64,000 nucleotides of DNA from Halosimplex halophilum (GTDB taxonomy: Archaea > Halobacteriota > Halobacteria > Halobacteriales > Haloarculaceae). The position numbers were made by a program, and so were the translations under genes. Below are positions 1 to 64,000 of the stretch, piece by piece (the first letter of the stretch is position 1; each line of letters begins with the position of its first letter). Under the pieces are notes generated by a model. That model did not search any database and was not told the DNA's origin. It saw only the letters and a program-made list of their open reading frames with translations. The stretch is taken from contig NZ_SRHV01000006.1 of the NCBI RefSeq assembly GCF_004698125.1, forward strand, positions 1 through 64,000, given 5' to 3'.

Positions 1-165
1 GAACCCGAGGTAGTTCTCGACATCGGTCGTCAGCGTCAGCTGGCCGCCGGGCTCGTCGCCCTCTAGCACGAGCGGGTCGAGGTCGGCCCGGGCGGCGTAG
101 ACGGCCGCCGAGAGGCCGGCGACCCCGGACCCGGCGATGACGAGGTCCCGTCTCTCCTCGGTCAT
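1..165 (-). CDS. trxB: Thioredoxin reductase, N-terminal part (runs off the window edge)
   Basis: Only the first 55 residues lie in the window. They begin [21 protein letters not shown], which contains the GxGxxG dinucleotide-binding fingerprint of FAD-dependent pyridine nucleotide-disulfide oxidoreductases, and continue with a PGGQL segment typical of thioredoxin reductases. The ATG sits directly after the thioredoxin stop codon, so both genes are read from one transcript. The expected role is NADPH-dependent reduction of the neighbouring thioredoxin. The redox CxxC centre lies outside the window, so a relative such as an alkyl hydroperoxide reductase F-like protein is not excluded. Confidence 0.8.
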
Positions 166-531
166 TTACTCGGTGTACCTCCCGACCAGGGAGCGCAACT
201 GCTCCTCGCCCTGCAACCCGACGACCTCCTCGACCTGCTCGCCGTCGGCGAACAGGACGAGCGTCGGCACGCCCCGGACGCCGTAGGACTGAGCGAGTTG
301 CTGGTTGGCGTCGACGTCGACCTTGGCGACGGTCGCGTCGGTCTCCGCGGCCAGCGTCTCGACGACCGGCTCGAGCATCTGGCAGGGGCCACACCAGTCG
401 GCGTAGAAGTCCACGAGGACGACCCCGTTTTCAGCAACGACTTCGTCGAGATGAGCTTCGCCATCAACGTGGAGCGGTTCGTTCGTAGACCCGGTGCCGG
501 CATCGGTCGCAGTATCGGTTGCCATCACCAT
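166..531 (-). CDS. trxA: Thioredoxin
   Basis: This 121-residue protein has the WCGPC active site (Cys47 and Cys50) after the usual DFYADW strand and a conserved cis-proline segment GVRGVPTLVLF. It is a cytosolic protein-disulfide reductant. About 20 residues precede the fold, as is common in haloarchaea. The ORF begins ATG-GTG-ATG; a TTAAT box about 20-30 bases upstream fits a leaderless transcript from either ATG (531 or 525). It lies directly upstream of thioredoxin reductase in the same direction. It is the first gene of an island with many thiol and sulfur-transfer proteins, so it may supply reductant to them; that link is inferred. Confidence 0.93.
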   Translation of the reverse strand: MVMATDTATDAGTGSTNEPLHVDGEAHLDEVVAENGVVLVDFYADWCGPCQMLEPVVETLAAETDATVAKVDVDANQQLAQSYGVRGVPTLVLFADGEQVEEVVGLQGEEQLRSLVGRYTE

Positions 532-548
532 ACTGTACGTACCAGTAC

Positions 549-557
549 CAATTAAGA
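549..557 (-). promoter_or_regulatory. Probable TATA box of the thioredoxin operon
   Basis: An AT-rich CTTAATTGG stretch on the minus strand lies 20-30 bases before the thioredoxin start, the position expected of an archaeal TATA box for a leaderless transcript. GTAC-rich sequence between it and the start codon is not explained. Confidence 0.4.
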
Positions 558-685
558 GTTTTGGATGATGCTTACAATACTAACCAATACAAACTGAAAC
601 CAGGATTCCGAGAGGGGTACGAACGGCCGGCGCAGATCAGCTCATCGGTGAGCGGACCGGGGATCCACGCAGAGAAACAGCAGCG

Positions 686-1090
686 TTAGCTTTCAGCGGG
701 CGGAGCCGAGGGTTCGGACTGTTCGTACTTGTTTTCGAACTCCTGGATGAGCTGGCCCATCTTCGCGTACCAGTCGTTGAGTAGCCGCTGCATGTCGTCG
801 GCGATCTGTGACGGGTCCGCCGGCGAGTAGACGTGGTAGTAGCCGCCCTGGTCGTAGTTGACCTGGTCTTTCTCGATGAATCCGGCCTGGAGCAGGCGCT
901 GGACGCCCCGGTACGCGGTCGAGCGTTCGCGGTCGACGGCCTCGGCGATCTCGTCGACGGTCAGCGGTTCTTCGGCCTCGACGAGCGCCTGGAAACACTC
1001 CTTGTCGAGTTCCTTGAGCCCGTGGAAACACTCCAGCAGCCCCTCGCACTCCATGTCCCGGCGGAGTTGTTCTGACATCGAATCTGGCAT
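686..1090 (-). CDS. Cys-rich winged-helix regulator, candidate sulfur-responsive
   Basis: A 134-residue protein with a TrmB/MarR-like winged helix (EEPLTVDEIAEAVDRERSTAYRGVQRLLQAGFI, residues about 40-72) and a helical C-terminus rich in Glu and Gln. Three cysteines lie close together before the DNA-binding domain (ECEGLLECFHGL...KECF, about residues 14-32), which could sense thiols or persulfides. A perfect inverted repeat and a TCTTTTAAC TATA-like box lie just upstream; the box is about 30 bases before the ATG at 1090, which supports this start over the ATG at 1078. Its neighbours (TauE exporter, thioredoxin) and the wider sulfur island suggest control of sulfur genes. That role is inferred. 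Confidence 0.8.
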   Translation of the reverse strand: MPDSMSEQLRRDMECEGLLECFHGLKELDKECFQALVEAEEPLTVDEIAEAVDRERSTAYRGVQRLLQAGFIEKDQVNYDQGGYYHVYSPADPSQIADDMQRLLNDWYAKMGQLIQEFENKYEQSEPSAPPAES

Positions 1091-1127
1091 CGTTTTCAGG
1101 TCGACGTAGGCACCACGCCGTTAAAAG

Positions 1128-1150
1128 ATTTGTGTACGGATCGCACAAAT
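1128..1150. promoter_or_regulatory. Inverted repeat upstream of the HTH regulator
   Basis: Perfect 7-base arms ATTTGTG and CACAAAT are separated by 9 bases. The element overlaps or abuts the TATA-like box of the regulator gene, the usual place for an autoregulatory operator. The CACAA half resembles the CACAATA motifs near 2400, 12827, 16409 and 16551. Confidence 0.55.
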
Positions 1151-1199
1151 GCACGCACGAGTCGTCGGAAACCGGGGCGTGGAGTCGGGAACGCGGTCG

Positions 1200-2234
1200 T
1201 CAGTCCGCCGCGCTGGCCGCGGGCGGCCCTTCCGCGCGGAGCGCCCGGATCGAGCTCACGACGACCGCACCGGCGACGAGCGTCGCGGCACCGAGAATGA
1301 TGACCAGCGAAACGGTCTGCAGCTCTGGGATATCCATGAAATTCCCGACTTTGCGAACTGCGACGGCGAGCGCGCCCAGCAGCAGCATGACGCCGAAGTA
1401 GACCTTGATCTCGTCCTCGTCGACGAGACTCGTCGCGGCCGCGCCGAGTCGTGCGCCGAGCGCGCTCCCGGCGAGCAGCGGGACGACGATCGAGAGGTTC
1501 ACCGCGCCGTCCATCGCGTAGAGGAAGCTTCCGATCCCGCCGGAGAACACGATCTCGAAGAGGTCGGTACCGACCGCGACCGGCACCGGCACGCCGATGA
1601 GGTAGAACAGCGCGGGCATCCGGATGAACCCGCCGCCGACGCCGAGGAACCCCGAGAGGAGGCCCGTCGCGAACGCGACCGCGAGGATCATCCACAGCGA
1701 GACGGTGATGCCGCCCCTGAGACTTATCATCGGGGGCACCCGGTAGGACTGAATCTTCTCCGCAATATCGGGGATGTCCTCCGCATCAGCATCGGCGTCC
1801 GCATCGTGGCTGACGCCGCCGCCACCGTCGCCCTTCGTAGCTTGGTACGTGATGAACGCGCCGATGCCACCCAGGAGGCCGACGTAGATGACGCTCACGA
1901 CGGTGTCGGCGAGCCCCATCGCCTGGAGCGCGTGGAGGCCGAGTTTCCCGACCTCGATGCCGGCCGTGGTGCCGGCGATCATGAGCACGCCGAGTTTGTA
2001 GTCGACCTGTCCGAGGTCGCGGTGTTTGAGCGTCGCGATGACCGAGGTCGCGAACACGAACGCGAGCCCCGAGGCGACGGCGACGTCGGTCTCGTAGCCC
2101 ATCACCATCAGCGCGGGCGTGACGAGGAACGACCCCCCCATCCCGAAGAAGCCGAACAGCAGCCCGATGAGGACGCCGAACCCCGCGAACAGCGCGAGAA
2201 GCGAGGCGGCGACTCCGAACAGCTCCATCGTCAT
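1200..2234 (-). CDS. TauE/SafE family sulfur-anion exporter
   Basis: A 344-residue membrane protein with two glycine-rich hydrophobic repeats, as in the TauE/SafE (COG0730) family: GFFGMGGSFLVTPALMVMGY near residue 30 and GFLGVGGGFIRMPALFYLIG near residue 195. The family carries sulfite, sulfoacetate or thiosulfate across the membrane. A long acidic linker between the halves is typical of haloarchaea. The ATG overlaps the stop of the upstream 49-aa membrane protein (ATGA), so the two are translationally coupled. Substrate is inferred from the family and from the many sulfur genes nearby. Confidence 0.9.
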   Translation of the reverse strand: MTMELFGVAASLLALFAGFGVLIGLLFGFFGMGGSFLVTPALMVMGYETDVAVASGLAFVFATSVIATLKHRDLGQVDYKLGVLMIAGTTAGIEVGKLGLHALQAMGLADTVVSVIYVGLLGGIGAFITYQATKGDGGGGVSHDADADADAEDIPDIAEKIQSYRVPPMISLRGGITVSLWMILAVAFATGLLSGFLGVGGGFIRMPALFYLIGVPVPVAVGTDLFEIVFSGGIGSFLYAMDGAVNLSIVVPLLAGSALGARLGAAATSLVDEDEIKVYFGVMLLLGALAVAVRKVGNFMDIPELQTVSLVIILGAATLVAGAVVVSSIRALRAEGPPAASAAD

Positions 2235-2380
2235 TTACCACTCACCGCGTCGACGATCGCCGGTCCGAAGACCCGTTCCAGGAGCCCGTAACCGACGTAC
2301 AGGACGATCGCCTCGACCAGAACGACACCGACGACGAGCACGGCGCCGTCGATGCCGCTGGCGTTCTCAAGCCCGAACAT
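2231..2380 (-). CDS. Small membrane protein, DUF7512-like
   Basis: A 49-residue ORF starting MFGLENASGIDGAVLVVGVV and ending in DAVSGK. It has one long hydrophobic helix (about residues 12-35) and a short polar tail. Its stop overlaps the start of the TauE/SafE gene by four bases. Small proteins of this form are found before TauE/SafE genes in haloarchaea and are grouped as DUF7512, so it may be an accessory subunit of the exporter. The family name is from memory of its layout; the reading frame and coupling are seen directly. Confidence 0.78.
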   Translation of the reverse strand: MFGLENASGIDGAVLVVGVVLVEAIVLYVGYGLLERVFGPAIVDAVSGK

Positions 2381-2770
2381 CCGTCAGCACCTCAACTGGT
2401 ATTGTGTAGTTCATGGGTTTCTGCTCAAACCCGCCTAATCCATTACATCACTTAACGGTTTTGGGACTATAGTACAATTCTATTTAGAGCAGTGCGCCGT
2501 ACGTTATAGCAAACACACGGGGAGCGGGCTGTATTCGAAGTCGACAGACTTCCGGAAACAGGGGGATACTCCCACAGAGAGAGTCGCATCATCCGAACGG
2601 CTCCCGGAGAGACAGTGGGGACCCCTTCCACGATTGGATTCGTGTGGTCCTTGGGTCCGGACTGTGCCCACGACCGAGAACTTCTCAACTCGCCGCAGCG
2701 CACGGGTGGGTTGCGGGCCGGGCCGGGGTCGAACTGGGCCGGTCGGCGGGCAGCTCCCGGTTCCGGGAAG

Positions 2771-2784
2771 TTGTCCTGTGACAA
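2771..2784. promoter_or_regulatory. Palindromic operator TTGTC-CTGT-GACAA
   Basis: A 14-base palindrome ending 5 bases before a TATTTTAAT TATA box and 38 bases before the ATG at 2822. The same palindrome is at 7097-7110 and 7134-7147, and a weaker one at 10735-10748. The position just upstream of the TATA box fits an activator site. Confidence 0.6.
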
Positions 2785-2788
2785 CCCG

Positions 2789-2797
2789 TATTTTAAT
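2789..2797 (+). promoter_or_regulatory. TATA box of the metal-loading operon
   Basis: TATTTTAAT lies 25-33 bases before the ATG at 2822, the spacing of a leaderless or very short-leader archaeal transcript. Confidence 0.6.
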
Positions 2798-2821
2798 CAG
2801 CTGAGGAGGACAGCGTGATTC

Positions 2822-3016
2822 ATGGACGCTATTCCGCTATCGTGGCTGCCGCTGGTCGGGCTCCTCGCGGTCCCGTCGGCGCTGGCGTTCGCACTCGGGC
2901 TCGAGCCGGTCGCTGCCCTGGCGATTCTCAACACGGTCCTCATCGTGGTCGCCGTGCGGATCATGTTCGGGTCGACGGACGAGCGGTACCTCCCGGCTCG
3001 TCTGACCGGCGAGTGA
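2822..3016 (+). CDS. Small hydrophobic membrane protein
   Basis: 64 residues with two predicted membrane helices (WLPLVGLLAVPSALAFALG and AALAILNTVLIVVAVRIMF) and a short charged tail. It is the first gene of an operon with a COG2836-like transporter and a copper-type P-ATPase; its TGA overlaps the next ATG by one base. Function is not known. The position suggests a small partner in metal delivery to the oxidase, perhaps playing the part that CcoS-like peptides play in bacterial cbb3 clusters, but I see no homology that proves it. Confidence 0.7.
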   Translation: MDAIPLSWLPLVGLLAVPSALAFALGLEPVAALAILNTVLIVVAVRIMFGSTDERYLPARLTGE

Positions 3017-3795
3017 TGGCGCCGCTCCAGGCCGCCGTACCGGTCGGCGGCGCGGAGGCGGGACTCGCCGTCTTCGCGCTCGTCGGCCTGCTCGGTGGCG
3101 CCCACTGTCTGGGGATGTGCGGGCCGCTGGTGACGCTGTACGCCGACCGACTGGGCGGCGAGGGGCCGGTCGGCTTCTCCGAGATCCGCCAGCACCTGCT
3201 GTTCAACCTCGGCCGGACGGTCAGTTACGCGCTCGTCGGGGCTGTGATGGGCGCGCTGGGTACCGTACTGTACGACGCCGCGGGGGTCGCGGCCGTCGCC
3301 GACGACGTGCGCGCGGTCGCCGGCGTGCTGGTGGGCGGGTTCATCGTGCTGACAGGCGCCCGGTACGCGCTCACCGGGTCGACCGCCGGCGCCCTCGGGG
3401 GCGGCTGGACTCCCTCGGCCTTCGAGCGGGTCAGCAGCGTGCTGCTGGCCCGCGTCGACCGCTGGGTCCGCGGCCCGCGCATCGCGGCGCTGGGCGCCGT
3501 CCACGGGCTCCTCCCCTGTCCGCTGCTGTATCCCGCGTTCCTCTACGCCTTCGCCGCCGGGTCGCCGGTCTACGGCGCGCTCTCGCTCGCGACGCTGGGA
3601 CTGGCGACCGTCCCGGCGGTGTTCGCCTACGGCGTCGCGTTCCAGTCAGTCTCGCCGCGGGTCCAGGGACCGCTCCATCGCGCGCTCGGCGTCGCCTTTC
3701 TCCTCATGGGCTACCTCCCGCTCGCCCACGGGCTGATGCTACTGGGTATCCACCTGCCCCACCCGCCGCTGCCCGCCTACCAGCCGCTGGGGTGA
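3016..3795 (+). CDS. COG2836-type membrane transporter (TauE/DsbD-like fold)
   Basis: 259 residues, about six membrane helices. The N-terminal GGAHCLGMCGPLV motif (near residue 30) is the hallmark of the DsbD/UreH-like COG2836 family, which in bacterial cbb3 clusters sits beside the CcoI copper ATPase and is linked to copper homeostasis. The second half repeats the fold with GLLPCPLLYPAFLY. The ATG at 3016 overlaps the upstream stop; the P-type ATPase begins two bases after its stop. Likely role: moving copper or reducing equivalents for cytochrome oxidase maturation. Confidence 0.85.
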   Translation: MAPLQAAVPVGGAEAGLAVFALVGLLGGAHCLGMCGPLVTLYADRLGGEGPVGFSEIRQHLLFNLGRTVSYALVGAVMGALGTVLYDAAGVAAVADDVRAVAGVLVGGFIVLTGARYALTGSTAGALGGGWTPSAFERVSSVLLARVDRWVRGPRIAALGAVHGLLPCPLLYPAFLYAFAAGSPVYGALSLATLGLATVPAVFAYGVAFQSVSPRVQGPLHRALGVAFLLMGYLPLAHGLMLLGIHLPHPPLPAYQPLG

Positions 3796-3797
3796 CG

Positions 3798-6122
3798 ATG
3801 GCCGAGTGTACCCTCTGCGGGCTCCCGACGCCCGACTCGCCCCACGCCGACGACGACGTGGACGGCGCCTTCTGCTGTCGCGGCTGTCTGGAGGTCGCGC
3901 GCACGCTCGACGAGGCGCCGGCCGAGGCCGACCCCGACGCGATCGACGGCGGCCCCGCGGTCGAGGAGGTCGACGGCGAGCGGGCCTACCTCGACGTGTC
4001 CGGGATGCACTGCGCCACCTGCGAGTCGTTCCTCGAAGCCACAGCGACCGACGCGGCCGGCGTGCGAGCGGCCGAGGCGAGTTACACCTCCGGGATGATG
4101 CGCGTCGTCTACGACGACGACCTGACGGACGAGGCGGGCGTCGCCGACAGCGTCTCCGACTACGGGTACGAGGCGGCGCCGACCGGGCACGACGCCGGCG
4201 ACGACGACCAGGGGACAGTCGGGCGCCTGCTGGTCGGCGGCTTCTTCGGGATGATGGTCATGGCGTGGTACGTCCTCTTCCTCTACCCCGTCTACCTCGG
4301 CGTCGCGCCCGACTCCCTGCTGGTCGACCTCGACGGACCGGCCGGCGGGTTCCTCTTCGCGAACGTCTGGGCCATGGCGACGGTGGTCGTCGGCTACACC
4401 GGCTACCCGCTGCTCCGCGGCGCCGCGGTGAGCCTGCGGGTCCGCGAGCCGAACATGGACCTGCTGGTCGCCGTCGCCGCGGTCACCGCCTACGCATACA
4501 GCACGCTCGCGATGGTGCTGGGTCACACGGATCTCTACTTCGACGTGGCCGTCGTCGTCGTGCTGGCGGTGACGGTCGGCGACTACTACCGCGACCGGGT
4601 CCGCCGGCGTGCGACCGGCCGGCTCTCGGAGGCAGCCGAAGAACGGGCCGACACGGCGCGACGCCGGACCGCCGGCGGGACCGAATCCGTGTCGACCGAC
4701 GCGGCGGCGGGCGGCGACGAACTCGTCGTCCGCGAGGGCGAACGCGTCCCCGTCGACGGCACCGTCGTCGAGGGAACCGCAGCCGTCGACGAGTCGCTGG
4801 TCACCGGCGAGTCGCTGCCCGTCTCGAAGGAACCCGGCGACGAGGTGGTCGGCGGCGGCACCGTCACTGACGGCGGGCTCGTGGTCCGCGCCGACGCGGA
4901 CCCGACGAGCACAGCCGACCGCCTCGTCGAGACGCTGTGGGCCGTCCAGAGCGGCTCGGCCGGCGCCCAGCGGCTCGTCGACCGGATCGCCGCCGCGTTC
5001 GTCCCCCTGGTCTTCGTCCTCGCGGTCGGGACGACCGCCGTCCACCTCCTGCTCGGGGACGGGCCGACGGCCGCCCTGCTGACCGGGCTGACCGTCCTCG
5101 TCGTCTCCTGCCCGTGCGCGCTCGGGCTGGCGACGCCGATGGCCGTCGCGGCCGGCATCCGCGACGCGCTCGCGGCGGGCGTCGTCATCACCGACAGCTC
5201 GGCGCTGGAGACCGCCCCCGAGGTCGAGACGGTCGCCTTCGACAAGACGGGGACCCTGACCACCGGGTCGATGACCGTCCGCGAGGTGGTCGGCCACGAA
5301 GACACGCTCGCGCTCGCGGCGGCCGTCGAGCAGTTCGCGACTCACCCGGTCGCCGAGGCCGTCGTCGCGGCCGGGACGCTCCCGGACGACGCCGTCACCG
5401 ACTTCGAGACCCACCCCGGACAGGGCGTCGAGGCGACCGTCGGCGACCGGCGCGTCCTCGTCGGGGACGCCGGGCTGTTCGACGAGCGCGGCTGGCCCGT
5501 GCCCGACGGGGTCGCGACCACCTACGAGGACGCGCCGGCCGACGCCGTCCCGAGTTACGTCGGCTGGGACGGCCGCGTCCACGGGGCGGTCGTGGTCGGC
5601 GACGAAGTGCGCGACGACTGGGCGGCGGTGGTCGACAACCTGACCGCCGACCGGCGCGTAGTCGTGATCACCGGCGACGACCGGTCGGCGGCGAGCCGGT
5701 TCGAGTCCCACCCGGGCGTCGAAGAGGTGTTCGCCGGCGTCCCGCCGGAGGCGAAGGCCGCGGTCGTCGACCGCCTCGCGGCGGAGGGGCCGGTCGCGAT
5801 GGTCGGCGACGGGAGCAACGACGCGCCGGCACTGGCCGCCGCCGACCTCGGGATCGCGATGGAACGCGGGACGCGCCTCGCTGTCGACGCCGCCGACGTG
5901 GTCGTCACCCGCGACTCGCTGGGCCCGCTGCCCGACGTCTTCGCGACGACCGAAGGGACCCGCCGACGCGTCCGCGAGAACCTCGGCTGGGCGTTCCTGT
6001 ACAACGCGGTCGCGCTCCCGCTGGCCGTCGCCGGCGTCCTCAATCCCCTCTTCGCCGCCGTCGCGATGGCGACCAGCAGCCTGCTGGTCGTCCTCAACTC
6101 GACGCGCCCGGTCGGCGACTAG
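3798..6122 (+). CDS. Heavy-metal P1B-type ATPase, CcoI/FixI-like (probable copper)
   Basis: 774 residues. Domains in order: an N-terminal Cys cluster (CTLC at 4-7, FCCRGC at 25-30) as in the metal-binding head of FixI/CcoI-type ATPases; a heavy-metal-associated domain with GMHCATC (Cys72, Cys75); paired membrane helices; TGES actuator motif; intramembrane CPC (about 438-440); phosphorylation site DKTGTLT (about 482); a THPVAEA His-Pro motif; and the GDGSND hinge (about 670). CPC with an HMA domain indicates Cu(I) transport. The operon and the nearby ba3 oxidase suggest copper export to the membrane face where CuA and CuB are built. It overlaps the convergent rhodanese gene at the stop codons. 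Confidence 0.93.
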   Translation: MAECTLCGLPTPDSPHADDDVDGAFCCRGCLEVARTLDEAPAEADPDAIDGGPAVEEVDGERAYLDVSGMHCATCESFLEATATDAAGVRAAEASYTSGMMRVVYDDDLTDEAGVADSVSDYGYEAAPTGHDAGDDDQGTVGRLLVGGFFGMMVMAWYVLFLYPVYLGVAPDSLLVDLDGPAGGFLFANVWAMATVVVGYTGYPLLRGAAVSLRVREPNMDLLVAVAAVTAYAYSTLAMVLGHTDLYFDVAVVVVLAVTVGDYYRDRVRRRATGRLSEAAEERADTARRRTAGGTESVSTDAAAGGDELVVREGERVPVDGTVVEGTAAVDESLVTGESLPVSKEPGDEVVGGGTVTDGGLVVRADADPTSTADRLVETLWAVQSGSAGAQRLVDRIAAAFVPLVFVLAVGTTAVHLLLGDGPTAALLTGLTVLVVSCPCALGLATPMAVAAGIRDALAAGVVITDSSALETAPEVETVAFDKTGTLTTGSMTVREVVGHEDTLALAAAVEQFATHPVAEAVVAAGTLPDDAVTDFETHPGQGVEATVGDRRVLVGDAGLFDERGWPVPDGVATTYEDAPADAVPSYVGWDGRVHGAVVVGDEVRDDWAAVVDNLTADRRVVVITGDDRSAASRFESHPGVEEVFAGVPPEAKAAVVDRLAAEGPVAMVGDGSNDAPALAAADLGIAMERGTRLAVDAADVVVTRDSLGPLPDVFATTEGTRRRVRENLGWAFLYNAVALPLAVAGVLNPLFAAVAMATSSLLVVLNSTRPVGD

Positions 6123-7012
6123 CCGCCACGGTCGTCCGACCCGGGTCCGCCGGTCTCGATTGGAGCGCCGACAAGACTGCCCCATTCGGTCCACGAGCCG
6201 TCGTAGTTCCGGACCGACGGGTAGCCGAGCAGCTCCGAGAGGACGAACCACGTCAGCGACGAGCGCTCGCCGATGCGGCAGTAGACGACGACGCTCCGGT
6301 CGGGGGTGACGCCGCGGTCGCGGTAGAGCGCGGCGAGGTCGGCTCGCGGCTTGAACCGGCCGTCCGCGTCGACGTTCGCCGACCAGACGACGTTGACCGC
6401 ACCGGGGACGTGGCCGCCGCGCTGGGCGAACTCGTCCATCCCGGGCGGCGCGACGACGGTCCCGTCGAACTCCTCGGGCAGCCGCACGTCGACCAGCGCA
6501 GTCCGGTCGTCGATCGCTCGCCGCACGTCGTCGCGGTACGCGCGGACGTGCTCGAAGGGACCGGCCGGCTCGTACCTGCGGGGCGTGAACGACGGCACCT
6601 CCGTCGTCGTCGGTCGGCCCGATTCGACCCAGTGTTCGCGCCCGCCGTCGAGCAGGTACGCGTCCTGGTGGCCGTAGTAGCGCAACAGCCAGTAGAAGTG
6701 CGCGGCGAACCAGTTGGCGTTGTCGCCGTACGCGACCACCGTCGTCTCCTCGGTGATGCCGTGCGCGCCGAGCAGGTCCGCGAACGCGCGTGCCGACGGC
6801 ACGTCCCGCCGCCGGTCGTGTCGCAGGTCCGACCGCCAGTCGAGCCCGACCGCTCCCGGGAGGTGCCCCTCGTCGTAGAACGCGGTGTTCAGGTCCACCT
6901 CGACGAGTCGCAACGATGGGTCGTCCGACCGGGCCTCGGGCAGCCGCTCGGCGACCCACTCCGGGGGGACGAGCGCGTCTGACCGCTCGGATAGCAGCGT
7001 GTTGCCGGTCAT
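6119..7012 (-). CDS. Thiosulfate sulfurtransferase (two-domain rhodanese)
   Basis: 297 residues with two rhodanese domains. The second carries the active-site loop CRIGERSS (VVYCRIG near residue 235), and the first has the degenerate loop AYGDNANW. This is the TST/SseA layout, moving sulfane sulfur from thiosulfate or 3-mercaptopyruvate to an acceptor. I chose the ATG at 7012; a GTG at 7063 would add an Arg-rich tail unlike the family. A TACTTATT box near 7085-7091 lies just downstream (in its direction) of the palindrome at 7097-7110, which predicts a leader of roughly 50 bases. It is convergent with the P-ATPase and divergent from the oxidase. Confidence 0.92.
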   Translation of the reverse strand: MTGNTLLSERSDALVPPEWVAERLPEARSDDPSLRLVEVDLNTAFYDEGHLPGAVGLDWRSDLRHDRRRDVPSARAFADLLGAHGITEETTVVAYGDNANWFAAHFYWLLRYYGHQDAYLLDGGREHWVESGRPTTTEVPSFTPRRYEPAGPFEHVRAYRDDVRRAIDDRTALVDVRLPEEFDGTVVAPPGMDEFAQRGGHVPGAVNVVWSANVDADGRFKPRADLAALYRDRGVTPDRSVVVYCRIGERSSLTWFVLSELLGYPSVRNYDGSWTEWGSLVGAPIETGGPGSDDRGG

Positions 7013-7096
7013 GGGTGTTCGGCGACCGCAGGCCGTTCCGCGCCGGCGGCCGCGAGGTGTCACTCACCGACGGAACTACCGGGAATAAGTACCAGC

Positions 7097-7110
7097 TTGT
7101 CCCGCGACAA
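7097..7110. promoter_or_regulatory. Palindromic operator TTGTC-CCGC-GACAA (copy facing the rhodanese gene)
   Basis: A 14-base palindrome in the rhodanese-oxidase intergenic region, 37 bases (start to start) before a second copy. It lies next to a TATA-like TACTTATT reading toward the rhodanese gene, so the pair may serve both divergent promoters. Confidence 0.6.
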
Positions 7111-7133
7111 CCCTCGCGGGGGGCGCTCGCCGG

Positions 7134-7147
7134 TTGTCCTGCGACAA
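7134..7147. promoter_or_regulatory. Palindromic operator TTGTC-CTGC-GACAA (oxidase promoter)
   Basis: This copy ends 39 bases before the ATG at 7186 and a few bases before a TATA-like GATTACAA (7152-7159). The spacing matches the copy at 2771-2784. Confidence 0.6.
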
Positions 7148-7185
7148 ACCAGATTACAACCGACTGCACCCGAACGACACCCAAT

Positions 7186-7572
7186 ATGCAGGGTCTTGAA
7201 GCCAGTTTCGTGCTCGCGACCGGGTCGGGGAGCGGGTCGCTCCTGGCCGCGACGGTCGTGAGCGGGCTCGTCACCGTGCTCGCGGCGGGCGCCGTGTACT
7301 TCTACGGGTGGCGAACGCCGCCGGAACCGGCGTTCGAAGGGGTACGACGCGAAGAGAGCGCGGATCCGGCCGCCACGGTCGTCGCCAATCGCGGCGGCCC
7401 GATGTACGAGTCGGAGGTGCCCGAGGCCGAGACGGAGTCGGTGGACCACGACGCGTTCGACCCGGTCGGGGCGGCGGCGCTGCTGGCCGTCTACTTTCTC
7501 GTGGTCACGCTGACGTGGCTGTTCATGTACTTCGTCGAGTTCCTGGGGAACGGCCCGACGGTGGTGGGCTGA
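7186..7572 (+). CDS. Small membrane subunit of the ba3-type oxidase cluster
   Basis: 128 residues with an N-terminal hydrophobic helix (LLAATVVSGLVTVLAAGAVYFYG), an acidic middle, and a C-terminal helix (AAALLAVYFLVVTLTWLFMYFVEF). It ends one base before CoxB. No catalytic motif is visible. Haloarchaeal ba3 oxidases carry extra small hydrophobic subunits, and this gene lies where one would be expected. Assignment as a structural subunit rests on context. Longer upstream in-frame starts are unlikely because they would run through the promoter. Confidence 0.75.
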   Translation: MQGLEASFVLATGSGSGSLLAATVVSGLVTVLAAGAVYFYGWRTPPEPAFEGVRREESADPAATVVANRGGPMYESEVPEAETESVDHDAFDPVGAAALLAVYFLVVTLTWLFMYFVEFLGNGPTVVG

Positions 7573-7573
7573 G

Positions 7574-8095
7574 ATGCACGTCCACAGGTTCGAGCGGATC
7601 TGGCTCGTCGCCGCGCTCGGGATGATCGTCCTGTTCGTCGGGACGGTCACGTACGGCGCCGTCGTCGCCGGGTACGGCATGGTCGACGCCGAGGGCGGAC
7701 AGGTCGACGCGACGGACCCGACGGACGGCGAGAACTTCCGCGAGCCGGGGGTCTACAACGGGAGCGAGCCCGGGCACTACGACGTGTACGTCGAGACGCG
7801 CCGGTTCGCGTTCGTCCCCGGGACGGCCGAGCCCATCCGCGTCCCCGCCGGCAGCACCGTGACGTTCCACGTCGTCAGCGTCGACGTGCTCCACGGCTTC
7901 GAGGTCGCCGGCACGAACATCAACACGATGGCGATCCCCGGCCAGAAGGCCGTCGTCACCGCCGAGTTCGACGAGGCCCGCGAGTACGGCATCGTCTGTA
8001 ACGAGTACTGCGGCGAGGGCCACCACACGATGGCGGGGTCGCTCGAAGTGGTCCCGCCCGGCGAGTTCAACGCGACCGCGGAGGTGAGCGCGTAG
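7574..8095 (+). CDS. coxB: Cytochrome c oxidase subunit II (CuA subunit)
   Basis: 173 residues: one N-terminal membrane anchor (IWLVAALGMIVLFVGTVTYGA) and a cupredoxin domain outside the cell. The CuA site is complete: a His in VDVLHGFEV, then CNEYCGEGHHTM, giving the Cys-x3-Cys-x3-His-x2-Met ligands. The single-helix anchor and short length match ba3-type subunit II. It accepts electrons, probably from a halocyanin-type copper protein, and passes them to subunit I. Its stop is followed at once by the CoxA ATG. Confidence 0.95.
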   Translation: MHVHRFERIWLVAALGMIVLFVGTVTYGAVVAGYGMVDAEGGQVDATDPTDGENFREPGVYNGSEPGHYDVYVETRRFAFVPGTAEPIRVPAGSTVTFHVVSVDVLHGFEVAGTNINTMAIPGQKAVVTAEFDEAREYGIVCNEYCGEGHHTMAGSLEVVPPGEFNATAEVSA

Positions 8096-9880
8096 ATGGC
8101 CCACGCACACGACGAGCGGGCGACCGGGACCGCCGAGGGGCGCGAACTGGCCGCCGGCGAGCGCCTCGCGTTCGTCGACCAGTACCCTGCGGCCGCCCGT
8201 GTCACCCGTCTCTGTTTCGGCGTCTCGTTCACCGCACTGCTGATCGGGGCGGTACTGGGCATCGTCCAGGCGCTTCACCGGACGAACGTCTTCCGCGGCG
8301 TCATCAGTTCGAGCGACTACTACTCCGTGCTGACCGGCCACGGCGTCCTGCTCGCGCTGTTTTTCACGATATTCTTCCTCTCGGGGGCGTTCACCTGGGG
8401 GACGAGCCGCAGCCTCGGCCGGGACCTCCCGAACCCGCGGTTCTCGCTGGCCTGGTTCGGTCTCCAGCTCGGCGGCGCCGCCGCCGTCGCGGCGGCCATC
8501 TTCGGCGGCTTCGTCGGGCAGATCCCCTTCGAGGCTGACGTGCTCTACACCTTCTACGCGCCGCTGCAGGCCCATCCGCTGTTCTACGCCGGCCTCGCGG
8601 CGTGGCTGGTCGGCACCTGGCTCGCCGGCGCCGACTGGATCCGCTCGTATCTGCGCTGGCGGAGCGACAACCGCGGCGAGCGCGTGCCGCTGCAGACGTT
8701 CATGGTCCTGACGACGATGCTGATGTGGTACATCTCGACGGTCGGCGTCGCCGTCGAGGTGCTCGTCTTCCTGCTGCCGCTGTCGATGGGGCTCATCGAG
8801 AGCGTCGACCCGCTGTTGACCCGGACGCTGTTCTGGTACTTCGGCCACCCGGTCGTCTACTTCTGGCTGATGCCCGCGTACTTCGCGTGGTACACTATCC
8901 TGCCGAAACTCGCCGGCGGCCGGCTGTTCAGCGACCCGCTGGCCAGGGTCGTCTTCGTCCTCTTCCTGATCCTCTCGACGCCCGTGGGCTTCCACCACCA
9001 GTACGCCGACCCCGGGGTCGCGGAGGGCTTCAAGTTCGTCGCGATGACGAACACGATGTTCCTCCTGTTGCCGAGCTTCCTCACCGCTTTCACCGTCGTC
9101 GCCAGCATGGAGTACGGCGCCCGCCGGCGCGGCGGGAGCGGCTACTTCGGGTGGATGAAGGCGCTGCCGTGGGCCAACCCCGCCTTCGCCGGCATGGCGC
9201 TGGCCGGGCTGATGTTCGCGGCCGGCGGGTTCTCCGGCATCGTCAACGCCGGAATGAACATCAACTCGCTGGTCCACAACACCCTCTGGGTGCCGGGCCA
9301 CTTCCACCTCACCGTCGGCACGGCCAGCGCGCTGACGATGATGGCGCTCAGCTACTGGCTGTACCCGCAGGTCACCGGCAAGCGCCTCCAGCTCTACGGG
9401 GTCGCGCAGGTCCAGCCGTACGTCTGGTTCATCGGGATGGCGCTGATGTCCAACGCGATGCACCGGGCCGGCCTGGCGGGCGTCCCCCGGCGGACCGCCG
9501 AACCCCAGTACGACCAGGTCTCCTTCGAGGCGGCGCTCGGGTCGATCCCGGAGATGCGCCTCCAGATCGCCGTCGGCGGGGCGCTGCTGACGCTGGGCGC
9601 GGCGCTGTTCGCCGCGGTGATGCTGGCGACGTGGTTCGCCGACCGCGGCCGCGGGCGCCTCCGCGTCGACAGCCACCTCCCGGAACCGATCTCCGGCCCC
9701 GAGGACGCCCCGCGGGTGCTCGACAACTTCAGGCTGTGGGCGGCCATCGCCGTCGTCCTCGTCGCCATCGCCTACGGCTTCCCGATATTCTCGATGGTCG
9801 CCGACGGGCCGTTCGACCCCGCCGCGCCGCCCGTCCCGGTCGGCGTCGTCGACGCGGCGCTCGGGGTCTTCCTCGGCTGA
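8096..9880 (+). CDS. coxA: Cytochrome c oxidase subunit I, ba3 type
   Basis: 594 residues with 12 or more membrane helices. Heme and copper ligands are visible: TGHGVLLALFF (low-spin heme His), GHPVVYFW (CuB His; the Pro-Val-Val-Tyr form is typical of B-family ba3 oxidases), HHQYADPG (two CuB His) and PGHFHLTVG (heme ligands). The enzyme reduces O2 to water and pumps protons. There is no gap after coxB. The absence of subunit III in the cluster also fits the B family. Confidence 0.96.
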   Translation: MAHAHDERATGTAEGRELAAGERLAFVDQYPAAARVTRLCFGVSFTALLIGAVLGIVQALHRTNVFRGVISSSDYYSVLTGHGVLLALFFTIFFLSGAFTWGTSRSLGRDLPNPRFSLAWFGLQLGGAAAVAAAIFGGFVGQIPFEADVLYTFYAPLQAHPLFYAGLAAWLVGTWLAGADWIRSYLRWRSDNRGERVPLQTFMVLTTMLMWYISTVGVAVEVLVFLLPLSMGLIESVDPLLTRTLFWYFGHPVVYFWLMPAYFAWYTILPKLAGGRLFSDPLARVVFVLFLILSTPVGFHHQYADPGVAEGFKFVAMTNTMFLLLPSFLTAFTVVASMEYGARRRGGSGYFGWMKALPWANPAFAGMALAGLMFAAGGFSGIVNAGMNINSLVHNTLWVPGHFHLTVGTASALTMMALSYWLYPQVTGKRLQLYGVAQVQPYVWFIGMALMSNAMHRAGLAGVPRRTAEPQYDQVSFEAALGSIPEMRLQIAVGGALLTLGAALFAAVMLATWFADRGRGRLRVDSHLPEPISGPEDAPRVLDNFRLWAAIAVVLVAIAYGFPIFSMVADGPFDPAAPPVPVGVVDAALGVFLG

Positions 9881-9934
9881 GGAGTGCGGTTTCGTCGACT
9901 CCGTCATTCCGTGACTCCCCCGCGACGACCGGCC

Positions 9935-10651
9935 TCAGGTCGCCGAGAGGAACCCCGCGACGAGTTCCGCCTCGGCGCGCCTGAGCCGGTAGGAGACGGT
10001 CGAGCGCGGACAGTCGAGTTCGGCCGCGAGGTCGTCGAGCGTCGTCTCCCGCGGCGTCTCGTAGTACCCCTTCTCCGCGGCCAGTTCGAGCACCTGCCGC
10101 TGCTCGGGCCGCAGCGACAGCGAGGCGAACGGGTTCGACGGCGGCTCGGTCGCGTCCTCCAAGTGCTCGAACCGGAAGGAGATCCCCCCTCTGAGCGTCC
10201 CCCCGAGGGTGTCGTAGAGCATCCCGACCTTCTCGTCGCTCTCCGCGAGGACCCGCCAGCGCGCCTCGGACTCGCGGCGGGTCACCTCCGCGAAGACGCC
10301 GCCCTCGAGGTATCGGCTGGCGATCAGCGAGACGGCGTCGCAGCGAGTGGCCTCTGAGACGCGGGTGTACACGACGGCCCGCCGCGCCGAGGCCGCGAGC
10401 ACGTCGCTGTATCGCCGCCCCGCGCAGCCGCGGTCGCTGACCGACAGCAGGTCCCGCTCCTCGTCGGCGATCAGCGCCGCCGCCCGCTCGACCGTCTCCG
10501 GCGGTCCCGTGACCGTGTCGAGCCGCCGGACCTCCGACTCGGAGACCGGACAGACCAGCGCCGTCGAGCGCGCGTCCGGCGCGCCCGCGAGCGTGTCCAT
10601 CAGCGGGTCGACCCCCGTCTCGTACGTCAGCGTGAAGACGAACTCCCGCAT
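9935..10651 (-). CDS. Bat-type HTH transcriptional regulator
   Basis: 238 residues. The C-terminus carries the HTH_10 (bacterio-opsin activator) helix pair: LSLRPEQRQVLELAAEKGYYETPRETTLDDLAAELDCPRSTVSYRLRRAE, quoted here as its landmarks RQVLEL, GYYETPR and STVSYRLRRAE. The N-terminal part (residues 1-170) is a divergent sensor domain with a few cysteines but no PAS or GAF motif I can name. It is convergent with the oxidase operon and is the nearest regulator to four TTGTC-N4-GACAA-like sites, so it is the leading candidate to bind them. That is inference. Confidence 0.85.
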   Translation of the reverse strand: MREFVFTLTYETGVDPLMDTLAGAPDARSTALVCPVSESEVRRLDTVTGPPETVERAAALIADEERDLLSVSDRGCAGRRYSDVLAASARRAVVYTRVSEATRCDAVSLIASRYLEGGVFAEVTRRESEARWRVLAESDEKVGMLYDTLGGTLRGGISFRFEHLEDATEPPSNPFASLSLRPEQRQVLELAAEKGYYETPRETTLDDLAAELDCPRSTVSYRLRRAEAELVAGFLSAT

Positions 10652-10734
10652 CTACCCCGAAGTTGTTCGGCCAGTAGCCAGTCAGTTTCGGTCGCGCTGT
10701 CGCGCCCCGCTCGTACCGCGATCTGTCTCCGCCG

Positions 10735-10748
10735 TTGTCGTGTGCCAA
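10735..10748. promoter_or_regulatory. Imperfect copy of the TTGTC-N4-GACAA operator
   Basis: TTGTC-GTGT-GCCAA matches the operator at 2771 in 12 of 14 positions. It ends 37 bases before the ATG at 10785, the same spacing as at the other two rightward promoters. Confidence 0.45.
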
Positions 10749-10784
10749 CGGTGGGTTGAGGGGACCGCCACGACTACTGATCGT

Positions 10785-10910
10785 ATGAGCGATACGCCCG
10801 CAGCCGACCGATCGATGCCGTGGTTCCTGAAAGCGATCATCCTCGTCGCGGTCCTCGTCGTACTGTTCATCGTCGCCGTGGACCTGTTGACGTTCGCGCA
10901 GTCGTTCTGA
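10785..10910 (+). CDS. 41-aa single-helix membrane protein
   Basis: MSDTPAADRSMPWFLKAIIL then a hydrophobic run to VDLLTFAQSF: a short polar head and one membrane helix. It stands alone between a Bat-type regulator and the CcdA-like gene. Its promoter holds an operator-like palindrome shared with the oxidase and the P-ATPase operons, which suggests a small oxidase subunit or assembly peptide. Haloarchaeal ba3 oxidases do have very small hydrophobic subunits. No homology can be shown from sequence alone. Confidence 0.65.
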   Translation: MSDTPAADRSMPWFLKAIILVAVLVVLFIVAVDLLTFAQSF

Positions 10911-10938
10911 GCGCGAGCGCATCGGTCCGCTCGACCGG

Positions 10939-11589
10939 TCAGACCACGTCCAGCACGGCGACCGACAGCGCGACCTGTCCGAGGCCGGCGGCGATCATGA
11001 CGACGGCCGCAACGCGTTCGAAGGCGCCCCCGTAGCGACCGAGCGACCGCCAGGCGTCCACACCCGCGCTCGCCAGCAGGGTCACGCCGACCAGCGGTGC
11101 CGTCGCTGCGCCTGCATACGCCGCCAGTACCGCCGTCGCCCCCGCCGGGGGGAGGGTCAGCGCCTGCGCGACGACGCCGAGGAAGACCGGGACCACGCAG
11201 CCGGCCGCCGCGAGCGCGTACGCGCCGCCGAAGAGACCGAACCCGACCACCGAGTCGGGCCGGTTCGGGAGCGGGACCGTCGCCGCCCCGCGGCCGGACA
11301 GCGCCGCCGCGCCGAACGCGACCAGCGCGAGGCCCACGAGCGGCTCGAACGCAGGCAGGAGCGACGTGAGCCGGCGTCCGAGCGCGTAGACGGCCCCCGC
11401 GACCAGCGCGAACGCACCGAGCGAGCCGAGTGCGGCCGCGGCGGCCGCCGCTCCCGGTGCATCGTCGCCGCCGCGTTCGAGGAAGTACCCGACGTAGCCG
11501 GGGACGAGCGGGAACGCGCAGGGCGCGAAGAACGTCGCGACGCCGGCACCGGCCGCGAACCCCACCGCGCCGCCGAGCGCGCCCGTCAT
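10939..11589 (-). CDS. CcdA/DsbD-like membrane thiol-electron transporter
   Basis: 216 residues, about six membrane helices. One cysteine lies in the first helix (FFAPCAFPLVPGY, Cys24) and a second after the midpoint (AAAGCVVPVFLG), the pair that carries electrons across the membrane in CcdA. It is the last gene of a sco-tlpA-ccdA operon; its ATG overlaps the TlpA-like stop (ATGA). The likely task is to keep the external thioredoxin-like protein and Sco reduced for CuA assembly. Confidence 0.85.
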   Translation of the reverse strand: MTGALGGAVGFAAGAGVATFFAPCAFPLVPGYVGYFLERGGDDAPGAAAAAAALGSLGAFALVAGAVYALGRRLTSLLPAFEPLVGLALVAFGAAALSGRGAATVPLPNRPDSVVGFGLFGGAYALAAAGCVVPVFLGVVAQALTLPPAGATAVLAAYAGAATAPLVGVTLLASAGVDAWRSLGRYGGAFERVAAVVMIAAGLGQVALSVAVLDVV

Positions 11590-12113
11590 CCCTCCAGCAC
11601 CGCCTCGAACGCCGACCGCAGGCGCTCGCCGGACGCGACGCCCGAGTGTCGCCACCGAACCACGCCCTCGGCGTCCGTCAGCACCAGGTACGGGAGGCCG
11701 TCGGCGCCGATCGCCGACATGACGGCGCTCTCGGGGTCGACTCCGACCGCCCAGTCGCCGTCGCGGCGCGCCCACCAGTCGGCGATGTCCGCCCGCGAGA
11801 GGCCGCTGCCGACGCGCTCGTTCGTCACCGAGACGAAGTCGAGGCGGCCCTCGTACTCCGGATACAGCGCCGTCAGCGTCTCCATCTGTCGGTCGCAGGG
11901 ACCGCACCACGTCGCGAAGCAGTCCACGAGTGTCGGTCGGTCCGGGCGAGGGACTCGCAGTCGCCCGGCGTCGGATCCGGGCGCGTCGATCCCCTCGACG
12001 CGGACCGGCAGCCCGTCGCCGTCGTTGAACGGGCCGGCGCCGCCCAGCGCGAACGCGCTGCCACCGGTGAGTCCGACGCCCGCGATGGTCGCGACCGCCG
12101 TTCGCCGGTTCAT
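11586..12113 (-). CDS. TlpA/ResA-like extracytoplasmic thioredoxin
   Basis: 175 residues. A twin-arginine-like start (MNRRTAVATIAGVGLTGG) is followed by a thioredoxin fold with ATWCGPC (Cys70, Cys73) and a cis-Pro segment GLPYLVL. It overlaps its neighbours on both sides by four bases (Sco upstream, CcdA downstream). TlpA-type proteins reduce Sco and CuA cysteines during oxidase assembly. The Arg-Arg pair suggests export by the Tat route, common in haloarchaea. Confidence 0.88.
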   Translation of the reverse strand: MNRRTAVATIAGVGLTGGSAFALGGAGPFNDGDGLPVRVEGIDAPGSDAGRLRVPRPDRPTLVDCFATWCGPCDRQMETLTALYPEYEGRLDFVSVTNERVGSGLSRADIADWWARRDGDWAVGVDPESAVMSAIGADGLPYLVLTDAEGVVRWRHSGVASGERLRSAFEAVLEG

Positions 12114-12769
12114 GCCTCGCGGACCGCCGCCAGGTCGTCGATCAGTTCGTCCGGATCGGGCGATTTCGTCCGGTAGGCGCGTTCGACGTAGCCGTCGGCG
12201 TTGACCAGTATCGTCATCGCCGTGTGCGTGAACATGTAGCCGTCCGTCTCCGGCGGCTCGGTCCGCTGGAACGCGACGCCGAACGCGTCCGCGACGACCG
12301 CCTCCGCCCGCTCGGCGGAGGCCGGCCGGAGGAACTGCCAGTTTGCCGCCCCGAGCGCGACGTTTCGTTCGTCGGCGTACGCGCGGAGGCGGTCGGCGTC
12401 GTCGCGAGCGGGGTCGAACGTCACCGGGTAGAACCGCACCGCGCCGCCGTACCCCTCGTTCAGCGCGTGCGTCTGGACGTTCCGGAGCGTCCCGACCAGT
12501 ACCGGACAGACTGTCCTGCAGTGGCTGTAGAAGAACGTCAACAGTGCGGGGCGCTCGACCGCCCGGAGGTCGACAGTCCCGTCAGCGCGGACGGCCGGGA
12601 GGGACACGTCCGGCACCCGTTCGCCCCACGCGGGGTACGGCAGGTCGGCACTCTCGAACTCCCGGTCCGGTTCGGACAGGACCACGTCGGGATTCCCGTC
12701 ACCGGCTGCACAGCCCGCGACTCCCGCCGCTGCCGTCGACAGCCCGGCGAGATAGGTGCGTCGCCTCAT
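12110..12769 (-). CDS. Sco1/SenC-family copper chaperone (lipoprotein)
   Basis: 219 residues. MRRRTYLAGLSTAAAGVAGC is a Tat-type signal with a lipobox and Cys20 as the likely lipid anchor. The copper site is complete: HCRTVC (Cys84, Cys88) and a distal His in FTHTAMTILV. Sco proteins insert copper into CuA of oxidase subunit II. The start at 12769 was chosen because the longer ORF adds a tail that would spoil the signal sequence. It is first in the sco-tlpA-ccdA operon. A GCACAATAT motif is 58 bases upstream. Confidence 0.92.
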   Translation of the reverse strand: MRRRTYLAGLSTAAAGVAGCAAGDGNPDVVLSEPDREFESADLPYPAWGERVPDVSLPAVRADGTVDLRAVERPALLTFFYSHCRTVCPVLVGTLRNVQTHALNEGYGGAVRFYPVTFDPARDDADRLRAYADERNVALGAANWQFLRPASAERAEAVVADAFGVAFQRTEPPETDGYMFTHTAMTILVNADGYVERAYRTKSPDPDELIDDLAAVREA

Positions 12770-12826
12770 AGAACAGTGAGAGGGGGCTGATAACAATGAA
12801 TAGAATGTTGTAGCACTCCAACGACA

Positions 12827-12835
12827 GCACAATAT
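12827..12835 (+). promoter_or_regulatory. GCACAATAT motif upstream of sco
   Basis: Identical nine bases occur at 16409-16417 and, inverted, at 16551-16559, in each case upstream of a sulfur or redox operon. Related forms lie at 2400 and 1144. Confidence 0.4.
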
Positions 12836-12947
12836 CGGGCAGATCGTGACCCGGACTCCCGGTCCGTATCGACGAACGAAAGTCCCTCCACCTGGGGTGG
12901 AGCCCGTCATCTCAGGCCGAGCCGGCGTCGAGCCCGCCGGGCGGCGT

Positions 12948-14123
12948 CTACAACACTGCGACGCCGGCGGCATACGCGAGCGCGAACGAGAGGCCGAACG
13001 ACCCTGCCCACGCTCCCACCGTCAGGATGATTTTTCGGGCATCCACAGCCTCCCGACCGCCGACTGCCGCGCCGCTCCCGATGATGGCGCTGACGACGAT
13101 CTCGTTGAACGAGACCGGGACGCCGAGCAGGACTGCCAGCTGCGCGATCAGGAACGAGGGGACGAGCGCCGAGATGGAGCGGCGCGGCCCGAGCGACGAG
13201 TAGTCCTGGGCGAGCGACTTTATCATCCGGGGCGCACCCGTCCACGAGCCGACAAGCATCCCGAGCCCGCCGCCGACGAGCACGGCGAACGTCGAGACCA
13301 TCCCGACCTCGTCGAGGAGCGGGAGCAGCGGTCCGACGGCGAGTCCGACCTGACTCCCCCCAGCGGAGAACGCCACGAGCGACCCGAGCGCCAGCAGCAC
13401 GCGCCGCAAGCCACCGGGTTCGTCGCGACTGACATCCCACCAGACGACCGCCGCGACCGCTAGCGCTGCGAGGCCGGTAATACTGACTGCCGAGGCAAGC
13501 CCGTCGACTGCGAGCACCTGCTGTCCGATACTGCGGAGTGTTCCTGACGTGCCTCCCTCACCCAGGAAGCTGAACTGGACGTTCACGAGGACCGCCCCGA
13601 CGAGGCCGGCGAGGACGGGAATACTGTACCGTTCGGGGACATCGGGGCGCGGAAGGAGACTCGCGATGGTGAACGCGATGCCGCCGCCGACGAACGGCGT
13701 CAATACCCAGACGGCGGCGATCTGCTGGTACTTCGACCAGACCGGCGTGCCGCCGAGGGCGAGGCCGACGCCGATGACGGCGCCGGTCACGGTGAACGCC
13801 GTCGCGATCGGATAGCCGGTCGTGATGCCGACCGCCATCAGCCCCGCGCCCAGCACGAGCACGAGGATGACGCCGGCGATCGGCAGGCTGATGCCGCCGA
13901 CGAGGCCGCTCCCGACGGCTTCCGAGACGTTGCCGCCCTGTGTGACGGCGCCGGCGAACCCGAAGATGCCGACGAGCAGCGCGGCCCGCATCGTCGCGAT
14001 GGCGTTCGCGCCGACGGCGGGAGCGAAGGGGGTCGCGCCGCTCGACCCGGCGCCGATCACCCACGCCATGAACAGGCTGGCGAGCGCTGCACCGGCGAAG
14101 AGGACGACGAGAGCGGGGTCCAT
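12948..14123 (-). CDS. PiT-family anion permease, probably for a sulfur oxyanion
   Basis: 391 residues and about ten membrane helices. The PiT (COG0306) signatures are visible: GANAIATMRAALLVG in the first half and GVPVSFNEIVVSAIIGSGAAVG in the second. PiT proteins carry phosphate, but a clade including CysP of Bacillus carries sulfate or thiosulfate. It is the last gene of an operon with split YeeE/YedE and the rhodanese-MBL protein, starting 9 bases after the YeeE stop, so a sulfur substrate is more likely. No phosphate genes are nearby. Confidence 0.85.
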   Translation of the reverse strand: MDPALVVLFAGAALASLFMAWVIGAGSSGATPFAPAVGANAIATMRAALLVGIFGFAGAVTQGGNVSEAVGSGLVGGISLPIAGVILVLVLGAGLMAVGITTGYPIATAFTVTGAVIGVGLALGGTPVWSKYQQIAAVWVLTPFVGGGIAFTIASLLPRPDVPERYSIPVLAGLVGAVLVNVQFSFLGEGGTSGTLRSIGQQVLAVDGLASAVSITGLAALAVAAVVWWDVSRDEPGGLRRVLLALGSLVAFSAGGSQVGLAVGPLLPLLDEVGMVSTFAVLVGGGLGMLVGSWTGAPRMIKSLAQDYSSLGPRRSISALVPSFLIAQLAVLLGVPVSFNEIVVSAIIGSGAAVGGREAVDARKIILTVGAWAGSFGLSFALAYAAGVAVL

Positions 14124-14132
14124 TGAAGCGGG

Positions 14133-14591
14133 TCAGTCCGCGCCCGTGGGGGCGGTATCTCGCGCGTGGTTCCGACTCCGCCAGTAGCCCTGGGCGTACG
14201 CGCCGAGGAACATCCCGGCGAGCGCCCAGAGGATCGTGACGTTGCCGACGCCGAGGCTCGCGTACGCCGCGCCCGGGCAGATGCCCGAGAGGCCCCAGCC
14301 GACGCCGAAGACGGCGCCGCCGACCAGGACGTTCCGGTCGAAGGGCTTCAGGCGGCGCTCGTAGGGGTCGCCCGTGAGGGGTGCCGCGTCCCGAATACGG
14401 GGCAACAGGGCGAACGCGATCCCGGAGACGATGGCGGCCCCGAACATCACGAACGGGAGGCCCAGATCCTCGAACTGGAGGAAGTTCAGCACCACCTCCG
14501 GGCGCGCCATGTGGCTGAACCCGAGCCCGAACCCGAACACGATGCCGCCGACGAAGACTAGCGGCTTGAACAGCGGGTGCCGGTCGCTCAT
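14133..14591 (-). CDS. YeeE/YedE-family transporter, second half
   Basis: 152 residues with about four membrane helices. The GLSGICPGAAYAS motif (about residue 105) corresponds to the conserved cysteine of YeeE/TsuA thiosulfate channels. YeeE is often split into two genes, and here the upstream half overlaps by four bases. The internal ATG at 14591 is preferred over the longer ORF, which would run back through the upstream gene. Likely role: uptake of thiosulfate or related sulfane sulfur. Confidence 0.88.
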   Translation of the reverse strand: MSDRHPLFKPLVFVGGIVFGFGLGFSHMARPEVVLNFLQFEDLGLPFVMFGAAIVSGIAFALLPRIRDAAPLTGDPYERRLKPFDRNVLVGGAVFGVGWGLSGICPGAAYASLGVGNVTILWALAGMFLGAYAQGYWRSRNHARDTAPTGAD

Positions 14592-15145
14592 GGGCTCACC
14601 CCCAGCGCGGCGACGACCTGTGCCGTCCCGATGGCGACGGTCAGGAACGTCAGGACGCCGGCCAGCGACGTCTTCGACGCCGAACCGACGCCGCAGACGC
14701 CGTGGCCGGACGTACAGCCCTTGCCGATCCGGGTTCCGATGCCGACCAGGATACCGCCGACGAACAGCCGCCACGGCTGGACGTCGGTCTGCCAGAGCGT
14801 CACGCCGGCGACCTCGTAGAGCTGGCCGGTCGTTCCGGGCTCGTACAGCGAACTCGTGACCAGGCCGGACTGAACCGTCGCCGCGAACGCTAGCCCGCCC
14901 AGCACGATGCCGGCCGTGAACACGAGCCGCCAGTCCCGCGAGGCGACGTACTGCTGGAACCGCGACTGGTCGGAGACGTACGACAGCGTCGACTCCAGGA
15001 ACGTGCTCGCCCCGGCCGGGATACCCGTCCCGACGTAGATCAGGACGGTCCCGAGGCCGACGAGCAGGCCGCCGACGGCGTAGCGACTGATCCCGTTCGG
15101 GAACAGGTCGGCGGCCGCCTGGAGCAGTACTGGGTCAGTGACCAT
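14588..15145 (-). CDS. YeeE/YedE-family transporter, first half
   Basis: 185 residues with four or five membrane helices and the motif GKGCTSGHGVCG near residue 145, which holds the cysteines that hand on thiosulfate by hydrogen bonds in YeeE/TsuA. It starts 8 bases after the rhodanese-MBL stop and overlaps the next half by four bases. The pair should form one channel. Confidence 0.9.
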   Translation of the reverse strand: MVTDPVLLQAAADLFPNGISRYAVGGLLVGLGTVLIYVGTGIPAGASTFLESTLSYVSDQSRFQQYVASRDWRLVFTAGIVLGGLAFAATVQSGLVTSSLYEPGTTGQLYEVAGVTLWQTDVQPWRLFVGGILVGIGTRIGKGCTSGHGVCGVGSASKTSLAGVLTFLTVAIGTAQVVAALGVSP

Positions 15146-15153
15146 CGGCGTCG

Positions 15154-16347
15154 TCAGTCACCCGCGAGCGAGTCCTGACTGGCGGCGCAGTTGTTCGGCC
15201 CGAGCTCCAGCGTGAACGCCTCGTCGTCGTCGACGGCGTTCTGCCCGAGGTTCGTCGCGATGATGTCCTCGTAGTTGGCCGGCCGCGGCGGCATGTCCGA
15301 GAGGATCAGCTCGACGAAGTCGTCCTCGTCCATCGTGAGTGCGTCCATCTCATCGACGAGCTCGCCGATGGGCGCGGTGTAGGTACCGTCCGCAGCGGGC
15401 TCGGCGGCGTCGCTGAAGTGCGCGCCACCGACGAGCGTGTCGTCGGGCAGCGGTAGGACGCGGTCCTGCAGCGACTCGTAGAGCATGCGCGCGGCGTCCG
15501 GCGCGCCCTCGTCGCCCTCTTCGAGGTCGGGGCGGGCGACGCTCTCGACGAAGAGTCCGTCGCCGGTCGCGAGCAGACTGTCGTCGACGAGGTACGAGGT
15601 CATTCCGGTCGTGTGGCCGGGCGTGTACACCGCCTCGACGGTCGCGTCTCCGACCTCGAAGGTGTCGCCGTCCGCGGCCGTGGTCAGCTCGTCAGCGTAC
15701 GTCACGCCGCGGTCGACCGCGGCCTCGGGAACGACGCCCTCGACGCCCTCGTCGTCGAGGTCGCGCACGCCCGAGATGTGGTCGGCGTGGATGTGCGTGT
15801 CGAGCGCGTACTGCAGGTCGACGCCGAGGTCGTCGGTGTCGGCGAGATAGCGGTCGGTGAACGCCCGCAGCGGGTCGATGATTGCGGCTTCGCCGTCGTC
15901 GTAGAGCAGATAGCCGAGACAGCCCGAGGAGGGGCGCTGGTACTGGACGAGCGTCCCCGCGCCGTCGTAGTTCTCGACCTTGACGGCCTCGTAGATGCGC
16001 GCCCAGCCGTTCATGCCGTCTTCGAGGTGGTTCACGTCGTAGCCGCGCTCGGCGAGCGTCCCCGCGACGAACTCGCTGGCGCCGCCCTTCGCGCACAGGA
16101 CGGTTACCTCGCGGTCGTCGGGGATCCGGTCGAGCACGTCCTCGTCGATGTCGTCCTCGAGGAACTGGAAGTACGGGACGTTGATCGACGTGACGTTCTC
16201 GCCGTCGATGCGCCACTCCTCGTAGTCCGAGTTCATTCGCGCGTCGAGCAGTGTCACGTCCTCGCCCGCGTCGATGCGCTCTTTTAGCGTCTCCGGGGCG
16301 ACCGTCTCCACGTCGGCGTCCGGAGTTGGGAAGTCTTCCGCGTTCAT
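15154..16347 (-). CDS. Rhodanese-metallo-beta-lactamase fusion (persulfide dioxygenase-like)
   Basis: 397 residues. An N-terminal rhodanese domain has the loop LCAKGGAS (Cys85). A metallo-beta-lactamase domain follows with THIHADH (His185, His187, Asp189, His190), a later TPGHT and GGAH. ETHE1/CstB-type enzymes oxidise glutathione- or CoA-persulfide to sulfite using one iron, and a fused rhodanese makes thiosulfate. Here the rhodanese precedes the MBL domain, the reverse of CstB. I chose ATG 16347; a GTG at 16356 is also possible. A TTTAGTA box 31-37 bases upstream supports a leaderless start. Confidence 0.9.
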   Translation of the reverse strand: MNAEDFPTPDADVETVAPETLKERIDAGEDVTLLDARMNSDYEEWRIDGENVTSINVPYFQFLEDDIDEDVLDRIPDDREVTVLCAKGGASEFVAGTLAERGYDVNHLEDGMNGWARIYEAVKVENYDGAGTLVQYQRPSSGCLGYLLYDDGEAAIIDPLRAFTDRYLADTDDLGVDLQYALDTHIHADHISGVRDLDDEGVEGVVPEAAVDRGVTYADELTTAADGDTFEVGDATVEAVYTPGHTTGMTSYLVDDSLLATGDGLFVESVARPDLEEGDEGAPDAARMLYESLQDRVLPLPDDTLVGGAHFSDAAEPAADGTYTAPIGELVDEMDALTMDEDDFVELILSDMPPRPANYEDIIATNLGQNAVDDDEAFTLELGPNNCAASQDSLAGD

Positions 16348-16388
16348 GTCGTGCACCCCCGTCTATCGGATGGACGTACTAAAGGGTT

Positions 16389-16417
16389 TGCATAGTATTC
16401 CATCTTATGCACAATAT
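16389..16417. promoter_or_regulatory. Inverted repeat and GCACAATAT motif before the rhodanese-MBL operon
   Basis: TGCATA (16389-16394) and TATGCA (16406-16411) form an inverted repeat with an 11-base gap, and GCACAATAT (16409-16417) overlaps its right arm. The site lies about 60 bases before the operon start. Confidence 0.45.
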
Positions 16418-16531
16418 AGTATCCCCCTGCGACTCTGTCTGGAGCGGTGTATACGACTACATACCCGATACTGAGGGAAATTACGATTTCGCCACTGACC
16501 AGTAGTTGGCGTCAGTCACAAGAACCAGCAA

Positions 16532-16541
16532 TCTTTTAACT
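16532..16541 (+). promoter_or_regulatory. TATA box of the tusA-dsrE2 operon
   Basis: TCTTTTAACT matches the TATA-like box of the regulator gene near 1120. The tusA ATG is about 55 bases downstream, so a leader of roughly 30 bases is expected. Confidence 0.5.
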
Positions 16542-16550
16542 ACGGAGTCA

Positions 16551-16559
16551 ATATTGTGC
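16551..16559 (-). promoter_or_regulatory. GCACAATAT motif at the tusA promoter
   Basis: The motif, read on the minus strand, lies between the TATA box and the expected transcription start, a position where a bound protein would block transcription. It also contains the 8-base palindrome CAATATTG (16549-16556). Confidence 0.45.
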
Positions 16560-16596
16560 GTTAGCTCCAAGACAAATCAACGGAGCGGACACAACA

Positions 16597-16842
16597 ATGA
16601 GTGCAGAATACGACATCGCGGAGACGCTCGACGTGAAAGGCGCATCGTGCCCGATGCCGGTCGTCAAGACCAAATCGGCCATCGACGACCTCGCCGCCGA
16701 CGAGGTTCTGGAGGTACTCGCGACCGACTCGGGCAGCATGAGCGACATCGACGGCTGGGCCGACGGCACGGACGGCGTGGAACTGCTCGCACAGGAGGAG
16801 AGCGGTGACGTGTACAAACACTACGTGCGCAAGACGGAGTGA
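16597..16842 (+). CDS. TusA-family sulfur carrier
   Basis: 81 residues with the family signature GASCPMPVVKTK (Cys18). TusA-like proteins hold a persulfide on this Cys and pass sulfur between rhodaneses, DsrE-type proteins and end users such as tRNA thiolation or sulfur oxidation. It begins the tusA-dsrE2 operon, divergent from the rhodanese-MBL operon with shared motifs between them. Confidence 0.95.
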   Translation: MSAEYDIAETLDVKGASCPMPVVKTKSAIDDLAADEVLEVLATDSGSMSDIDGWADGTDGVELLAQEESGDVYKHYVRKTE

Positions 16843-16844
16843 AA

Positions 16845-17441
16845 ATGAGCACGGACACCTCAGACACGACAGCCGAGGACGCCCCCGACGCGGCCGAGGG
16901 TGACGCCCCCTCCCGCGCGGAGCTGGCCGCACGCGTCGCCGAGCTGGAGGAGTCGCTCGCCGAGTCGGAGGACGACGACGACCCGAAGAAGATGTCGATC
17001 ATTGCGACGAAAGGGACGCTGGACATGGCCTACCCGCCGCTGATCCTCGCCAGCACCGCGGCCGCGTTCGGCTACGACGTGACGGTCTTCCACACGTTCT
17101 GGGGCCTGGATATCCTCCACGAGGAGCGCTCGAAGGACCTCAAGCTGAGCTCCGTCGGCAACCCCAACATGCCCGTGCCCAACGCGGTCGCCGCCCTGCC
17201 CGGGATGGATCGGGTGACGACGAAGCTGATGGAGAAGAAGATCGACGACAACGACACCGCAACCATCGAAGAGCTCGTCGAGACGAGCCTGGACATGGGC
17301 GTGGAGTTCCAGGCCTGTCAGATGACCATCGACCTGATGGACTACGACGAGGACGACTTCTACGACGGCGTCACCGCGGGCGTCGGCGCCGCCACCGCCC
17401 TCCAGGACATGGCCGACGCCGACATCCAGCTCCTCGTCTGA
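16845..17441 (+). CDS. DsrE2/DsrE-DsrF-like sulfur carrier
   Basis: 198 residues. An acidic N-terminal extension with a short coiled-coil segment (LAARVAELEESLAESEDDDD) is followed by a DsrE-type fold (KKMSIIATKGTLDMAYPPLI onward) with the conserved cysteine in FQACQMT. It starts 2 bases after the tusA stop. DsrE2-TusA pairs with rhodanese move sulfane sulfur in sulfur oxidisers. A GTG at 16839 would overlap tusA; the ATG fits the family better. Confidence 0.92.
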   Translation: MSTDTSDTTAEDAPDAAEGDAPSRAELAARVAELEESLAESEDDDDPKKMSIIATKGTLDMAYPPLILASTAAAFGYDVTVFHTFWGLDILHEERSKDLKLSSVGNPNMPVPNAVAALPGMDRVTTKLMEKKIDDNDTATIEELVETSLDMGVEFQACQMTIDLMDYDEDDFYDGVTAGVGAATALQDMADADIQLLV

Positions 17442-17549
17442 TCCCCGTCGTCCGGGTCATCGCGGCTACCGCAGGGTCCAGCGATGTGAGCGGCCGAGCG
17501 CGGAGTAGTACTCGGAAGCCCGGTTCGGCCCGCACTGCTCACGGGCTGA

Positions 17550-17596
17550 TCTTATGTAACAATCGGAGGCGTGCTCCGGGCTAGTGTTACATAAGA
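17550..17596. repeat. 12-base inverted repeat TCTTATGTAACA / TGTTACATAAGA, copy 1
   Basis: Perfect 12-base arms (17550-17561 and 17585-17596) with a 23-base gap. An identical pair of arms with a 25-base gap lies at 27977-28025. This copy is in the 280-base space between dsrE2 and the cinA-like gene, which holds no gene I can support. Confidence 0.7.
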
Positions 17597-17722
17597 CCCG
17601 CGCCGGGACGGTCAAGTCGTCTGGAGGGGATCCGGCATCCGAGTCGTGGGATCGGCCCTCGGCCCGCACGCGGGGATCGGAGCGGGGAGAGTGTTTTCCC
17701 GCCCGGCGTCGTACTCGCTCGC

Positions 17723-18220
17723 ATGAACGACGACGCACCCGCCGCGCGGATCGGCGACATACTGGGCGAGCGCGGAGAGACGCTGGCCGTCGCCGAGTCC
17801 TGTACCGGGGGACTGCTCGGGTCGACGATCACGGGCGTCGCCGGGTCGAGCGACTACTTCGTCGGCGGCGTCGTCGCCTACACGGAGCGGACAAAGCGCC
17901 AGTTGCTCGCGGTCTCCCGGGAGAGCCTGGAGCGCCACGGCGCGGTGAGCGAGACGGTCGCCAGCGCGATGGCGCGGCACATCCGCGACGAGACCGGCGC
18001 CGACTGGGGCGTCTCCACGACCGGCTACGCGGGCCCGGGCGGCGGCGACGCCGACACCCCGGTCGGCACCGTCTACATCGGCATCGCGTACGCCGGCGGC
18101 GACGGCCGTGACCCCTACGCGACCGTCGAACACCACCGCTTCGAGGGCGAGCGCGCGACGGTCAAAGAGCGCATCGTCGAGCAGGCACTGCGGTCTGCGC
18201 TGGGAGAGATAGTGGAGTGA
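17723..18220 (+). CDS. CinA C-terminal-type nicotinamide-nucleotide amidase
   Basis: 165 residues, the length of stand-alone PncC/CinA C-terminal proteins. Signatures AESCTGGLLGSTIT (about residue 27), GGVVAYTERTKRQLL and GYAGPGGG are all present. The enzyme deamidates NMN to nicotinic acid mononucleotide in pyridine nucleotide salvage. It is a single gene with no operon partners. Confidence 0.92.
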   Translation: MNDDAPAARIGDILGERGETLAVAESCTGGLLGSTITGVAGSSDYFVGGVVAYTERTKRQLLAVSRESLERHGAVSETVASAMARHIRDETGADWGVSTTGYAGPGGGDADTPVGTVYIGIAYAGGDGRDPYATVEHHRFEGERATVKERIVEQALRSALGEIVE

Positions 18221-18391
18221 GCGACCGTTCGATAGATCCGACTGGAATCCGAGCACAGAACGACTGGCTTCGTGGTACTTACCTCGTTTCGAGAGCTCAA
18301 ACACTGTCCGACGAGGCGGACGGACGTGTGAAAGGACGGCTCCCGTTCTGACGGCGCCTCGACCCGCGGCGGGGGCCACACGAACAGTCGA

Positions 18392-19660
18392 TCACTCGGT
18401 CGTCGGTGGTGCCGACTCGGCCGACTCGCCGTTCCGTAGACACGCCGCAGGGTGATCCGCGCGCTCGTCCCCGCCCCCGTCTCCGTCGGTCGGTTCGAGC
18501 GCGGGGTCCTCGCGCTCGCAGACGCTCTCGAAGGCGTCGAGCCGGTCGGCCGCCTCGTCGGTCCGACCGGCCGCGGCCGCGTCGACCGCATCGTCGAGGA
18601 GCCGCTCGGCCTCGCCGTCGGAGAGCGGGTCCGGGACGCCGAACGCCTCGCGGACGGCCTCGGGGTCGTCGAACTCGTCGGCGCCCACGTCACCGCGCTC
18701 GACGGCGAGCCGGAGGTCGAGCACCCCCCGGAACTCGCCGTCCCGGAACTCGAACCCCTCGGGGGGTATCACGCGGTGACACCGCGGGTGGAACGAGCAG
18801 CCGGCGGGCGGGTTCGACGGGTCGGGCACGTCGCCGGTCAGCTCGACGGCCGCGTCGCGGGCGTCCGGGTCCGGCTCGGGGATGGCCGACAGCAGCGCCT
18901 CGGTGTAGGGGTGGCGCGGGTCGGCGAACAGCGCCTCGGCCGACCCGCGCTCGACGACCTCGCCGAGGTACATGACGCAGACGCGGTCGCAGACCTGGCG
19001 GACGACCCCCAGGTCGTGGCTGATGAGCACCATCGCGAGGCCCAGGTCGTCCTGCAGGTCCGAGAGGAGCGAGAGGATCTCCGCCTGGACGCTCACGTCC
19101 AGCGCGGAGACGGGCTCGTCGACGACCAGCAGGTCGGGGTCGAGCACGAGCGCCCGGGCGAGGGCGATCCGCTGTTTCTGCCCGCCGGAGAACTCGTGGG
19201 GGTAGCGGTCGGCGTCGGCCGCCGTCAGTCCGACGCGTTCGAGCGTGTCGGCGACGATCTCCCGGCGACGGTCGGCGTCGCGCAGACCGTGGATCGCCAG
19301 CGGCTCGGCGACCGACTCGCCGACGGTGAGCCGCGGGTCGAACGCCGAGTTTGGGTCCTGGAAGACGACCTGGGCGCGCCGGCGGAAGCGGTCGCGGTCG
19401 TCGCCCGCGAGGTCGGCGACCGGCCGGCCGTCGAAGCGCACCTCGCCGCCCGTCGGCTCCTCAAGGCCCAGCAGCGTCGTCGCGGTCGTGGACTTGCCGC
19501 AGCCCGACTCCCCGACGAGCCCGACCGTCTCCCCCGCGCGCACCTCGAAGCTCACGCCGTCGACGGCCTCGACGTGGCCGGTCACCCGCCGGAGCAGCCC
19601 CGACCGGACCGGGTAGTGCTTCTCGAGGTCCCGGACTTCGAGGAGCGGCGCGTCAGTCAT
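18392..19660 (-). CDS. Dipeptide/oligopeptide ABC transporter ATPase (DppF/OppF type)
   Basis: 422 residues. Walker [10 protein letters not shown] (about 50), signature [15 protein letters not shown] (about 160), Walker [14 protein letters not shown] and the H-loop HDLGVV. The C-terminus has the oligopeptide-transporter extension ([15 protein letters not shown]) with cysteines that bind an Fe-S cluster in some members, then a long acidic tail with more cysteines (CEREDP, ACLR). Its start overlaps the upstream ATPase gene by eight bases. It powers import of peptides or a similar substrate. Confidence 0.93.
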
Positions 19661-20717
19661 CGCTCACCCCCAGCTCCGGGGGGAGCGCGTGGTCCTCGCC
19701 GTAGAGCAGACAGGCGACCCCGTGGTCGGTCGCACCCGCATCGGTGTCCCCCTCCGGACCTCCCTGCCCTCCGCTGTCGGTGTCGGCACGGCCCCCGTCG
19801 ACGGCCCGGAACGCGGGCTGGTTGCCCCCGATACAGTCGTCGACCGCGTGCGGACAGCGCGGGTGGAACCGGCAGCCGTCGGGCGGGTCGGTCGGCTCCG
19901 GGATCGACCCGCCGATGGTCTCCAGCGCCGCGCCGCGCCCCGGGAGACAGGCCAGCAGCGCCCGCGTGTACGGATGGGCCGGGTCGTCGAACAGGTCGTG
20001 GACGCCGGCCGTCTCCATCACCTTCCCGGCGTACGTGACGACGACGCGGTCGGCGATCTCCGCGACGACGCCCAGGTCGTGGGTGACGAACAGAAGCGCC
20101 ATCCCGCGCTCGGCCTGCAGGTCCGCGAGGAGGTTCAATACCTGGCGCTGGATGGTCACGTCCAGCGCCGTCGTCGGCTCGTCGGCGATCAGCAGGTCGG
20201 GGTCGGCCGCCAGGGCCATCGCGACGACGACCCGCTGTTTCATCCCGCCGGAGAACTGGTGGGGGTAGTCGTCGAACCGCGCCGCGGCCTCGCCGATCCC
20301 GACGCGGTCGAGCAGCGCGACGGCCTCCTCGCGGGCGGCCGCCTTCGACACGTCGCGGTGGATGCGGATCGCCTCGACGACCTGCTCCCCCACGGTGTAG
20401 ACGGGGTCCAGGGCGTCCTGGGGGTTCTGGAAGACGTGGCCGATGCGCCCGCCGCGGTAGGATTCGAGCTCCGAGACCGAGCAGTCGGTGAGGTCGGTCC
20501 CGTCGAAGCGGATCTCCCCGTCGACGGCGGCGGAGTCGGGGAGCAACCGGGTGATCGACTCGCAGGCGACGGTCTTGCCCGACCCGGACTCGCCGACGAG
20601 ACACACCGTCTCGCCCTCGCCCACGTCGAAGTCGACGCCGTCGACCGCGCGGACGACGCCCTCGTCGGTGTCGAAGCGGACCCGCAGGTCGCGGACGTCG
20701 AGGAGCGGGTCGGCCAT
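19653..20717 (-). CDS. Dipeptide/oligopeptide ABC transporter ATPase (DppD/OppD type)
   Basis: 354 residues. Walker A GESGSGKT (about 42), signature FSGGMKQRVVVAMAL, Walker B DLLIADEPTTALD, H-loop THDLGVV, and the C-terminal PTDPPDGCRFHPRCPHA extension of the peptide subfamily. It is placed between the permease (end to start contact at 20717/20718) and the second ATPase. The two ATPases should form a heterodimer under one permease pair. Confidence 0.93.
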   Translation of the reverse strand: MADPLLDVRDLRVRFDTDEGVVRAVDGVDFDVGEGETVCLVGESGSGKTVACESITRLLPDSAAVDGEIRFDGTDLTDCSVSELESYRGGRIGHVFQNPQDALDPVYTVGEQVVEAIRIHRDVSKAAAREEAVALLDRVGIGEAAARFDDYPHQFSGGMKQRVVVAMALAADPDLLIADEPTTALDVTIQRQVLNLLADLQAERGMALLFVTHDLGVVAEIADRVVVTYAGKVMETAGVHDLFDDPAHPYTRALLACLPGRGAALETIGGSIPEPTDPPDGCRFHPRCPHAVDDCIGGNQPAFRAVDGGRADTDSGGQGGPEGDTDAGATDHGVACLLYGEDHALPPELGVSDD

Positions 20718-21929
20718 CTACCGCACCTCCTCCCGGGGATCGAGCACGTCCCGGACCGTGTCGCCGAAGACGTTGAACGAGACGACCAGCCCGACCAGCA
20801 GGAGGACGGCGGGGACCGAGGTCCACCACTGGACGTGCCAGGGCATGTGCCGGCCCTGCAGGCTGACCCGGAGCAGTTCGCCGAACGAGGCCGGCCGCGT
20901 CGAGTTGAGCGCGAGGTACGCGAGGCCGACCTGCGCGAGCACGAGCAGGGGGATCCGCCGCGTGAGCGCGGTGACGATGGTGGCCGTCGAGTTCGGGACG
21001 ACGTGGCGGCGGACCACGTGCAGGTCGCTCGCGCCGGCCGCCCTCGCGGCGCGGACGTACCCCTCGCTCCGCCGCTGCATCGCCTCGCCGCGGACCAGCC
21101 GGGCGATCCCGCCCCAGTCGAGCAGCCCGAACACGAGCACGAACGCGAACGCGCCGCCGTCGGAGATGCCCTCGACGTTGCCGAAAAACAGCGTCGCGAG
21201 GACGATGTAGACGACGATCGCCGGGATCGTCTGCTGGACGTCGACGTAGCGCATCACCAGGTCGTCGACCCACCCGCCGTAGTAGCCGGCGACCGTCCCC
21301 ACCGTCGTCGCAACGGCGGCCATCACCACCGCGGTTGCGACGCCGACCTTGACCGCGACGTGCATCCCGCCGATGAGTCCCTCGACGACGTTCTCGCCGA
21401 TGCGGTTCGTCCCGAGCGGGTACTGCCAGGTGCCCCGACAGACGCCGTCGACGACCGGGCCGACGCAGGAGTAGCCGTCGGTGGCGCCCATGTTTACACC
21501 GGCGAACACCGGCGGCTGGAGCCGCGCGTCGAGCTTCGCGTAGGTGAACTGGAACAGTTCCGGCCCGAGCACGCCGAGCAGGGCGAACAGGACGAGGTAC
21601 CCGAGCGCGAGGACGCCCGCGGGCCGGGCGAGGAACGCCCGGACGTGCCGGGCGGTCCGGTCGCGGTCGGCCACCAGCGGGACGAGGACGTACCGGGCGA
21701 GGACGACCAGCGCGGCGACGACCAGCCAGCCCGACCGGTTCACGTCCCACCCGACCAACGGGATCGTCTTCTCGGGTTCGACCACCAGGTCGTAGGCGAG
21801 CAGGCCGACAACCGCCAGCAACGCGAGCGCGAACCCGGTCGTCCTCGCGGACGGCCGCCGCCGGCCGGGCGCCGTCGCGTCCCAGTCGACCCGCGCGAAC
21901 TCCGGGGGATCGGAATCGCTGGAGGGCAT
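20718..21929 (-). CDS. ABC transporter permease, DppC type
   Basis: 403 residues; about six membrane helices. The permease coupling motif is seen as EGYVRAARAAGASDLHVVRRHVVPN. An external loop with two cysteines (YSCVGPVVDGVCRG) precedes YPLGTNRIGENV, a haloarchaeal form of the DppC loop. ATG 21929 was chosen; an in-frame GTG at 21935 is also close to the expected start of a leaderless transcript. It faces away from the DppB permease gene. Confidence 0.92.
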   Translation of the reverse strand: MPSSDSDPPEFARVDWDATAPGRRRPSARTTGFALALLAVVGLLAYDLVVEPEKTIPLVGWDVNRSGWLVVAALVVLARYVLVPLVADRDRTARHVRAFLARPAGVLALGYLVLFALLGVLGPELFQFTYAKLDARLQPPVFAGVNMGATDGYSCVGPVVDGVCRGTWQYPLGTNRIGENVVEGLIGGMHVAVKVGVATAVVMAAVATTVGTVAGYYGGWVDDLVMRYVDVQQTIPAIVVYIVLATLFFGNVEGISDGGAFAFVLVFGLLDWGGIARLVRGEAMQRRSEGYVRAARAAGASDLHVVRRHVVPNSTATIVTALTRRIPLLVLAQVGLAYLALNSTRPASFGELLRVSLQGRHMPWHVQWWTSVPAVLLLVGLVVSFNVFGDTVRDVLDPREEVR

Positions 21930-21959
21930 GCCCACTCATGGCACACCCGGCCAAATCAA

Positions 21960-21969
21960 ATTTTATACC
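21960..21969 (-). promoter_or_regulatory. TATA box of the dppC-led operon
   Basis: GGTATAAAAT on the minus strand, about 30 bases before the start codon, is the clearest archaeal TATA box in the window. The divergent DppB gene starts about 130 bases to the right. Confidence 0.65.
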
Positions 21970-22097
21970 GTGTGATGACAAAACACGGCACGACAGATGG
22001 CCCCGCTACCGTCCGCACGCAACGGTCCCTCCTGCCCCGGTTTCGCCGCGAATCGGCCCGTCCCCCCGGTGTTCCCCTCGGAGGAGGGACGGGTCCG

Positions 22098-23042
22098 ATG
22101 AGCTACGCACGGTATCTCCTCCGGCGCGCCGCCTTCGCCGTCCTGTCCGCGTATCTGGTCGTGACGATCACCTTCTTCGTCATCGCGAGTACGGTCAGGC
22201 TGCGGCTGCAACAGCGCCTCGCGCTCGCGTCGTGGGGAGGGGCGACCGAGGAGGAACTCGAATCGATCCGGGAGGGGTTCGTCGCCGCGCGGGACCTCGA
22301 CACGCCGATGCACGAGCGCTACGTCGGCTGGCTGGTCGACGTGACCACCCTCGACTGGGGGTATTCGTTCGCCTACGGCCGCCCGGTGATCGCGGTCCTC
22401 GACGGCCGCGTCCAGGCGACGCTCGGCTACGTCCTCCCGGGCGTCGCCGTCGCGGTCCTGGCGGGCGTGCTGCTGGGGCTGTTCGCCGCGCTCGCGAAGG
22501 ACGGCGCCTTCGACTGGTCGGTCCGCCTGGTCGCCTACGCGCTGTTCGGCGTCCCGGTGTTCATGTTCGTGATCTACCTCCGGTACCTCTCCGGCGAGGG
22601 GATCATCCCCGTCGGCCTCGGCCGCTGGGCGCTCGCGACGACCGCCGTCGCGGCGAGCCTGCTGGCCGGACAGGTCAGGTTCGCTCGCGCGTCCGCGCTC
22701 GAACAGACCGGTCGGGCGTTCGTGAAGATGCTCCGCGCGAAAGGCGCCGACCGCCTCCGCCTGGCGCGTCACGTCCTCCGGAACGCGGCGATCCCGATCG
22801 TCTCGCTGTCGATGACGGAGCTGCTGGCCGTCCTCGTGTTGAACATCTACATCATCGAGGCGGTCGTCGGGATCCCCGGCCTCGCCGAGGCGAGCCTGCG
22901 CGCCATCCGCGAGAGCGACACCGCCCTGGTCATCTGGACGACGCTGGTCGTCGTCTTCATCGGGATCACCGGCAACTTCCTCCAGGACGTGCTCTACGGC
23001 TCGCTCGACCCCCGGGTCCGGACCGAGACCGAGCGCCAGTGA
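22098..23042 (+). CDS. ABC transporter permease, DppB type
   Basis: 314 residues starting MSYARYLLRRAAFAVLSAYL, the usual DppB opening, with six helices and the coupling loop RAFVKMLRAKGADRLRLARHVLRNA. The end (GNFLQDVLYGSLDPRVR) is the family C-terminus. It pairs with the DppC permease but is transcribed in the opposite direction, which is unusual. A longer same-frame ORF across the minus-strand genes is an artefact. Confidence 0.92.
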   Translation: MSYARYLLRRAAFAVLSAYLVVTITFFVIASTVRLRLQQRLALASWGGATEEELESIREGFVAARDLDTPMHERYVGWLVDVTTLDWGYSFAYGRPVIAVLDGRVQATLGYVLPGVAVAVLAGVLLGLFAALAKDGAFDWSVRLVAYALFGVPVFMFVIYLRYLSGEGIIPVGLGRWALATTAVAASLLAGQVRFARASALEQTGRAFVKMLRAKGADRLRLARHVLRNAAIPIVSLSMTELLAVLVLNIYIIEAVVGIPGLAEASLRAIRESDTALVIWTTLVVVFIGITGNFLQDVLYGSLDPRVRTETERQ

Positions 23043-23091
23043 AGACGGGGTCGACACCGACCGAACCGGACGACCCGTCGGGAAACGGGCC

Positions 23092-23442
23092 TCAGCCGCG
23101 CTCGACGAACACCGCGTCGGCCGACGTGTGTCCCCTGTTGAACGACACCACCTTCGCGCGGATGGGGTCGCCGACGGAAACCCCGGAGGGAACGTCCTCG
23201 ACGAACAGGACGAACCCCTCGACTTTGCCGACCGCGACCGTCCCGCCCGAGTGGTGGTCCGAGAACTCGGTCACCCCGACCGTGTATGACTCACCGATCT
23301 CGACGGGTGGCTCCCGCTCCTGTGCCGCCTCGTGGGCCCGCTCGGACGCTCGACTCTCCGACGACCGACGACGCCGAACCGCGATCGCGGCGAGCGACAC
23401 CACCACGAGGCCCGTCCCGGCGGCGATCCAGACGTACTCCAT
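23092..23442 (-). CDS. Membrane-anchored TRAM-domain protein
   Basis: 116 residues. An N-terminal membrane helix (YVWIAAGTGLVVVSLAAIAV) and a basic stop-transfer stretch are followed by a TRAM domain (residues about 48-115; VGESYTVGVTEFSDHHSGGTVAVGK pattern, ending in AKVVSFNRGHTSADAVFV). TRAM domains bind RNA and are common as single-domain proteins in haloarchaea; here the domain is tied to the membrane. Convergent with dppB. Function unknown. Confidence 0.82.
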   Translation of the reverse strand: MEYVWIAAGTGLVVVSLAAIAVRRRRSSESRASERAHEAAQEREPPVEIGESYTVGVTEFSDHHSGGTVAVGKVEGFVLFVEDVPSGVSVGDPIRAKVVSFNRGHTSADAVFVERG

Positions 23443-24202
23443 GCCCGGCCCTCTCCGCGGACCGGCATGAAATCTGTGGTGTCGCGAACGGAGCGACGGG
23501 ACACCTCCTCGAACCGGGGCTCCGACGATCGTTCCGGGAACTATATATCAGATTTCTGTCCTTCGAAATGAAGGGAAACGCATCGTTTGTTCCGGCCGAC
23601 GATCCGATCGGTTCGTCGGCGAGCGATCGACCCGTGTTCGGGCTGTAAGGACGAGAATGTCCGGGTCTGACCAGCTGCGGCCGATACAGTCGGTTCACAC
23701 GCGATCACTCGACCCGAACCCTCCGATCGGCACTCTCCCCGTCGATTTGCGGTTTTCTTCCCTCGATAGCTGCCGATCTAGGTCACCACGCCGGATAGAT
23801 GTCTGTCGGTATCTGAATATAGTATCAGACAGGGATCGGATACGCGACAGTCACGACCGGGTGATCCTCCGAGAGCCGTTCCCTGCCCGGCATCGCCCCC
23901 CTTACAGTCGTATCTCTGTAATTTACGGTCGTCTCTCCGCGATCCGGGCGACCGGTCGCTCGGGTACCGGCGGATCGCTCGGGGAGTTCGCGCGAAGGAG
24001 AAGGGGCGAATGCGACGGGGACGAACGCTCGACGACAGTGGGTAACCGGAGTCTCGGAGCGAGTAATCGGACCGTGTGCTCCGCTGTTGCGAGTAACGGT
24101 GACTTTCCCCGTCGGGAGCGAAAGAACGGTATCGCCGGTTTATCACGACCCGCCTCGTAGGATGGACCGCGACGCAGGCGACGCGCCCCAGCGAGACACA
24201 CC
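23443..24202. other. Gene-poor region
   Basis: About 760 bases of lower GC than the surroundings. ORFs here encode Arg-rich, Cys-containing, non-acidic products on both strands and are not credible haloarchaeal proteins. Features seen: an AT-rich ACTATATATCAG near 23539 and a tRNA 3'-end-like string near 24221-24246. It may be decayed DNA. Confidence 0.45.
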
Positions 24203-24769
24203 ATGAGTTTACACGAAATCTCGGGCGGACGGGATTCGAATCGCGAACGCAACGATTTCCCTCGGGACAGCCCGGAGGCGAGCGGTCAGAGCGACCGCGC
24301 CGCCGCTCCGGAAGCGGCCAGCCACCGGTCGCCATCGAGCGGTGGACCCGACGGATCGACCGGAGCCGACACCGGGGAGTCTACCGTCAGCGCCGGCGAA
24401 CGAGCGACTCCCGACGCGGCCGACGAGCGGGAGCCCGGACCGGCGACCGCCGAGGGACGCTCCGCCGACGCGGGCCCGACGGAACCCGTCGCGTACGTCC
24501 ATCCGCTCGAGGAGTACGAGCGTTCGAAACCGGACGGCGCCCGGGAGAGCATCGGAATGCAGTCCCAGATGGGACGGTCTTCGACCGACCGTTCGTCGGC
24601 TCCTTCCTCGGGACTCCCCTCGGAGATCGCCCGGTTGCAGTCCTCCCGCGCCGACGAGGCGCAAGATTCCGACGGTTACGATCCGGCGTGTGCACAGGCC
24701 TCCTGGTTTCTCGCGATCCGCCAGCGAACGGACGTGCGTGTGCTCAGGGCTGACTCCGGCGACGAGTAG
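24203..24769 (+). CDS. Disordered hypothetical protein
   Basis: 188 residues rich in Ser, Asp, Gly, Ala and Glu, with no helix or strand pattern until a short more ordered end (YDPACAQASWFLAIRQRTDVRVLRADSG). A central YVHPLEEYERSKPDGARES segment might be a binding motif. The composition is acidic, as in haloarchaea, but codon use is a little looser than in neighbours. It lies 150 bases before the first ORB of the replication origin. No function is suggested. Confidence 0.5.
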   Translation: MSLHEISGGRDSNRERNDFPRDSPEASGQSDRAAAPEAASHRSPSSGGPDGSTGADTGESTVSAGERATPDAADEREPGPATAEGRSADAGPTEPVAYVHPLEEYERSKPDGARESIGMQSQMGRSSTDRSSAPSSGLPSEIARLQSSRADEAQDSDGYDPACAQASWFLAIRQRTDVRVLRADSGDE

Positions 24770-24916
24770 GAAGGACCCGACGCGCAGGGATCACGGCCCG
24801 TCGAACACCTGACCGGTCACCCGACATCGACTCTTAGCTCGACAGCCGTCCGTGCAGTTGTCGGCCCCCGGGGGGAATCGCCAGACCGCTCCGGAGGACC
24901 GACGCCAACTTCACGG

Positions 24917-24935
24917 ACACCGTGTTTCCGGTGAA
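24917..24935 (+). repeat. ORB repeat 1
   Basis: ACACCGTG followed by TTTCCGGTGAA. Orc1/Cdc6 binding element; same variant (GTG) as ORB4. Confidence 0.8.
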
Positions 24936-24969
24936 CCGAGGGTGAGGATAGTCGAACCGCCGTTCGGGG

Positions 24970-24988
24970 ACACCGGATTTCCGGTGAA
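24970..24988 (+). repeat. ORB repeat 2
   Basis: ACACCGGA followed by TTTCCGGTGAA; same variant as ORB3, same orientation as ORB1. Confidence 0.8.
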
Positions 24989-25020
24989 ACCCGAGTAACA
25001 GCCCGTTACTCGACCGAAAC

Positions 25021-25039
25021 ACACCGGATTTCCGGTGAA
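25021..25039 (+). repeat. ORB repeat 3
   Basis: ACACCGGA followed by TTTCCGGTGAA, about 115 bases past the orc1/cdc6 stop codon. ORB1-3 are spaced 53 and 51 bases apart, about five helical turns. Confidence 0.8.
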
Positions 25040-25154
25040 TCGGGCAGTAATGTGGGATTAGTGGAACGAACGGGTGGTAGGCCGGACAGTCAGTGGACGG
25101 GACCAAGGAGGGGAGCCGACGGGACAGGACGGGTGCACAGAGACAGCCGGTGCC

Positions 25155-26357
25155 TCACTCGATCGTGTCGGCCAGCACGTCGCGAACGACCTCGGGGTCC
25201 TCCAGGAGTTTGTGGTTCGTGTAACTGCCTTCCGCACTCCCGCCGCTGTGGCGGGACTGCTCGATGATGTCGAGGAAGGCGTGTTCCTTCAGCAGGTCGC
25301 GAACTCGCCGCAGCGAGAGCGTGTCCGAGCTCTCCTGGCGGCAGATCTCCTTGTAGACGTCGTAGACTTCGGTCGTTCGGAACCCGTCCTGGTTGTCCTC
25401 GTTGAGCGAGAGGACCGTCAGCGCCTGGAGGACGTACCGGGAGTGGGGCGTCGAGCCGCGGATGAGCTCGCGGAACCGGTCGGTCTCGGCCCGTTCGCGG
25501 GCGTCGACGACGAACTCCTCGGTGACGCGGTCGGCCCCGCGTGACTGTGCGATCTCGCCGGCGTACCGCAGGATATCGATAGCCTGCCGGGCGTCACCGT
25601 GCTCGCGGGCGGCGAGCGCCGACGCCTTCGGGATGACGCCGTCCTCGAGGACGCCGTCCCGGAAGGCGTCCCGCCGGGCCTCCATGATCCGGTTGAGCTG
25701 GGTGCCGTCGTACGGCGGGAAGACGAACTCCCGCTCGCAGAGGCTCGACTTGACCCGCTCGTTGAGCTGCTCTTCCTTGTACTTGATCTTGTTGCTGATG
25801 CCGATGACGCCGATCTTGCAGCCCTCGATCTTGCCGGCCTCGCCGGCGCGGGAGAGCTGCATCAGAATGTCGTCGTCCTCCAGTTTGTCGATCTCGTCGA
25901 GGATGACGAGGACCACGTCGTAGCACTCGTCGAGGATCCGCCAGAGCCGCTTGTAGTACGTCGAGGTGGCGATCCCCTTGTCGGGGATCTTGATGTCGGT
26001 CCGCGACCGGTCGTTGAGCGTCGCGGCGATGGTCTGGACCGCCTGCGTCTCCGTGGAGTCCTGGGCGCAGTCGACGTAGGCGAACGTCGCGGCCACTCCC
26101 TCGTCGTTCGCCGTCGACGTGAGCCGTCGCGAGACGTGTTTCGCACAGAGGGATTTCCCGGTGCCCGTCTTGCCGTAGATGAGTACGTTGCTCGGGCTCT
26201 GTCCGAAGATGGCGGGATTGACGGCGTTCGCGAGGTTCTGGATCTCCTCGTCGCGGCCGACGATCCGGCCCTCGTCCGGAAGGTGGTTGATCTCGAGCAG
26301 TTCCTTCTGGACGAAAATCGGGTCTTCCCTGATGAACAGATCGTCGGAGCCTGACAT
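25155..26357 (-). CDS. Orc1/Cdc6 replication initiator
   Basis: 400 residues. AAA+ ATPase with Walker A GKTGTGKS (about residue 65), Walker B VILDEID (about 155), sensor-1 IGISNK and arginine-finger region KSSLCEREFVFPPY, then a C-terminal winged helix (about 310-400) that binds ORBs. The ATG at 26357 (MSGSDDLFIREDPIFV) is the usual family start; the longer ORF runs into repeats. ORB4 lies 10 bases upstream and overlaps the promoter, so the protein probably represses its own gene. Surrounding ORBs mark it as the initiator of this origin. Confidence 0.95.
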   Translation of the reverse strand: MSGSDDLFIREDPIFVQKELLEINHLPDEGRIVGRDEEIQNLANAVNPAIFGQSPSNVLIYGKTGTGKSLCAKHVSRRLTSTANDEGVAATFAYVDCAQDSTETQAVQTIAATLNDRSRTDIKIPDKGIATSTYYKRLWRILDECYDVVLVILDEIDKLEDDDILMQLSRAGEAGKIEGCKIGVIGISNKIKYKEEQLNERVKSSLCEREFVFPPYDGTQLNRIMEARRDAFRDGVLEDGVIPKASALAAREHGDARQAIDILRYAGEIAQSRGADRVTEEFVVDARERAETDRFRELIRGSTPHSRYVLQALTVLSLNEDNQDGFRTTEVYDVYKEICRQESSDTLSLRRVRDLLKEHAFLDIIEQSRHSGGSAEGSYTNHKLLEDPEVVRDVLADTIE

Positions 26358-26366
26358 GCGATTGTG

Positions 26367-26385
26367 ACACCGTGTTTCCGGTGAA
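26367..26385 (+). repeat. ORB repeat 4, in the orc1/cdc6 promoter
   Basis: Starts 10 bases before the orc1/cdc6 ATG. Followed by AAATCACTTTATTCTTT, probably the TATA region of the gene. Confidence 0.8.
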
Positions 26386-26453
26386 ATCACTTTATTCTTT
26401 CCTAGAGCGCGGAAATTCGGTGGGGGATGGGTGAGGAGAGTGGTGAGACACAC

Positions 26454-26472
26454 ACACCGGGTTTCCGGTGAA
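26454..26472 (+). repeat. ORB repeat 5 with G-string
   Basis: ACACCGGG followed by TTTCCGGTGAA, then a long G-rich run (ACGGGGGATCGGGGTGGGGG). The G-string is a known haloarchaeal addition to ORBs. Confidence 0.85.
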
Positions 26473-26556
26473 ACGGGGGATCGGGGTGGGGGAGGGGTGC
26501 AGTTGAAACGGGGGTTCGGGACCGGGCCCGGACCCGAACAGGTCCGTGAAGTCCAC

Positions 26557-26640
26557 GAAGGACAGCACGACGCGCGACGCGAAGGACAGCACGACGCGCG
26601 ACGCGAAGGACAGCACGACGCGCGACGCGAAGGACAGCAT
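26557..26640. repeat. 24-base tandem repeat, 3.5 copies, inside oriC
   Basis: Unit GAAGGACAGCACGACGCGCG + ACGC, units at 26557-26580, 26581-26604, 26605-26628 and a partial 26629-26640. The copies are identical, so the array is recent or under selection. Not in a credible gene. Confidence 0.85.
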
Positions 26641-26764
26641 GGATTCGACCGAACTCCACGACGGCTACGCGAGTACAATAGATTCGGCCAGTACAATCGT
26701 CAGCGGTGGCTGAACATCCGTGGGGACGGTAAAACGAGAGCATTCCAGTGAATGCCGCAGTGTT

Positions 26765-26852
26765 GACTGCGAGCAAGAAGAGGGACTGCGAGTAAAAAGA
26801 GGAACTGCGAGCAGGAAGAGGGACTGCGAGCAAGAAGAGGGACTGCGAGGGA
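26765..26852. repeat. 19-base tandem repeat, about 4.6 copies, inside oriC
   Basis: Unit close to GACTGCGAGCAAGAAGAGG, starting at 26765, 26784, 26803, 26822 and 26841. The third copy differs at a few positions. Purine-rich on the plus strand. Not in a credible gene. Confidence 0.85.
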
Positions 26853-26951
26853 ACACCGGAACTGGTGGCGGAGATCAACTCGAATAGAAGTTGAATCTCC
26901 GAGATCGACGGAATAGGCATCGACGACGATCCGGCGATAGGTGAAGAGCAG

Positions 26952-26970
26952 TTCACCGGAAACCCGGTGT
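26952..26970 (-). repeat. ORB repeat 6 (inverted)
   Basis: Same sequence class as ORB5 but on the minus strand, so the two face each other across the tandem arrays. Confidence 0.8.
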
Positions 26971-27158
26971 GCCACCACTCAACCGCTACGGTATCACGAT
27001 TGATGGAATCAAACCACGAGAGAGTGATACACGAGGAAGAGGAAGATAGCGACACCGAGCACTCAGCTGAGAGAGACCGACAGGGAGTCGAAGACTGGTC
27101 TAACTGTATCTCGATGGGCTGTTCTACCTCGTTTCCCGTGGACTGCCCTCTGGACTCC

Positions 27159-27202
27159 ACATTATTATATTATTATTATTAAACCTTTCTATAGTGTTAG
27201 TT
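27159..27202. other. AT-rich duplex unwinding element
   Basis: An almost pure A/T run (ATTATTATATTATTATTATT, continuing AAACC) in a GC-rich genome, between ORB6 and ORB7. This is the expected melting site of the origin. Confidence 0.7.
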
Positions 27203-27474
27203 AGTGTGTGAGTAGAGTATCTCAAGGTGGCGTTTTCAGCAACCGCTAAGAGATAGGTCAGTCCTTTATACTCTATCCGGTGTTGTCACAGTCATTCGAG
27301 TATTTTCACGGGCCGCTCACGGTCAGGCGGAGCGTCGATTGTCGGTCGACCCGTCTCCATCCCACAACACGTCTGTAGAGTCGCTGTCTAGCGAGATTCG
27401 GGACCCCGTGGAAACGACTCGAACTCCCCCGTCCCCTTCGCAGCCCGCCAAGCTAACCCCACCTGCTCCCCCGT

Positions 27475-27493
27475 TTCACCGGAAACCCGGTGT
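27475..27493 (-). repeat. ORB repeat 7 (inverted) with G-string
   Basis: Same class as ORB5 and ORB6, on the minus strand, with a C-run on its left (a G-string on the minus strand). It bounds the unwinding element on the right. Confidence 0.8.
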
Positions 27494-27639
27494 GTGTGTC
27501 TCGTCCTGTAACCGACTCGTCAGGGGTCCAGGATCTGGACCTCGTCAGACTCGTCACCGTGGCCCGTTCGTGATGACTCCCTACCGAAGACTCGTCGCCA
27601 CGGTAGCGCGAACTAACCGGTCGACGGCGCTCGCCCGAC

Positions 27640-27975
27640 TTACTGATTTTCGACGTACTCCTTCCGGAGGGTCCCATCGTCGTCGCGGTAGTATCTGTAC
27701 TCGTACGGGCCGTGCATATCGCTCTCCGCGCCCGAGGCGCACTTGCAGCCGTCTTTCCCGCACTTCACGAGTTCCTCGACGACGTATCCGTCCGGGCCGT
27801 CGTCGACGACCGTCGCGTCGTCGGGTAGATCGTCCGACTCGACCGGCCGCTCCCGCTCGGCGATCAGTTCCTCGACGAACTCTCGCGTCGCCTTCAGTGT
27901 CGACGCGTCCTGCTTCGGGAGCCCCTCGGCGAGGTACTTCGGCAACGACGGTGGGGGTGAGATATCGCCCGCCAT
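27640..27975 (-). CDS. DUF6788-like protein
   Basis: 111 residues. The N-terminus (PPPSLPKYLAEGLPKQDASTL) and the C-terminal block VKCGKDGCKCASG...HGPYEYRYYRDDDGTLRKEYV match the layout of DUF6788 proteins, widespread in haloarchaea and without a known role. The three cysteines near residues 70-78 could bind metal. A 12-base inverted repeat begins one base upstream of the ATG and is probably its operator, as the only other copy in this window is at 17550. Confidence 0.75.
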   Translation of the reverse strand: MAGDISPPPSLPKYLAEGLPKQDASTLKATREFVEELIAERERPVESDDLPDDATVVDDGPDGYVVEELVKCGKDGCKCASGAESDMHGPYEYRYYRDDDGTLRKEYVENQ

Positions 27976-27976
27976 G

Positions 27977-28025
27977 TCTTATGTAACATTATGCCCTCCA
28001 GAACCAAGAATATTGTTACATAAGA
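27977..28025. repeat. 12-base inverted repeat TCTTATGTAACA / TGTTACATAAGA, copy 2
   Basis: Perfect arms at 27977-27988 and 28014-28025 with a 25-base gap, directly in front of the DUF6788-like gene. The arms are identical to those at 17550-17596. Confidence 0.7.
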
Positions 28026-28227
28026 ATCCCGGCGACCAGGAACGGCCCAACGCCGGATCGGGGAGGGTTACCTCGAGAGTAGGGTCGCGTTTTCCGGCCG
28101 AATACGGGCGCTTCGCGGTCGAATACGGCGAAAAACCGAAGTAAGGCCGGGTTAGCGGAGGAAACTATCGACCGGTATTTGTGGCCGATCGGTGAACCGT
28201 CGGACGGGTAGCGACCCGGACAGAACC

Positions 28228-28752
28228 ATGACACAGCACCTCTCACAGACGGAACAGGGGCAGTACGCACAGTCGGCCAATCAGCAGCCCACCACACAGC
28301 AGATGCAACCGACACAGGGGTCGATGCAGTCCGCCGGCGGATCGATGGGATCGGCCGGGATGCAGTCGACAGGCATGCAGTCGGGCGGGATGCAGACCGG
28401 CGGGACGCTGCCCCAGCAGTACCGTACGTCGCTCGCGAGCGTGGCCGAGGCGGTACAGGTCTGCGGCTGGTGTGCCGACCAGTGCATCCAGGAGGCGGAC
28501 CCGATGATGACGGAGTGCATCCGTCTCTGTGAGGACGTCGTCGAGCTCGGTGAGGCCGTGCTCGCGACGGTACCGCGCAACTCGCGGTTCGCCGGGGAAC
28601 TCGTCGAGACCTTCCAGCGGGCGGCCCAGGCGTGCGCCCAGGAGTGCAGTCAGCACCAGCACTCGCACTGCCAGGAGTGTGCGTCCGTCCTCGGAGAGAC
28701 GCTCACCGCGACAGAGCAGCTGACCGGCGCGGGCTCACAGCAGCGGATGTGA
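28228..28752 (+). CDS. Csp-like four-helix copper-storage protein with Met/Gln-rich head
   Basis: 174 residues. Residues 1-60 are low complexity, with repeated QSxGMQ, GSMGSAGMQ and GGMQTGG, rich in Met and Gln. The rest is a DUF326/Csp four-helix bundle with paired cysteines: CGWCADQC, CIRLCEDV, CAQECSQHQHSHCQEC. Csp proteins store Cu(I) on such Cys-lined helices. The ATG at 28228 is preferred to a GTG at 28192. Located 20 kb from the copper-oxidase genes, so any joint role is inferred. Confidence 0.88.
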   Translation: MTQHLSQTEQGQYAQSANQQPTTQQMQPTQGSMQSAGGSMGSAGMQSTGMQSGGMQTGGTLPQQYRTSLASVAEAVQVCGWCADQCIQEADPMMTECIRLCEDVVELGEAVLATVPRNSRFAGELVETFQRAAQACAQECSQHQHSHCQECASVLGETLTATEQLTGAGSQQRM

Positions 28753-28836
28753 CACCGCGGAACGCGGGGTCGTCTCCGCCTGATCCGTTCTCTCTGATCC
28801 GTTCTCTCCCTCTCGAGGGGGCCGCAGCTACCGCGT

Positions 28837-29421
28837 TCACTCCCTCTTTTCGCGACGGGTTCGCGTCCCGACCCACGCGCCGAGGGTGATCCCGTAGAGG
28901 ACGTGCCCGACGTGGAAGGCGAACCTGTCGTCGGGCTCGGTGCGCAGGAGCCGACCGAGGACGAGCCGCTCGCCGACGACGGACAGCGCGACGCCGTAGA
29001 GCAGTCCGGCCATCGTCACGGTGATCTCGCCCGAGCGCTCGGGGGGTCCGCTCACGCTGTCGGCCAGGAACGACTGCGTCCGCTCGCGGTCGAGCGACGC
29101 GCGGCCGGAGACCAGCGCGCCGAAGGCGCCGCCGGCACCGATCCCGTAGGCGACGTGGAGTACGAGCGCCGCGAGCGGGTGGTCCTGTGGTCGCCCGCCC
29201 GCGACGAACGTCGCCCAGAACTCCGCCGACGGCGGGAGCGACCGAGTCACCGGGAGGCGGTAGACGGTCATCACGAGCGTCGCGAGCGCGCCGCCCTCCA
29301 TACCGCGACGGATCCGGCCAGTCACGTCCGAACCCTCCGGTGCGGCAGCGTCGTTCGCGTCGGTTCCCTCTCGATGCCGGTCGCCAAGTGCGGTGAACGT
29401 TCGACCCATGTTCTGTCTCAT
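28837..29421 (-). CDS. Haloarchaeal membrane protein of unknown function
   Basis: 194 residues with four hydrophobic stretches (ATLVMTVYRLPV, LAALVLHVAYGIGAGGAFGAL, TVTMAGLLYGVALSVV, FHVGHVLYGITLGAWVG). The repeated H-V-x-YGI pattern in helices 2 and 4 suggests an internal duplication. The start could also be the ATG at 29409. No motif points to a function. Alone on the minus strand between two plus-strand genes. Confidence 0.7.
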   Translation of the reverse strand: MRQNMGRTFTALGDRHREGTDANDAAAPEGSDVTGRIRRGMEGGALATLVMTVYRLPVTRSLPPSAEFWATFVAGGRPQDHPLAALVLHVAYGIGAGGAFGALVSGRASLDRERTQSFLADSVSGPPERSGEITVTMAGLLYGVALSVVGERLVLGRLLRTEPDDRFAFHVGHVLYGITLGAWVGTRTRREKRE

Positions 29422-29581
29422 ACATGGCAACAGTGTGGGTAAGCGCACGGCGCGCGATGTCCGGGGGTTCCCGGGTATTTCAATGCCTTACCGTCTAGGG
29501 CGGCCTTTCCGCGGACCGGTTCGATGGAGCGAGTCGGCAATACTTACGCGTCGGGATCGAACGATCGGGTGGCGATCTCCA

Positions 29582-30049
29582 ATGAGCGACAGTGAAGTCT
29601 ACGACCAACAGGAGCAACGCGAGGACGACCACGACAGGCGGGAAGTCGACACGAACCCGACGGAGGCCGGCAAGTGGGTGTCCGCCCTGGTAGCCCTGCT
29701 CGGGCTGTGGATGCTCGCCGAGGCGTTCATCCTCAACCCGGTCGCGGGGAACTTCTGGAGCGACATCATCGTCGGGGCGGCGCTGGTCGTCCTCGGCGGG
29801 TACAACTTCTACCGCCGTTCGAACGAGCAGCTGGGCAGCGTCGGCGTCGGCGCGTTCGTCGCGCTGCTGGGCCTCTGGCTGATCGCGACGCCGTTCATCC
29901 TCGGCTCGACCGAGGGGTTCGCGGCCGTCGAGACGGATCTGGAGTTCTGGAACGACATCGTCGTCGGACTCCTGGTGTTCGTCCTCGGCGCCTACAGCGC
30001 CTACGAGGCGCGGGACACCGACGTGGCGACGCCGACGGCCCGGACCTGA
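29582..30049 (+). CDS. SPW-repeat membrane protein
   Basis: 155 residues. A polar N-terminus of about 35 residues is followed by two SPW-type repeats, each a pair of membrane helices (WVSALVALLGLWMLAEAFIL...WSDIIVGAALVVLGGYN, then GAFVALLGLWLIATPFIL...WNDIVVGLLVFVLGAYS). The W-x-D-I-x-V-G motif repeats in both. The family (PF03779) has no known biochemical role and is frequent in stress-linked gene regions. Confidence 0.88.
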   Translation: MSDSEVYDQQEQREDDHDRREVDTNPTEAGKWVSALVALLGLWMLAEAFILNPVAGNFWSDIIVGAALVVLGGYNFYRRSNEQLGSVGVGAFVALLGLWLIATPFILGSTEGFAAVETDLEFWNDIVVGLLVFVLGAYSAYEARDTDVATPTART

Positions 30050-30095
30050 CGGAACGGCCTCGCGACAGTCACGTCGCGGCGACGACCGGGTCCGA

Positions 30096-30141
30096 CGCCC
30101 GGCCCGGTACAGATCCGATGCCCGGCCCGGTACAGATCCGA
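30096..30141. repeat. 23-base tandem duplication
   Basis: Two nearly identical 23-base units (GCCCGGCCCGGTACAGATCC core) in the space after the SPW gene; a third, decayed half follows (ACGACCGGTCCGGTGAGGAG). No known function. Confidence 0.6.
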
Positions 30142-30229
30142 CGACCGGTCCGGTGAGGAGCTGACGACCGGTTCGTATTTTTCGGACGCGCGCTGCGTCA
30201 CCGACCGTACCGGGACAGCCGCGCGAGTC

Positions 30230-31972
30230 TCACCGTTCGGGAGGCGGGTCGTCCTCGCCCGATCGACTTCCGTTCCCCCGACCGCCGTCGCCGGCACCGA
30301 GGTCCACGGGATCGAGGTCGTCGACGGCGGGGGTATCGAGGACGCTCCCGTCGACGTCGAACCGCGAGCCGTGGCAGGGGCAGTCCCAGGAGCGCTCGCC
30401 GTCGTTCCAGGAGACGAGACAGCCCATGTGCGGGCAGACAGCCGAGACCGCGTGGACGGCGCCGTCCTCGTCGCGGTAGACGGCGACTGGGTCGTCGCGC
30501 TTCTCGGCGACGGTCGCCTCGCCGGGAGCCAGCCCCGAGAGGTCGAGGTCCGGCCGGCCGCGGACGCGGTCGGAGAGCAAGTGCTCCATCGCGTGCCTGT
30601 TGTGCGAGACGAGGTCGGACTTCGATGCGCCGAACTCGAAGCGCGTCGGGTCGTACACGTCGCTCCAGGGGTTCGACCGGCCGGTGATCTGGTCGGCGAG
30701 GACGACACTCGCCGCGACGCCGTTCGTCATCCCCCACCCGCCGAAGCCGGTCGCGACGTAGACGCCGTCGAGCTGCGGCGCCGCCCGACCGACGAACGGC
30801 ACGCTGTCGACCGAGACGTAGTCCTGGGTCGCCCAGCGGTACTCGATCGCCTCGACGTCGAACCGCTCGCGGGCCCGCCGTTCGAGCTTCCGGTAGCGGT
30901 CGGTCGTGCTGTCGGCGTGGCCCGTGCGGTGGTTCTGGCCGCCGATCAGGACCAGCGACTCGGAGCCGGCATGGGGACGAACCGAGAAGTACGGCTCGCT
31001 TGGGTCGTAGTACATCCCGTCCGGCGTGTCGCCGGACAGCCGGGCGGCGAGGACGTACGACCGCTTGGGCGAGAGCCGCGAGAAGTACAGCGCGTGGTCG
31101 GAGACGGGGAAGTGGGTCGCGAGGACCACGTCGTCGGCGACGACCTCGCCGCGGTCCGTTTCGAGCCGGCAGGGGTCGCCGTCGTCGACCTCCGTGACCA
31201 CCGTCTCCTCGTAGAGCCCGCCGCCGGCGGAACCCGACTGGCCGCCGGCGCCACCCCCCTCGCCGGTCCCCTGGTCGGCGACTCGCTCGGCGAGCGCGAG
31301 GAGGTACTTCCGCGGGTGGAAGTACGCCTGGTCGTCGAACCGGACGGCGCCGGCCACCTCGTAGGGGAGTTCGGTCGACTCGACGAACGAGGCCGGGAGA
31401 CCGAGTCGCCGGGCGGCGTCGACCTCCCTGCGCACGTCGCGGCGGTCGTCCCGGGACTCCGCGTACGTATACGCCGGCGCGCGGCCGAACTCGCAGTCGA
31501 TGCCGAGCCGGTCGACGGTGTCGGCGACGCGCTCGATGGCGGCCCGGTTCGCGTCGGCGTACTGCCGGGCGCGCTCGACGCCGAAGTGGTCGATCAGGTG
31601 GTCGTAGACGAGGCCGTGCAGCGCGGTCACCTTGGCGGTCGTGCGGCCCGTCGTCCAGTCGAGGATCCGCTCGCGCTCGACGACGGCGACGGTCCGGCCC
31701 CGCTCGACGAGTTCGAACGCGGTCGCGATCCCGGCGATGCCGCCGCCGACCACCGCCGCGTCGACGCGGATGTCGCCGTCGAGCGGCCCGTAGTCCGTCG
31801 GTTCGGACGTGGCGGTCCACAGCGACTCGTGGCGACCGGCCGGCTCGCCGCCGTCGGGCAGAACGACGTCGCCGGCGGTGTCGGGGTCACCGACAGTCGC
31901 GGTCCGGTCGCTTGCGGGGTCGGTCCCGCCGGTCGGCGGACTGGTCCCGTCGGTCGGTGGGTCGGGTGTCAT
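30230..31972 (-). CDS. FAD-dependent oxidoreductase with C-terminal Rieske domain
   Basis: 580 residues. A polar linker (1-50) leads to a DAO-type FAD domain with VVGGGIAGIATAFEL (about 70) and a long substrate domain, then a Rieske [2Fe-2S] domain near 500-560 with CPHMGC and CPCHGSRFD. This arrangement is known from bacterial and haloarchaeal oxidoreductases of the DadA/glycine-oxidase class; the natural substrate is unknown. ATG 31972 fits the family better than the longer ORF. Transcribed alone. Confidence 0.9.
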   Translation of the reverse strand: MTPDPPTDGTSPPTGGTDPASDRTATVGDPDTAGDVVLPDGGEPAGRHESLWTATSEPTDYGPLDGDIRVDAAVVGGGIAGIATAFELVERGRTVAVVERERILDWTTGRTTAKVTALHGLVYDHLIDHFGVERARQYADANRAAIERVADTVDRLGIDCEFGRAPAYTYAESRDDRRDVRREVDAARRLGLPASFVESTELPYEVAGAVRFDDQAYFHPRKYLLALAERVADQGTGEGGGAGGQSGSAGGGLYEETVVTEVDDGDPCRLETDRGEVVADDVVLATHFPVSDHALYFSRLSPKRSYVLAARLSGDTPDGMYYDPSEPYFSVRPHAGSESLVLIGGQNHRTGHADSTTDRYRKLERRARERFDVEAIEYRWATQDYVSVDSVPFVGRAAPQLDGVYVATGFGGWGMTNGVAASVVLADQITGRSNPWSDVYDPTRFEFGASKSDLVSHNRHAMEHLLSDRVRGRPDLDLSGLAPGEATVAEKRDDPVAVYRDEDGAVHAVSAVCPHMGCLVSWNDGERSWDCPCHGSRFDVDGSVLDTPAVDDLDPVDLGAGDGGRGNGSRSGEDDPPPER

Positions 31973-32136
31973 CGAGGGTTCCTCCGAATCGGAAGAGACA
32001 CGCCCGGCGGCGGCATGAAGGTTCACCCGGGACGTGCGCGGGTGGCCGAATCCGGGACGCCCGCCCTCGACGGCGACATTGCGCCTTCGAACGCCGGCCG
32101 AACGACTACCGACCCGCCGCCCGTACTCTCGGGTCC

Positions 32137-32682
32137 ATGAGCCAGCACGGCAAACAGCCGAGCGAGGAGGTCGACGACCGACAGCTGCGGCTGGCGCGGG
32201 AGGCGGGGGACGCCTACCGCGCGGCCGTCGACTACATGATCGAGGAGGTCGCCCACACCGGCGACACCCGCGAGGCCGGCGACTACGTCGTCGGCTTCGC
32301 CCAGGAGGAGGCCGAGGGGCTCTACGAACTCGTCGGCGAGGGCGAGTTCGAGTGGCGCGAACCGGACGACGAGAACGCCCACATCGAGGTGGCGGTCGCA
32401 GACGCCGACGACGGCCGGATGGTCCCCGGGGCGGAGGTGAGCCTCCGGATCTCGGACCGCGACGGCGAGCAGGTCGAGGCGGCGACGCTCCCGCTGCTGT
32501 GGCACCCGGGCCTGTACCACTACGGCGCCAACGTCCGCCTCCCGGGCGACGGGACGTACACGCTGGAGATCCGCGTCGAACCGCCCACCATGCACCGCCA
32601 CGACGAGGAGAACGGCGACCGCTACGGCGAGCCCGTCGAGGTCACCTTCGAGGGGGTCGACGTAAAGACCGGACAGGGCTGA
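32137..32682 (+). CDS. P19/Fe2+-transport-family-like protein, cytosolic
   Basis: 181 residues. The first 80 are acidic helix (DAYRAAVDYMIEEVAHTG), and the remainder is an Ig-like beta domain with PLLWHPGLYHYGANVRLPGDG and YTLEIRVEPPTMHRHDEENG, the pattern of the iron-transport P19 family (PF10634), whose His and Met residues bind metals. No signal peptide is visible, unlike bacterial P19. Metal binding is likely, partners unknown. Divergent from the FAD-Rieske gene. Confidence 0.75.
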   Translation: MSQHGKQPSEEVDDRQLRLAREAGDAYRAAVDYMIEEVAHTGDTREAGDYVVGFAQEEAEGLYELVGEGEFEWREPDDENAHIEVAVADADDGRMVPGAEVSLRISDRDGEQVEAATLPLLWHPGLYHYGANVRLPGDGTYTLEIRVEPPTMHRHDEENGDRYGEPVEVTFEGVDVKTGQG

Positions 32683-32824
32683 GCAGGGCGGCCGGCTACG
32701 ACGCAAAAGCGGCTCACAGCCGGGTAACGGTCGGCTACCGGCCACGGCGTTAAGTGTGTCCCGGTCCAACGACTCCCATGTCTCGGATCGGGACCGATCC
32801 GGCCGCGGGAGGTGTGGCTCCCCG

Positions 32825-33673
32825 ATGAGCCTCGCAACCGGGCGGCCGGTCGGTCGGGCCGTCACGTTCCTGCGGAGTCTGGTCTCGGTGTACCGGAAGC
32901 GGGACGTGCCGTTCATGGCGGGGAGCATCGCGTACGCGGCGTTCGTGTCGCTGGTCCCGCTGCTGTTGCTCGCGCTCGTCGCCGCCTCGGTGCTGGGCGG
33001 GGAGTCCCTGCAGGGGTCCGTCCTCGCCGCGACGGAACAGTACCTCACGCCCACGGCGCGGGACCTCGTCAGCCAGTCGCTCGACCAGGCCGAGAGCCGC
33101 ACCCAGTTCTCCATCATCGGCGGGGCGGCGCTGCTGTGGGCGACGCTCAAGGTGTTCCGCTCGCTCGACACCGCGTTCTCCGAGCTCTACGCGGTCGAGA
33201 CCGACGTGGGCATCGTCGAGCAGATCTCGGACGGGCTCCTCGTGCTCGGCGGGATGGGGGTCGCGTTCCTGGCGATGGTCGCCGCCGGGGCTGTCGTCGC
33301 CTACGCGCCGACGTTCTCGCCCGGCGTCGAGACCCGGCTCCCGGTGGTGCAGATCATCGGGTTCGTCGGGCTGATAGTCGGGCTGATCGTCGCTTTCCTC
33401 CCGATGTACTACGTCTTCCCGAACGTCGAGATGACGCTCACGCGGGCGCTGCCGGGCGCGACCGTCGCCGCCGTCGGCTGGACGCTCCTGCAGGCGCTGT
33501 TTCAGGTGTACGTCTCGATGAGTTCGACGGGCGAACTGTACGGGGTCCTCGGCGGGATCATCCTGCTGATCACCTGGCTCTACTTCGGGTCGGTGGTCAT
33601 CCTGCTCGGCGGGGCGACGAACGTGGTGCTCTCGGGACGCCACCGGATCCCGGGCTACGGGGCGTCGAGCTGA
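32825..33673 (+). CDS. YihY/virulence factor BrkB family membrane protein
   Basis: 282 residues, six membrane helices. The family pattern is seen from RKRDVPFMAGSIAYAAFVSLVPLLLLALV to the final GILGGIILLITWLYFGSVVILLGG-like end (here YGVLGGIILLITWLYFGSVV). The ATG at 32825 fits the typical N-terminus. Role in the envelope is unknown; the old RNase BN assignment for this family was withdrawn. Single gene. Confidence 0.9.
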   Translation: MSLATGRPVGRAVTFLRSLVSVYRKRDVPFMAGSIAYAAFVSLVPLLLLALVAASVLGGESLQGSVLAATEQYLTPTARDLVSQSLDQAESRTQFSIIGGAALLWATLKVFRSLDTAFSELYAVETDVGIVEQISDGLLVLGGMGVAFLAMVAAGAVVAYAPTFSPGVETRLPVVQIIGFVGLIVGLIVAFLPMYYVFPNVEMTLTRALPGATVAAVGWTLLQALFQVYVSMSSTGELYGVLGGIILLITWLYFGSVVILLGGATNVVLSGRHRIPGYGASS

Positions 33674-33763
33674 CGTGACCCGGGACTGCCGACTCCCGTC
33701 GCCCCCGGAGCGTCGCCCTCGTTCGTCCGGGGAGCGCGGACCGCTCCCGGAGGGTCCGCACGG

Positions 33764-35101
33764 GTGACCGACCCCCTCGGGCTGTCCGGCCGGCGGGTCG
33801 CAACCGCGGCGGACAGGGTCAACACGCTCTACCGCCGGATCAAGTCCAGCCGCCCCGTCTCGTGGGTTCTGTTCACCGGGTCGCGGCCAGCGGTGACGGC
33901 AGTGCTGCTGGCCGGAGTCTTCGCCTTCCTCGTCGTGCTGGCGCTGCTGCGGCCGGTCGACATCCAGCAGCTGCTCACGGACACGAACACGCTCCAGACG
34001 CTGTTCACGACGCTACTGAGCGGCGCGATCCTCATCGTCTCGATCGTCTCGTCGATCAGTTCGATCGTGCTCTCTCAGGAGATCACGGACATCGAAACCG
34101 AGCAGTCGCGGATCGACGCCTCCATCGAGTTCCGGCGGCGGGCGGAGAGCCTCGCGGAGGTCGAGGGCAGCCCGAGCCAGCCGGCGGCGTTCCTGGAGGT
34201 GATCCTCTACTCGATCTACCGGGAGGCGCGCGCGCTCCAGCGGACGGCGGACCACTGCGACGACGAGGAGTGTCGCGAGCAGATCGACGCGCTCACCGAC
34301 GAGATCGTCGACGAGGCCCGGAACGCCGCGGAGACGCTGGACGGCGCGCGGTTCGGTACGTTCAACGTGCTCTCGGCGGGGCTGCACTATGACTACTCCT
34401 GGCAGCTCAACACCGCCAGGCGGATCCGCAACCGCTACGAGGACGAACTGGACGACCGGACGACCGACGCGCTACAGGAACTCATCGACACGCTGAAATT
34501 CTTCGCCACCGGCCGGGAGTACTTCCAGTCGCTGTACTACAAGCGGGAGGTCGCCCGGCTGTCGAGCAACCTCCTGTACGTCTCCCTGCCGGTCGTCGTC
34601 TTCATCTCCTACCTGTTGCTGGCGCTGAACACCGGTATCATCCCGATCTTCCGGGTCGGCCCGCTCACGTCGCTCCCGTTGTTCATCATGTTCGCGTACA
34701 CGGTCTCGATCGCGCCGTACGTGGTGCTGACCGCCTACGTCGTCCGTGTCGCGGCGATCACGCTGAAGACGCTGGCGGCCGGTCCGTTCCTCGTCCGCCA
34801 GCCGAAACACGACGACATCGTCGAGCTGCAGGTCGAGATCGAACCGGACTCGTGGGACGAACAGGTCGACGACGAACGGGACGAGGACACCGACGCCGGT
34901 TCCGGCCGTGACACCGACGCCGGCCTCGACCGTGACACCGACGCCGGCCTCGACCGTGACACCGACGCCGGCCCCGACCGTGACACCGACGACACGGGCG
35001 GCCGCCCGGAGCCCGACGACGACGGCGTCGAGCCGGCGAGTGCGGACGACGACGGGCGACACGCCGCCGACGGCGGCGCCGAGAACCGGTCCGAGACGTG
35101 A
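33764..35101 (+). CDS. Four-helix membrane protein with C-terminal DTDAGLDR repeats
   Basis: 445 residues with a GTG start. Helices at about 45-67, 84-108, 270-292 and 305-335 frame a large charged cytoplasmic domain (110-265) with predicted coiled coil (ITDIETEQSRIDASIEFRRRAESLAEVEG). The last 70 residues are acidic and contain four 8-residue repeats (DTDAGxxR). No family recognised. The layout suggests a haloarchaeal membrane sensor or scaffold, but nothing fixes the function. Confidence 0.75.
   Translation: MTDPLGLSGRRVATAADRVNTLYRRIKSSRPVSWVLFTGSRPAVTAVLLAGVFAFLVVLALLRPVDIQQLLTDTNTLQTLFTTLLSGAILIVSIVSSISSIVLSQEITDIETEQSRIDASIEFRRRAESLAEVEGSPSQPAAFLEVILYSIYREARALQRTADHCDDEECREQIDALTDEIVDEARNAAETLDGARFGTFNVLSAGLHYDYSWQLNTARRIRNRYEDELDDRTTDALQELIDTLKFFATGREYFQSLYYKREVARLSSNLLYVSLPVVVFISYLLLALNTGIIPIFRVGPLTSLPLFIMFAYTVSIAPYVVLTAYVVRVAAITLKTLAAGPFLVRQPKHDDIVELQVEIEPDSWDEQVDDERDEDTDAGSGRDTDAGLDRDTDAGLDRDTDAGPDRDTDDTGGRPEPDDDGVEPASADDDGRHAADGGAENRSET
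34886..34981 (+). repeat. 24-base in-frame tandem repeat
   Basis: Four 24-base units encoding DTDAG followed by SG, LD, LD or PD and R, at 34886, 34910, 34934 and 34958. The copies are near-identical, so the number probably varies between strains. Confidence 0.85.
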
Positions 35102-35208
35102 CGCCGGCGCGGCCGGGTGGAGACGCCGCCCGGGAATCCGATAGATCGGGCGGAACACACCGATCTGACCGGCAAAAGCCCCTTTCGTGAGCGTCCCCAA
35201 CACGTCGT

Positions 35209-36561
35209 ATGGCCGTGTACGACATCGTCCTCCTGGTGGTGAGCGTCGCGATCCTCGGGGCCGTCGTTCTGCCGCGCGTCTTCGCCGACAAGCCGATGTC
35301 GTTCCCGCTCATCTACGTCCTCGCGGGGGCGGCGATCTTCTCGCTCCCGCTGGGGATCCCGACGCCGGACCCGGTCGAGTCACCGGCGCTGACCGAACAC
35401 CTGACGGAACTGGTGGTCATCATCGCGCTGATGGGCGCGGGGTTGAAACTCGACAGGCCGTTCGACTGGCGGGCGTGGGAACCGACCTGGCGGCTGCTCG
35501 GGATCACGATGCCGCTGACGATATTCGCGGTCGCCGGGCTGGGCTGGGCGGTGCTGGACCTCCACCCGGCGACCGCCGTCCTGATGGGCGCGGTGGTCGC
35601 GCCGACCGACCCGGTGCTGGCCTCGACCGTCGAGGCGACGCCGCCGACCGCCGAGACCGACGCCGAGATCGACCCGAACGACCAGGAGGGGGAGATCCGG
35701 TTCGCGCTCACCTCGGAGGCCGGGCTCAACGACGGGCTCGCGTTCCCGTTCACCTACCTGGCGATCGTCATGGCGGGCGCGAGCCTCGGAGCGACCGGGG
35801 AGGCGGGGAGCGCCGAGGCCGCGCTCGGGTCGGTGTGGCCGTGGCTCTCCGAGTGGTTCGGCTTCTACGTCGTCTACAAGATGGCCGTCGGGGTCGTCGG
35901 CGGCGTCGTCGTCGGGTACGTCATCGCGCGGTTCATCTTCGGGCGCCCGTCGAGCACCGACCTCGCCCGGGTCATGGAGGGCGCGGAGGCGCTGGCGGCG
36001 ACGCTTCTGGCCTACGCGGCGACTGAACTCGTCGCCGGCTACGGGTTCATCGCGGTGTTCGTCGCGGCGCTCGTGCTCCGCCACTACGAGTGGGAACACG
36101 AGTACTACCAGAAGCTCCACGACTTCGCGGTGCTGGTCGAGCGCCTGCTGATGGCCGCCGTGCTCGTCCTGTTCGGCGGGACCCTCGTCGGCGGGCTCCT
36201 CCAGGCGCTGACGGTCGAGCACGTCTTGATCGGGCTGGCGCTGCTGCTCGTCATCCGCCCGCTGGCGGGCGTTATCGGAATGGTGGGGTCCGACTCGCTG
36301 TGGCAGGAACGGGCCGTCATCTCCGCCTACGGCGTCCGGGGGATCGGCTCCTTCTTCTACCTCGCGTACGCCCTGAACACCGCGTCGTTCGCCGAGACCG
36401 AGATCGTCGTGGCCGCAGAGGAGCTGTGGGCGTTCCTCGGGTTCGTCGTCGTCGCGTCGCTGACGCTCCACGGGGTCTCGGCGGCCCCGGTAATGAACTC
36501 TATCGACGAGTGGCGCACCGAGCACAAGGAGGGGTTCACGGAGCCGGAGGAGGCCGATTGA
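35209..36561 (+). CDS. Cation:proton antiporter (CPA1/NhaP type)
   Basis: 450 residues, about 12 membrane helices. The ion-binding motifs APTDPVLAST (about residue 130) and GLNDGLAFPFT (about 180) match CPA1 exchangers, and a second-half GVRGIGSFFYL is also typical. It should exchange Na+ or K+ for H+, important for a salt-loving cell. An acidic loop follows the DP motif. Single gene, starting about 100 bases after the previous stop. Confidence 0.92.
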   Translation: MAVYDIVLLVVSVAILGAVVLPRVFADKPMSFPLIYVLAGAAIFSLPLGIPTPDPVESPALTEHLTELVVIIALMGAGLKLDRPFDWRAWEPTWRLLGITMPLTIFAVAGLGWAVLDLHPATAVLMGAVVAPTDPVLASTVEATPPTAETDAEIDPNDQEGEIRFALTSEAGLNDGLAFPFTYLAIVMAGASLGATGEAGSAEAALGSVWPWLSEWFGFYVVYKMAVGVVGGVVVGYVIARFIFGRPSSTDLARVMEGAEALAATLLAYAATELVAGYGFIAVFVAALVLRHYEWEHEYYQKLHDFAVLVERLLMAAVLVLFGGTLVGGLLQALTVEHVLIGLALLLVIRPLAGVIGMVGSDSLWQERAVISAYGVRGIGSFFYLAYALNTASFAETEIVVAAEELWAFLGFVVVASLTLHGVSAAPVMNSIDEWRTEHKEGFTEPEEAD

Positions 36562-36660
36562 CGCGCTGGCCAGGGGCGTTCGGTCGCTGCGAGGCCGCTC
36601 CCGGGCCGCTTGCGATGGCCTGCCGTGCGGTTTCCCGCGGGACCGTCCAAAGGCGGTCAC

Positions 36661-36882
36661 ATGACCGCAGTCAAGATCGTCAAAGTGCTCGGGACCTCCG
36701 AGGAGTCGTGGCCGAACGCGGCCGAGGAGGCCGTCGCGCAGGCCAGCCGGACCATCGACGACATCCGGGGCGTCGAGGTCGAGGACTGGACGGCGAACGT
36801 CGAGGACGGCGACGTGACCGAGTACCGCGCGACCGTCGAGGTGGCGTTCCCGGTCCACGAGGACAGGCAACCCTCCGGGTGA
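36661..36882 (+). CDS. Dodecin
   Basis: 73 residues matching the dodecin family in full: VKIVKVLGTSEESWPNAAEEAV, a central helix, and VEDWTANVEDGDVTEYRATVEVAF. Trp34-equivalent (EDWTAN) stacks on flavin in haloarchaeal dodecins, which store riboflavin or FAD as dodecamers. Single gene, followed by the NuoCD gene. Confidence 0.95.
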   Translation: MTAVKIVKVLGTSEESWPNAAEEAVAQASRTIDDIRGVEVEDWTANVEDGDVTEYRATVEVAFPVHEDRQPSG

Positions 36883-37015
36883 CCGCCCGCCGCGACTCGC
36901 AGTGAACCCCCGCCGCGGCCGACGCTGGCGGCCCGCAGGGCTGTCGACGGCACGGCGCGGACGGGGGAGCAAGGACCACCGAGACAGATGCACACGACAG
37001 CTACCTGATAGACCG

Positions 37016-38701
37016 ATGAGTTCCGAGACCGAACTGGCGGCGACCGAGGGGGCGAGCGAACGGACAGCCGACGAGGTCGAACGGCTGATCGGGGACCGCG
37101 CGGTCGGCCGCGACGACCACGTGAACGCGCCGGGGTTCGTCGTCCGCCCGGACGAGGTGCAGTCGGTCCTGTTCGACCTTCGCGACGAGGCCGGCTACGA
37201 CCACCTCAGCTGCGTCACCGCCCAGGAGTACCAGGACCGCTACGAGACCATCTACCACCTCACGAGCTACGACGAGCGGACCGACGAGGTGGACATCGTC
37301 GTCCCGTCGCCGAAGGACGACCCGCGCAACGAGTCGGCCGCGCCCGTCTACAGCACCGCCGGCTGGCACGAGCGGGAGGCCTACGACCTCGTCGGCATCG
37401 AGTACGAGGGCCACCCCGACCTGCGGCGGATCCTCCTGCCGGAGACCTGGCAGGGCCACCCGCTGTCGATGGACTACGACCAGACGCAGTCGCAGGTGGT
37501 CCCGTTCAACGAACACCAGCCGATCCAGTCGGCGACCACCTCGCCGGAGTCGACGGACGACGAGTGGGAGGCCGACCCCGGGACGATGTTCATCAACATC
37601 GGACCCCACCACCCGGCGACCCACGGCGTCCTCCACCTCAAGACCGTCCTCGACGGCGAGCAGGTCGACGACGTGGACCCCGACATCGGCTACCTCCACC
37701 GCTGCGAGGAGCAGATGTGCGAGCAGGGCACCTACCGCCACAAGATTATCCCCTACTCCGACCGGTGGGATTATACCGCGAACATGCCCAACGAGTGGGC
37801 GGTCGCCCGCGCCATCGAGAGCCTCGCCGACATCGAGGTGCCGGAGTACGCGCAGGTCCTGCGGACGATGGCCGCGGAACTGGGCCGGATGATGGGCCAC
37901 TTCCTCGCGGTCGCGACGTTCTCGCTGGACATCAACGGCGACTTCACCGCCGCGTTCCAGTACGCCTTCCGCGACCGGGAGATCATCCAGAACATCCTCG
38001 AAGATCTCACCGGCCAGCGGATGATGTTCTACTACTTCCGCGTCGGCGGCGTCGCCTGGGACCTGCCCGAGCCCCGCGAGGACTTTTTCGAGAAGATCCG
38101 CGAGTTCACCGACGAACTCCCCCGGCGGGTCGCGGAGTACCACGACCTGCTGTCGAACAACGAGATCTTCCAGCTGCGGACCGTCGACACGGGCGTCCTC
38201 GGGCCGGAGGTCGCGAAGTCCTACGGCGCGACGGGCCCGGTCGCCCGCGGGTCGGGCGTCGACTACGACCTCCGCCGGGACGACCCCTACGGCTACTACC
38301 CCGAGCTCGACTGGGACGTGGCCGTCCAGGACGGCTGCGACAACTACGCGCGGGTGCTCGTCCGCCTCCAGGAGGTCGAGGAGTCGGCCCGCATCGTCGA
38401 GCAGTGTCTCGACCTGCTGGCCGACTGGCCCGACGACGAGCGGACCATCCAGGCGAACGTCCCGCGGACGCTCCGACCCGATCCCGACGCCGAGGTCTAC
38501 CGCGCCGTCGAGTCCGCCAAGGGCGAGATGGGCGTCTACATCCGCAGCGACGGTACCGACTCGCCGGCCCGGTTCAAGATCCGCAGCCCCTGTTTCCACA
38601 ACCTCGCGACGCTCCCCGAGATGGCCGAGGGCGAACTCGTCCCCGACCTGGTGGCCGCCGTCGGCAGCCTCGACATCGTCCTCGGGAGCGTCGACCGCTG
38701 A
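37016..38701 (+). CDS. nuoCD: NADH-quinone oxidoreductase-like NuoCD fusion
   Basis: 561 residues. Residues 1-170 resemble NuoC (30-kDa subunit; YETIYHLTSY, LRRILLPETWQGHPL), and 180-561 are the 49-kDa NuoD subunit: GPHHPATHGVLH, DIGYLHRCEEQMCEQGTYRHK, and the C-terminal RSPCFHNL. The NuoD part forms the quinone site of complex I. No other nuo gene lies in this window: dodecin is upstream and a PRC-barrel-like gene downstream. It may be a second copy or part of a special module. Start ATG 37016 chosen. Confidence 0.9.
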   Translation: MSSETELAATEGASERTADEVERLIGDRAVGRDDHVNAPGFVVRPDEVQSVLFDLRDEAGYDHLSCVTAQEYQDRYETIYHLTSYDERTDEVDIVVPSPKDDPRNESAAPVYSTAGWHEREAYDLVGIEYEGHPDLRRILLPETWQGHPLSMDYDQTQSQVVPFNEHQPIQSATTSPESTDDEWEADPGTMFINIGPHHPATHGVLHLKTVLDGEQVDDVDPDIGYLHRCEEQMCEQGTYRHKIIPYSDRWDYTANMPNEWAVARAIESLADIEVPEYAQVLRTMAAELGRMMGHFLAVATFSLDINGDFTAAFQYAFRDREIIQNILEDLTGQRMMFYYFRVGGVAWDLPEPREDFFEKIREFTDELPRRVAEYHDLLSNNEIFQLRTVDTGVLGPEVAKSYGATGPVARGSGVDYDLRRDDPYGYYPELDWDVAVQDGCDNYARVLVRLQEVEESARIVEQCLDLLADWPDDERTIQANVPRTLRPDPDAEVYRAVESAKGEMGVYIRSDGTDSPARFKIRSPCFHNLATLPEMAEGELVPDLVAAVGSLDIVLGSVDR

Positions 38702-38792
38702 CTGGCCCGAAGGTGCGGTCACTGGCCGAACGTACCGCGAAAATAGCGAGGCCGAAGCCCGGAGATCGGCACCGAGCGCGCCACGGGGCTGG

Positions 38793-39038
38793 CTACGCGA
38801 GCCGGATCTCGTCGTCGGTGACCGTCGCGATCTCGTCGTCGGCCAGCGGGTAGTCGTCCGCGTCGGCGTCGCTCCAGCCGAGCCGGGATTTCACCTTGTC
38901 GGTCACGCCGGGGTCGGGGTCGACGTGGGCGGTCCCGCCACGAACGTCCGAGACGACGCCGACTTTCTCGCCGTTGTCGTCGACGACCGGCTTGCCCTGG
39001 TCGTCGTCGGAGAGGGTGGTCCCGTCCGCCATCGTCAC
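38793..39038 (-). CDS. Small PRC-barrel-like protein
   Basis: 81 residues counted from a GTG start: GKPVVDDNGEKVGVVSDVRGGTAHVDPDPGVTDKVKSRLGW...YPLADDEIATVTDDEIRLA. Paralogues are 54019-54264 and the C-terminus of 41918-43270. The GTG overlaps the stop of the upstream Q-rich gene (GTGA), suggesting coupling; an ATG at 39032 is the alternative. The same GTGA overlap occurs at 54264. PRC-barrels serve as small protein- or RNA-binding modules; the role here is unknown. Confidence 0.78.
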   Translation of the reverse strand: MTMADGTTLSDDDQGKPVVDDNGEKVGVVSDVRGGTAHVDPDPGVTDKVKSRLGWSDADADDYPLADDEIATVTDDEIRLA

Positions 39039-39895
39039 CGCCCCCCGGAGCTGTAGTGCTCGCTCTGGCGCTCGTGGCGATCATCGCCCTCCCGGCGCCG
39101 CTGATAGAGGCTCTCCTGACCCTGCCGGGGCTGCTGGTTCATGCCGCCCTGTTGCTGGTGCTGCTGGCGTCCCTGCTGCTGGTGTCCCTGTTGCTGGTGC
39201 TGCTGGTGTCCCTGTTGCTGCTGTCCCTGTTGCCGGTGCTGCTGGCGTCCCTGCTGCTGGGGATTCTGTTGGCGCTGTTGCTGGTCGTGTTGGTTGTGAC
39301 CCTGCTGCTGGTGTCCCCGCTGCTGTCGAGGACGCTGTCGGTGCTGCTGTTGGTTGCTCCGCTGGCCGTGTTGTCGGCCCTGCTGCTGCTCGCTCTGTCG
39401 GTGCTGGCCCTGCTGCTCGTCTCCCTGCTGGCCGCCGTAGTCCTGCTGGCTGCCGTACGGGCCCTTGTCGTAGTCCTGTCGGCCGTACTGGTCGCGCTGG
39501 CCGCCCTGCATCCCGCGCTGGCGGCGTTCGCCCCGCTGCTGGGACTGTTCGGGGCCCTGTTGCTGTGTCCCCTGCTGGTGGCCTCGGTGCTGTCCCTGTT
39601 GGCGTTGCTGCTGGTTGCCTTGCTGCTGTCCCTGCTGCTGGTGGCTCTGTCGGCGCTGCTGGCCCTGGCGCTGTCGGTGACCCTGGTGCTGGGACTGGCC
39701 CTGCTGGCCGTGGTGCTGTCCCTGCTGGTTCACCCGGTTGTACTGCTGCTGGGCGCGGCGGTGGTGCTGGAACTCGTGCTGTTGCTGGCCGTGCTGGTGC
39801 TGCTGGTCTCCCTGCTGGCTCTGTCCCCGGTGACCGCCCTGCTGGTGCTGTGCTCGATTCGAACGTCGGTCGTACTGGTCGCTGTGTCCGTTCAT
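39035..39895 (-). CDS. Gln/His/Arg-rich low-complexity protein
   Basis: 286 residues, about a third Gln, with much His, Arg and Gly (QQQGHQQHQQQGHQQQG-like runs), no hydrophobic core and strong basic charge, unlike most haloarchaeal proteins. The end (ESLYQRRREGDDRHERQSEHYSSG) is less repetitive. The minus strand is preferred to the long Leu-rich plus-strand frame because its stop is coupled to the following PRC gene and similar Q-rich proteins occur nearby. May form an intrinsically disordered stress protein; unproven. Confidence 0.6.
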   Translation of the reverse strand: MNGHSDQYDRRSNRAQHQQGGHRGQSQQGDQQHQHGQQQHEFQHHRRAQQQYNRVNQQGQHHGQQGQSQHQGHRQRQGQQRRQSHQQQGQQQGNQQQRQQGQHRGHQQGTQQQGPEQSQQRGERRQRGMQGGQRDQYGRQDYDKGPYGSQQDYGGQQGDEQQGQHRQSEQQQGRQHGQRSNQQQHRQRPRQQRGHQQQGHNQHDQQQRQQNPQQQGRQQHRQQGQQQQGHQQHQQQGHQQQGRQQHQQQGGMNQQPRQGQESLYQRRREGDDRHERQSEHYSSGGR

Positions 39896-40055
39896 GAGTG
39901 GATGACGGGCCCGTCCGTCGATACGGTCGGCCCGTGTGAGACGAGCGGCCGGACGCGCATAGTTAGCCGGCGCTTAGTCTCCCGTCCCGTTCCTCCCGGG
40001 CGCCCGCGTCGGTCGTCGCGGGACGGCGCGGGATCCGCTCCCGCGCTGCGCGGGA

Positions 40056-40394
40056 TCAGACGACGGCCTCGTCGGCCAGCCGGACGGTCCCGGAGTCGGG
40101 ATCGAACTCGATCACGCCGTGGTCGTCGAGCATCGGCAGCTGCCCGTGGTAGAACCAGGTCTGGACGCGCTGTTTCACGTCGTCCGAGACGTTCTCCGGG
40201 TCGTCGTCGGTGATCTGGGAGACCACGTGCGTCGCCACCTCGGCGACGCTCGCAGGTTCGTCGGTCTCCCGGAGGTACGCGAGCAGGTACCGGCAGTGCG
40301 GGTCGTCGAGCATATCGGCGATCCGCTCGCTACGCGCTTCCGCGTCGGTCCCGTGTCTGTCGACTACCGCCGTTTCGTCAGCCCCGTGAGTCAT
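40056..40394 (-). CDS. DUF7344-like winged-helix protein
   Basis: 112 residues: DPHCRYLLAYLRETDEPASVAEVATHVV (helix-turn-helix) then ENVSDDVKQRVQTWFYHGQLPMLDDHGVIEFD, a layout common to haloarchaeal DUF7344 proteins. Probably a DNA-binding regulator. ATG 40394 is preferred; the longer ORF adds an unlikely tail. Its promoter lies in 40395-40539, facing the next gene. Confidence 0.82.
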   Translation of the reverse strand: MTHGADETAVVDRHGTDAEARSERIADMLDDPHCRYLLAYLRETDEPASVAEVATHVVSQITDDDPENVSDDVKQRVQTWFYHGQLPMLDDHGVIEFDPDSGTVRLADEAVV

Positions 40395-40539
40395 GCAAGA
40401 CACGTTTCGCCCCGACACCCATGAGGGCGGCGCCTAAAGGAATAGCCCCCCGTCGCGTCCGGCGGTTGTCGGACGGGTCGGCTCCAGCCGGTCTACCGGC
40501 GGCCTGGGGTCTTTCCGGCCCGAGCGCGTACCCGTTTTC

Positions 40540-40902
40540 GTGCACGACCGACTCGCCAGAGCGAGGGACGCCGTCGACGAGGCCAGGGAGATAACCGACG
40601 ACGCGACCGCCATGGAGCAGCTCGCCTCCGTCCGGCAGGGGATCGAGCGCGTCGACGACGCGCTCGCCGACGACGCGGCCGACGAGGGGGAGGTCGCCGA
40701 CCCCGAGGCCGGGGACCGACTCGAATCGATCGAGCGACAGCTCGGGACGCTGGCCGACGACGTGGACGACCTTACGGTGTCGCACCTCTCGACCGCGCGC
40801 GACCAGCTCGACGCCTTCCGCCGCGAGTCGGCCGCCGACTGGACGGCGCCGACGGGCGACGACCGGGTCGACTCGACCGACGAGCGGGCCGACTCGACGT
40901 GA
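40540..40902 (+). CDS. Acidic helical hypothetical protein
   Basis: 120 residues from a GTG start: HDRLARARDAVDEAREITDD, then heptad-like segments (LESIERQLGTLADDVDDLT) and an acidic tail. Resembles short coiled-coil haloarchaeal proteins, but I cannot name a family. A shorter start at the ATG at 40612 would remove the first helix. Confidence 0.6.
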   Translation: MHDRLARARDAVDEAREITDDATAMEQLASVRQGIERVDDALADDAADEGEVADPEAGDRLESIERQLGTLADDVDDLTVSHLSTARDQLDAFRRESAADWTAPTGDDRVDSTDERADST

Positions 40903-40921
40903 CTCCCCGCGTGGACCCGCG

Positions 40922-41749
40922 TCAGTCGCCGCCTCCGCCCTCGGTCGCTGACGGGTCGGTCGGTGCCGGGGTCTCGCACCGGCCGTCGGTCGCCGCCCCG
41001 CCGTCGGTCACCGTTCCGCCGTCGGTGGCGGCCGAGCCGCTGGGCTCGGGCGTCGCCGAGCGGGCGGTGCCCATCCAGCGGTCGATGTTCTCGGCGACGT
41101 AGGAGTGGCCGCCCCAGCCCAGCGCGACGCCGGCGCCGATCGCGACGGCCGCGGCCAGGCCCCAGGCGAACGCCTCGGCGAACGTGTAGAGGATGCCCAC
41201 GTCGATGCCCATCGTGTCGAGGCCGATGACGATGGCCGTGAAGTAGAGGAACATCCGGGTCCCGGCGGCGAACCACGAGGTGTATGCGGTCTCGGTGGCC
41301 GCCCGGGTCCGCATGATCGCGTCGCCGATGAAGTCCGCGACGATGAAGCCGAAGACGATGACGGCCAGGCCGGCGATGAACGCCGGCAGGTACGAGACGG
41401 CGGTCTGGACCCACTGCGAGAGCAGGTCGATCGCCATGACGTTCGCCGCCGCGAGGATCGCCAGCGCGATGACGAACCACTTGGCGAGCGCCCCGAAGGT
41501 ATCCGAGACCGCGCGTCTCGACCCGCCCATGATACGTCCGAGCGGGGTGTCCATCGCCATCGTGTCCAGTCCGACCCTGTCGGTGAGCGACGAGACGGCC
41601 TTCCCGACCGCGGCGGCGACGAGCCAGCCGACGACCAGGATGAGCAACGCGCCCAGCAACCGCGGCAGGAACGCGATGATATCGGCGACGGTCTCCTCGA
41701 GGAACGCTGGGATCTCGATCTGTGCGACGGTGTGGGAATAGCTCGTCAT
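40922..41749 (-). CDS. CmpX-type mechanosensitive-channel-family protein
   Basis: 275 residues. Two repeats of the conserved TM-helix unit (PF05552) and an MscS-like core: FLPRLLGALLILVVGWLVAAAVGKAVSSLTDRVGLD, YLPAFIAGLAVIVFGFIVADFIGDAIM, and GWGGHSYVAENIDRWM. A polar tail with TDGG repeats follows. Likely an osmotic-stress membrane protein. ATG 41749 chosen over a longer start. Confidence 0.88.
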   Translation of the reverse strand: MTSYSHTVAQIEIPAFLEETVADIIAFLPRLLGALLILVVGWLVAAAVGKAVSSLTDRVGLDTMAMDTPLGRIMGGSRRAVSDTFGALAKWFVIALAILAAANVMAIDLLSQWVQTAVSYLPAFIAGLAVIVFGFIVADFIGDAIMRTRAATETAYTSWFAAGTRMFLYFTAIVIGLDTMGIDVGILYTFAEAFAWGLAAAVAIGAGVALGWGGHSYVAENIDRWMGTARSATPEPSGSAATDGGTVTDGGAATDGRCETPAPTDPSATEGGGGD

Positions 41750-41917
41750 GAGTGACACCGCCGATCTGTTCGGCCGCGCGACCCGAAAAGCGGGAGGCTG
41801 CACTCGCAACCCGCCTGCCGGAATCCACGGCCAAACGGCCGGTATGCCGCCGATACCGAGCGCGCGCCCGGTGAACTGACTGTGGCCTTTTCCGGCGTCC
41901 GCGCCGACGTTCCACCG

Positions 41918-43270
41918 ATGTCCGAGAAACGAGACGCGTCACGACAGAGTCAGATCACGACGGACACGGATACCGTCCGCGACTGGGGCGACAGCCACGG
42001 GCGAGTCCCGGTCCGCTACGAGGAGGGCGGCGAGACACGGCTCGGACTGTACCCCGAGTCGGAGGTCGAGGAGCGCCACAGCCGGCTCGACTGGGAGGAG
42101 TTCGACGAGCACATGCGCGAACACGACATGGTCGTCGTCCGTCACGGCGACGAGGGGGAGTTCGAGGTGATGGACCGCTCGGAGGTGGCCAGCCACGCCG
42201 CGGTCAGCGACCAAGAGGTCGAGGAGACCCTCCTCGAGGGCGAGACCGTCGAATCGAAGTTCACCGAGCGGGCGGTCGTCGAGCACACGGTCGTCGAGGA
42301 GGTGACTGTCGAGAGCGAGGTCTCCGACCGCGAGATGGTCGAGTCCGACACCGTCGACGTCGAGATGATCTCCCGCGAGGTCGAGGACTGCGAGGTCACG
42401 GACCTGGACACGACCGACGTGGGGATGGAGGCGCTGAACACCTTCGGGAGCGGCACGCACACCGAGGTCGATTGCGAGGTCGAGGTCACCGTCGACGAGG
42501 CCTGGACGGTCACGAAGGAGAACGTCGAGCGGGTCACGATCGAGAGCCGGGTCGTCGACACGGACGTCGAGGAGACCGAGACCGTGGAGACCGACACCAT
42601 GCGGGAGACCGTCGACCTCGAGGGCGTCGAGCAGACGGTCCTGGAGGGCGAACTCGTCGCCTCGCCCCACGCCGCGGAGCAGGCCGTCGAGGAGGGCCAC
42701 GTCGAGAGCCGGTTCCGCGACGACGACGTTATCGAGACCCACCTCTTCAGGACGCAGGTGATCGAGGAGGACCTGTCGGTCCGCCGGATGATCACCGGGG
42801 AGATCTCCGACGCCGAGACGCTCTCCTCGGAGACCATCTCCCACGCGGTCGTCGAGAGCGACATCGTCGAACCCGCCGAGTACGAACGGGAGCTGGTCGT
42901 CGAGGACCGCGAGGCGACCGGCAGCGCGGCGGGCGTCGAGGACACCGAGACGCTGGAGGCGGACGAGCCGGCGACCGAGGAGCCGGCGGCCGCCGAACGG
43001 TCCGGCGCAGCCGACGAGACGGCACGGATCGAACCGACCGAGGACGACGTGGGCAAGACGGTCGTCAACGCAAGCGGCGACGAGGTCGGGATGGTCGCCT
43101 CCGTCGAGAACGACCGGATGTACGTCGACCCCCACCCCTCGATCACGGACCGCATCCGGACGGCGCTGGGGTGGGGCAACGACGACGACGACACCTACCC
43201 AGTCGACGAGGACCACGTCGCCCGCATCGAGGACGACGAGGTCGTCCTCGGCGTCGACCGGCAGGGATAG
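41918..43270 (+). CDS. Repetitive beta-rich acidic protein with C-terminal PRC-barrel-like domain
   Basis: 450 residues. After a degenerate PRC-like N-terminus (about 20-80: GRVPVRYEEGGETRLGLYPESEVEE) comes a long run (about 90-330) of short alternating Val/Glu/Thr/Asp segments such as VVEHTVVEEVTVESEVSDREMVES, which look like stacked beta strands. An acidic linker then leads to a PRC-like C-terminus (DDVGKTVVNASGDEVGMVASVENDRMYVDP...ALGWGNDDDDTYPVDEDHVARI), paralogous to the small proteins at 38793 and 54019. No known function. Haloarchaeal. Confidence 0.82.
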   Translation: MSEKRDASRQSQITTDTDTVRDWGDSHGRVPVRYEEGGETRLGLYPESEVEERHSRLDWEEFDEHMREHDMVVVRHGDEGEFEVMDRSEVASHAAVSDQEVEETLLEGETVESKFTERAVVEHTVVEEVTVESEVSDREMVESDTVDVEMISREVEDCEVTDLDTTDVGMEALNTFGSGTHTEVDCEVEVTVDEAWTVTKENVERVTIESRVVDTDVEETETVETDTMRETVDLEGVEQTVLEGELVASPHAAEQAVEEGHVESRFRDDDVIETHLFRTQVIEEDLSVRRMITGEISDAETLSSETISHAVVESDIVEPAEYERELVVEDREATGSAAGVEDTETLEADEPATEEPAAAERSGAADETARIEPTEDDVGKTVVNASGDEVGMVASVENDRMYVDPHPSITDRIRTALGWGNDDDDTYPVDEDHVARIEDDEVVLGVDRQG

Positions 43271-43274
43271 GCTG

Positions 43275-43832
43275 TCAGGCGGGTATCCAGGAGACGACTT
43301 CCGCCGACGGCGGCCCGGCGCCGGCGGGACAGCCGACCGTCGCGTTGCGGCGGGCGTTGGCCGGGACGTTTTCGAAGGTGACCCGCCGGCGCGGCTCGGG
43401 ACAGGCGACGCTGACGGTCGCGGAGACGAGCCCGGCGTCGCCCTCGTTGCGCAGCACCACGCCGTAGTACGTCGCGTTCGCGCTCGTCCCGCGCTCGCCG
43501 GCCACGCTCGCGGTCGGCTCGGCGGCCGACGCGCCGGCGAACGCCGACCAGACGGCGAAGCCGAACAGTCCCACGGTCAGCGCGACCGCGAGGACCATCA
43601 CGACTCGCTCCATCGTCGAGACGGCGGCCTCCTCGGGGGTGTCGTCGGCGTCCGCGTCGGGGCCCGGCCCGCTGTCGTCGGCGTCGGCGGCGTCCCCGTA
43701 CCCCTCGTAGTCGTCGTCGCCGGCCGCCCGGCGGTCCCGGTCGTCGTGTTCGCGGTCGCCGCCGCGGTCGGCTCCCCGGTCCCCGTTGGCGCGGTCGCGC
43801 TCCCGGTCACCGCCGCGGTCCGGCTCGGACAT
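43275..43832 (-). CDS. TIGR02588-like membrane-anchored protein
   Basis: 185 residues: an Asp/Arg-rich cytoplasmic head (1-75), one membrane helix (VVMVLAVALTVGLFGFAVWSAFAG) and an external Ig-like domain (GVVLRNEGDAGLVSATVSVACPEP...GCPAG) with two cysteines. Its ATG overlaps the stop of the upstream membrane gene (TGATG). TIGR02587 and TIGR02588 genes occur together in many genomes, and this pair fits. Function unknown. Confidence 0.75.
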   Translation of the reverse strand: MSEPDRGGDRERDRANGDRGADRGGDREHDDRDRRAAGDDDYEGYGDAADADDSGPGPDADADDTPEEAAVSTMERVVMVLAVALTVGLFGFAVWSAFAGASAAEPTASVAGERGTSANATYYGVVLRNEGDAGLVSATVSVACPEPRRRVTFENVPANARRNATVGCPAGAGPPSAEVVSWIPA

Positions 43833-44653
43833 CAGAGCACTACCTCGCCGGCGCTGGCGCCGGTCGCGGCGGGGAACCCGAGGACGATGGTGAGCTGGAC
43901 CCACTCGGCGACGCCGCGGCCGCTGAACTGGCCGAACCCGGCCAGCAGGACGACCGAGACGGCCAGCGCGACGGCGTAGGCGGTCGCTGCGGTCCCGACC
44001 TGCAGCAGGTGGGTGCGGCCCTCGATGCGGTCGCGGTGACCGCGGAACTCCAGCTCGTGGAGGACGAGGTGGACGACGCCGACCGAGAGGACGACGACGA
44101 GCGCGAGGCGCGGCCAGCCGGCGTTGCGCGCGATGACGACCACCTCCTCGGTGGGCGCCACCGGGACCGAGAGGAAGACGGCGCCGAGCGCGAACACGGT
44201 CAGGTTGTGCGGGAACGCCTCCTCCTCGATGGGGGCGTCGGTCTGGCCGAGCAGGCGGTTGGCCAGCGCGGCGCCGAACCCGAACGGGACCACCAGGACC
44301 AGCGCCATCCGGACGACGGTCGAGGGGGAGTCGCCGAGCGTGACGACGCCGAACGCGAGCACCACCACCAGCGCGGCGACGACGCTCTGGGCCACCAGCT
44401 CGGCGAAGTCGGTGACGACCCGGAGCGTGGGTTCCCGCTCGTCGCCGTCGAGTCGGCGGAAGCCGACGCTGCGCACGAGCAGGAACACAAGGGCGAGTCC
44501 GACGGCCGCGAACGCGACGAGGTGGGCGATCGGGAGCCGCCAGCTGAGCCACCACGTCTCCATCGTCACCAGCATCGAGACGCCGACGACCAGCAGGGCG
44601 CCGGCGACGCCGCGGCCCTGCGTGCGCAACTCCGCGAGGACTCCGTTCGACAT
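43832..44653 (-). CDS. TIGR02587-like (DUF2391) integral membrane protein
   Basis: 273 residues with about eight membrane helices. Landmarks VVPFGFGAALANRLLGQ, FLSVPVAPTEEVVVIA and LVLHELEFRGHRDR fit the TIGR02587/DUF2391 family, which pairs with the gene following it. The family lacks a known activity. Divergence from its neighbours and one-base coupling to the downstream gene mark a two-gene operon. Confidence 0.8.
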   Translation of the reverse strand: MSNGVLAELRTQGRGVAGALLVVGVSMLVTMETWWLSWRLPIAHLVAFAAVGLALVFLLVRSVGFRRLDGDEREPTLRVVTDFAELVAQSVVAALVVVLAFGVVTLGDSPSTVVRMALVLVVPFGFGAALANRLLGQTDAPIEEEAFPHNLTVFALGAVFLSVPVAPTEEVVVIARNAGWPRLALVVVLSVGVVHLVLHELEFRGHRDRIEGRTHLLQVGTAATAYAVALAVSVVLLAGFGQFSGRGVAEWVQLTIVLGFPAATGASAGEVVL

Positions 44654-44782
44654 ACTCCCCGGGTGGGCGGCCTCCGATAAATGAGTCCCCGTCGGTTACC
44701 GGCGAGCCGCCGGTGTAACGGCCGCTTACCGTCGATGTGGCCGGGCCCGAACCGGACACGGACCGGACCCGAACCGGACGAG

Positions 44783-45049
44783 CTAGTCCTCCCAGACGAG
44801 TTCCAGCGAGAGGTCGGCCGTACACCCCGGTCCCCGTACCTCCCCGGCGTTCTCTTCGACCTCGACGTCGTCCTCGTCGAGGTAGTTCGGGCAGTGGCCG
44901 TCCTCGATCACCTGCATGACGGTGACGGTGGTCCCGCAGGCCGGGCAGTCGAGGGCGATACCCTCCTCGTCCTCGTGGATCGCGTCGGGGCCGAGCGTCA
45001 TCCGGGCGCCGCTCGGCGCGTCGCCGCTGGCGCTCTCGCTGTCGGTCAT
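44783..45049 (-). CDS. Small zinc-ribbon-like protein
   Basis: 88 residues with CPACGTTVTVMQVIEDGHCPNYL and a later Cys in GPGCTADL: a CxxC-x(n)-C...C arrangement that could bind one Zn. The rest is acidic. No named family. Alone and divergent from the GNAT gene. Confidence 0.7.
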   Translation of the reverse strand: MTDSESASGDAPSGARMTLGPDAIHEDEEGIALDCPACGTTVTVMQVIEDGHCPNYLDEDDVEVEENAGEVRGPGCTADLSLELVWED

Positions 45050-45129
45050 CGTGACTGCGCTTGGGGCCCCCGCCGGAAAAGGGCCCGGTCGACCCGAGGT
45101 TTACGGGGCGGGCGGTCCAACCCGGGAGT

Positions 45130-45879
45130 ATGGAGATCAGAGACGCCAGAGCGAGCGATGCACAGGGGATCGCCGACACGGCGCGCGCGTCGCTGCGGGA
45201 GTCGTACGACTTCCTCGCCGACGGGACGATCGACGAGGTGGTCGCGGAGTGGTACGACGGCGAACGCGTCGCCGAAACGGTCGACGACGAGGAAAGCGCG
45301 TGGCTCGTCGCCGAGGACGGCGACGCGGTCGTCGGGTTCGTCCAGGGCGTCCTGGTCGACGCCGAGCCGCCGGTGGGCGAGATCCACTGGCTGCACGTCG
45401 CGCCGGACGCCCGCGAGGAGGGGCTGGCGCGGCAGCTGCTCGGGCAGGTCCAGGAGACCTTCGAGAAGCGCGGCGCCGGCCGGCTCCGCGGGACCGTCCT
45501 CGCCGGGAACGAGGCGGGCTGGTCGTTCTACGAGGCCGACGGCTTCGAGCGCGTCGACGAGCGCGAGGTGACCGTCGCCGGCGACGCCTACGACGAGTAC
45601 GTCTACGAGCGGGCGATGGGGGAGGCGGCCGAGGACCTGGTCGTCGAGCCGGTCGAGACGCCGGCCGGGGAGCTGTTCGTGAACTTCAGCGAGGGCGAGC
45701 GCGGGTCGAAGGCGCCGTTCTACGCCGCCTACCGGACTCGCGACCTCGAGGAGAAGTACGGCTGGTACTGCAGCAACTGCGAGTCGGTCAGCACGGCGAT
45801 GGACTCGATGGGCCACATCGAGTGCAACGACTGCGGCAACCGCCGGAAGGCGACCCGCTGGGACGCCTCGTACCTGTAG
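45130..45879 (+). CDS. GNAT acetyltransferase with C-terminal zinc ribbon (DUF5816-like)
   Basis: 249 residues. Residues 1-165 form a GNAT domain with the acetyl-CoA loop APDAREEGLARQLLGQVQ and the motif-B region SFYEADGFERVDERE. Residues 170-249 hold a second domain ending with CSNCESVSTAMDSMGHIECNDCGNRRKATRWDASYL, a four-Cys zinc ribbon as in DUF5816. The acceptor is unknown. ATG 45130 removes a tail encoded by upstream noncoding sequence. Confidence 0.88.
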   Translation: MEIRDARASDAQGIADTARASLRESYDFLADGTIDEVVAEWYDGERVAETVDDEESAWLVAEDGDAVVGFVQGVLVDAEPPVGEIHWLHVAPDAREEGLARQLLGQVQETFEKRGAGRLRGTVLAGNEAGWSFYEADGFERVDEREVTVAGDAYDEYVYERAMGEAAEDLVVEPVETPAGELFVNFSEGERGSKAPFYAAYRTRDLEEKYGWYCSNCESVSTAMDSMGHIECNDCGNRRKATRWDASYL

Positions 45880-46072
45880 GGCGGTCCGGAGCCGGGTCCC
45901 GGCCGTCGACGGTGATATCGGCCGGTAGGGCGGACTTACCCCCGAAGGGTTTAGGCGGGTTGCGGTCGTACCCAGGGAGAACGAATCGCCCGATGACAGT
46001 CGAATTCAGCGGCCGAGCGCGACCGGGCTGTGAGACCTTCGGCCGCCGTCGACCGCGGGCGACCGCACACCC

Positions 46073-46792
46073 ATGACGCGTTCGAGAAACACGCAAGCGT
46101 CACTGTCTGATTCACCGCTGGTATCGGCGGACCGGGCCGACGGCGCTCGGCTCGACGAGGCCTCCCGCCGGGCGTGGTCGGAGGCGATGACCGTCCGGCC
46201 GTTCGGCGACGCCTACCTGGTCGACTGCGACGACGGGACACACTACGTGCGGCTGGGACCGAGCACGTGCTCCTGCGGCGATTCGCCCGCGGAGGACCGC
46301 TGTGTGCACGTCCGCCGGGTGGCCATCGAGATCAACCTCGGCAGGGTGCCGCCGCCCGCCGAGCGGACGGTCCCCTGCGCGGGCTGTGGCCGTCAGGTCG
46401 CCGTCTCCGCGGCGGATTCGCCGCCGCCGCTGTGCGCCGACTGTCGGCTGGAGCCGGGCGACCTCGTCGTCGACGAGGCCGGCGACGGGGAGACGCCGCT
46501 GCTCGTGGTGTCCGAACCCGGTCGACCCGCGGACGTGGTGGCGCTGCCGGACGACGACCGGTCGGTCGCGGACTACCCCGGCAACGACGGGTACGCGGCC
46601 GACGAGCCCGTCGTCGAGGTGGTGTACCCGCGAGCCGTCTCGACGGACCGACCGCCGCGCCGGTACCGGTTCCCGCTCGCCCGGCTGGAGCGGCCCGACC
46701 GCGGCGACAGGCCGCCCGAACGCGGCGGCGGCGAACGGCCGAACGAGAGGGACGGCCGCGATGGCGAAGCCGCCGTCGTCGACGGCCAGTGA
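46073..46792 (+). CDS. SWIM zinc-finger-like protein
   Basis: 239 residues. A SWIM motif CSC-x(7)-CVHVRR (about residues 65-80) follows DGTHYVRLGPST. A second CAGCGR...LCADC zinc ribbon comes next, then a beta-rich domain (ADEPVVEVVYPRAV...RYRFPLARLER) and a polar tail. SWIM domains bind DNA or protein and in archaea occur near Rad51-like or regulatory genes. Single gene. Confidence 0.75.
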   Translation: MTRSRNTQASLSDSPLVSADRADGARLDEASRRAWSEAMTVRPFGDAYLVDCDDGTHYVRLGPSTCSCGDSPAEDRCVHVRRVAIEINLGRVPPPAERTVPCAGCGRQVAVSAADSPPPLCADCRLEPGDLVVDEAGDGETPLLVVSEPGRPADVVALPDDDRSVADYPGNDGYAADEPVVEVVYPRAVSTDRPPRRYRFPLARLERPDRGDRPPERGGGERPNERDGRDGEAAVVDGQ

Positions 46793-47015
46793 CGGCGGGA
46801 TCGCGGCCGAGAGGGATCCGTACATCCGCGACCCCGAGGGCGCGCGGCGATCCGGGCGACCGCTCCCGGCCTCCGCCGAGTACCTGCGAGCGCAAGGAAC
46901 ACCTTTACCGTCGACGCCGTATGGTAGCCCGACCTTTTCGGGGACGTAACCCGGCACTTGCAACGGTGGGCTGTGTATACTATTGGGGACGGACGAGCAA
47001 CGCCGAGACACCCGA

Positions 47016-47660
47016 ATGAGTACCATCGTGAAAGCCACGCTGCCGGTCGAGGAGTTCGCGCTCGCGGAGACGTTCGACGCCGTCCCGGCGGTGGAGTTCG
47101 ACGCGGTGCGGCTGGTGACACACGGCACCGACCGCGTCGTGCCGCTGCTGTGGGCGACCGACGCCGACTCGACGGCGGTCGCGGAGGCGCTGGCGGCCGA
47201 CGAGTCGACGGACGAGGTGGCGCTCGTCTCCCGGCGCAACCACGACTCGCTGTTCCGGATGCGCTGGACCGCCGACGTCCGGTTCGTCACGCACGTCCTC
47301 GTCGAGGAGGACGGCGCCGTCGTCAGCGCCCGCGGGACGAGCGACGGCTGGACGTTCCGCGTGCTCTTCCCGGAGCACGACGCCGTCTCGTCGACCTACG
47401 CCGCCTGCGAGGACCAGGACGTCGACATCGACGTGACCCAGATCTACCACCTCGACGACGCGCCCTCGCTGGGCGGGTTCCACCTCACCGACGAGCAGTT
47501 CAGGACCGTCCGGACCGCGCTCGAACGGGGCTACTACAAGGTCCCCCGCGAGACGACGCTGGAGGAGCTGGCGGACGAACTGGACGTGTCCCACCAGGCG
47601 CTCTCCGAGCGGCTCCGCCGGGGGCACCTCGCGCTCATCGAGAACGTCGTCAGTCCGTAG
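47016..47660 (+). CDS. Bat-type HTH regulator (paralogue 1)
   Basis: 214 residues beginning MSTIVKATLPVEEFALAETF, then an N-terminal beta-rich sensor domain and a C-terminal HTH_10: LTDEQFRTVRTALERGYYKVPR...ELADELDVSHQALSERLRRGH. Closely parallel to 57278-57976, which shares the opening and the HTH. The signal is unknown. ATG at 47016 is set by the shared N-terminus. Confidence 0.9.
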   Translation: MSTIVKATLPVEEFALAETFDAVPAVEFDAVRLVTHGTDRVVPLLWATDADSTAVAEALAADESTDEVALVSRRNHDSLFRMRWTADVRFVTHVLVEEDGAVVSARGTSDGWTFRVLFPEHDAVSSTYAACEDQDVDIDVTQIYHLDDAPSLGGFHLTDEQFRTVRTALERGYYKVPRETTLEELADELDVSHQALSERLRRGHLALIENVVSP

Positions 47661-47693
47661 CCGCCGGCGAACGGGCCGGGGCCGAGCGGGGTC

Positions 47694-48167
47694 CTACTCG
47701 TCGGCGCCGGGCGAAGCGGCCGACTCGCCGGCCCGCGCGCTCCCGGTTCCGGTCGACCCCGGGGTGTGTTCCGTTCGTCCGTCTTCCGTCCGCGCCCGTC
47801 CGCCGCCCTGCTGCTCCTCCTCGAACTCCGACCACGTGGACTGCTCGGTGTCCGAGCGCCGTTTCCGGACGAGGTAGGCGGCGGCGCCCGTGGCGGCGAC
47901 GCTCAGGAGGAGCAGGCCGACCTTCGACCCGCCGCCGTCGTCGCTACCGTCGGATGTCGAGCGATCGGCGGGCTCCGTGCGGTCGTCCGGTCCGGACCGC
48001 CCGGCCTCAGTTTCGCCCTCGCGGTCACGGACGGCGACGGCCTCCTCCGCCAGCGCCTCCCGGACGGCCTCCTTGACCGGTTCGCGCACCAGTTCGGCGA
48101 CGACGTAGCGCGCGCCGTCGGTCATCGCCTCGCGCTTCGAGTTCGCGGCTGACTGCTCTGTTGCCAT
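47694..48167 (-). CDS. Single-helix membrane protein of haloarchaea
   Basis: 157 residues: an amphipathic helix (REPVKEAVREALAEEAVAVR), an acidic disordered stretch, a membrane helix (VGLLLLSVAATGAAAYLV) with basic stop-transfer RKRR, and an acidic C-terminal tail. No family named. May be a scaffold or stress protein. Confidence 0.65.
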   Translation of the reverse strand: MATEQSAANSKREAMTDGARYVVAELVREPVKEAVREALAEEAVAVRDREGETEAGRSGPDDRTEPADRSTSDGSDDGGGSKVGLLLLSVAATGAAAYLVRKRRSDTEQSTWSEFEEEQQGGGRARTEDGRTEHTPGSTGTGSARAGESAASPGADE

Positions 48168-48480
48168 GCGTTCCCGTCGAGTACCGCTGCGCCCGATACC
48201 GTTCGGCTTGCGGATACAGGGGACCGAAACGGCCCCGTCTCCCCGCGGTCGCCCATCGGCCGCTCCGCTGACGCGGCTGTCCTCGGCGCCCCGCGGAGGC
48301 CGAGCGCAGTCGTGGACGCGGTCCGCCGGAGGTAAGACTGTCGTACCCTCGATAGCGGCGGGTTACCGGCGGCCGGCCGAACGGTGCGAACCCGGCCGAG
48401 AGAGCCCGCCATCCCCGTCCCGTCCCCGATTTGGCACTCTGTACCGAACGCTCCAGCAGGAGAAAGGCTTTTAGTAGTCG
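48168..48480. other. Intergenic region
   Basis: About 310 bases. The only clear signal is GGCTTTTAGTAG near 48466-48475, a TATA-like box for the HalOD1 gene. Nothing else is supportable. Confidence 0.4.
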
Positions 48481-48876
48481 ATGGATAATGAGAGGCTGTC
48501 ACAACCAATGTATCGCAACCAATCGTACGTCGAACCGACCGGCCAGCGCGGGCAGACGGTCGGTGACGCGGGGACGTACTACGTCAAACACGACTTCGGG
48601 GGGGCCGCGGAGCTGACGACGACGCTTGCACACGCAATCTCGGACGTGACCGGCGTCGACGTGACGGACACGGGCTTCACCCTCAACGACCACGTCGACC
48701 CGGAGGCGCTCGACCGCCTGTTCAAGCCGAAAGACGACGGGACCGCCCGGGTCGACGGCCACCTCTCCTTTACGATCTGGGGCTACCAGGTGACCGTCTA
48801 CAGCGACGGGCAGATCGCCATCGTCCCGCCGAACCAGCCGCCGGCCCCCCAGCAGGGCCCGGGTCGCGGGCGGTAA
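48481..48876 (+). CDS. HalOD1 output domain protein
   Basis: 131 residues. HalOD1 core: LTTTLAHAISDVTGVDVTDTGFTLNDHVDPEALDRLF, then SFTIWGYQVTVYSDGQIAI. HalOD1 domains are small alpha/beta output modules thought to act in haloarchaeal signalling. The ATG at 48508 (MYRNQS) is an alternative start that fits the TATA box near 48470 as a leaderless transcript. A Pro-rich tail ends the protein. Paralogue at 51321-51596. Confidence 0.85.
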   Translation: MDNERLSQPMYRNQSYVEPTGQRGQTVGDAGTYYVKHDFGGAAELTTTLAHAISDVTGVDVTDTGFTLNDHVDPEALDRLFKPKDDGTARVDGHLSFTIWGYQVTVYSDGQIAIVPPNQPPAPQQGPGRGR

Positions 48877-49170
48877 CGACTCCCTCGCCCCGCGGTCTTT
48901 CTCTCAGGTTCGATTACTCCGGGGCCCCGGCCGCCCGCGCCGCGAACGGCGTCTCCGGCGTGTCGGTCGTTTCGACCGTCGCGTCGCTTGGAACAGTCCC
49001 GTTTCCGGCGCGTAGCCCCGCCGAAACGCGGCGGCGTCGCTGAACGGTGGGCGCGATTTATGGGTGGCCCGCGGTTCGCCCCGAGTGCAACGGCGGCGCT
49101 CGCGGGGTCGCGCTGTGGTTCCGAACGCCCGAGCTCGCCGTCGGTACTGCACGTTCGCCCAGATCTACCC

Positions 49171-50217
49171 ATGAGCCAGACAGACCAACTCGTCAGTAAA
49201 GCGATCGAACTCCAGCGGAACACACTCGAGAACAGCCAGCGGGCCATGGAGCAGGCGGTCGAGCTGCCGCTCCAGCAGTCGGTGGCGCTCCAGCGCAACG
49301 CCGCCCAGCTCGTCCTCGACGGGCTGGAAATCGGCAACTGGATGGGCACCCGGAGCGTCGAGTTCACGCGCGACGCGCTCGACTCCTACCTCGATACGGT
49401 CGAGAGCGCCGCCCGCGACACCTCGGAGCTGACAGAACGCGGGATCCGAAACGTGGAGACGGCCGGCCAGCGCGGCCTCGACTCAACCCAGCAGTTCGCG
49501 TCCGGGATGGCCGGCGACGGACAGGCCACGGCGAACGCCGGGGCGGAGGCGGGGGCGCCGCCCGGCTACCGGACGCCGGCGGAGTCGGTCGCGGCGTCGA
49601 ACCCGCAGCCGGCTCCGCAGGGATCACCGAACGCGGGACCGCCCGCGGACGCCCCCGGTCCGGCGGGATACGCCCAGCCGCCCGCTCAGGCCCCGCGGCC
49701 ACCGGCCCAGTCATCCCAGCCCCCCGCACAGCCGCCACAGCCCCCGGCGCAGCCCTCACAGTCGTATCAGCCCGAACAGTCGCCGGCGCAGTGGATCCCG
49801 TCCCGACAGCTGCCGACACAGGGGCCGCCGGGTCAGGGACCGCCAACTCGGCAGGCACCCGCCCAGCAGACACCGATTCAGGGCACGCCGCAACAACCGC
49901 CGAGCCAGCAGGGGCCGAGCCAGCAGGGGCCGAGCCAGCAGGTCCCACTCCAGCGAGCGCCGGCGGGACAGCCCTCACAGGAGGTAACCCAGGTGGGACA
50001 GCCGGCACCCCAGCCGCGATCGCCGATGGCGACGGGACAGACGCCGACGCCGGCCGGGCGGGCACCGACGGCCGATCCCCGGCAGGTCGCCGAGCAGCAG
50101 CCGGCCGCCGAGCAGCCGCCGAGCGGCACGATGCAGGACAGCCAGCGGCCCGCCGCCCGGCCCGCGGTCGTCGGCGAGGGCGAGCGCGAGGCGGAGCCGC
50201 CGGCGGACAACGCCTGA
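49171..50217 (+). CDS. Phasin-like helical protein with long Pro/Gln-rich tail
   Basis: 348 residues. Residues 1-110 are amphipathic helix with heptads (IELQRNTLENSQRAMEQAVELPLQQSVALQRNAAQLVLDGLE), similar in type to haloarchaeal phasins that coat PHA granules. The rest (about 120-348) is low complexity, rich in Pro, Gln and Ala, with repeated GPSQQ, PPAQ units. Granule or membrane surface binding is a guess. ATG 49171 chosen: the longer ORF lacks an acidic haloarchaeal composition. 160 bases upstream of the next gene. Confidence 0.7.
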   Translation: MSQTDQLVSKAIELQRNTLENSQRAMEQAVELPLQQSVALQRNAAQLVLDGLEIGNWMGTRSVEFTRDALDSYLDTVESAARDTSELTERGIRNVETAGQRGLDSTQQFASGMAGDGQATANAGAEAGAPPGYRTPAESVAASNPQPAPQGSPNAGPPADAPGPAGYAQPPAQAPRPPAQSSQPPAQPPQPPAQPSQSYQPEQSPAQWIPSRQLPTQGPPGQGPPTRQAPAQQTPIQGTPQQPPSQQGPSQQGPSQQVPLQRAPAGQPSQEVTQVGQPAPQPRSPMATGQTPTPAGRAPTADPRQVAEQQPAAEQPPSGTMQDSQRPAARPAVVGEGEREAEPPADNA

Positions 50218-50379
50218 GTGCATTTCGGCAGTCTCACGGCCGATAGGGCGCCCTGAGGGCCGTCCCACCGCCATCGGCTCGGGGCGAATAGAGTAACCCG
50301 ACGATACCCGTCGGCGACGGGCGTGCTAGCTCGCCGATACTTATGCGTCGCGCCGGCCAAGCGCCGGTGGTGTCTCACG

Positions 50380-50745
50380 ATGCAAGTTGTCTGTAAGGAC
50401 GGCACGGCCATCCAGTGTACCGACTTCGAGGCGATCGACTCGGGCGTCCTGCTGTACCAGGACTCGCCCGGCCGCGAGACACGCGGCGAGGACGAGGAAG
50501 AGGCGGAAGAGGAAGAGCGCCGGGCCGCCGGCTTCGTCCCGATCACCGAACTCCGGTTCGTCGTCCCCGACGAGATGCTCCAGGCGAGCGGCCGGGGCCA
50601 GCGGGCGCCCGCGCCCGAGTCCGGTCGGGGCGGCGCGCCGCCGGGCGCCCCGACCGGCCAGGGCGGCGGGATGGCCCAGCAACAGCAGGTCCAGGGGTTC
50701 CCCGGCGGTCAGTCCGGCGACCCCTACGGACCCGGCGGCCAGTAG
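50380..50745 (+). CDS. Small beta-domain protein with Gly/Gln-rich tail
   Basis: 121 residues. Residues 1-75 look like a small beta domain (MQVVCKDGTAIQCTDFEAID...GFVPITELRFVVPDEML); the rest is Gly/Pro/Gln-rich. It follows the phasin-like gene in the same direction. No family recognised. The ATG at 50380 is preferred because codons before it are atypical. Confidence 0.65.
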   Translation: MQVVCKDGTAIQCTDFEAIDSGVLLYQDSPGRETRGEDEEEAEEEERRAAGFVPITELRFVVPDEMLQASGRGQRAPAPESGRGGAPPGAPTGQGGGMAQQQQVQGFPGGQSGDPYGPGGQ

Positions 50746-50904
50746 ACGACACCGCCGGTCCGAAACGCGCTCGTCGAACCAGAATCACGGTCCGGGTTCG
50801 ACCCTCGTTTCGAGTTCTCCTGTCGCGAGTCTTCGAGCGACGGCGCGGCTGACGGGGCTGGAACGTCGGAGAACGGCGTCGAATCGATAGCTCGCTCCGG
50901 CCGG

Positions 50905-51243
50905 TCAGTCCTCCGTCCAGTACATCAGGGCCTCCTTCTCGGTGCCGCAGCCGGGACAGCGGTCGGGCAGCCCCTCGTCGATCTCGCCCATCTCGCCGCA
51001 GACGGTGCAGCGCCACATCAGCTCCGCCTCGCCGAACGAGTGGCCCGAGCGGGCGTGCTCGACGCTGAGCCCCTCGACGCCCTCGCGGGTGGTGACGAAG
51101 ACCCCGCCCTCCTCCATCCCGCGGACGTTCCCGACGGGCTGGCCCCCCTTGTCGTAGAGGGTCTGTCCGAACGACAGCGAGGTGGCTTCCTCGGTCGCTT
51201 CGGCGTCCGATTCTTCCGTCGGTGTCTCTCCTCGTCCGCTCAT
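50905..51243 (-). CDS. DUF7130-like rubredoxin-type protein
   Basis: 112 residues. An N-terminal small beta domain (SFGQTLYDKGGQPVGNVRGME...HSFGEAELMWRC) leads to a rubredoxin-like knuckle pair CTVCGEM...DRCPGCGTEKEALMYW (CxxC twice). The DUF7130 family of haloarchaea has this order. It should bind Fe or Zn, perhaps as an electron carrier or sensor. Single gene. Confidence 0.85.
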   Translation of the reverse strand: MSGRGETPTEESDAEATEEATSLSFGQTLYDKGGQPVGNVRGMEEGGVFVTTREGVEGLSVEHARSGHSFGEAELMWRCTVCGEMGEIDEGLPDRCPGCGTEKEALMYWTED

Positions 51244-51320
51244 ACGTCCCGTTGGAGTCCCGCGTGGATAACTCTGTTTGCGGGCCACTCACGTCGCCCG
51301 CGACCGCCGCCGGATCGCGG

Positions 51321-51596
51321 TCAGTCGACCGCGACGAACCGCGCCGTGCCGTCCTGGTCGACCGTGATCCGGTAGCCCTCGAAGGTGAACTCGACCTGCA
51401 CCTGCGCGTCCTTCGAGGGCGGCGTCGAGAAGAGGTGGTCGATCATGTGGTCGACCTGTTCGTACATCGTCGCGAGGTCGGTCGTCTCCTCCCCCCGGAG
51501 GTCCGCGACCGTCTCGGCCACCGCCGTCGCCGGGTCGTCCTGGTCGGTGTCGAACTCGCGGTGGACGATCTTGTCGCCGTCTGAGGCCTCTGCCAT
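51321..51596 (-). CDS. HalOD1 output domain protein
   Basis: 91 residues, nearly the whole HalOD1 domain: TAVAETVADLRGEETTDLATMYEQVDHMIDHLF, then VEFTFEGYRITVDQDGTARFV. Paralogous to 48481-48876. The ATG at 51596 (MAEASDG) is preferred over one 27 bases upstream. Confidence 0.85.
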   Translation of the reverse strand: MAEASDGDKIVHREFDTDQDDPATAVAETVADLRGEETTDLATMYEQVDHMIDHLFSTPPSKDAQVQVEFTFEGYRITVDQDGTARFVAVD

Positions 51597-51668
51597 GCCC
51601 GGTGGCTGTCGCGCCTCGGTCAAGTTCCTTGTGTCCGTTCGGGTGCGGGACCGGGCGTAATCGGGGGA

Positions 51669-52619
51669 TTACCGGAACGAGGGGAGCACCTGGGACTCGT
51701 AGAACTCGAAGAACGCCGACTGGTCGGGGCCGACCTGGTGGACGTACACGTGGTCGAAGCCGGCGTCGACGAACCCCTCGATCTGCTCGATGTGGTCGTC
51801 GGCGTCGGGCCCGCAGACGACTTCCTCGGCGATCAGGTCCTCGTCGACGCGCTCGGTGGCTCCCTCGATGTCCTTCGGCGTCCGCAGTTCCCAGTTGATC
51901 GACCCGGGCGAGGCGCCGTTGGGCCAGTACTCGGCGGCCGTCTCGCGGGCCGACGCCGCGTCGTCGGCGTAGCAGACGGTCACCTGGCCGTAGCGGGGTC
52001 CCTCCCCGTGTTCGCGGAACCGCTCGACGAACTCGCCGACGGGCGCCGTGCTGACCAGCCCGTCGCCGATCTCCCCGGCCATCGCGGCCGACTTCGGACC
52101 GGTGCCGGAGACGAAGATCGGCGGCGTCTCGTCGGGGAGAGTGAACAGCTTCGCGTCCTCGACGGTGACGCGGTCGCCGCGGTAGGTGACGTTCTCGCCG
52201 GTCCAGAGCTCGCGTATCGCCTCGACGCTCTCCTCGAGGCGTTCGGCGCGCACGTCGAAGGCCGGCCACCCCTCGCCGGTGACGTGTTCGTTGAGGTTCT
52301 CGCCGGTCCCGACCCCGAGGAAGAAGCGGCCGTCGAACATGTCGGCGACAGTCGCGCCGGCCTGGGCGACGACCGCGGGGTGGTAGCGCTGGTACGGGCA
52401 GGTGACGCCGGTCCCGACGCGCAGGTCGTCGGTCTCGCGGGCGACGGCGCCGAGGACGCTCCAGGCGAACGGCGCCTCGTCCTGGCGCTCGACCCAGGGG
52501 TGGTAGTGGTCGGAGACCAGCGCGTGTTCGAAGCCGGTCTCCTCGGCGGCGACGGCGTGGTCGACGAGGTCGTCCGGCGGGTGTTCCTCGCTGGACAGCG
52601 CGTACCCGAGGTCAACCAC
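51669..52619 (-). CDS. F420-dependent LLM-class oxidoreductase (TIGR03557-like)
   Basis: 316 residues, complete (beta/alpha)8 luciferase-like fold: VDLGYALSSEEHPPDDLVDHAVAAEETGF, HYHPWVERQDEAPFAWSVLG, GVTCPYQRYHPAVVAQAGAT, GRFFLGVGTGENLNEHV and FDHVYVHQVGPDQ. This matches glucose-6-phosphate dehydrogenase-type F420 enzymes (TIGR03557). The substrate is not known. The ORF uses a GTG start. Confidence 0.93.
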   Translation of the reverse strand: MVDLGYALSSEEHPPDDLVDHAVAAEETGFEHALVSDHYHPWVERQDEAPFAWSVLGAVARETDDLRVGTGVTCPYQRYHPAVVAQAGATVADMFDGRFFLGVGTGENLNEHVTGEGWPAFDVRAERLEESVEAIRELWTGENVTYRGDRVTVEDAKLFTLPDETPPIFVSGTGPKSAAMAGEIGDGLVSTAPVGEFVERFREHGEGPRYGQVTVCYADDAASARETAAEYWPNGASPGSINWELRTPKDIEGATERVDEDLIAEEVVCGPDADDHIEQIEGFVDAGFDHVYVHQVGPDQSAFFEFYESQVLPSFR

Positions 52620-52800
52620 GGCACTCCTCCCGTGCGGGCGGCCCGGTGGCTGGTCGGCGGTGCGGTCGCGTGCTGTGAGACGGCGGGTGCATCGGTGTCG
52701 GTGGCTGTTCGGTTCGGGAAGGGGTGCGGTTCGAGCGGCGGGGCGATTCGAGCGACGGCCCGGTTCGAGCGGCGGTGAGGGCCCAGTCGCAGTCGGGTTG

Positions 52801-53463
52801 TTACTGGGAGTTCGGCGAGGGCTGGCCGGTCATCGCGCCCGTCGAGATCCCGGACGCCTGCTCGTACTGCTCGTGCGTGCCGGGCGCCCCCTGGAGGTGC
52901 GCCTCGAGGAACCACAGCGACTTCGACACGTCGCGGGACACCTCGTTGAGCAGGTCCGCGGTGTCGAGGTCGCCCCCCTCGTCGGCCATCCGGATCTGCT
53001 CGGCGAGGTTGGCGTCGAGCGTCGCCATCCGGTCGGCCAGCGCGGCGACCAGCGCGATCCCGTCGTAGGTGTCCCGCGGGAACGGCTGGACGGCCGTCGC
53101 CTGTGCGACCTCGTGGACCGTGCCCGGCGGCCGGCCGCCCAGCGCGCTGACGCGCTCGGCCACCGCGTCGATGTGGGGATCGAACGTCTCGATCAGCTCC
53201 TCGAACAGCTCGTGGAGCTGGTAGAACTCGTGGCCCTTGACCGTCCAGTGGGCCGTCTTGAGCTGCATGTTGATCGCCGTCAGGTCCGCGAGACACTGGG
53301 TGAGCGCGCTGATGCTCGTCGTCCGGACGGCCTCGGGGAGGTAGTTCCGCGTCGGGAACACCTGTCCCACGGGGCCGGCGGCCGCCGACTGGCCGCCGGC
53401 GGGTGTCTGCCCGGAACTGCTGCCGGACTGGCCTGACTGCTGGTGCTGGATATTCTGGCTCAT
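52801..53463 (-). CDS. dps: Dps-family ferritin-like DNA-protection protein
   Basis: 220 residues. A Gln/Ser/Gly-rich N-terminal arm (1-30) precedes a Dps four-helix bundle with the dinuclear iron ligands HWTVKGHEFYQLHELFEELIETFDPHID. Haloarchaeal DpsA stores iron and shields DNA from H2O2. The end (TGAMTGQPSPNSQ) is a polar tail. ATG 53463 fits the family; MPM would be two codons longer. Confidence 0.92.
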   Translation of the reverse strand: MSQNIQHQQSGQSGSSSGQTPAGGQSAAAGPVGQVFPTRNYLPEAVRTTSISALTQCLADLTAINMQLKTAHWTVKGHEFYQLHELFEELIETFDPHIDAVAERVSALGGRPPGTVHEVAQATAVQPFPRDTYDGIALVAALADRMATLDANLAEQIRMADEGGDLDTADLLNEVSRDVSKSLWFLEAHLQGAPGTHEQYEQASGISTGAMTGQPSPNSQ

Positions 53464-53665
53464 AGGCACTCGCCCGCTACGTAACGACCTGTCATCAACA
53501 TTGACGGTGGGTGTGCAAGCCCCGAGCGCCGCGCGAGCGGCGGGGTACCGCGATCACCTACCGCGGTCACCACGGTTCCGGCTCCGACATCCCTGAGTCG
53601 TCCGTTCTACGCCGACCCTCGGGCTCGGCCGTGGCCCTAAGTGGCCGCCGCCCCACCGTCGAGAC

Positions 53666-53992
53666 ATGGCGTCAGACCACTCCGAGGAGTCGGCCGTCCG
53701 GCACACGACCGACCCGACGCTCGCCCGCAGCGTCATCGAGGAGCGCGACGGCTACCCCGCCCACGTCCCCGGGAGCGAGGGCGAGGGCGACAGCGGACTG
53801 CTCCGCGTCGGCTTCCGCGACCGCGACGAGGACCTCAAGGAGATCTCGTGGGAGCAGTTCCGCGAGGAGTTCGAGGGCAAGGACCTGGCCGCGATCTACC
53901 GCGAGGACGAGGCGGCCGTCGACGAGAACCGCCCCGTCGTCCTCGAAGACGAGGAGACGGCGGAGGAGGACTACGGCGGCGAGGCGGCCTGA
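53666..53992 (+). CDS. Small acidic hypothetical protein
   Basis: 108 residues, very acidic: DPTLARSVIEERDGYPAHVPGSEG...LLRVGFRDRDEDLKEISWEQFREEFEGKDLAAIYRED. The pattern of short strands and one helix suggests a compact fold similar to other small haloarchaeal proteins without names. Single gene. Confidence 0.7.
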   Translation: MASDHSEESAVRHTTDPTLARSVIEERDGYPAHVPGSEGEGDSGLLRVGFRDRDEDLKEISWEQFREEFEGKDLAAIYREDEAAVDENRPVVLEDEETAEEDYGGEAA

Positions 53993-54018
53993 CGCGGACG
54001 GGGTCGTGACCGGTCGCG

Positions 54019-54264
54019 TCAGATCTCCGCTTTCAGCCGGATCGCCTCGTCGCCGATCCCGGCGACGAGTTCGCGCTGGAGCGGGAACGCCTCCTTCCCG
54101 TGGTCCTCGACGCCGAGCTTCGCGGCCACGGTCTCGGCGACCCCGGGGTTGGGGTCGACGAACGCGGTCTCGTTCTCGTAGTCGACCACTCTGCCGACCC
54201 GCTCGCCGTCGTGGACGACCGGTTTGCCCACGTCCGCCTCGGTGAGGTGGTCGCGGCCGCTCAC
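54019..54264 (-). CDS. Small PRC-barrel-like protein
   Basis: 81 residues: LTEADVGKPVVHDGERVGRVVDYENETAFVDPNPGVAETVAAKLGV...FPLQRELVAGIGDEAIRLKAEI, paralogous to 38793-39038 and to the C-terminus of 41918-43270. It starts at a GTG that overlaps the stop of the upstream gene (GTGA), as at 39038. Confidence 0.82.
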   Translation of the reverse strand: MSGRDHLTEADVGKPVVHDGERVGRVVDYENETAFVDPNPGVAETVAAKLGVEDHGKEAFPLQRELVAGIGDEAIRLKAEI

Positions 54265-54734
54265 TGTCCCTCCCTCGTGTCCCCCGCGTTCCCCCCGCCT
54301 TCGGCGCTCTCGTCCTCGGGGTCCGCCCGCGGGTCGACCGGGGTCGTCCCCTCGCGCTCGATGCCGCCGTCGCGCTCGTCGTCGTCGATGGGACCGATCG
54401 GCCGCTCGTCGTTGTACTCCTCGGGGCCGGCGGCCTCGCCGGTCAGCTCGTGGTAGATCGCTTCGCGGGCCTCCGCGGCGGACTCGAAGCGCTCGTCGAC
54501 GAGGCGGTCGAAGACGGAGCCCAGCGACTCCGTCTCGTTGGCGAGGTCGATCTGCTCGTCGCCGTACTCGACGGCCAGCTCCTCCGAGGTGGTCGGGTAC
54601 TTGGCCTCGCCCAGCATGTCGCCGACGCGGCCGAGTTCGTCCTCGACGATCTCGTCGCGCTCGCGGCGGCGGTCGACCGCGCTCTCCTGGACGCGCTCCG
54701 GGTCCGGGTCGTACGAGTCGCCGTCGTCTGGCAT
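54261..54734 (-). CDS. DUF5789-like acidic protein
   Basis: 157 residues. A core of VGDMLGEAKYPTTSEELAVEYGDEQIDLANETESLGSVFDRL resembles the haloarchaeal DUF5789 family, in which a small helix-strand domain of this form recurs. Acidic, disordered ends. The stop overlaps the PRC-like gene start. The ATG at 54734 opens a typical MPDDGD haloarchaeal start. Confidence 0.75.
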   Translation of the reverse strand: MPDDGDSYDPDPERVQESAVDRRRERDEIVEDELGRVGDMLGEAKYPTTSEELAVEYGDEQIDLANETESLGSVFDRLVDERFESAAEAREAIYHELTGEAAGPEEYNDERPIGPIDDDERDGGIEREGTTPVDPRADPEDESAEGGGNAGDTREGQ

Positions 54735-54916
54735 CGATCCGGCTAGCCGAGCGACGCGGAAAGGTCTGGTCCCGGGCATCGCCACGGCGTGGCGCGGCGG
54801 TCGGCGGCGACGGGGCGCGACCGTCCGCGAGGCAGTCGCCGCGCTCGACGGGAGGGGACGGAACGACTGGCTCCCGCCGGCGAAAGCCCGTTTACCGTCG
54901 ACGCCCAACCGGGGAC

Positions 54917-55471
54917 GTGTCCGAGCTCGACTTCGAGGCGACGTTCGCCGCGGAACTCGACGTGGTGCCCGACGAGCACCGCGACGACGAGCGGTTCGTC
55001 CCCGCTGCGGGCCCGCTCGACGCCGAGATCGCCTTCGTCGGCGAGGCGCCCGGCGCCACGGAGGTCGCGGAGGGCGAACCCTTCGTCGGCCGCGCCGGGA
55101 GCCGGCTGGACGGCCTGCTGGAGACGGTCGGGATCGACCGCGAGACCGTCTACGTGACCAACCTCGTGAAGGTCCGGCCGCCGGAGAACCGCGACCCGAC
55201 GGCCGACGAGCGCCGCGTCTGGAAGCCGCTGCTGGACGCGGAACTGACCAAGGTCGACCCGGCTGTCGTCGTGACGCTCGGGGCCGTCGCCAGCGGGGCG
55301 GTCCTCGACACCGACGAGGCCGTCGGAGACCTGCGCGACGAGACCTACGAGGTCGACGGCCGGCTGGTCCTGCCGACGTACCACCCCGCGGCGACGTTCT
55401 ACGACGACGGTATCGAGCCGATGCTCGAACGCGACCTCCGTGTGGCGAAGGACATCGCCGACGGCGAGTGA
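54917..55471 (+). CDS. Family-4-like uracil-DNA glycosylase lacking all cysteines
   Basis: 184 residues from a GTG. Motif 1 GEAPGATEVAEGEPFVGRAG, motif KVRPPENRDPT, and the final HPAA (TYHPAATF) place it in the UDG family-4 fold that removes uracil from DNA. Normal family-4 enzymes bind a 4Fe-4S cluster through four cysteines, two of them in VKCRPP and a later C; here these are Val and Trp (VKVRPP, RRVWKPL) and the whole protein has no Cys. It must do without the cluster or be inactive. Single gene. Confidence 0.88.
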   Translation: MSELDFEATFAAELDVVPDEHRDDERFVPAAGPLDAEIAFVGEAPGATEVAEGEPFVGRAGSRLDGLLETVGIDRETVYVTNLVKVRPPENRDPTADERRVWKPLLDAELTKVDPAVVVTLGAVASGAVLDTDEAVGDLRDETYEVDGRLVLPTYHPAATFYDDGIEPMLERDLRVAKDIADGE

Positions 55472-55487
55472 GGCGACGGGCGCCGGC

Positions 55488-55658
55488 TCAGTACTCGGGG
55501 TCGCGGCCGACGCTGGTCAGCCAGTCGGCCAGCAGGTACAGGAGGAAGAAGGGCAGCAGCGGCAGCATCGCCAGAGCGATCAGCGCCCCGATGACGTAGC
55601 CGATGATAGCCATCTCGCTGTTCGGGTGCAGGCCGCGCATCTTAGATACTGTGTCCAT
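55488..55658 (-). CDS. DUF7535-like small membrane protein
   Basis: 56 residues: MDTVSKMRGLHPNSEMAIIG, one or two membrane helices (YVIGALIALAMLPLLPFFLLYLLADWL) and SVGRDPEY. The layout matches DUF7535, a common tiny membrane family of haloarchaea with unknown role. The ORF is short but has haloarchaeal codon use and a clear stop. Confidence 0.72.
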   Translation of the reverse strand: MDTVSKMRGLHPNSEMAIIGYVIGALIALAMLPLLPFFLLYLLADWLTSVGRDPEY

Positions 55659-55743
55659 TGGTGTATTGAGTGTCGTCGACCGGGCGAATCGAGTCGTCGA
55701 GGCCCGAATGTGATTGTGTGCGGAACGAGGCGCGAGTCGGTCG

Positions 55744-56973
55744 TCAGGCTTCGAGCCACCAGCCGAGCAGCCGCTCGGCGTCCTCGGCGGAGCGCTCGCC
55801 GCGGCGCTCGCCCATCGTCTTGCCCTTCTCGTCGAGCACCGTGCGTTCGAGGTTGTCGCGGGCGCTCCGGATCGCGGGGGCGTCGCCGTACTCCTCGCCG
55901 GTACCGGCGAAGCGGCCGCGGTCGGTGAACAGCCGGATCGTCGCCTGGATGAGCGGCGACCCGCGCTGGCGCTCCTTGTGCCGGTGGAGGACGACGTAGG
56001 CCTCGATCACGTCCATCTCCTCGAACTTGTCCGTCACGCCGTCGATCAGGTCGGCCACCTCCTCGCGGGTCATGGTGGTGAGATAGCGCGCGCCGAACAC
56101 CTGCAGGCGCGTCCCCTCGTCGGGGGTCCAGGTGAGCGAGCGTAACACGTCGGTCAGGGTGACGATGCCGTCGACGCCCTCGGCGGGGACCTCGACGACC
56201 AGCGACGAGTAGTCGTCGTCGAGCATCTCGCCGACGGCGTCGTCGAGGCCGGTCGTCGGGCCGGTCGTCGCAACCGGCTCGTTCATCACGTCGCGGGCGG
56301 GGATGTCGAGCAGTCGGTGCTCGACGCCGGCGCGCTCGCCGTAGCCCTGGTCGGCCCGCTCGGCGTCGGTCGAGTTCGCGCCGCCCCGTCCGAAGCCCTC
56401 GACCGACCCGCCCTGCTGCTGGTCGGTCTGTCGGACGGCGAACTCGAGGAGGTCGAAGTAGCTCACCATCCCGACCGCGTCGCCGGCCTCGTCGACGACC
56501 GGGACGCGGGAGATCCCCTCGACGCGCAGCCGGTGGATCACCTCGCCGACGGTGGTCTCGGGTTCGACCGACCGCAGGTCCCGGGTGTACACGTCGCTCA
56601 CGTCGAGCGCGTCGAGGAACGGTTCGGTCGCGGCGGCGACGCTCTCGGCGGTCACGACGCCCTCGAAGACCTCGCCGTCGTACACCGGGACGAGCGGGTA
56701 CTCGCTCTCGACCATCCGGCGGGCGACCTCGCGGATGTCGTCGCGGCGGTCGACGCCCGGCACGTCATCGCGCATGACCGACCGGGCCTTCTCCTCGGGG
56801 TCGTGGCGGGAGCTGACCAGCGCCTTCCGCGTGACGACGCCCGCGACCCCGTCGCCGCCGCCGATCAGGAGCGCGGGGTCCCGGTGGGTCTGGAAGGCGC
56901 CGAGCAGTTTCGACACCGGCGTCTCGGGGTCGAACTCGCGGTACTCGGTCGTGAGGGCCTCCGAGATGTCCAT
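55744..56973 (-). CDS. Four-CBS-domain protein with HPF-like C-terminal domain
   Basis: 409 residues. Four CBS motifs in two pairs (about 5-125 and 128-290), with PVSKLLGAFQTHRDPALLIGG, EYPLVPVYDGEVFEGVVT, GISRVPVVDEAGDAVGMVSY and DYSSLVVEVPAEGVDGIVTL. The C-terminus (about 310-409; REEVADLIDGVTDKFEEMDVIEAYVVLHRHKER...ATIRLFTDRG) resembles the ribosome-hibernation HPF/RaiA fold. CBS pairs bind adenine nucleotides, so it may tie energy state to ribosome binding. That is inference. ATG 56973. Confidence 0.82.
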   Translation of the reverse strand: MDISEALTTEYREFDPETPVSKLLGAFQTHRDPALLIGGGDGVAGVVTRKALVSSRHDPEEKARSVMRDDVPGVDRRDDIREVARRMVESEYPLVPVYDGEVFEGVVTAESVAAATEPFLDALDVSDVYTRDLRSVEPETTVGEVIHRLRVEGISRVPVVDEAGDAVGMVSYFDLLEFAVRQTDQQQGGSVEGFGRGGANSTDAERADQGYGERAGVEHRLLDIPARDVMNEPVATTGPTTGLDDAVGEMLDDDYSSLVVEVPAEGVDGIVTLTDVLRSLTWTPDEGTRLQVFGARYLTTMTREEVADLIDGVTDKFEEMDVIEAYVVLHRHKERQRGSPLIQATIRLFTDRGRFAGTGEEYGDAPAIRSARDNLERTVLDEKGKTMGERRGERSAEDAERLLGWWLEA

Positions 56974-57277
56974 TCGTGGACGGTTCGGGCGCTCGCCGGA
57001 TAGCCCGCCGGCTTGCACGCGCCAGCGACGAGGGCCGCGCCGTCCGGCTGTGGGCCCCGGGTCTCCGGCGGTCGGCCCATCGATCGTCTCGCGCCAGCAC
57101 GGTCACAGTGCGACCGGATCCCGCCGGCGAGCCGCGGCCCAGCGTCGCGGGTAAGCCGGCCCTATCGTCCGGCACCGGCTCGGCGGGAATCGCGCGACGG
57201 GCGGGCGAATCGGGCCGATCGATTCCGGCTTGCGTAGGCGCCGTGTTCTTTTCTTGGTGCCTGCGAATGCCTACCCG
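56974..57277. other. Intergenic region
   Basis: About 300 bases. A TTCTTTTCTTGG run near 57247-57258 is the only promoter-like signal, reading toward the Bat-type regulator. No gene is supportable. Confidence 0.35.
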
Positions 57278-57976
57278 ATGAGCACGATCGTCGAGGCGAC
57301 AGTCCCGGCGGACCAGTTCGCGCTCGCGGAGGCGCTGTCGAGGGTCCCGACGACGGAGATCCGCATGGTGCGACTCGTCGCGCACGGGTCGGAGTACGTG
57401 ATGCCGTTCGTCTGGGCCGGCTGCGACGACGCCGCCCGGGTCCGCGACGCGCTGGCCGACGACCCGACCACCGAGTCCGTGACGCTGCTCTCGGAGTTCG
57501 ACGGCGAGGCGCTGTTCAGGGTCGACTGGGCGGCGAAGGTGCGGGTGTTCGTCTCCATCGTCGCCGAGGAGGACGCGACGATCCTCGACGCCTGCGGCCG
57601 CGACGGCACCTGGCACCTCCAGGTCTTCTTCCCCGACCACGAGCTGGTCTCGGCCACCCGCGAGTTCTGCGAGGACTTCGGCATCGACCTGGAGCTCGAA
57701 CGGGTCAACCGCCTCTCGGAGGCCTCGGAGTACGGCCACCTCGGGCTGACCGAGCGGCAGTACGAGACGCTTGTCGACGCCTACGAGGCCGGCTACTACG
57801 AGGTGCCCCGGACCGTCAACCAGGAGGAGCTGGCCGAGCACTTCGACGTGTCCCACCAGGCGCTCTCCGAGCGGCTGCGCCGGGCCCACGAGACGGTCAT
57901 CACGAACGCGCTGTACCACAAGATCCACCGCCGCGACCACGACGTGTCGCCGCGCATCCGCCACGAGGCCGACTGA
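57278..57976 (+). CDS. Bat-type HTH regulator (paralogue 2)
   Basis: 232 residues opening MSTIVEATVPADQFALAEAL, parallel to 47016-47660 along the whole length: VRLVAHGSEYVMPFVWAG, LTERQYETLVDAYEAGYYEVPR and DVSHQALSERLRRAHE. A C-terminal extension (TNALYHKIHRRDHDVSPRIRHEAD) is absent in paralogue 1. The sensor domain has four Cys residues. Target genes are not known. Confidence 0.9.
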   Translation: MSTIVEATVPADQFALAEALSRVPTTEIRMVRLVAHGSEYVMPFVWAGCDDAARVRDALADDPTTESVTLLSEFDGEALFRVDWAAKVRVFVSIVAEEDATILDACGRDGTWHLQVFFPDHELVSATREFCEDFGIDLELERVNRLSEASEYGHLGLTERQYETLVDAYEAGYYEVPRTVNQEELAEHFDVSHQALSERLRRAHETVITNALYHKIHRRDHDVSPRIRHEAD

Positions 57977-58109
57977 CGACGGCGCTTTCCTCCGCACGGT
58001 GTTCACTCTGCCACCGCCGGGGCGTCGGTCGCCCGCTCCGAACCGCGCTCCGTCCCGGCGGCGCAGGGGCCGGGGGAACACCTAATCGGGTCCGGCCCCA
58101 ACCGCGCCC

Positions 58110-58490
58110 ATGGCAAGCGCCATCCCGAAGTCGGGCTCGGCCGTGACCGGCGCGGCGGACGAAGCGACGATCGAACGCGCCCGGGCGGTTGCGACGCTGC
58201 TCGACGAGTCGGTCCGGATCCCGGTGGTGGGCTACCGGGTCGGGCTCGACCCGATCCTGGGGATCGTGCCGTTCTCCGGCGACCTGGTCGCCGCGGTCGC
58301 CTCGCTGTACGTCGTCTACGCCGCCGTCGCGGTCGGCGTCCCGAAGCGGACGGTCGCCGTGATGCTCGGCCGGATCGGCGTCGACCTCGCGGTCGGGTCG
58401 ATCCCCGTCCTCGGCACGCTCGTCGACGCCGCCTGGAAGTCGAACGTGCGAAACGTCGAGGCCATCGAGGCCCACGTCGGCTCGGCCTGA
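58110..58490 (+). CDS. DUF4112 membrane protein
   Basis: 126 residues matching DUF4112: ATLLDESVRIPVVGYRVGLDPILGIVPFSGDLVAAVASLYVVYAAVAVGVPKRTVAVMLGRIGVDLAVGSIPVLGTLVDAAWKSN, quoted here by its ends IPVVGYRVGLDPILG and GSIPVLGTLVDAAWK. Two membrane helices. Unknown function. Confidence 0.9.
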   Translation: MASAIPKSGSAVTGAADEATIERARAVATLLDESVRIPVVGYRVGLDPILGIVPFSGDLVAAVASLYVVYAAVAVGVPKRTVAVMLGRIGVDLAVGSIPVLGTLVDAAWKSNVRNVEAIEAHVGSA

Positions 58491-58556
58491 CGCGGAGCGC
58501 GGGCTGGTCGTCGCCCGTTCCCGGCTTTCCGGATCGCTCGTTCCCCCTCCGACGAG

Positions 58557-59075
58557 TCACGGCTGTCGCGGCCGGCCGGCGCCCCCACCGTGTTCGACGG
58601 GAACGCCGGTTGCCGGCCCGGTATCGACTCGTTCGCCCGTGAGTTGGACCTGCATCGGCACGAGGTGGAGCGACGGCGGGAGGGGGGACGCGCCGGACGC
58701 TCCCGATCGGTCCGGGGGCCGACCGCTGTCGTCCCCGACGGCGACCCGCGTGATGCGGAGCCGCGGCTCCGTCCGCGGACCCGCCCCGGACCGCCGGGAC
58801 CCGGGGTCCGAGACGGAGCCGGAACCGTGGTCGGGGGCGGAGTCTCGGCCCGGCGGCTCCCGCTCCGTGGCGGCGTCGTCCCCGTTCGGCTCCGCCCCTG
58901 CCGTCCCGGTATCGGACTCGTCGCTGTCCTCGGTGTCCTCTCGCTGGTCTTTCGGCAGGAACTGTCCGGTCTCGGGGTCGCGGGGCTGGCCGCCGCTGTC
59001 GTCGTCGGCGTCCGCTTCGGACCGGCCGGCCTCGCGCTCCGCGCCGCGACCGGGGTCGGTGTCGTCGGAACTCAT
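58557..59075 (-). CDS. Disordered acidic protein with GQFLPKDQ motif
   Basis: 172 residues, mostly Asp, Gly, Ser, Pro and Arg, with the short string RDPETGQFLPKDQ near residue 35 that recurs in haloarchaeal proteins. Only the end (LRITRVAVGDDSG...LHLVPMQVQLTGE) has strand-like sequence. ATG 59075 gives MSSDDTDP, a typical haloarchaeal start. Function unknown. Confidence 0.55.
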   Translation of the reverse strand: MSSDDTDPGRGAEREAGRSEADADDDSGGQPRDPETGQFLPKDQREDTEDSDESDTGTAGAEPNGDDAATEREPPGRDSAPDHGSGSVSDPGSRRSGAGPRTEPRLRITRVAVGDDSGRPPDRSGASGASPLPPSLHLVPMQVQLTGERVDTGPATGVPVEHGGGAGRPRQP

Positions 59076-59267
59076 GGGTGAGCGCCAGCCGTGAAGCGCG
59101 CTGACACGGATCGGTTGCCCGCCGTGACGCATAAAATAGCGTGACGATTCGACCGGTTTGTCGGCCCCTACCGGATGCGTTCGGTGTCGGCGTCCGCACA
59201 GCGCCGCCGAGCGGTCGGAACCCTAGCGGTCGGGGTCGACGGGTGGTCGGGGTCGAGGACGGTCGGC

Positions 59268-59504
59268 TCAGCGCCGGCCGGGACACTCCTCGGGGAGGTC
59301 GTCTCTCGTGAGCCGCTCGGCGCCGCAGACGACACAGCGGTAGTACGACTCCCGGTAGCCGCGCTGGTCTTCGAACCCGCGGTGTGACTCGGGGTGGCGG
59401 CCGGGGACCCACTCGGTCTTGTCGATGACGAGGTGGGGGCCGACCGGCTCGGCGTCGGGGTAGGACGGTGCGACGGATCTGACCGCGTTGTTGTGGGTGC
59501 TCAT
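59268..59504 (-). CDS. Small CxxC zinc-finger-like protein
   Basis: 78 residues ending in YYRCVVCGAERLTRDDLPEECPGRR: one CxxC pair and a third Cys, an incomplete zinc ribbon. The N-terminus (VGPHLVIDKTEWVPGRHPESH) adds two His that could complete the site. Single gene; role unknown. Confidence 0.68.
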   Translation of the reverse strand: MSTHNNAVRSVAPSYPDAEPVGPHLVIDKTEWVPGRHPESHRGFEDQRGYRESYYRCVVCGAERLTRDDLPEECPGRR

Positions 59505-59785
59505 GTTTCTCGATCCCACGGTGGACGCCGGCGGACCGCCGATCTCGGGGGCGGTCGCCGGTCGAGGTCCCTAGGGGATCGACCGGTATAAGCAACTCCC
59601 CTGGCAGGGTCCTGACCTGTCGCCGTCCGTTGGTTTCGACCGCGTACTCGCCGGTAAGCAGGGCCGGATCGATCCGTCGGGTGCGGGTCCGAGAGGGGGC
59701 GGCCTGCGGACGGTCTTCGGGGTTTATTGACCGGCCGGGCGGACGGGTTCCCGTCGGCCGGCGAGCGTCCGCGCCGACGATCACT

Positions 59786-60682
59786 ATGTCACCGAATCAG
59801 GGCCGCGACCCGTCAGACCCGCGGGCACGACAGCAGCGAGGCAGCGCACAGCGACCGCCGCAGTTCACCCAGGGCTTCCCGCTCGGACAACCGCCCCAGC
59901 GATCCCAACAGCCCCAGCAACCGCAGTCCCACCAGCAGCCCCAGCAACCGCAGTCCCATCAGCAGTCCCAGCAACCGCAGTCACCCCAGCGGCCTCAGCA
60001 GTCGGGGAGCCAACAGCCGCCGGGGCCGGAGTACGGGGCCCGGCAGGGCCCACCATCACAGGGGAGCCGGCCCCAGTCGGGACAGCCCCAGCAGGGCGCA
60101 CCGCCTCAGCAGGCTGCTCCACCTCGGCAACCCGCGGCGTCCCAGCAGGCCGCCGCTTCCCGGGGGACGGCCGGGACACAGCCGGGGACACCCCAGCGCC
60201 AGCCCCAGTCCCAGCCGCAGTCTCGCCCCCGGGCCCGGCCGGGGCGACCGCTCCTCAGGCCGGTCACTGTCGACGACGTGGTCGCCGAGGACGTGGTCAC
60301 CGTCGAGCGCGACACGCCGGTCCGGACCGCGGTCTCGGAGATGGGCGAACGCGACGTGGGGTCGGTCGTCGTCGTCGACGAGGGGCGACCGGTCGGAGTC
60401 GTCACCGACCGCTCGGTCGCGCTCGCGCTGGCGGAGACGCCGGACGTCGCCGACCGGTCGGCCGAGGAGCTGACCGACGGCGACCCGATCACCGTCGACA
60501 CCTCGACGACCATCTTCGAGGCGCTGCAGCTGATGAGCGACGAGGGAATCCGCCGGCTCCCGGTCGTCGACGACGACGGCCGGCTCCAGGGGATCGTCAC
60601 GCTCGACGACGCGCTGGTCCTGTTGACGGGCGAACTCGACAAGCTCGCGACCACGGTGAGAGAACAGTCGCCCCGGATCTGA
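59786..60682 (+). CDS. Gln/Pro-rich protein with C-terminal CBS pair
   Basis: 298 residues. Residues 1-150 are low complexity, with QPQSHQQPQQPQSHQQSQQP-like runs, then GQPQQG... . Residues 155-298 form a CBS pair (VDDVVAEDVVTVERDTPVRTAVSEMGERDVGSVVVVDEG...DEGIRRLPVVDDDGRLQGIVTLDDALVLL). CBS pairs sense nucleotides. The Q-rich head resembles those of 39035 and 49171. The ATG at 59786 is chosen since the upstream ORF is Arg-rich. Confidence 0.82.
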   Translation: MSPNQGRDPSDPRARQQRGSAQRPPQFTQGFPLGQPPQRSQQPQQPQSHQQPQQPQSHQQSQQPQSPQRPQQSGSQQPPGPEYGARQGPPSQGSRPQSGQPQQGAPPQQAAPPRQPAASQQAAASRGTAGTQPGTPQRQPQSQPQSRPRARPGRPLLRPVTVDDVVAEDVVTVERDTPVRTAVSEMGERDVGSVVVVDEGRPVGVVTDRSVALALAETPDVADRSAEELTDGDPITVDTSTTIFEALQLMSDEGIRRLPVVDDDGRLQGIVTLDDALVLLTGELDKLATTVREQSPRI

Positions 60683-60731
60683 GGCGGGGCGACCGAAGCC
60701 GTTTTACGCGTCGATTCGAAAGCCGCCCTTA

Positions 60732-60974
60732 ATGGCCGCGCGAGAGCAGCCGTCGTTCCGGCAGATGTGCCACGAGACGCCGTTCCGGACCGCGCTTTTC
60801 ACCTTCGGACCGCTCGTCGTCGGCGCGGCGCAGGTGGCGAACGCGCTCGTCCACGGGTCGTATCTTCCCCTGCTCGCCGCCGTCGCGGCGGCCACGGTCG
60901 TCTACTCCGCCCTCGTGACGCGCTACCGGCTCGCGACGTTCCGCCGGCGGACCCTGACGCGGGCCGCCGAGTAA
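60732..60974 (+). CDS. Small membrane protein
   Basis: 80 residues with two hydrophobic helices (ALFTFGPLVVGAAQVANALV and LPLLAAVAAATVVYSALVT) and a basic tail (RYRLATFRRRTLTRAAE). Single gene; convergent with the next membrane protein. No family named. Confidence 0.65.
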   Translation: MAAREQPSFRQMCHETPFRTALFTFGPLVVGAAQVANALVHGSYLPLLAAVAAATVVYSALVTRYRLATFRRRTLTRAAE

Positions 60975-60980
60975 CCCCCG

Positions 60981-61202
60981 TCACAGCACGAGCGAGGCGA
61001 CCGCCAGCACGAGGAAGATGAGCACCAGCCACTTCGCGATCTCCATGCTCAGCCCCGCGACGCCGCGGGCGCCCAGGACCGCCGCCACGATGGCGAGCAG
61101 GAAGAACGCGATGGCCAGCGTGATGAAGTTCCCCGTGAAGAACTGCAAGGGGATCGTCCCGATTCCGACTGCCGTGGCGCCGACCGCAGTGAGTCCGTAC
61201 AT
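60981..61202 (-). CDS. DUF1328 small membrane protein
   Basis: 73 residues: [57 protein letters not shown], read by its ends [19 protein letters not shown] and [16 protein letters not shown], fits DUF1328, a two-helix family often induced by stress. A TATA-like CTTATATCG near 61248 is about 45 bases upstream. Confidence 0.85.
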
Positions 61203-61593
61203 GGGTCTTCACCTCGGGCTACTCGCGTCGCCCTCTTTGTAATAGAGCTTATATCGAACATAACGGCGTGTTATCGGGCTGAGGGGTCGATATCCGGGTA
61301 ACTCCTCCCCGGACCGTTCCCGCGCGTCGACACCCGACCGTATCCCAGCTACACCGACCGCTCAGACCCGGTGTCGTATTCAGAATCGAACGACGAATAC
61401 GCCTGTTACGAGTTAGTATCAGAAACGAAGCTGGTAACTAAATACATAAAAACGCGCACACAGACGTAACGAACCGTACTTTCGATATTCGATACCTGTG
61501 TTCGAATAATTACAGCAGTCCGAGCGGAAACGCAACACTATTACGTTCACCTTTCGGAGAGTACGCCGACGCTACCGAACCGATGAGGGGACA
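61203..61593. other. AT-rich intergenic region with two promoters
   Basis: About 390 bases between the DUF1328 and TraB-like genes. It contains a CTTATATCG box and an ATAAC-GGCGT-GTTAT inverted repeat near 61260 on the left, and AT-rich stretches (CTAAATACATAAAAA near 61438, CGAATAATTACAG near 61503) on the right. No gene seen. Confidence 0.45.
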
Positions 61594-62301
61594 ATGACCG
61601 ACGACGCGTCCGGGGACCCGCGACTGGGATCGGCGTATCAGACGACGCTCGAGGAGGGGGTGACGCTGGTCGGCGTGGTCCACGACCACCCCGCGAGCGT
61701 GGCGCGGGTGAGCGGGGTCGTGGAGCGGCGCCGCCCCGACGTGCTCGCGCTCGAACTCCCGCCGCTGGCGGTCGGGCTGTACGAGGCCCACGCGGCCGGC
61801 GGGACCGACCCGCTGGCCTTCGGCGGGGAGATGAGCGCTGCGATCGCGGCCGCGGAGACCGACCGGGTGGTCGGGATCGACGGCCCCTCGCGCCGGTTCT
61901 GCCGGCAGCTCGCGGCGCGGTTCGCGCGGGAGCGTCCCGCAGCGGGGACGGTCGCCCGCTCGCTCAGGGGCGTCGCGTCGGTGACGCGGACGGCGGTCGC
62001 CTGCCGGGTCGCGGCCGCCGTCGCGCGCCGGACGCCGCTGTCGCCGACCGTCGGCTCCCGGACGGAGTACGACATCACCGCCGCGGACCCCCCCGAGCGA
62101 CAGGCCGAGGACGAACGTCGCCAGGCCGGGGCGGCGACGGCCGTCCTCGACGCTTTCGAGAAACCGCCCGCCTCGCGGATCCGCTCGGAGACGCGCGAGG
62201 CGCACATGGCCGACCGGATCCGGGCGCTCCGGCGGGAGGGCGAGGTGGTCGCCGTCGTCGGCCTCGGCCACTTCGACCCGCTCGTCGAGCGGCTGGGTTA
62301 G
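61594..62301 (+). CDS. TraB/PrgY-like domain protein
   Basis: 235 residues. The TraB/GumN-type fold begins VTLVGVVHDHPASVARVSGVVERRRPDVLALELPPLAVG and ends VVAVVGLGHFDPLVERL, the conserved G-x-x-H/D-P and GLGHF motifs. The middle has REAHMADRIRALRREGEV, also typical. Relatives cleave or shed peptides; the archaeal role is unknown. Its stop overlaps the convergent SOUL gene by four bases. Confidence 0.8.
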   Translation: MTDDASGDPRLGSAYQTTLEEGVTLVGVVHDHPASVARVSGVVERRRPDVLALELPPLAVGLYEAHAAGGTDPLAFGGEMSAAIAAAETDRVVGIDGPSRRFCRQLAARFARERPAAGTVARSLRGVASVTRTAVACRVAAAVARRTPLSPTVGSRTEYDITAADPPERQAEDERRQAGAATAVLDAFEKPPASRIRSETREAHMADRIRALRREGEVVAVVGLGHFDPLVERLG

Positions 62302-62966
62302 TCGGCGTCGACGACGACCGCGACCTCGTTACGCCGGAGCATCGGGAGCGCGCCGGGACCGTCGTAGCCCATGAAGAAGGGGTCGCCCGAGACCGGGACG
62401 CCGGCCCGCTCCAGCGTCGCAGTGAGCCGGTCGGCCTCGCGGGCGACCCGCTCGTCCGTGGGTCGCCAGCGGAACCGCCGGACCGCCAGCGTCCGCTCGG
62501 GGACGGCGACCAGTTCCACCGCGTCGGCGGTCGGCAGCGGCGCGGACTCGTAGTCGTACTCGGCGGGGAGGAAAAACGCCATCCGGACGCCCGCCTCGGT
62601 CCGCACCGCTTCGACGGGCGCGGTCACGGAGATGGTCCGGCCACCGCTCCGCCCGACCGCCCGTGGCCCCGTGTCCGTAGAGGCCTCGGGGTCGGCCACT
62701 TCGACCGGCGCGGCCATCGCGATCTCCGCGTCGCCCTCGTTCTCGCCCGAGATGTACCCGAACAGCCGCCGGAACGCGTCGCTCCGCGAGGGCGCGACCG
62801 TCTCGACCGCGACCGCGGCCGGATAGCGCCGGAGTTCCACGTCGTCGACGCTGGCGACCGTCGTGTATGGGACGGTGTCCGTCACCGACCGCTGGTAGAG
62901 CGTCCAGGCGCCCGCCGCGGCGGCGAGCCCGGCCAGACCGCCCGCGACCGTTCGTAGTCGAACCAT
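62298..62966 (-). CDS. SOUL-family heme-binding protein
   Basis: 222 residues with an N-terminal membrane or signal helix (LRTVAGGLAGLAAAAGAWTLYQRSV) then the SOUL fold: YTTVASVDDVELRRYPAAVAVET, FGYISGENEGDAEIAMAAPVE, ISVTAPVEAVRT...MAFFLPAEYDY and a final FMGYDGPGALPMLRRNEVAV. SOUL proteins bind heme. Likely membrane attached. ATG 62966. Confidence 0.9.
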   Translation of the reverse strand: MVRLRTVAGGLAGLAAAAGAWTLYQRSVTDTVPYTTVASVDDVELRRYPAAVAVETVAPSRSDAFRRLFGYISGENEGDAEIAMAAPVEVADPEASTDTGPRAVGRSGGRTISVTAPVEAVRTEAGVRMAFFLPAEYDYESAPLPTADAVELVAVPERTLAVRRFRWRPTDERVAREADRLTATLERAGVPVSGDPFFMGYDGPGALPMLRRNEVAVVVDAD

Positions 62967-63065
62967 GCACCGCGTACGGTGCACGCCGGGATAACCGCGC
63001 CGCTGGGGCCTGCAAGGTGAGGAAGCGGGCCAACCTTTAGGGCGCGGTCGGCCGTCCCGGCGGGT

Positions 63066-63935
63066 ATGGTGCTCGATACCCACACGCACGCCTGGGGGCC
63101 GCCGAGCGAGGCCCACCCGTGGGTCAACGCGGCGCTGGTGGACGACGTCGACGGGTTCGACACCCACACGGTCTACACGGCCGACCGACTCCTCGGCGAC
63201 ATGGACCGGACCGGGATCGACGAGGCGGTCGTCGTCGGCTACCCCCTCCCCGAGTGGACGGACAACTACTACACTCGCCGGGTCGTCGCCGACAGCGACC
63301 GGCTGTACGGGGTCGTGATGGTCGACCCCTTCGCCGAGGGCGCGGCCGACCACCTGCGCGAGTGCATGGCCGTCGACGGCGTCGTCGGCGTCCGCCTCGG
63401 GGCGGCCTGTCCCTACGACCGCATGTGGGAGACGTTCGACCCCGAGGCGACGTGGCTGCGCGACGCCGTCGAGGAGCGGGCCTTCTGGGAGGCCGCGGTC
63501 GAGACGGACGCGGCCGTCCAGATCCTCTGCAACCACCGCCAGCTCGACCAGGCGCTCGAACTGGTCGAGGCCTACCCCGGGCTGACCTACCTCTTCGACC
63601 ACTTCGCCCGCGCCGGCCCGGCGACGCCGACCGACGAGGGGTCGTTCGCCCGCTTCGCCGACCTCGCCGAGTACGACGGCGTCGCGGTGAAAGTCTCCGA
63701 GACGCCCCACGTCTCGGACGCGGCGTTCCCCTACGCGGACGTGCACGACCACGTCCGGTGGCTCGTAGCGGAGTTCGGCCGCGAGCGGGTGATCTGGGGC
63801 TCGGACTACCCGAACGTCAGCGACGTGGCGACCTACGGCGAGAGCCTCCGCTGGCTGGACCGCGTCGACGGCCTCTCCGAAGCGGACCGGACCTGGCTCG
63901 CCGGCCGGTCGTTCCGCCGGCACGTCCTCCAGTGA
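63066..63935 (+). CDS. Amidohydrolase-2 family metal-dependent hydrolase
   Basis: 289 residues. MVLDTHTHAWG gives the HxH metal ligands at residues 6-8; TYLFDHFARAGP and VIWGSDYPNVSD supply later ligands (His and the catalytic Asp). This is the PF04909 pattern, which decarboxylates or hydrolyses small carboxylates. The substrate cannot be told. Single gene near the right window edge; nothing is seen after it. Confidence 0.92.
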   Translation: MVLDTHTHAWGPPSEAHPWVNAALVDDVDGFDTHTVYTADRLLGDMDRTGIDEAVVVGYPLPEWTDNYYTRRVVADSDRLYGVVMVDPFAEGAADHLRECMAVDGVVGVRLGAACPYDRMWETFDPEATWLRDAVEERAFWEAAVETDAAVQILCNHRQLDQALELVEAYPGLTYLFDHFARAGPATPTDEGSFARFADLAEYDGVAVKVSETPHVSDAAFPYADVHDHVRWLVAEFGRERVIWGSDYPNVSDVATYGESLRWLDRVDGLSEADRTWLAGRSFRRHVLQ

Positions 63936-64000
63936 ACGGCTGGCCGGGACCGGCATGTACTGCCTCGGCCCCGACGACTGGCGTCCCGGTTCACCCGCAA

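Follow-up and report, generated by a model that had tools for sequence, protein, structure and literature searches.

Uracil in DNA is deaminated cytosine. The closest described relatives of the protein analyzed here are the family-4 uracil-DNA glycosylases (UDGs) of T. thermophilus (UDGa; 1ui0), T. maritima (1vk2), and Sulfolobus tokodaii (4zbx), which hold four cysteines for a [4Fe-4S] cluster. The family-4 motif is given as GE(A/G)PG in PMC10359453, and PMC5387724 describes the uracil pocket of T. thermophilus UDGa as E41, G42, E47, F54, N80, and H155, with N89 proposed to position the water and H155 proposed as the leaving-group residue. The purpose of the cluster is debated, with anchoring of a loop, stability, and DNA-mediated redox sensing under discussion. 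It has been described as a stabilizer of the enzyme and of a loop, and replacement of Cys by Ser in the enzymes of P. furiosus and A. fulgidus is reported to cost about 40% of dU-removal activity (PMC5295032). Given that such mutants lose only this fraction, the premise of the initial annotation that fold stability in family-4 enzymes requires the cluster was too strong. The A. fulgidus cluster is also reported to show redox activity on DNA (PMC9266487), a function closed to any enzyme that lacks the cluster.

In the literature titles and abstract openings searched, we found no description of a cluster-free family-4 UDG. Clusterless MutY homologues were reportedly the subject of a 2016 study by Trasvina-Arenas, to judge by its title. 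MutY is another kind of DNA glycosylase, likewise with some members lacking the [4Fe-4S] cluster, and has an unrelated helix-hairpin-helix fold (PMC11078426).

The window, a 64,000-nucleotide stretch of the Halosimplex halophilum genome, contains an open reading frame on the plus strand that begins with GTG at position 54917 and whose stop codon ends at 55471. It encodes 184 amino acids with no cysteine, and its GC content at third codon positions is 0.95. The features considered below are as follows.

54917 to 55471, plus strand: putative cluster-free family-4-like UDG, 184 amino acids, GTG start (open reading frame, profiles, AlphaFold2 model, and solved folds)
54956 to 54967, plus strand: codons L14 to V17, at the alignment columns of the first and second cluster cysteines (CxxC)
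55040 to 55054, plus strand: motif GEAPG, residues 42 to 46, aligned by phmmer with GEGPG of T. thermophilus UDGa
55160 to 55162, plus strand: N82, aligned with uracil-binding N80 of T. thermophilus UDGa
55172 to 55174, plus strand: V86, the place of the third cluster cysteine by alignment columns
55187 to 55189, plus strand: N91, aligned with water-positioning N89 of T. thermophilus UDGa
55220 to 55222, plus strand: W102, the place of the fourth cluster cysteine by alignment columns
55382 to 55393, plus strand: motif HPAA, H156 to A159, with H156 aligned with catalytic H155 of T. thermophilus UDGa

The protein matches the Pfam UDG profile at 99 bits (cutoff, 24.3) and the family-4 model TIGR00758 of NCBIfam at 145.7 bits, above the curated cutoff of 125.3. 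The type-4 equivalog model NF040953 does not separate it from L001, a four-cysteine paralog in the same genome, because both fall below the cutoff of 250 (140.8 and 166.8 bits, respectively). Among solved structures, the closest sequence relatives by phmmer are the UDGs of S. tokodaii, T. thermophilus, and T. maritima. An AlphaFold2 model computed from a 25-row alignment has a mean pLDDT of 89.2 and a pTM of 0.88, and its top matches among solved folds are the family-4 UDGs 1vk2, 1ui0, and 1l9g (Z = 24.4 to 24.7 in the first four rows, over 180 to 183 residues); Foldseek likewise returned family-4 UDGs as the best solved matches. In the same fold comparison, 2d3y, presumably the family-5 enzyme (UDGb) of T. 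thermophilus, reached a Z of 18.8 versus 23.5 to 24.7 for family-4 rows. Confidence scores from structure prediction are often high for Fe-S proteins even when the cofactor is left out; thus, the high pLDDT does not imply a stable cofactor-free fold.

The window protein shares with the described family-4 enzymes the fold, the GE(A/G)PG and HPxA motifs, the uracil pocket, and a TIGR00758 score above the cutoff, and differs from them in holding none of the four cluster cysteines. From its sequence, it most likely works like a family-4 UDG, as predicted from the residues discussed below, and descends from family 4. We file it as a cluster-free variant rather than an ordinary member, as the cluster that marks the family would have no cysteine ligands here. 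The initial annotation had proposed a family-4-type UDG without Fe-S cysteines, and this description is borne out by the TIGR00758 score above cutoff, the absence of cysteine, and the existence of a conserved clade. On the basis of the computed homology, fold, retained active site, loss of four ligands, clade, purifying selection, and coexisting Fe-S copy, we favor, with a probability of roughly 0.7, a working cofactor-free UDG derived from an Fe-S family-4 ancestor, in which a hydrophobic plug would take the place of the cluster and which would serve as an accessory backup copy; its activity is predicted.

UdgX belongs to the same superfamily and has the same fold as the window protein, and UdgX folds align to the window model at a Z of about 23. 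An enzyme that crosslinks to DNA as UdgX does is nevertheless the least probable of the readings weighed, and we rejected it: the match to TIGR03914 (UdgX), at 100.7 bits, lies far under the cutoff of 189.95, and the window protein has GEAPG as motif A and no KRRIH, whereas UdgX is marked by GEQPG (Q in motif A) and a KRRIH loop (PMC10359453).

Alignment to 1ui0 by phmmer pairs E43, A44, E49, F56, N82, N91, and H156 of the window protein with E41, G42, E47, F54, N80, N89, and H155, respectively. E43, E49, N82, and H156 are identical in all 26 haloarchaeal and all 15 nanohaloarchaeal cluster-free rows, while F56 is kept in 25/26 (one gap) and 15/15, respectively, and N91 is invariant in all rows of the 25-row alignment. 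The motifs first noted, GEAPGA, VGRAG, and HPAA, are confirmed: GEAPG, which falls within the family-4 consensus, and HPAA are present, and VGRAG forms part of EGEPFVGRAG. As in family-4 enzymes, which act on uracil in both single- and double-stranded DNA, uracil would be flipped out of the DNA and its glycosidic bond cut; N82, E43, E49, and F56 would line the uracil pocket, H156 would stabilize the leaving uracil, and N91 would position the water. Four haloarchaeal copies (L028, L030, L031, and L032) have a Ser/Glu-rich insert of roughly 20 to 30 residues N-terminal to the HPAA motif.

At the four columns that hold the [4Fe-4S] cysteines of Fe-S relatives, the window protein has L14, V17, V86, and W102. 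Cysteine occupies these columns in 60, 60, 58, and 60 of 60 other archaeal and bacterial rows. In the haloarchaeal rows of the clade, the four places hold L (26/26), V (24) or I (2), V (23) or I, G, or A (one each), and W (26/26); in the nanohaloarchaeal rows they hold F (13) or L (2), L (11), V (3), or I (1), I (12) or V (3), and W (15/15). All four ligand positions are thus lost in 26/26 haloarchaeal and 15/15 nanohaloarchaeal aligned rows, as well as in the four plasmid copies read (L287 to L290), which have L, V, V, and W and no cysteine. Within the matched stretch of the 27 other haloarchaeal copies, 18 have no cysteine and 9 have one or two away from the ligand places. The initial statement that no cysteine is present anywhere therefore holds for the window protein and not for every relative; the clade-wide trait is loss of the four ligand positions rather than total absence of cysteine.

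In family-4 enzymes the [4Fe-4S] cluster links the N-terminal region with the loop and helix that follow the strand at residues 78 to 82. Here, a hydrophobic plug of L14, V17, V86, and W102 may replace it, a packing suggested by the alignment columns. A metal or cluster still bound at this site through noncysteine ligands would be compatible with the sequence taken by itself, but apart from the single G and A in the third column the four places hold L, F, V, I, and W, residues with side chains that do not usually coordinate metals, and we regard such a site as very improbable.

The careful tree comprised 72 rows, from which the N-terminal region and the remaining two cysteine columns had been removed. 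In it, the haloarchaeal and nanohaloarchaeal cluster-free rows form one clade (99/89), with the haloarchaeal Fe-S rows as its sister group (97/87), and the haloarchaeal cluster-free rows group together at 92/98. The sister clade includes L001, which is 48% identical to the window protein and possesses both the cysteines and a C-terminal QxxLxxF-like tail that the window protein lacks. A single nanohaloarchaeal clade is compatible with the data (P = 0.529) without being required by them, so any transfer between the Nanohaloarchaeota and the haloarchaea could have gone either way.

Within the searches run, the cluster-free clade was found solely in haloarchaea and Nanohaloarchaeota. Among the matches listed, at least 28 of 292 Halobacteria genomes, including that of the window, carry a member, defined as a match of at least 141 bits that falls in the group. 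Matches after the clade members score 140.3 bits or less, and 23 such copies that were aligned bear cysteines (22 in all four columns; the aligned row of L001 is incomplete at the ligand columns, and its full protein has the cysteines). Two other genomes of the same genus gave one match each, of ordinary strength. In a scan of named genomes, the best 80 loci further included Halosimplex salinum (78% identity), a Haloarculaceae archaeon, Haladaptatus, several Natrialbaceae, and three Nanohaloarchaeota. Eight haloarchaeal plasmid records hold a relative with 53 to 57% identity, annotated as uracil-DNA glycosylase in all three records that list a gene. In the nanohaloarchaeal phylum (that of L043), 19/28 genomes have a UDG match, which is cluster free in 15/28; of the other four matches, two have four cysteines, one with an incomplete row has two, and L136 has one.

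Five PF03167 (UDG-superfamily) matches occur in the window genome, so the proposition that it has no second UDG is wrong. One of them, L001 (C2:191696-192130), is a family-4 UDG of the ordinary four-cysteine kind, and the second, cluster-containing enzyme that the initial annotation had suggested looking for is thus present. The 25 haloarchaeal carrier genomes searched have five or six superfamily matches each, and the second strong match is a four-cysteine UDG in 25/25 (L001, L137 to L139, and L291 to L311). For comparison, four Udg proteins are listed for Haloferax volcanii (PMC7776575). Two additional superfamily proteins, both divergent, are encoded in the window genome (L004:1405-2064 and L005:1441-2370); the latter product, of 309 amino acids, has a weak Pfam UDG match (24.8 bits; cutoff, 24.3). 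These data bear on the earlier suggestion of a salt-adapted loss of the cluster: the restriction of the clade to halophiles in our searches agrees with it, but it is weakened because the Fe-S UDG is kept in the same cytoplasm in all 25 carriers, and Saccharibacteria share the loss.

The coexisting Fe-S enzyme also raises the prospect that the cluster-free protein kept the fold for another job, such as sensing uracil in DNA or excising other damaged bases, while the paralog repairs uracil. In every one of the 25 haloarchaeal carriers checked, it is present in addition to the Fe-S enzyme, and its partners may differ, since none of the 26 haloarchaeal cluster-free rows has the QxxLxxF-like tail, which resembles a PCNA-binding box, versus 22/23 haloarchaeal Fe-S rows and 11/15 nanohaloarchaeal rows. 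However, in the 15 nanohaloarchaeal carriers the cluster-free UDG is the sole match of the search per genome (genomes may be incomplete). Together with retention of the uracil-pocket and catalytic residues of T. thermophilus UDGa, this makes another job unlikely, and those residues leave the wholly new role once proposed unsupported.

If the protein is an active glycosylase, the cluster is unnecessary for uracil search or excision as such. Natural cluster-free relatives with a full active site, in cells that also have the cluster form, make the role of the cluster testable without artificial mutants, and a salt-stable, oxygen-insensitive UDG could serve laboratory use.

For seven pairs, dN/dS was 0.285, 0.379, 0.176, 0.114, 0.184, 0.164, and 0.219, a range (0.11 to 0.38) that points to a functional protein under purifying selection. 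A duplicate in decay, with its cysteines gone for want of selection, would fit the patchy spread among haloarchaeal genomes and the internal stop in one copy (L025/L045, Natribaculum breve), which indicates that the gene is dispensable at least in that species. The dN/dS values, the retention of W102 in 41/41 clade rows, and the standing of the cluster-free form as sole match in 15 nanohaloarchaeal genomes argue against decay; a pseudogene is disfavored on the dN/dS values, and we consider decay even less probable than a noncysteine metal site.

UDGs without the full set of cluster ligands also occur outside the halophiles. In the class of one Saccharibacteria genome (that of L070), a UDG4-like match was found in 103/147 genomes, and in the best 30 of these 103 loci (L157 to L186) the third cluster cysteine is replaced by Y in all 30. 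Among 15 aligned Saccharibacteria-type rows, from the class and the named-genome scan, the fourth cysteine is replaced by F in 15/15, and the second cysteine of the first pair is retained in 11/15. These rows are placed with bacterial rows in the 72-row tree, and loss of the cluster in Saccharibacteria seems to have been independent of that in the halophile group. A single origin of all cluster-free forms was rejected by the careful tree (p-AU = 0.0147); a quick 113-row tree allowed it (P = 0.367), in a search that had missed better trees. On viral contigs, 18 of 79 aligned UDG4-like open reading frames lack the third and fourth cysteines (e.g., L207, L211, L222, L227, and L237), several of these 18 being divergent, with insertions and loosely aligned columns; viral sequences were absent from the tree.

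The capacity to build clusters was assessed by SufBD (PF01458). It exceeded the cutoff in none of the 30 genomes of Saccharibacteria loci L157 to L186, with a match below it in G469, and was present in 1/6 genomes with a Saccharibacteria-type UDG (that of L099); two of these six are also among the 30, and L058 does not bear the Saccharibacteria name. This check of cluster assembly covered SufBD alone, and many of the assemblies are incomplete. SufBD is present in the window genome (G000), in three other haloarchaeal genomes, and in 14/15 nanohaloarchaeal carriers of the cluster-free UDG. Loss through inability to build clusters is therefore rejected for the halophiles and fits Saccharibacteria in part. 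SufBD was not found in G308, G310, G304, and G306, nanohaloarchaeal-phylum genomes whose UDG lies outside the cluster-free clade; these four lack a match while 14/15 carriers have one, an oddity that runs counter to a simple account.

As a second copy beside the Fe-S enzyme, the cluster-free UDG would presumably be useful when clusters are oxidized or iron is scarce. This backup role draws on gene neighbors in a minority of loci. In the window, two neighbors provide context.

50905 to 51288, minus strand: DUF7130 protein with a rubredoxin-like segment (Pfam PF23458, 136.7 bits)
52801 to 53469, minus strand: Dps-type ferritin (Pfam PF00210, 82.7 bits)

The remaining neighbors are a HalOD1 domain, a luciferase-like monooxygenase, DUF5789, a CBS-domain protein, a BAT/HTH_10 regulator, DUF4112, and two small proteins without a Pfam match. 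Across 31 carrier loci, we found no fixed gene partner. PCNA lies close to the cluster-free gene in 8/31, all of which appear to be Natrialbaceae by genus name or group code f3. DUF7130 relatives are in the adjacent region in L036, L037, and L205 (31% identity). A Dps or DUF892 gene lies within about 6 kb in 5/31 loci (L036, L037, L039, L040, and L041), in the window, and in 1/3 annotated plasmid loci, counts that divergent ferritins could escape. In the 4.47-Mb window genome, PF00210 is matched four times and PF05974 once, so such neighbors should be uncommon by chance, although the loci are related to one another and inspection of the window preceded the choice of queries.

A broader scenario, which we put forward tentatively and think doubtful as a whole, holds that the cluster was lost several times: once in a common lineage of Nanohaloarchaeota and haloarchaea, perhaps with the gene crossing between symbiont and host; once in Saccharibacteria, mostly without SufBD; and in some phage lineages. 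Bulky hydrophobic or aromatic residues would fill the third and fourth places, and the haloarchaeal form would act as an oxidation-proof backup, at times beside Dps or ferritin-like stress genes. In Natrialba asiatica, two DUF892 ferritin-like genes (L039:4563-5072 and 7773-8303) flank the cluster-free UDG.
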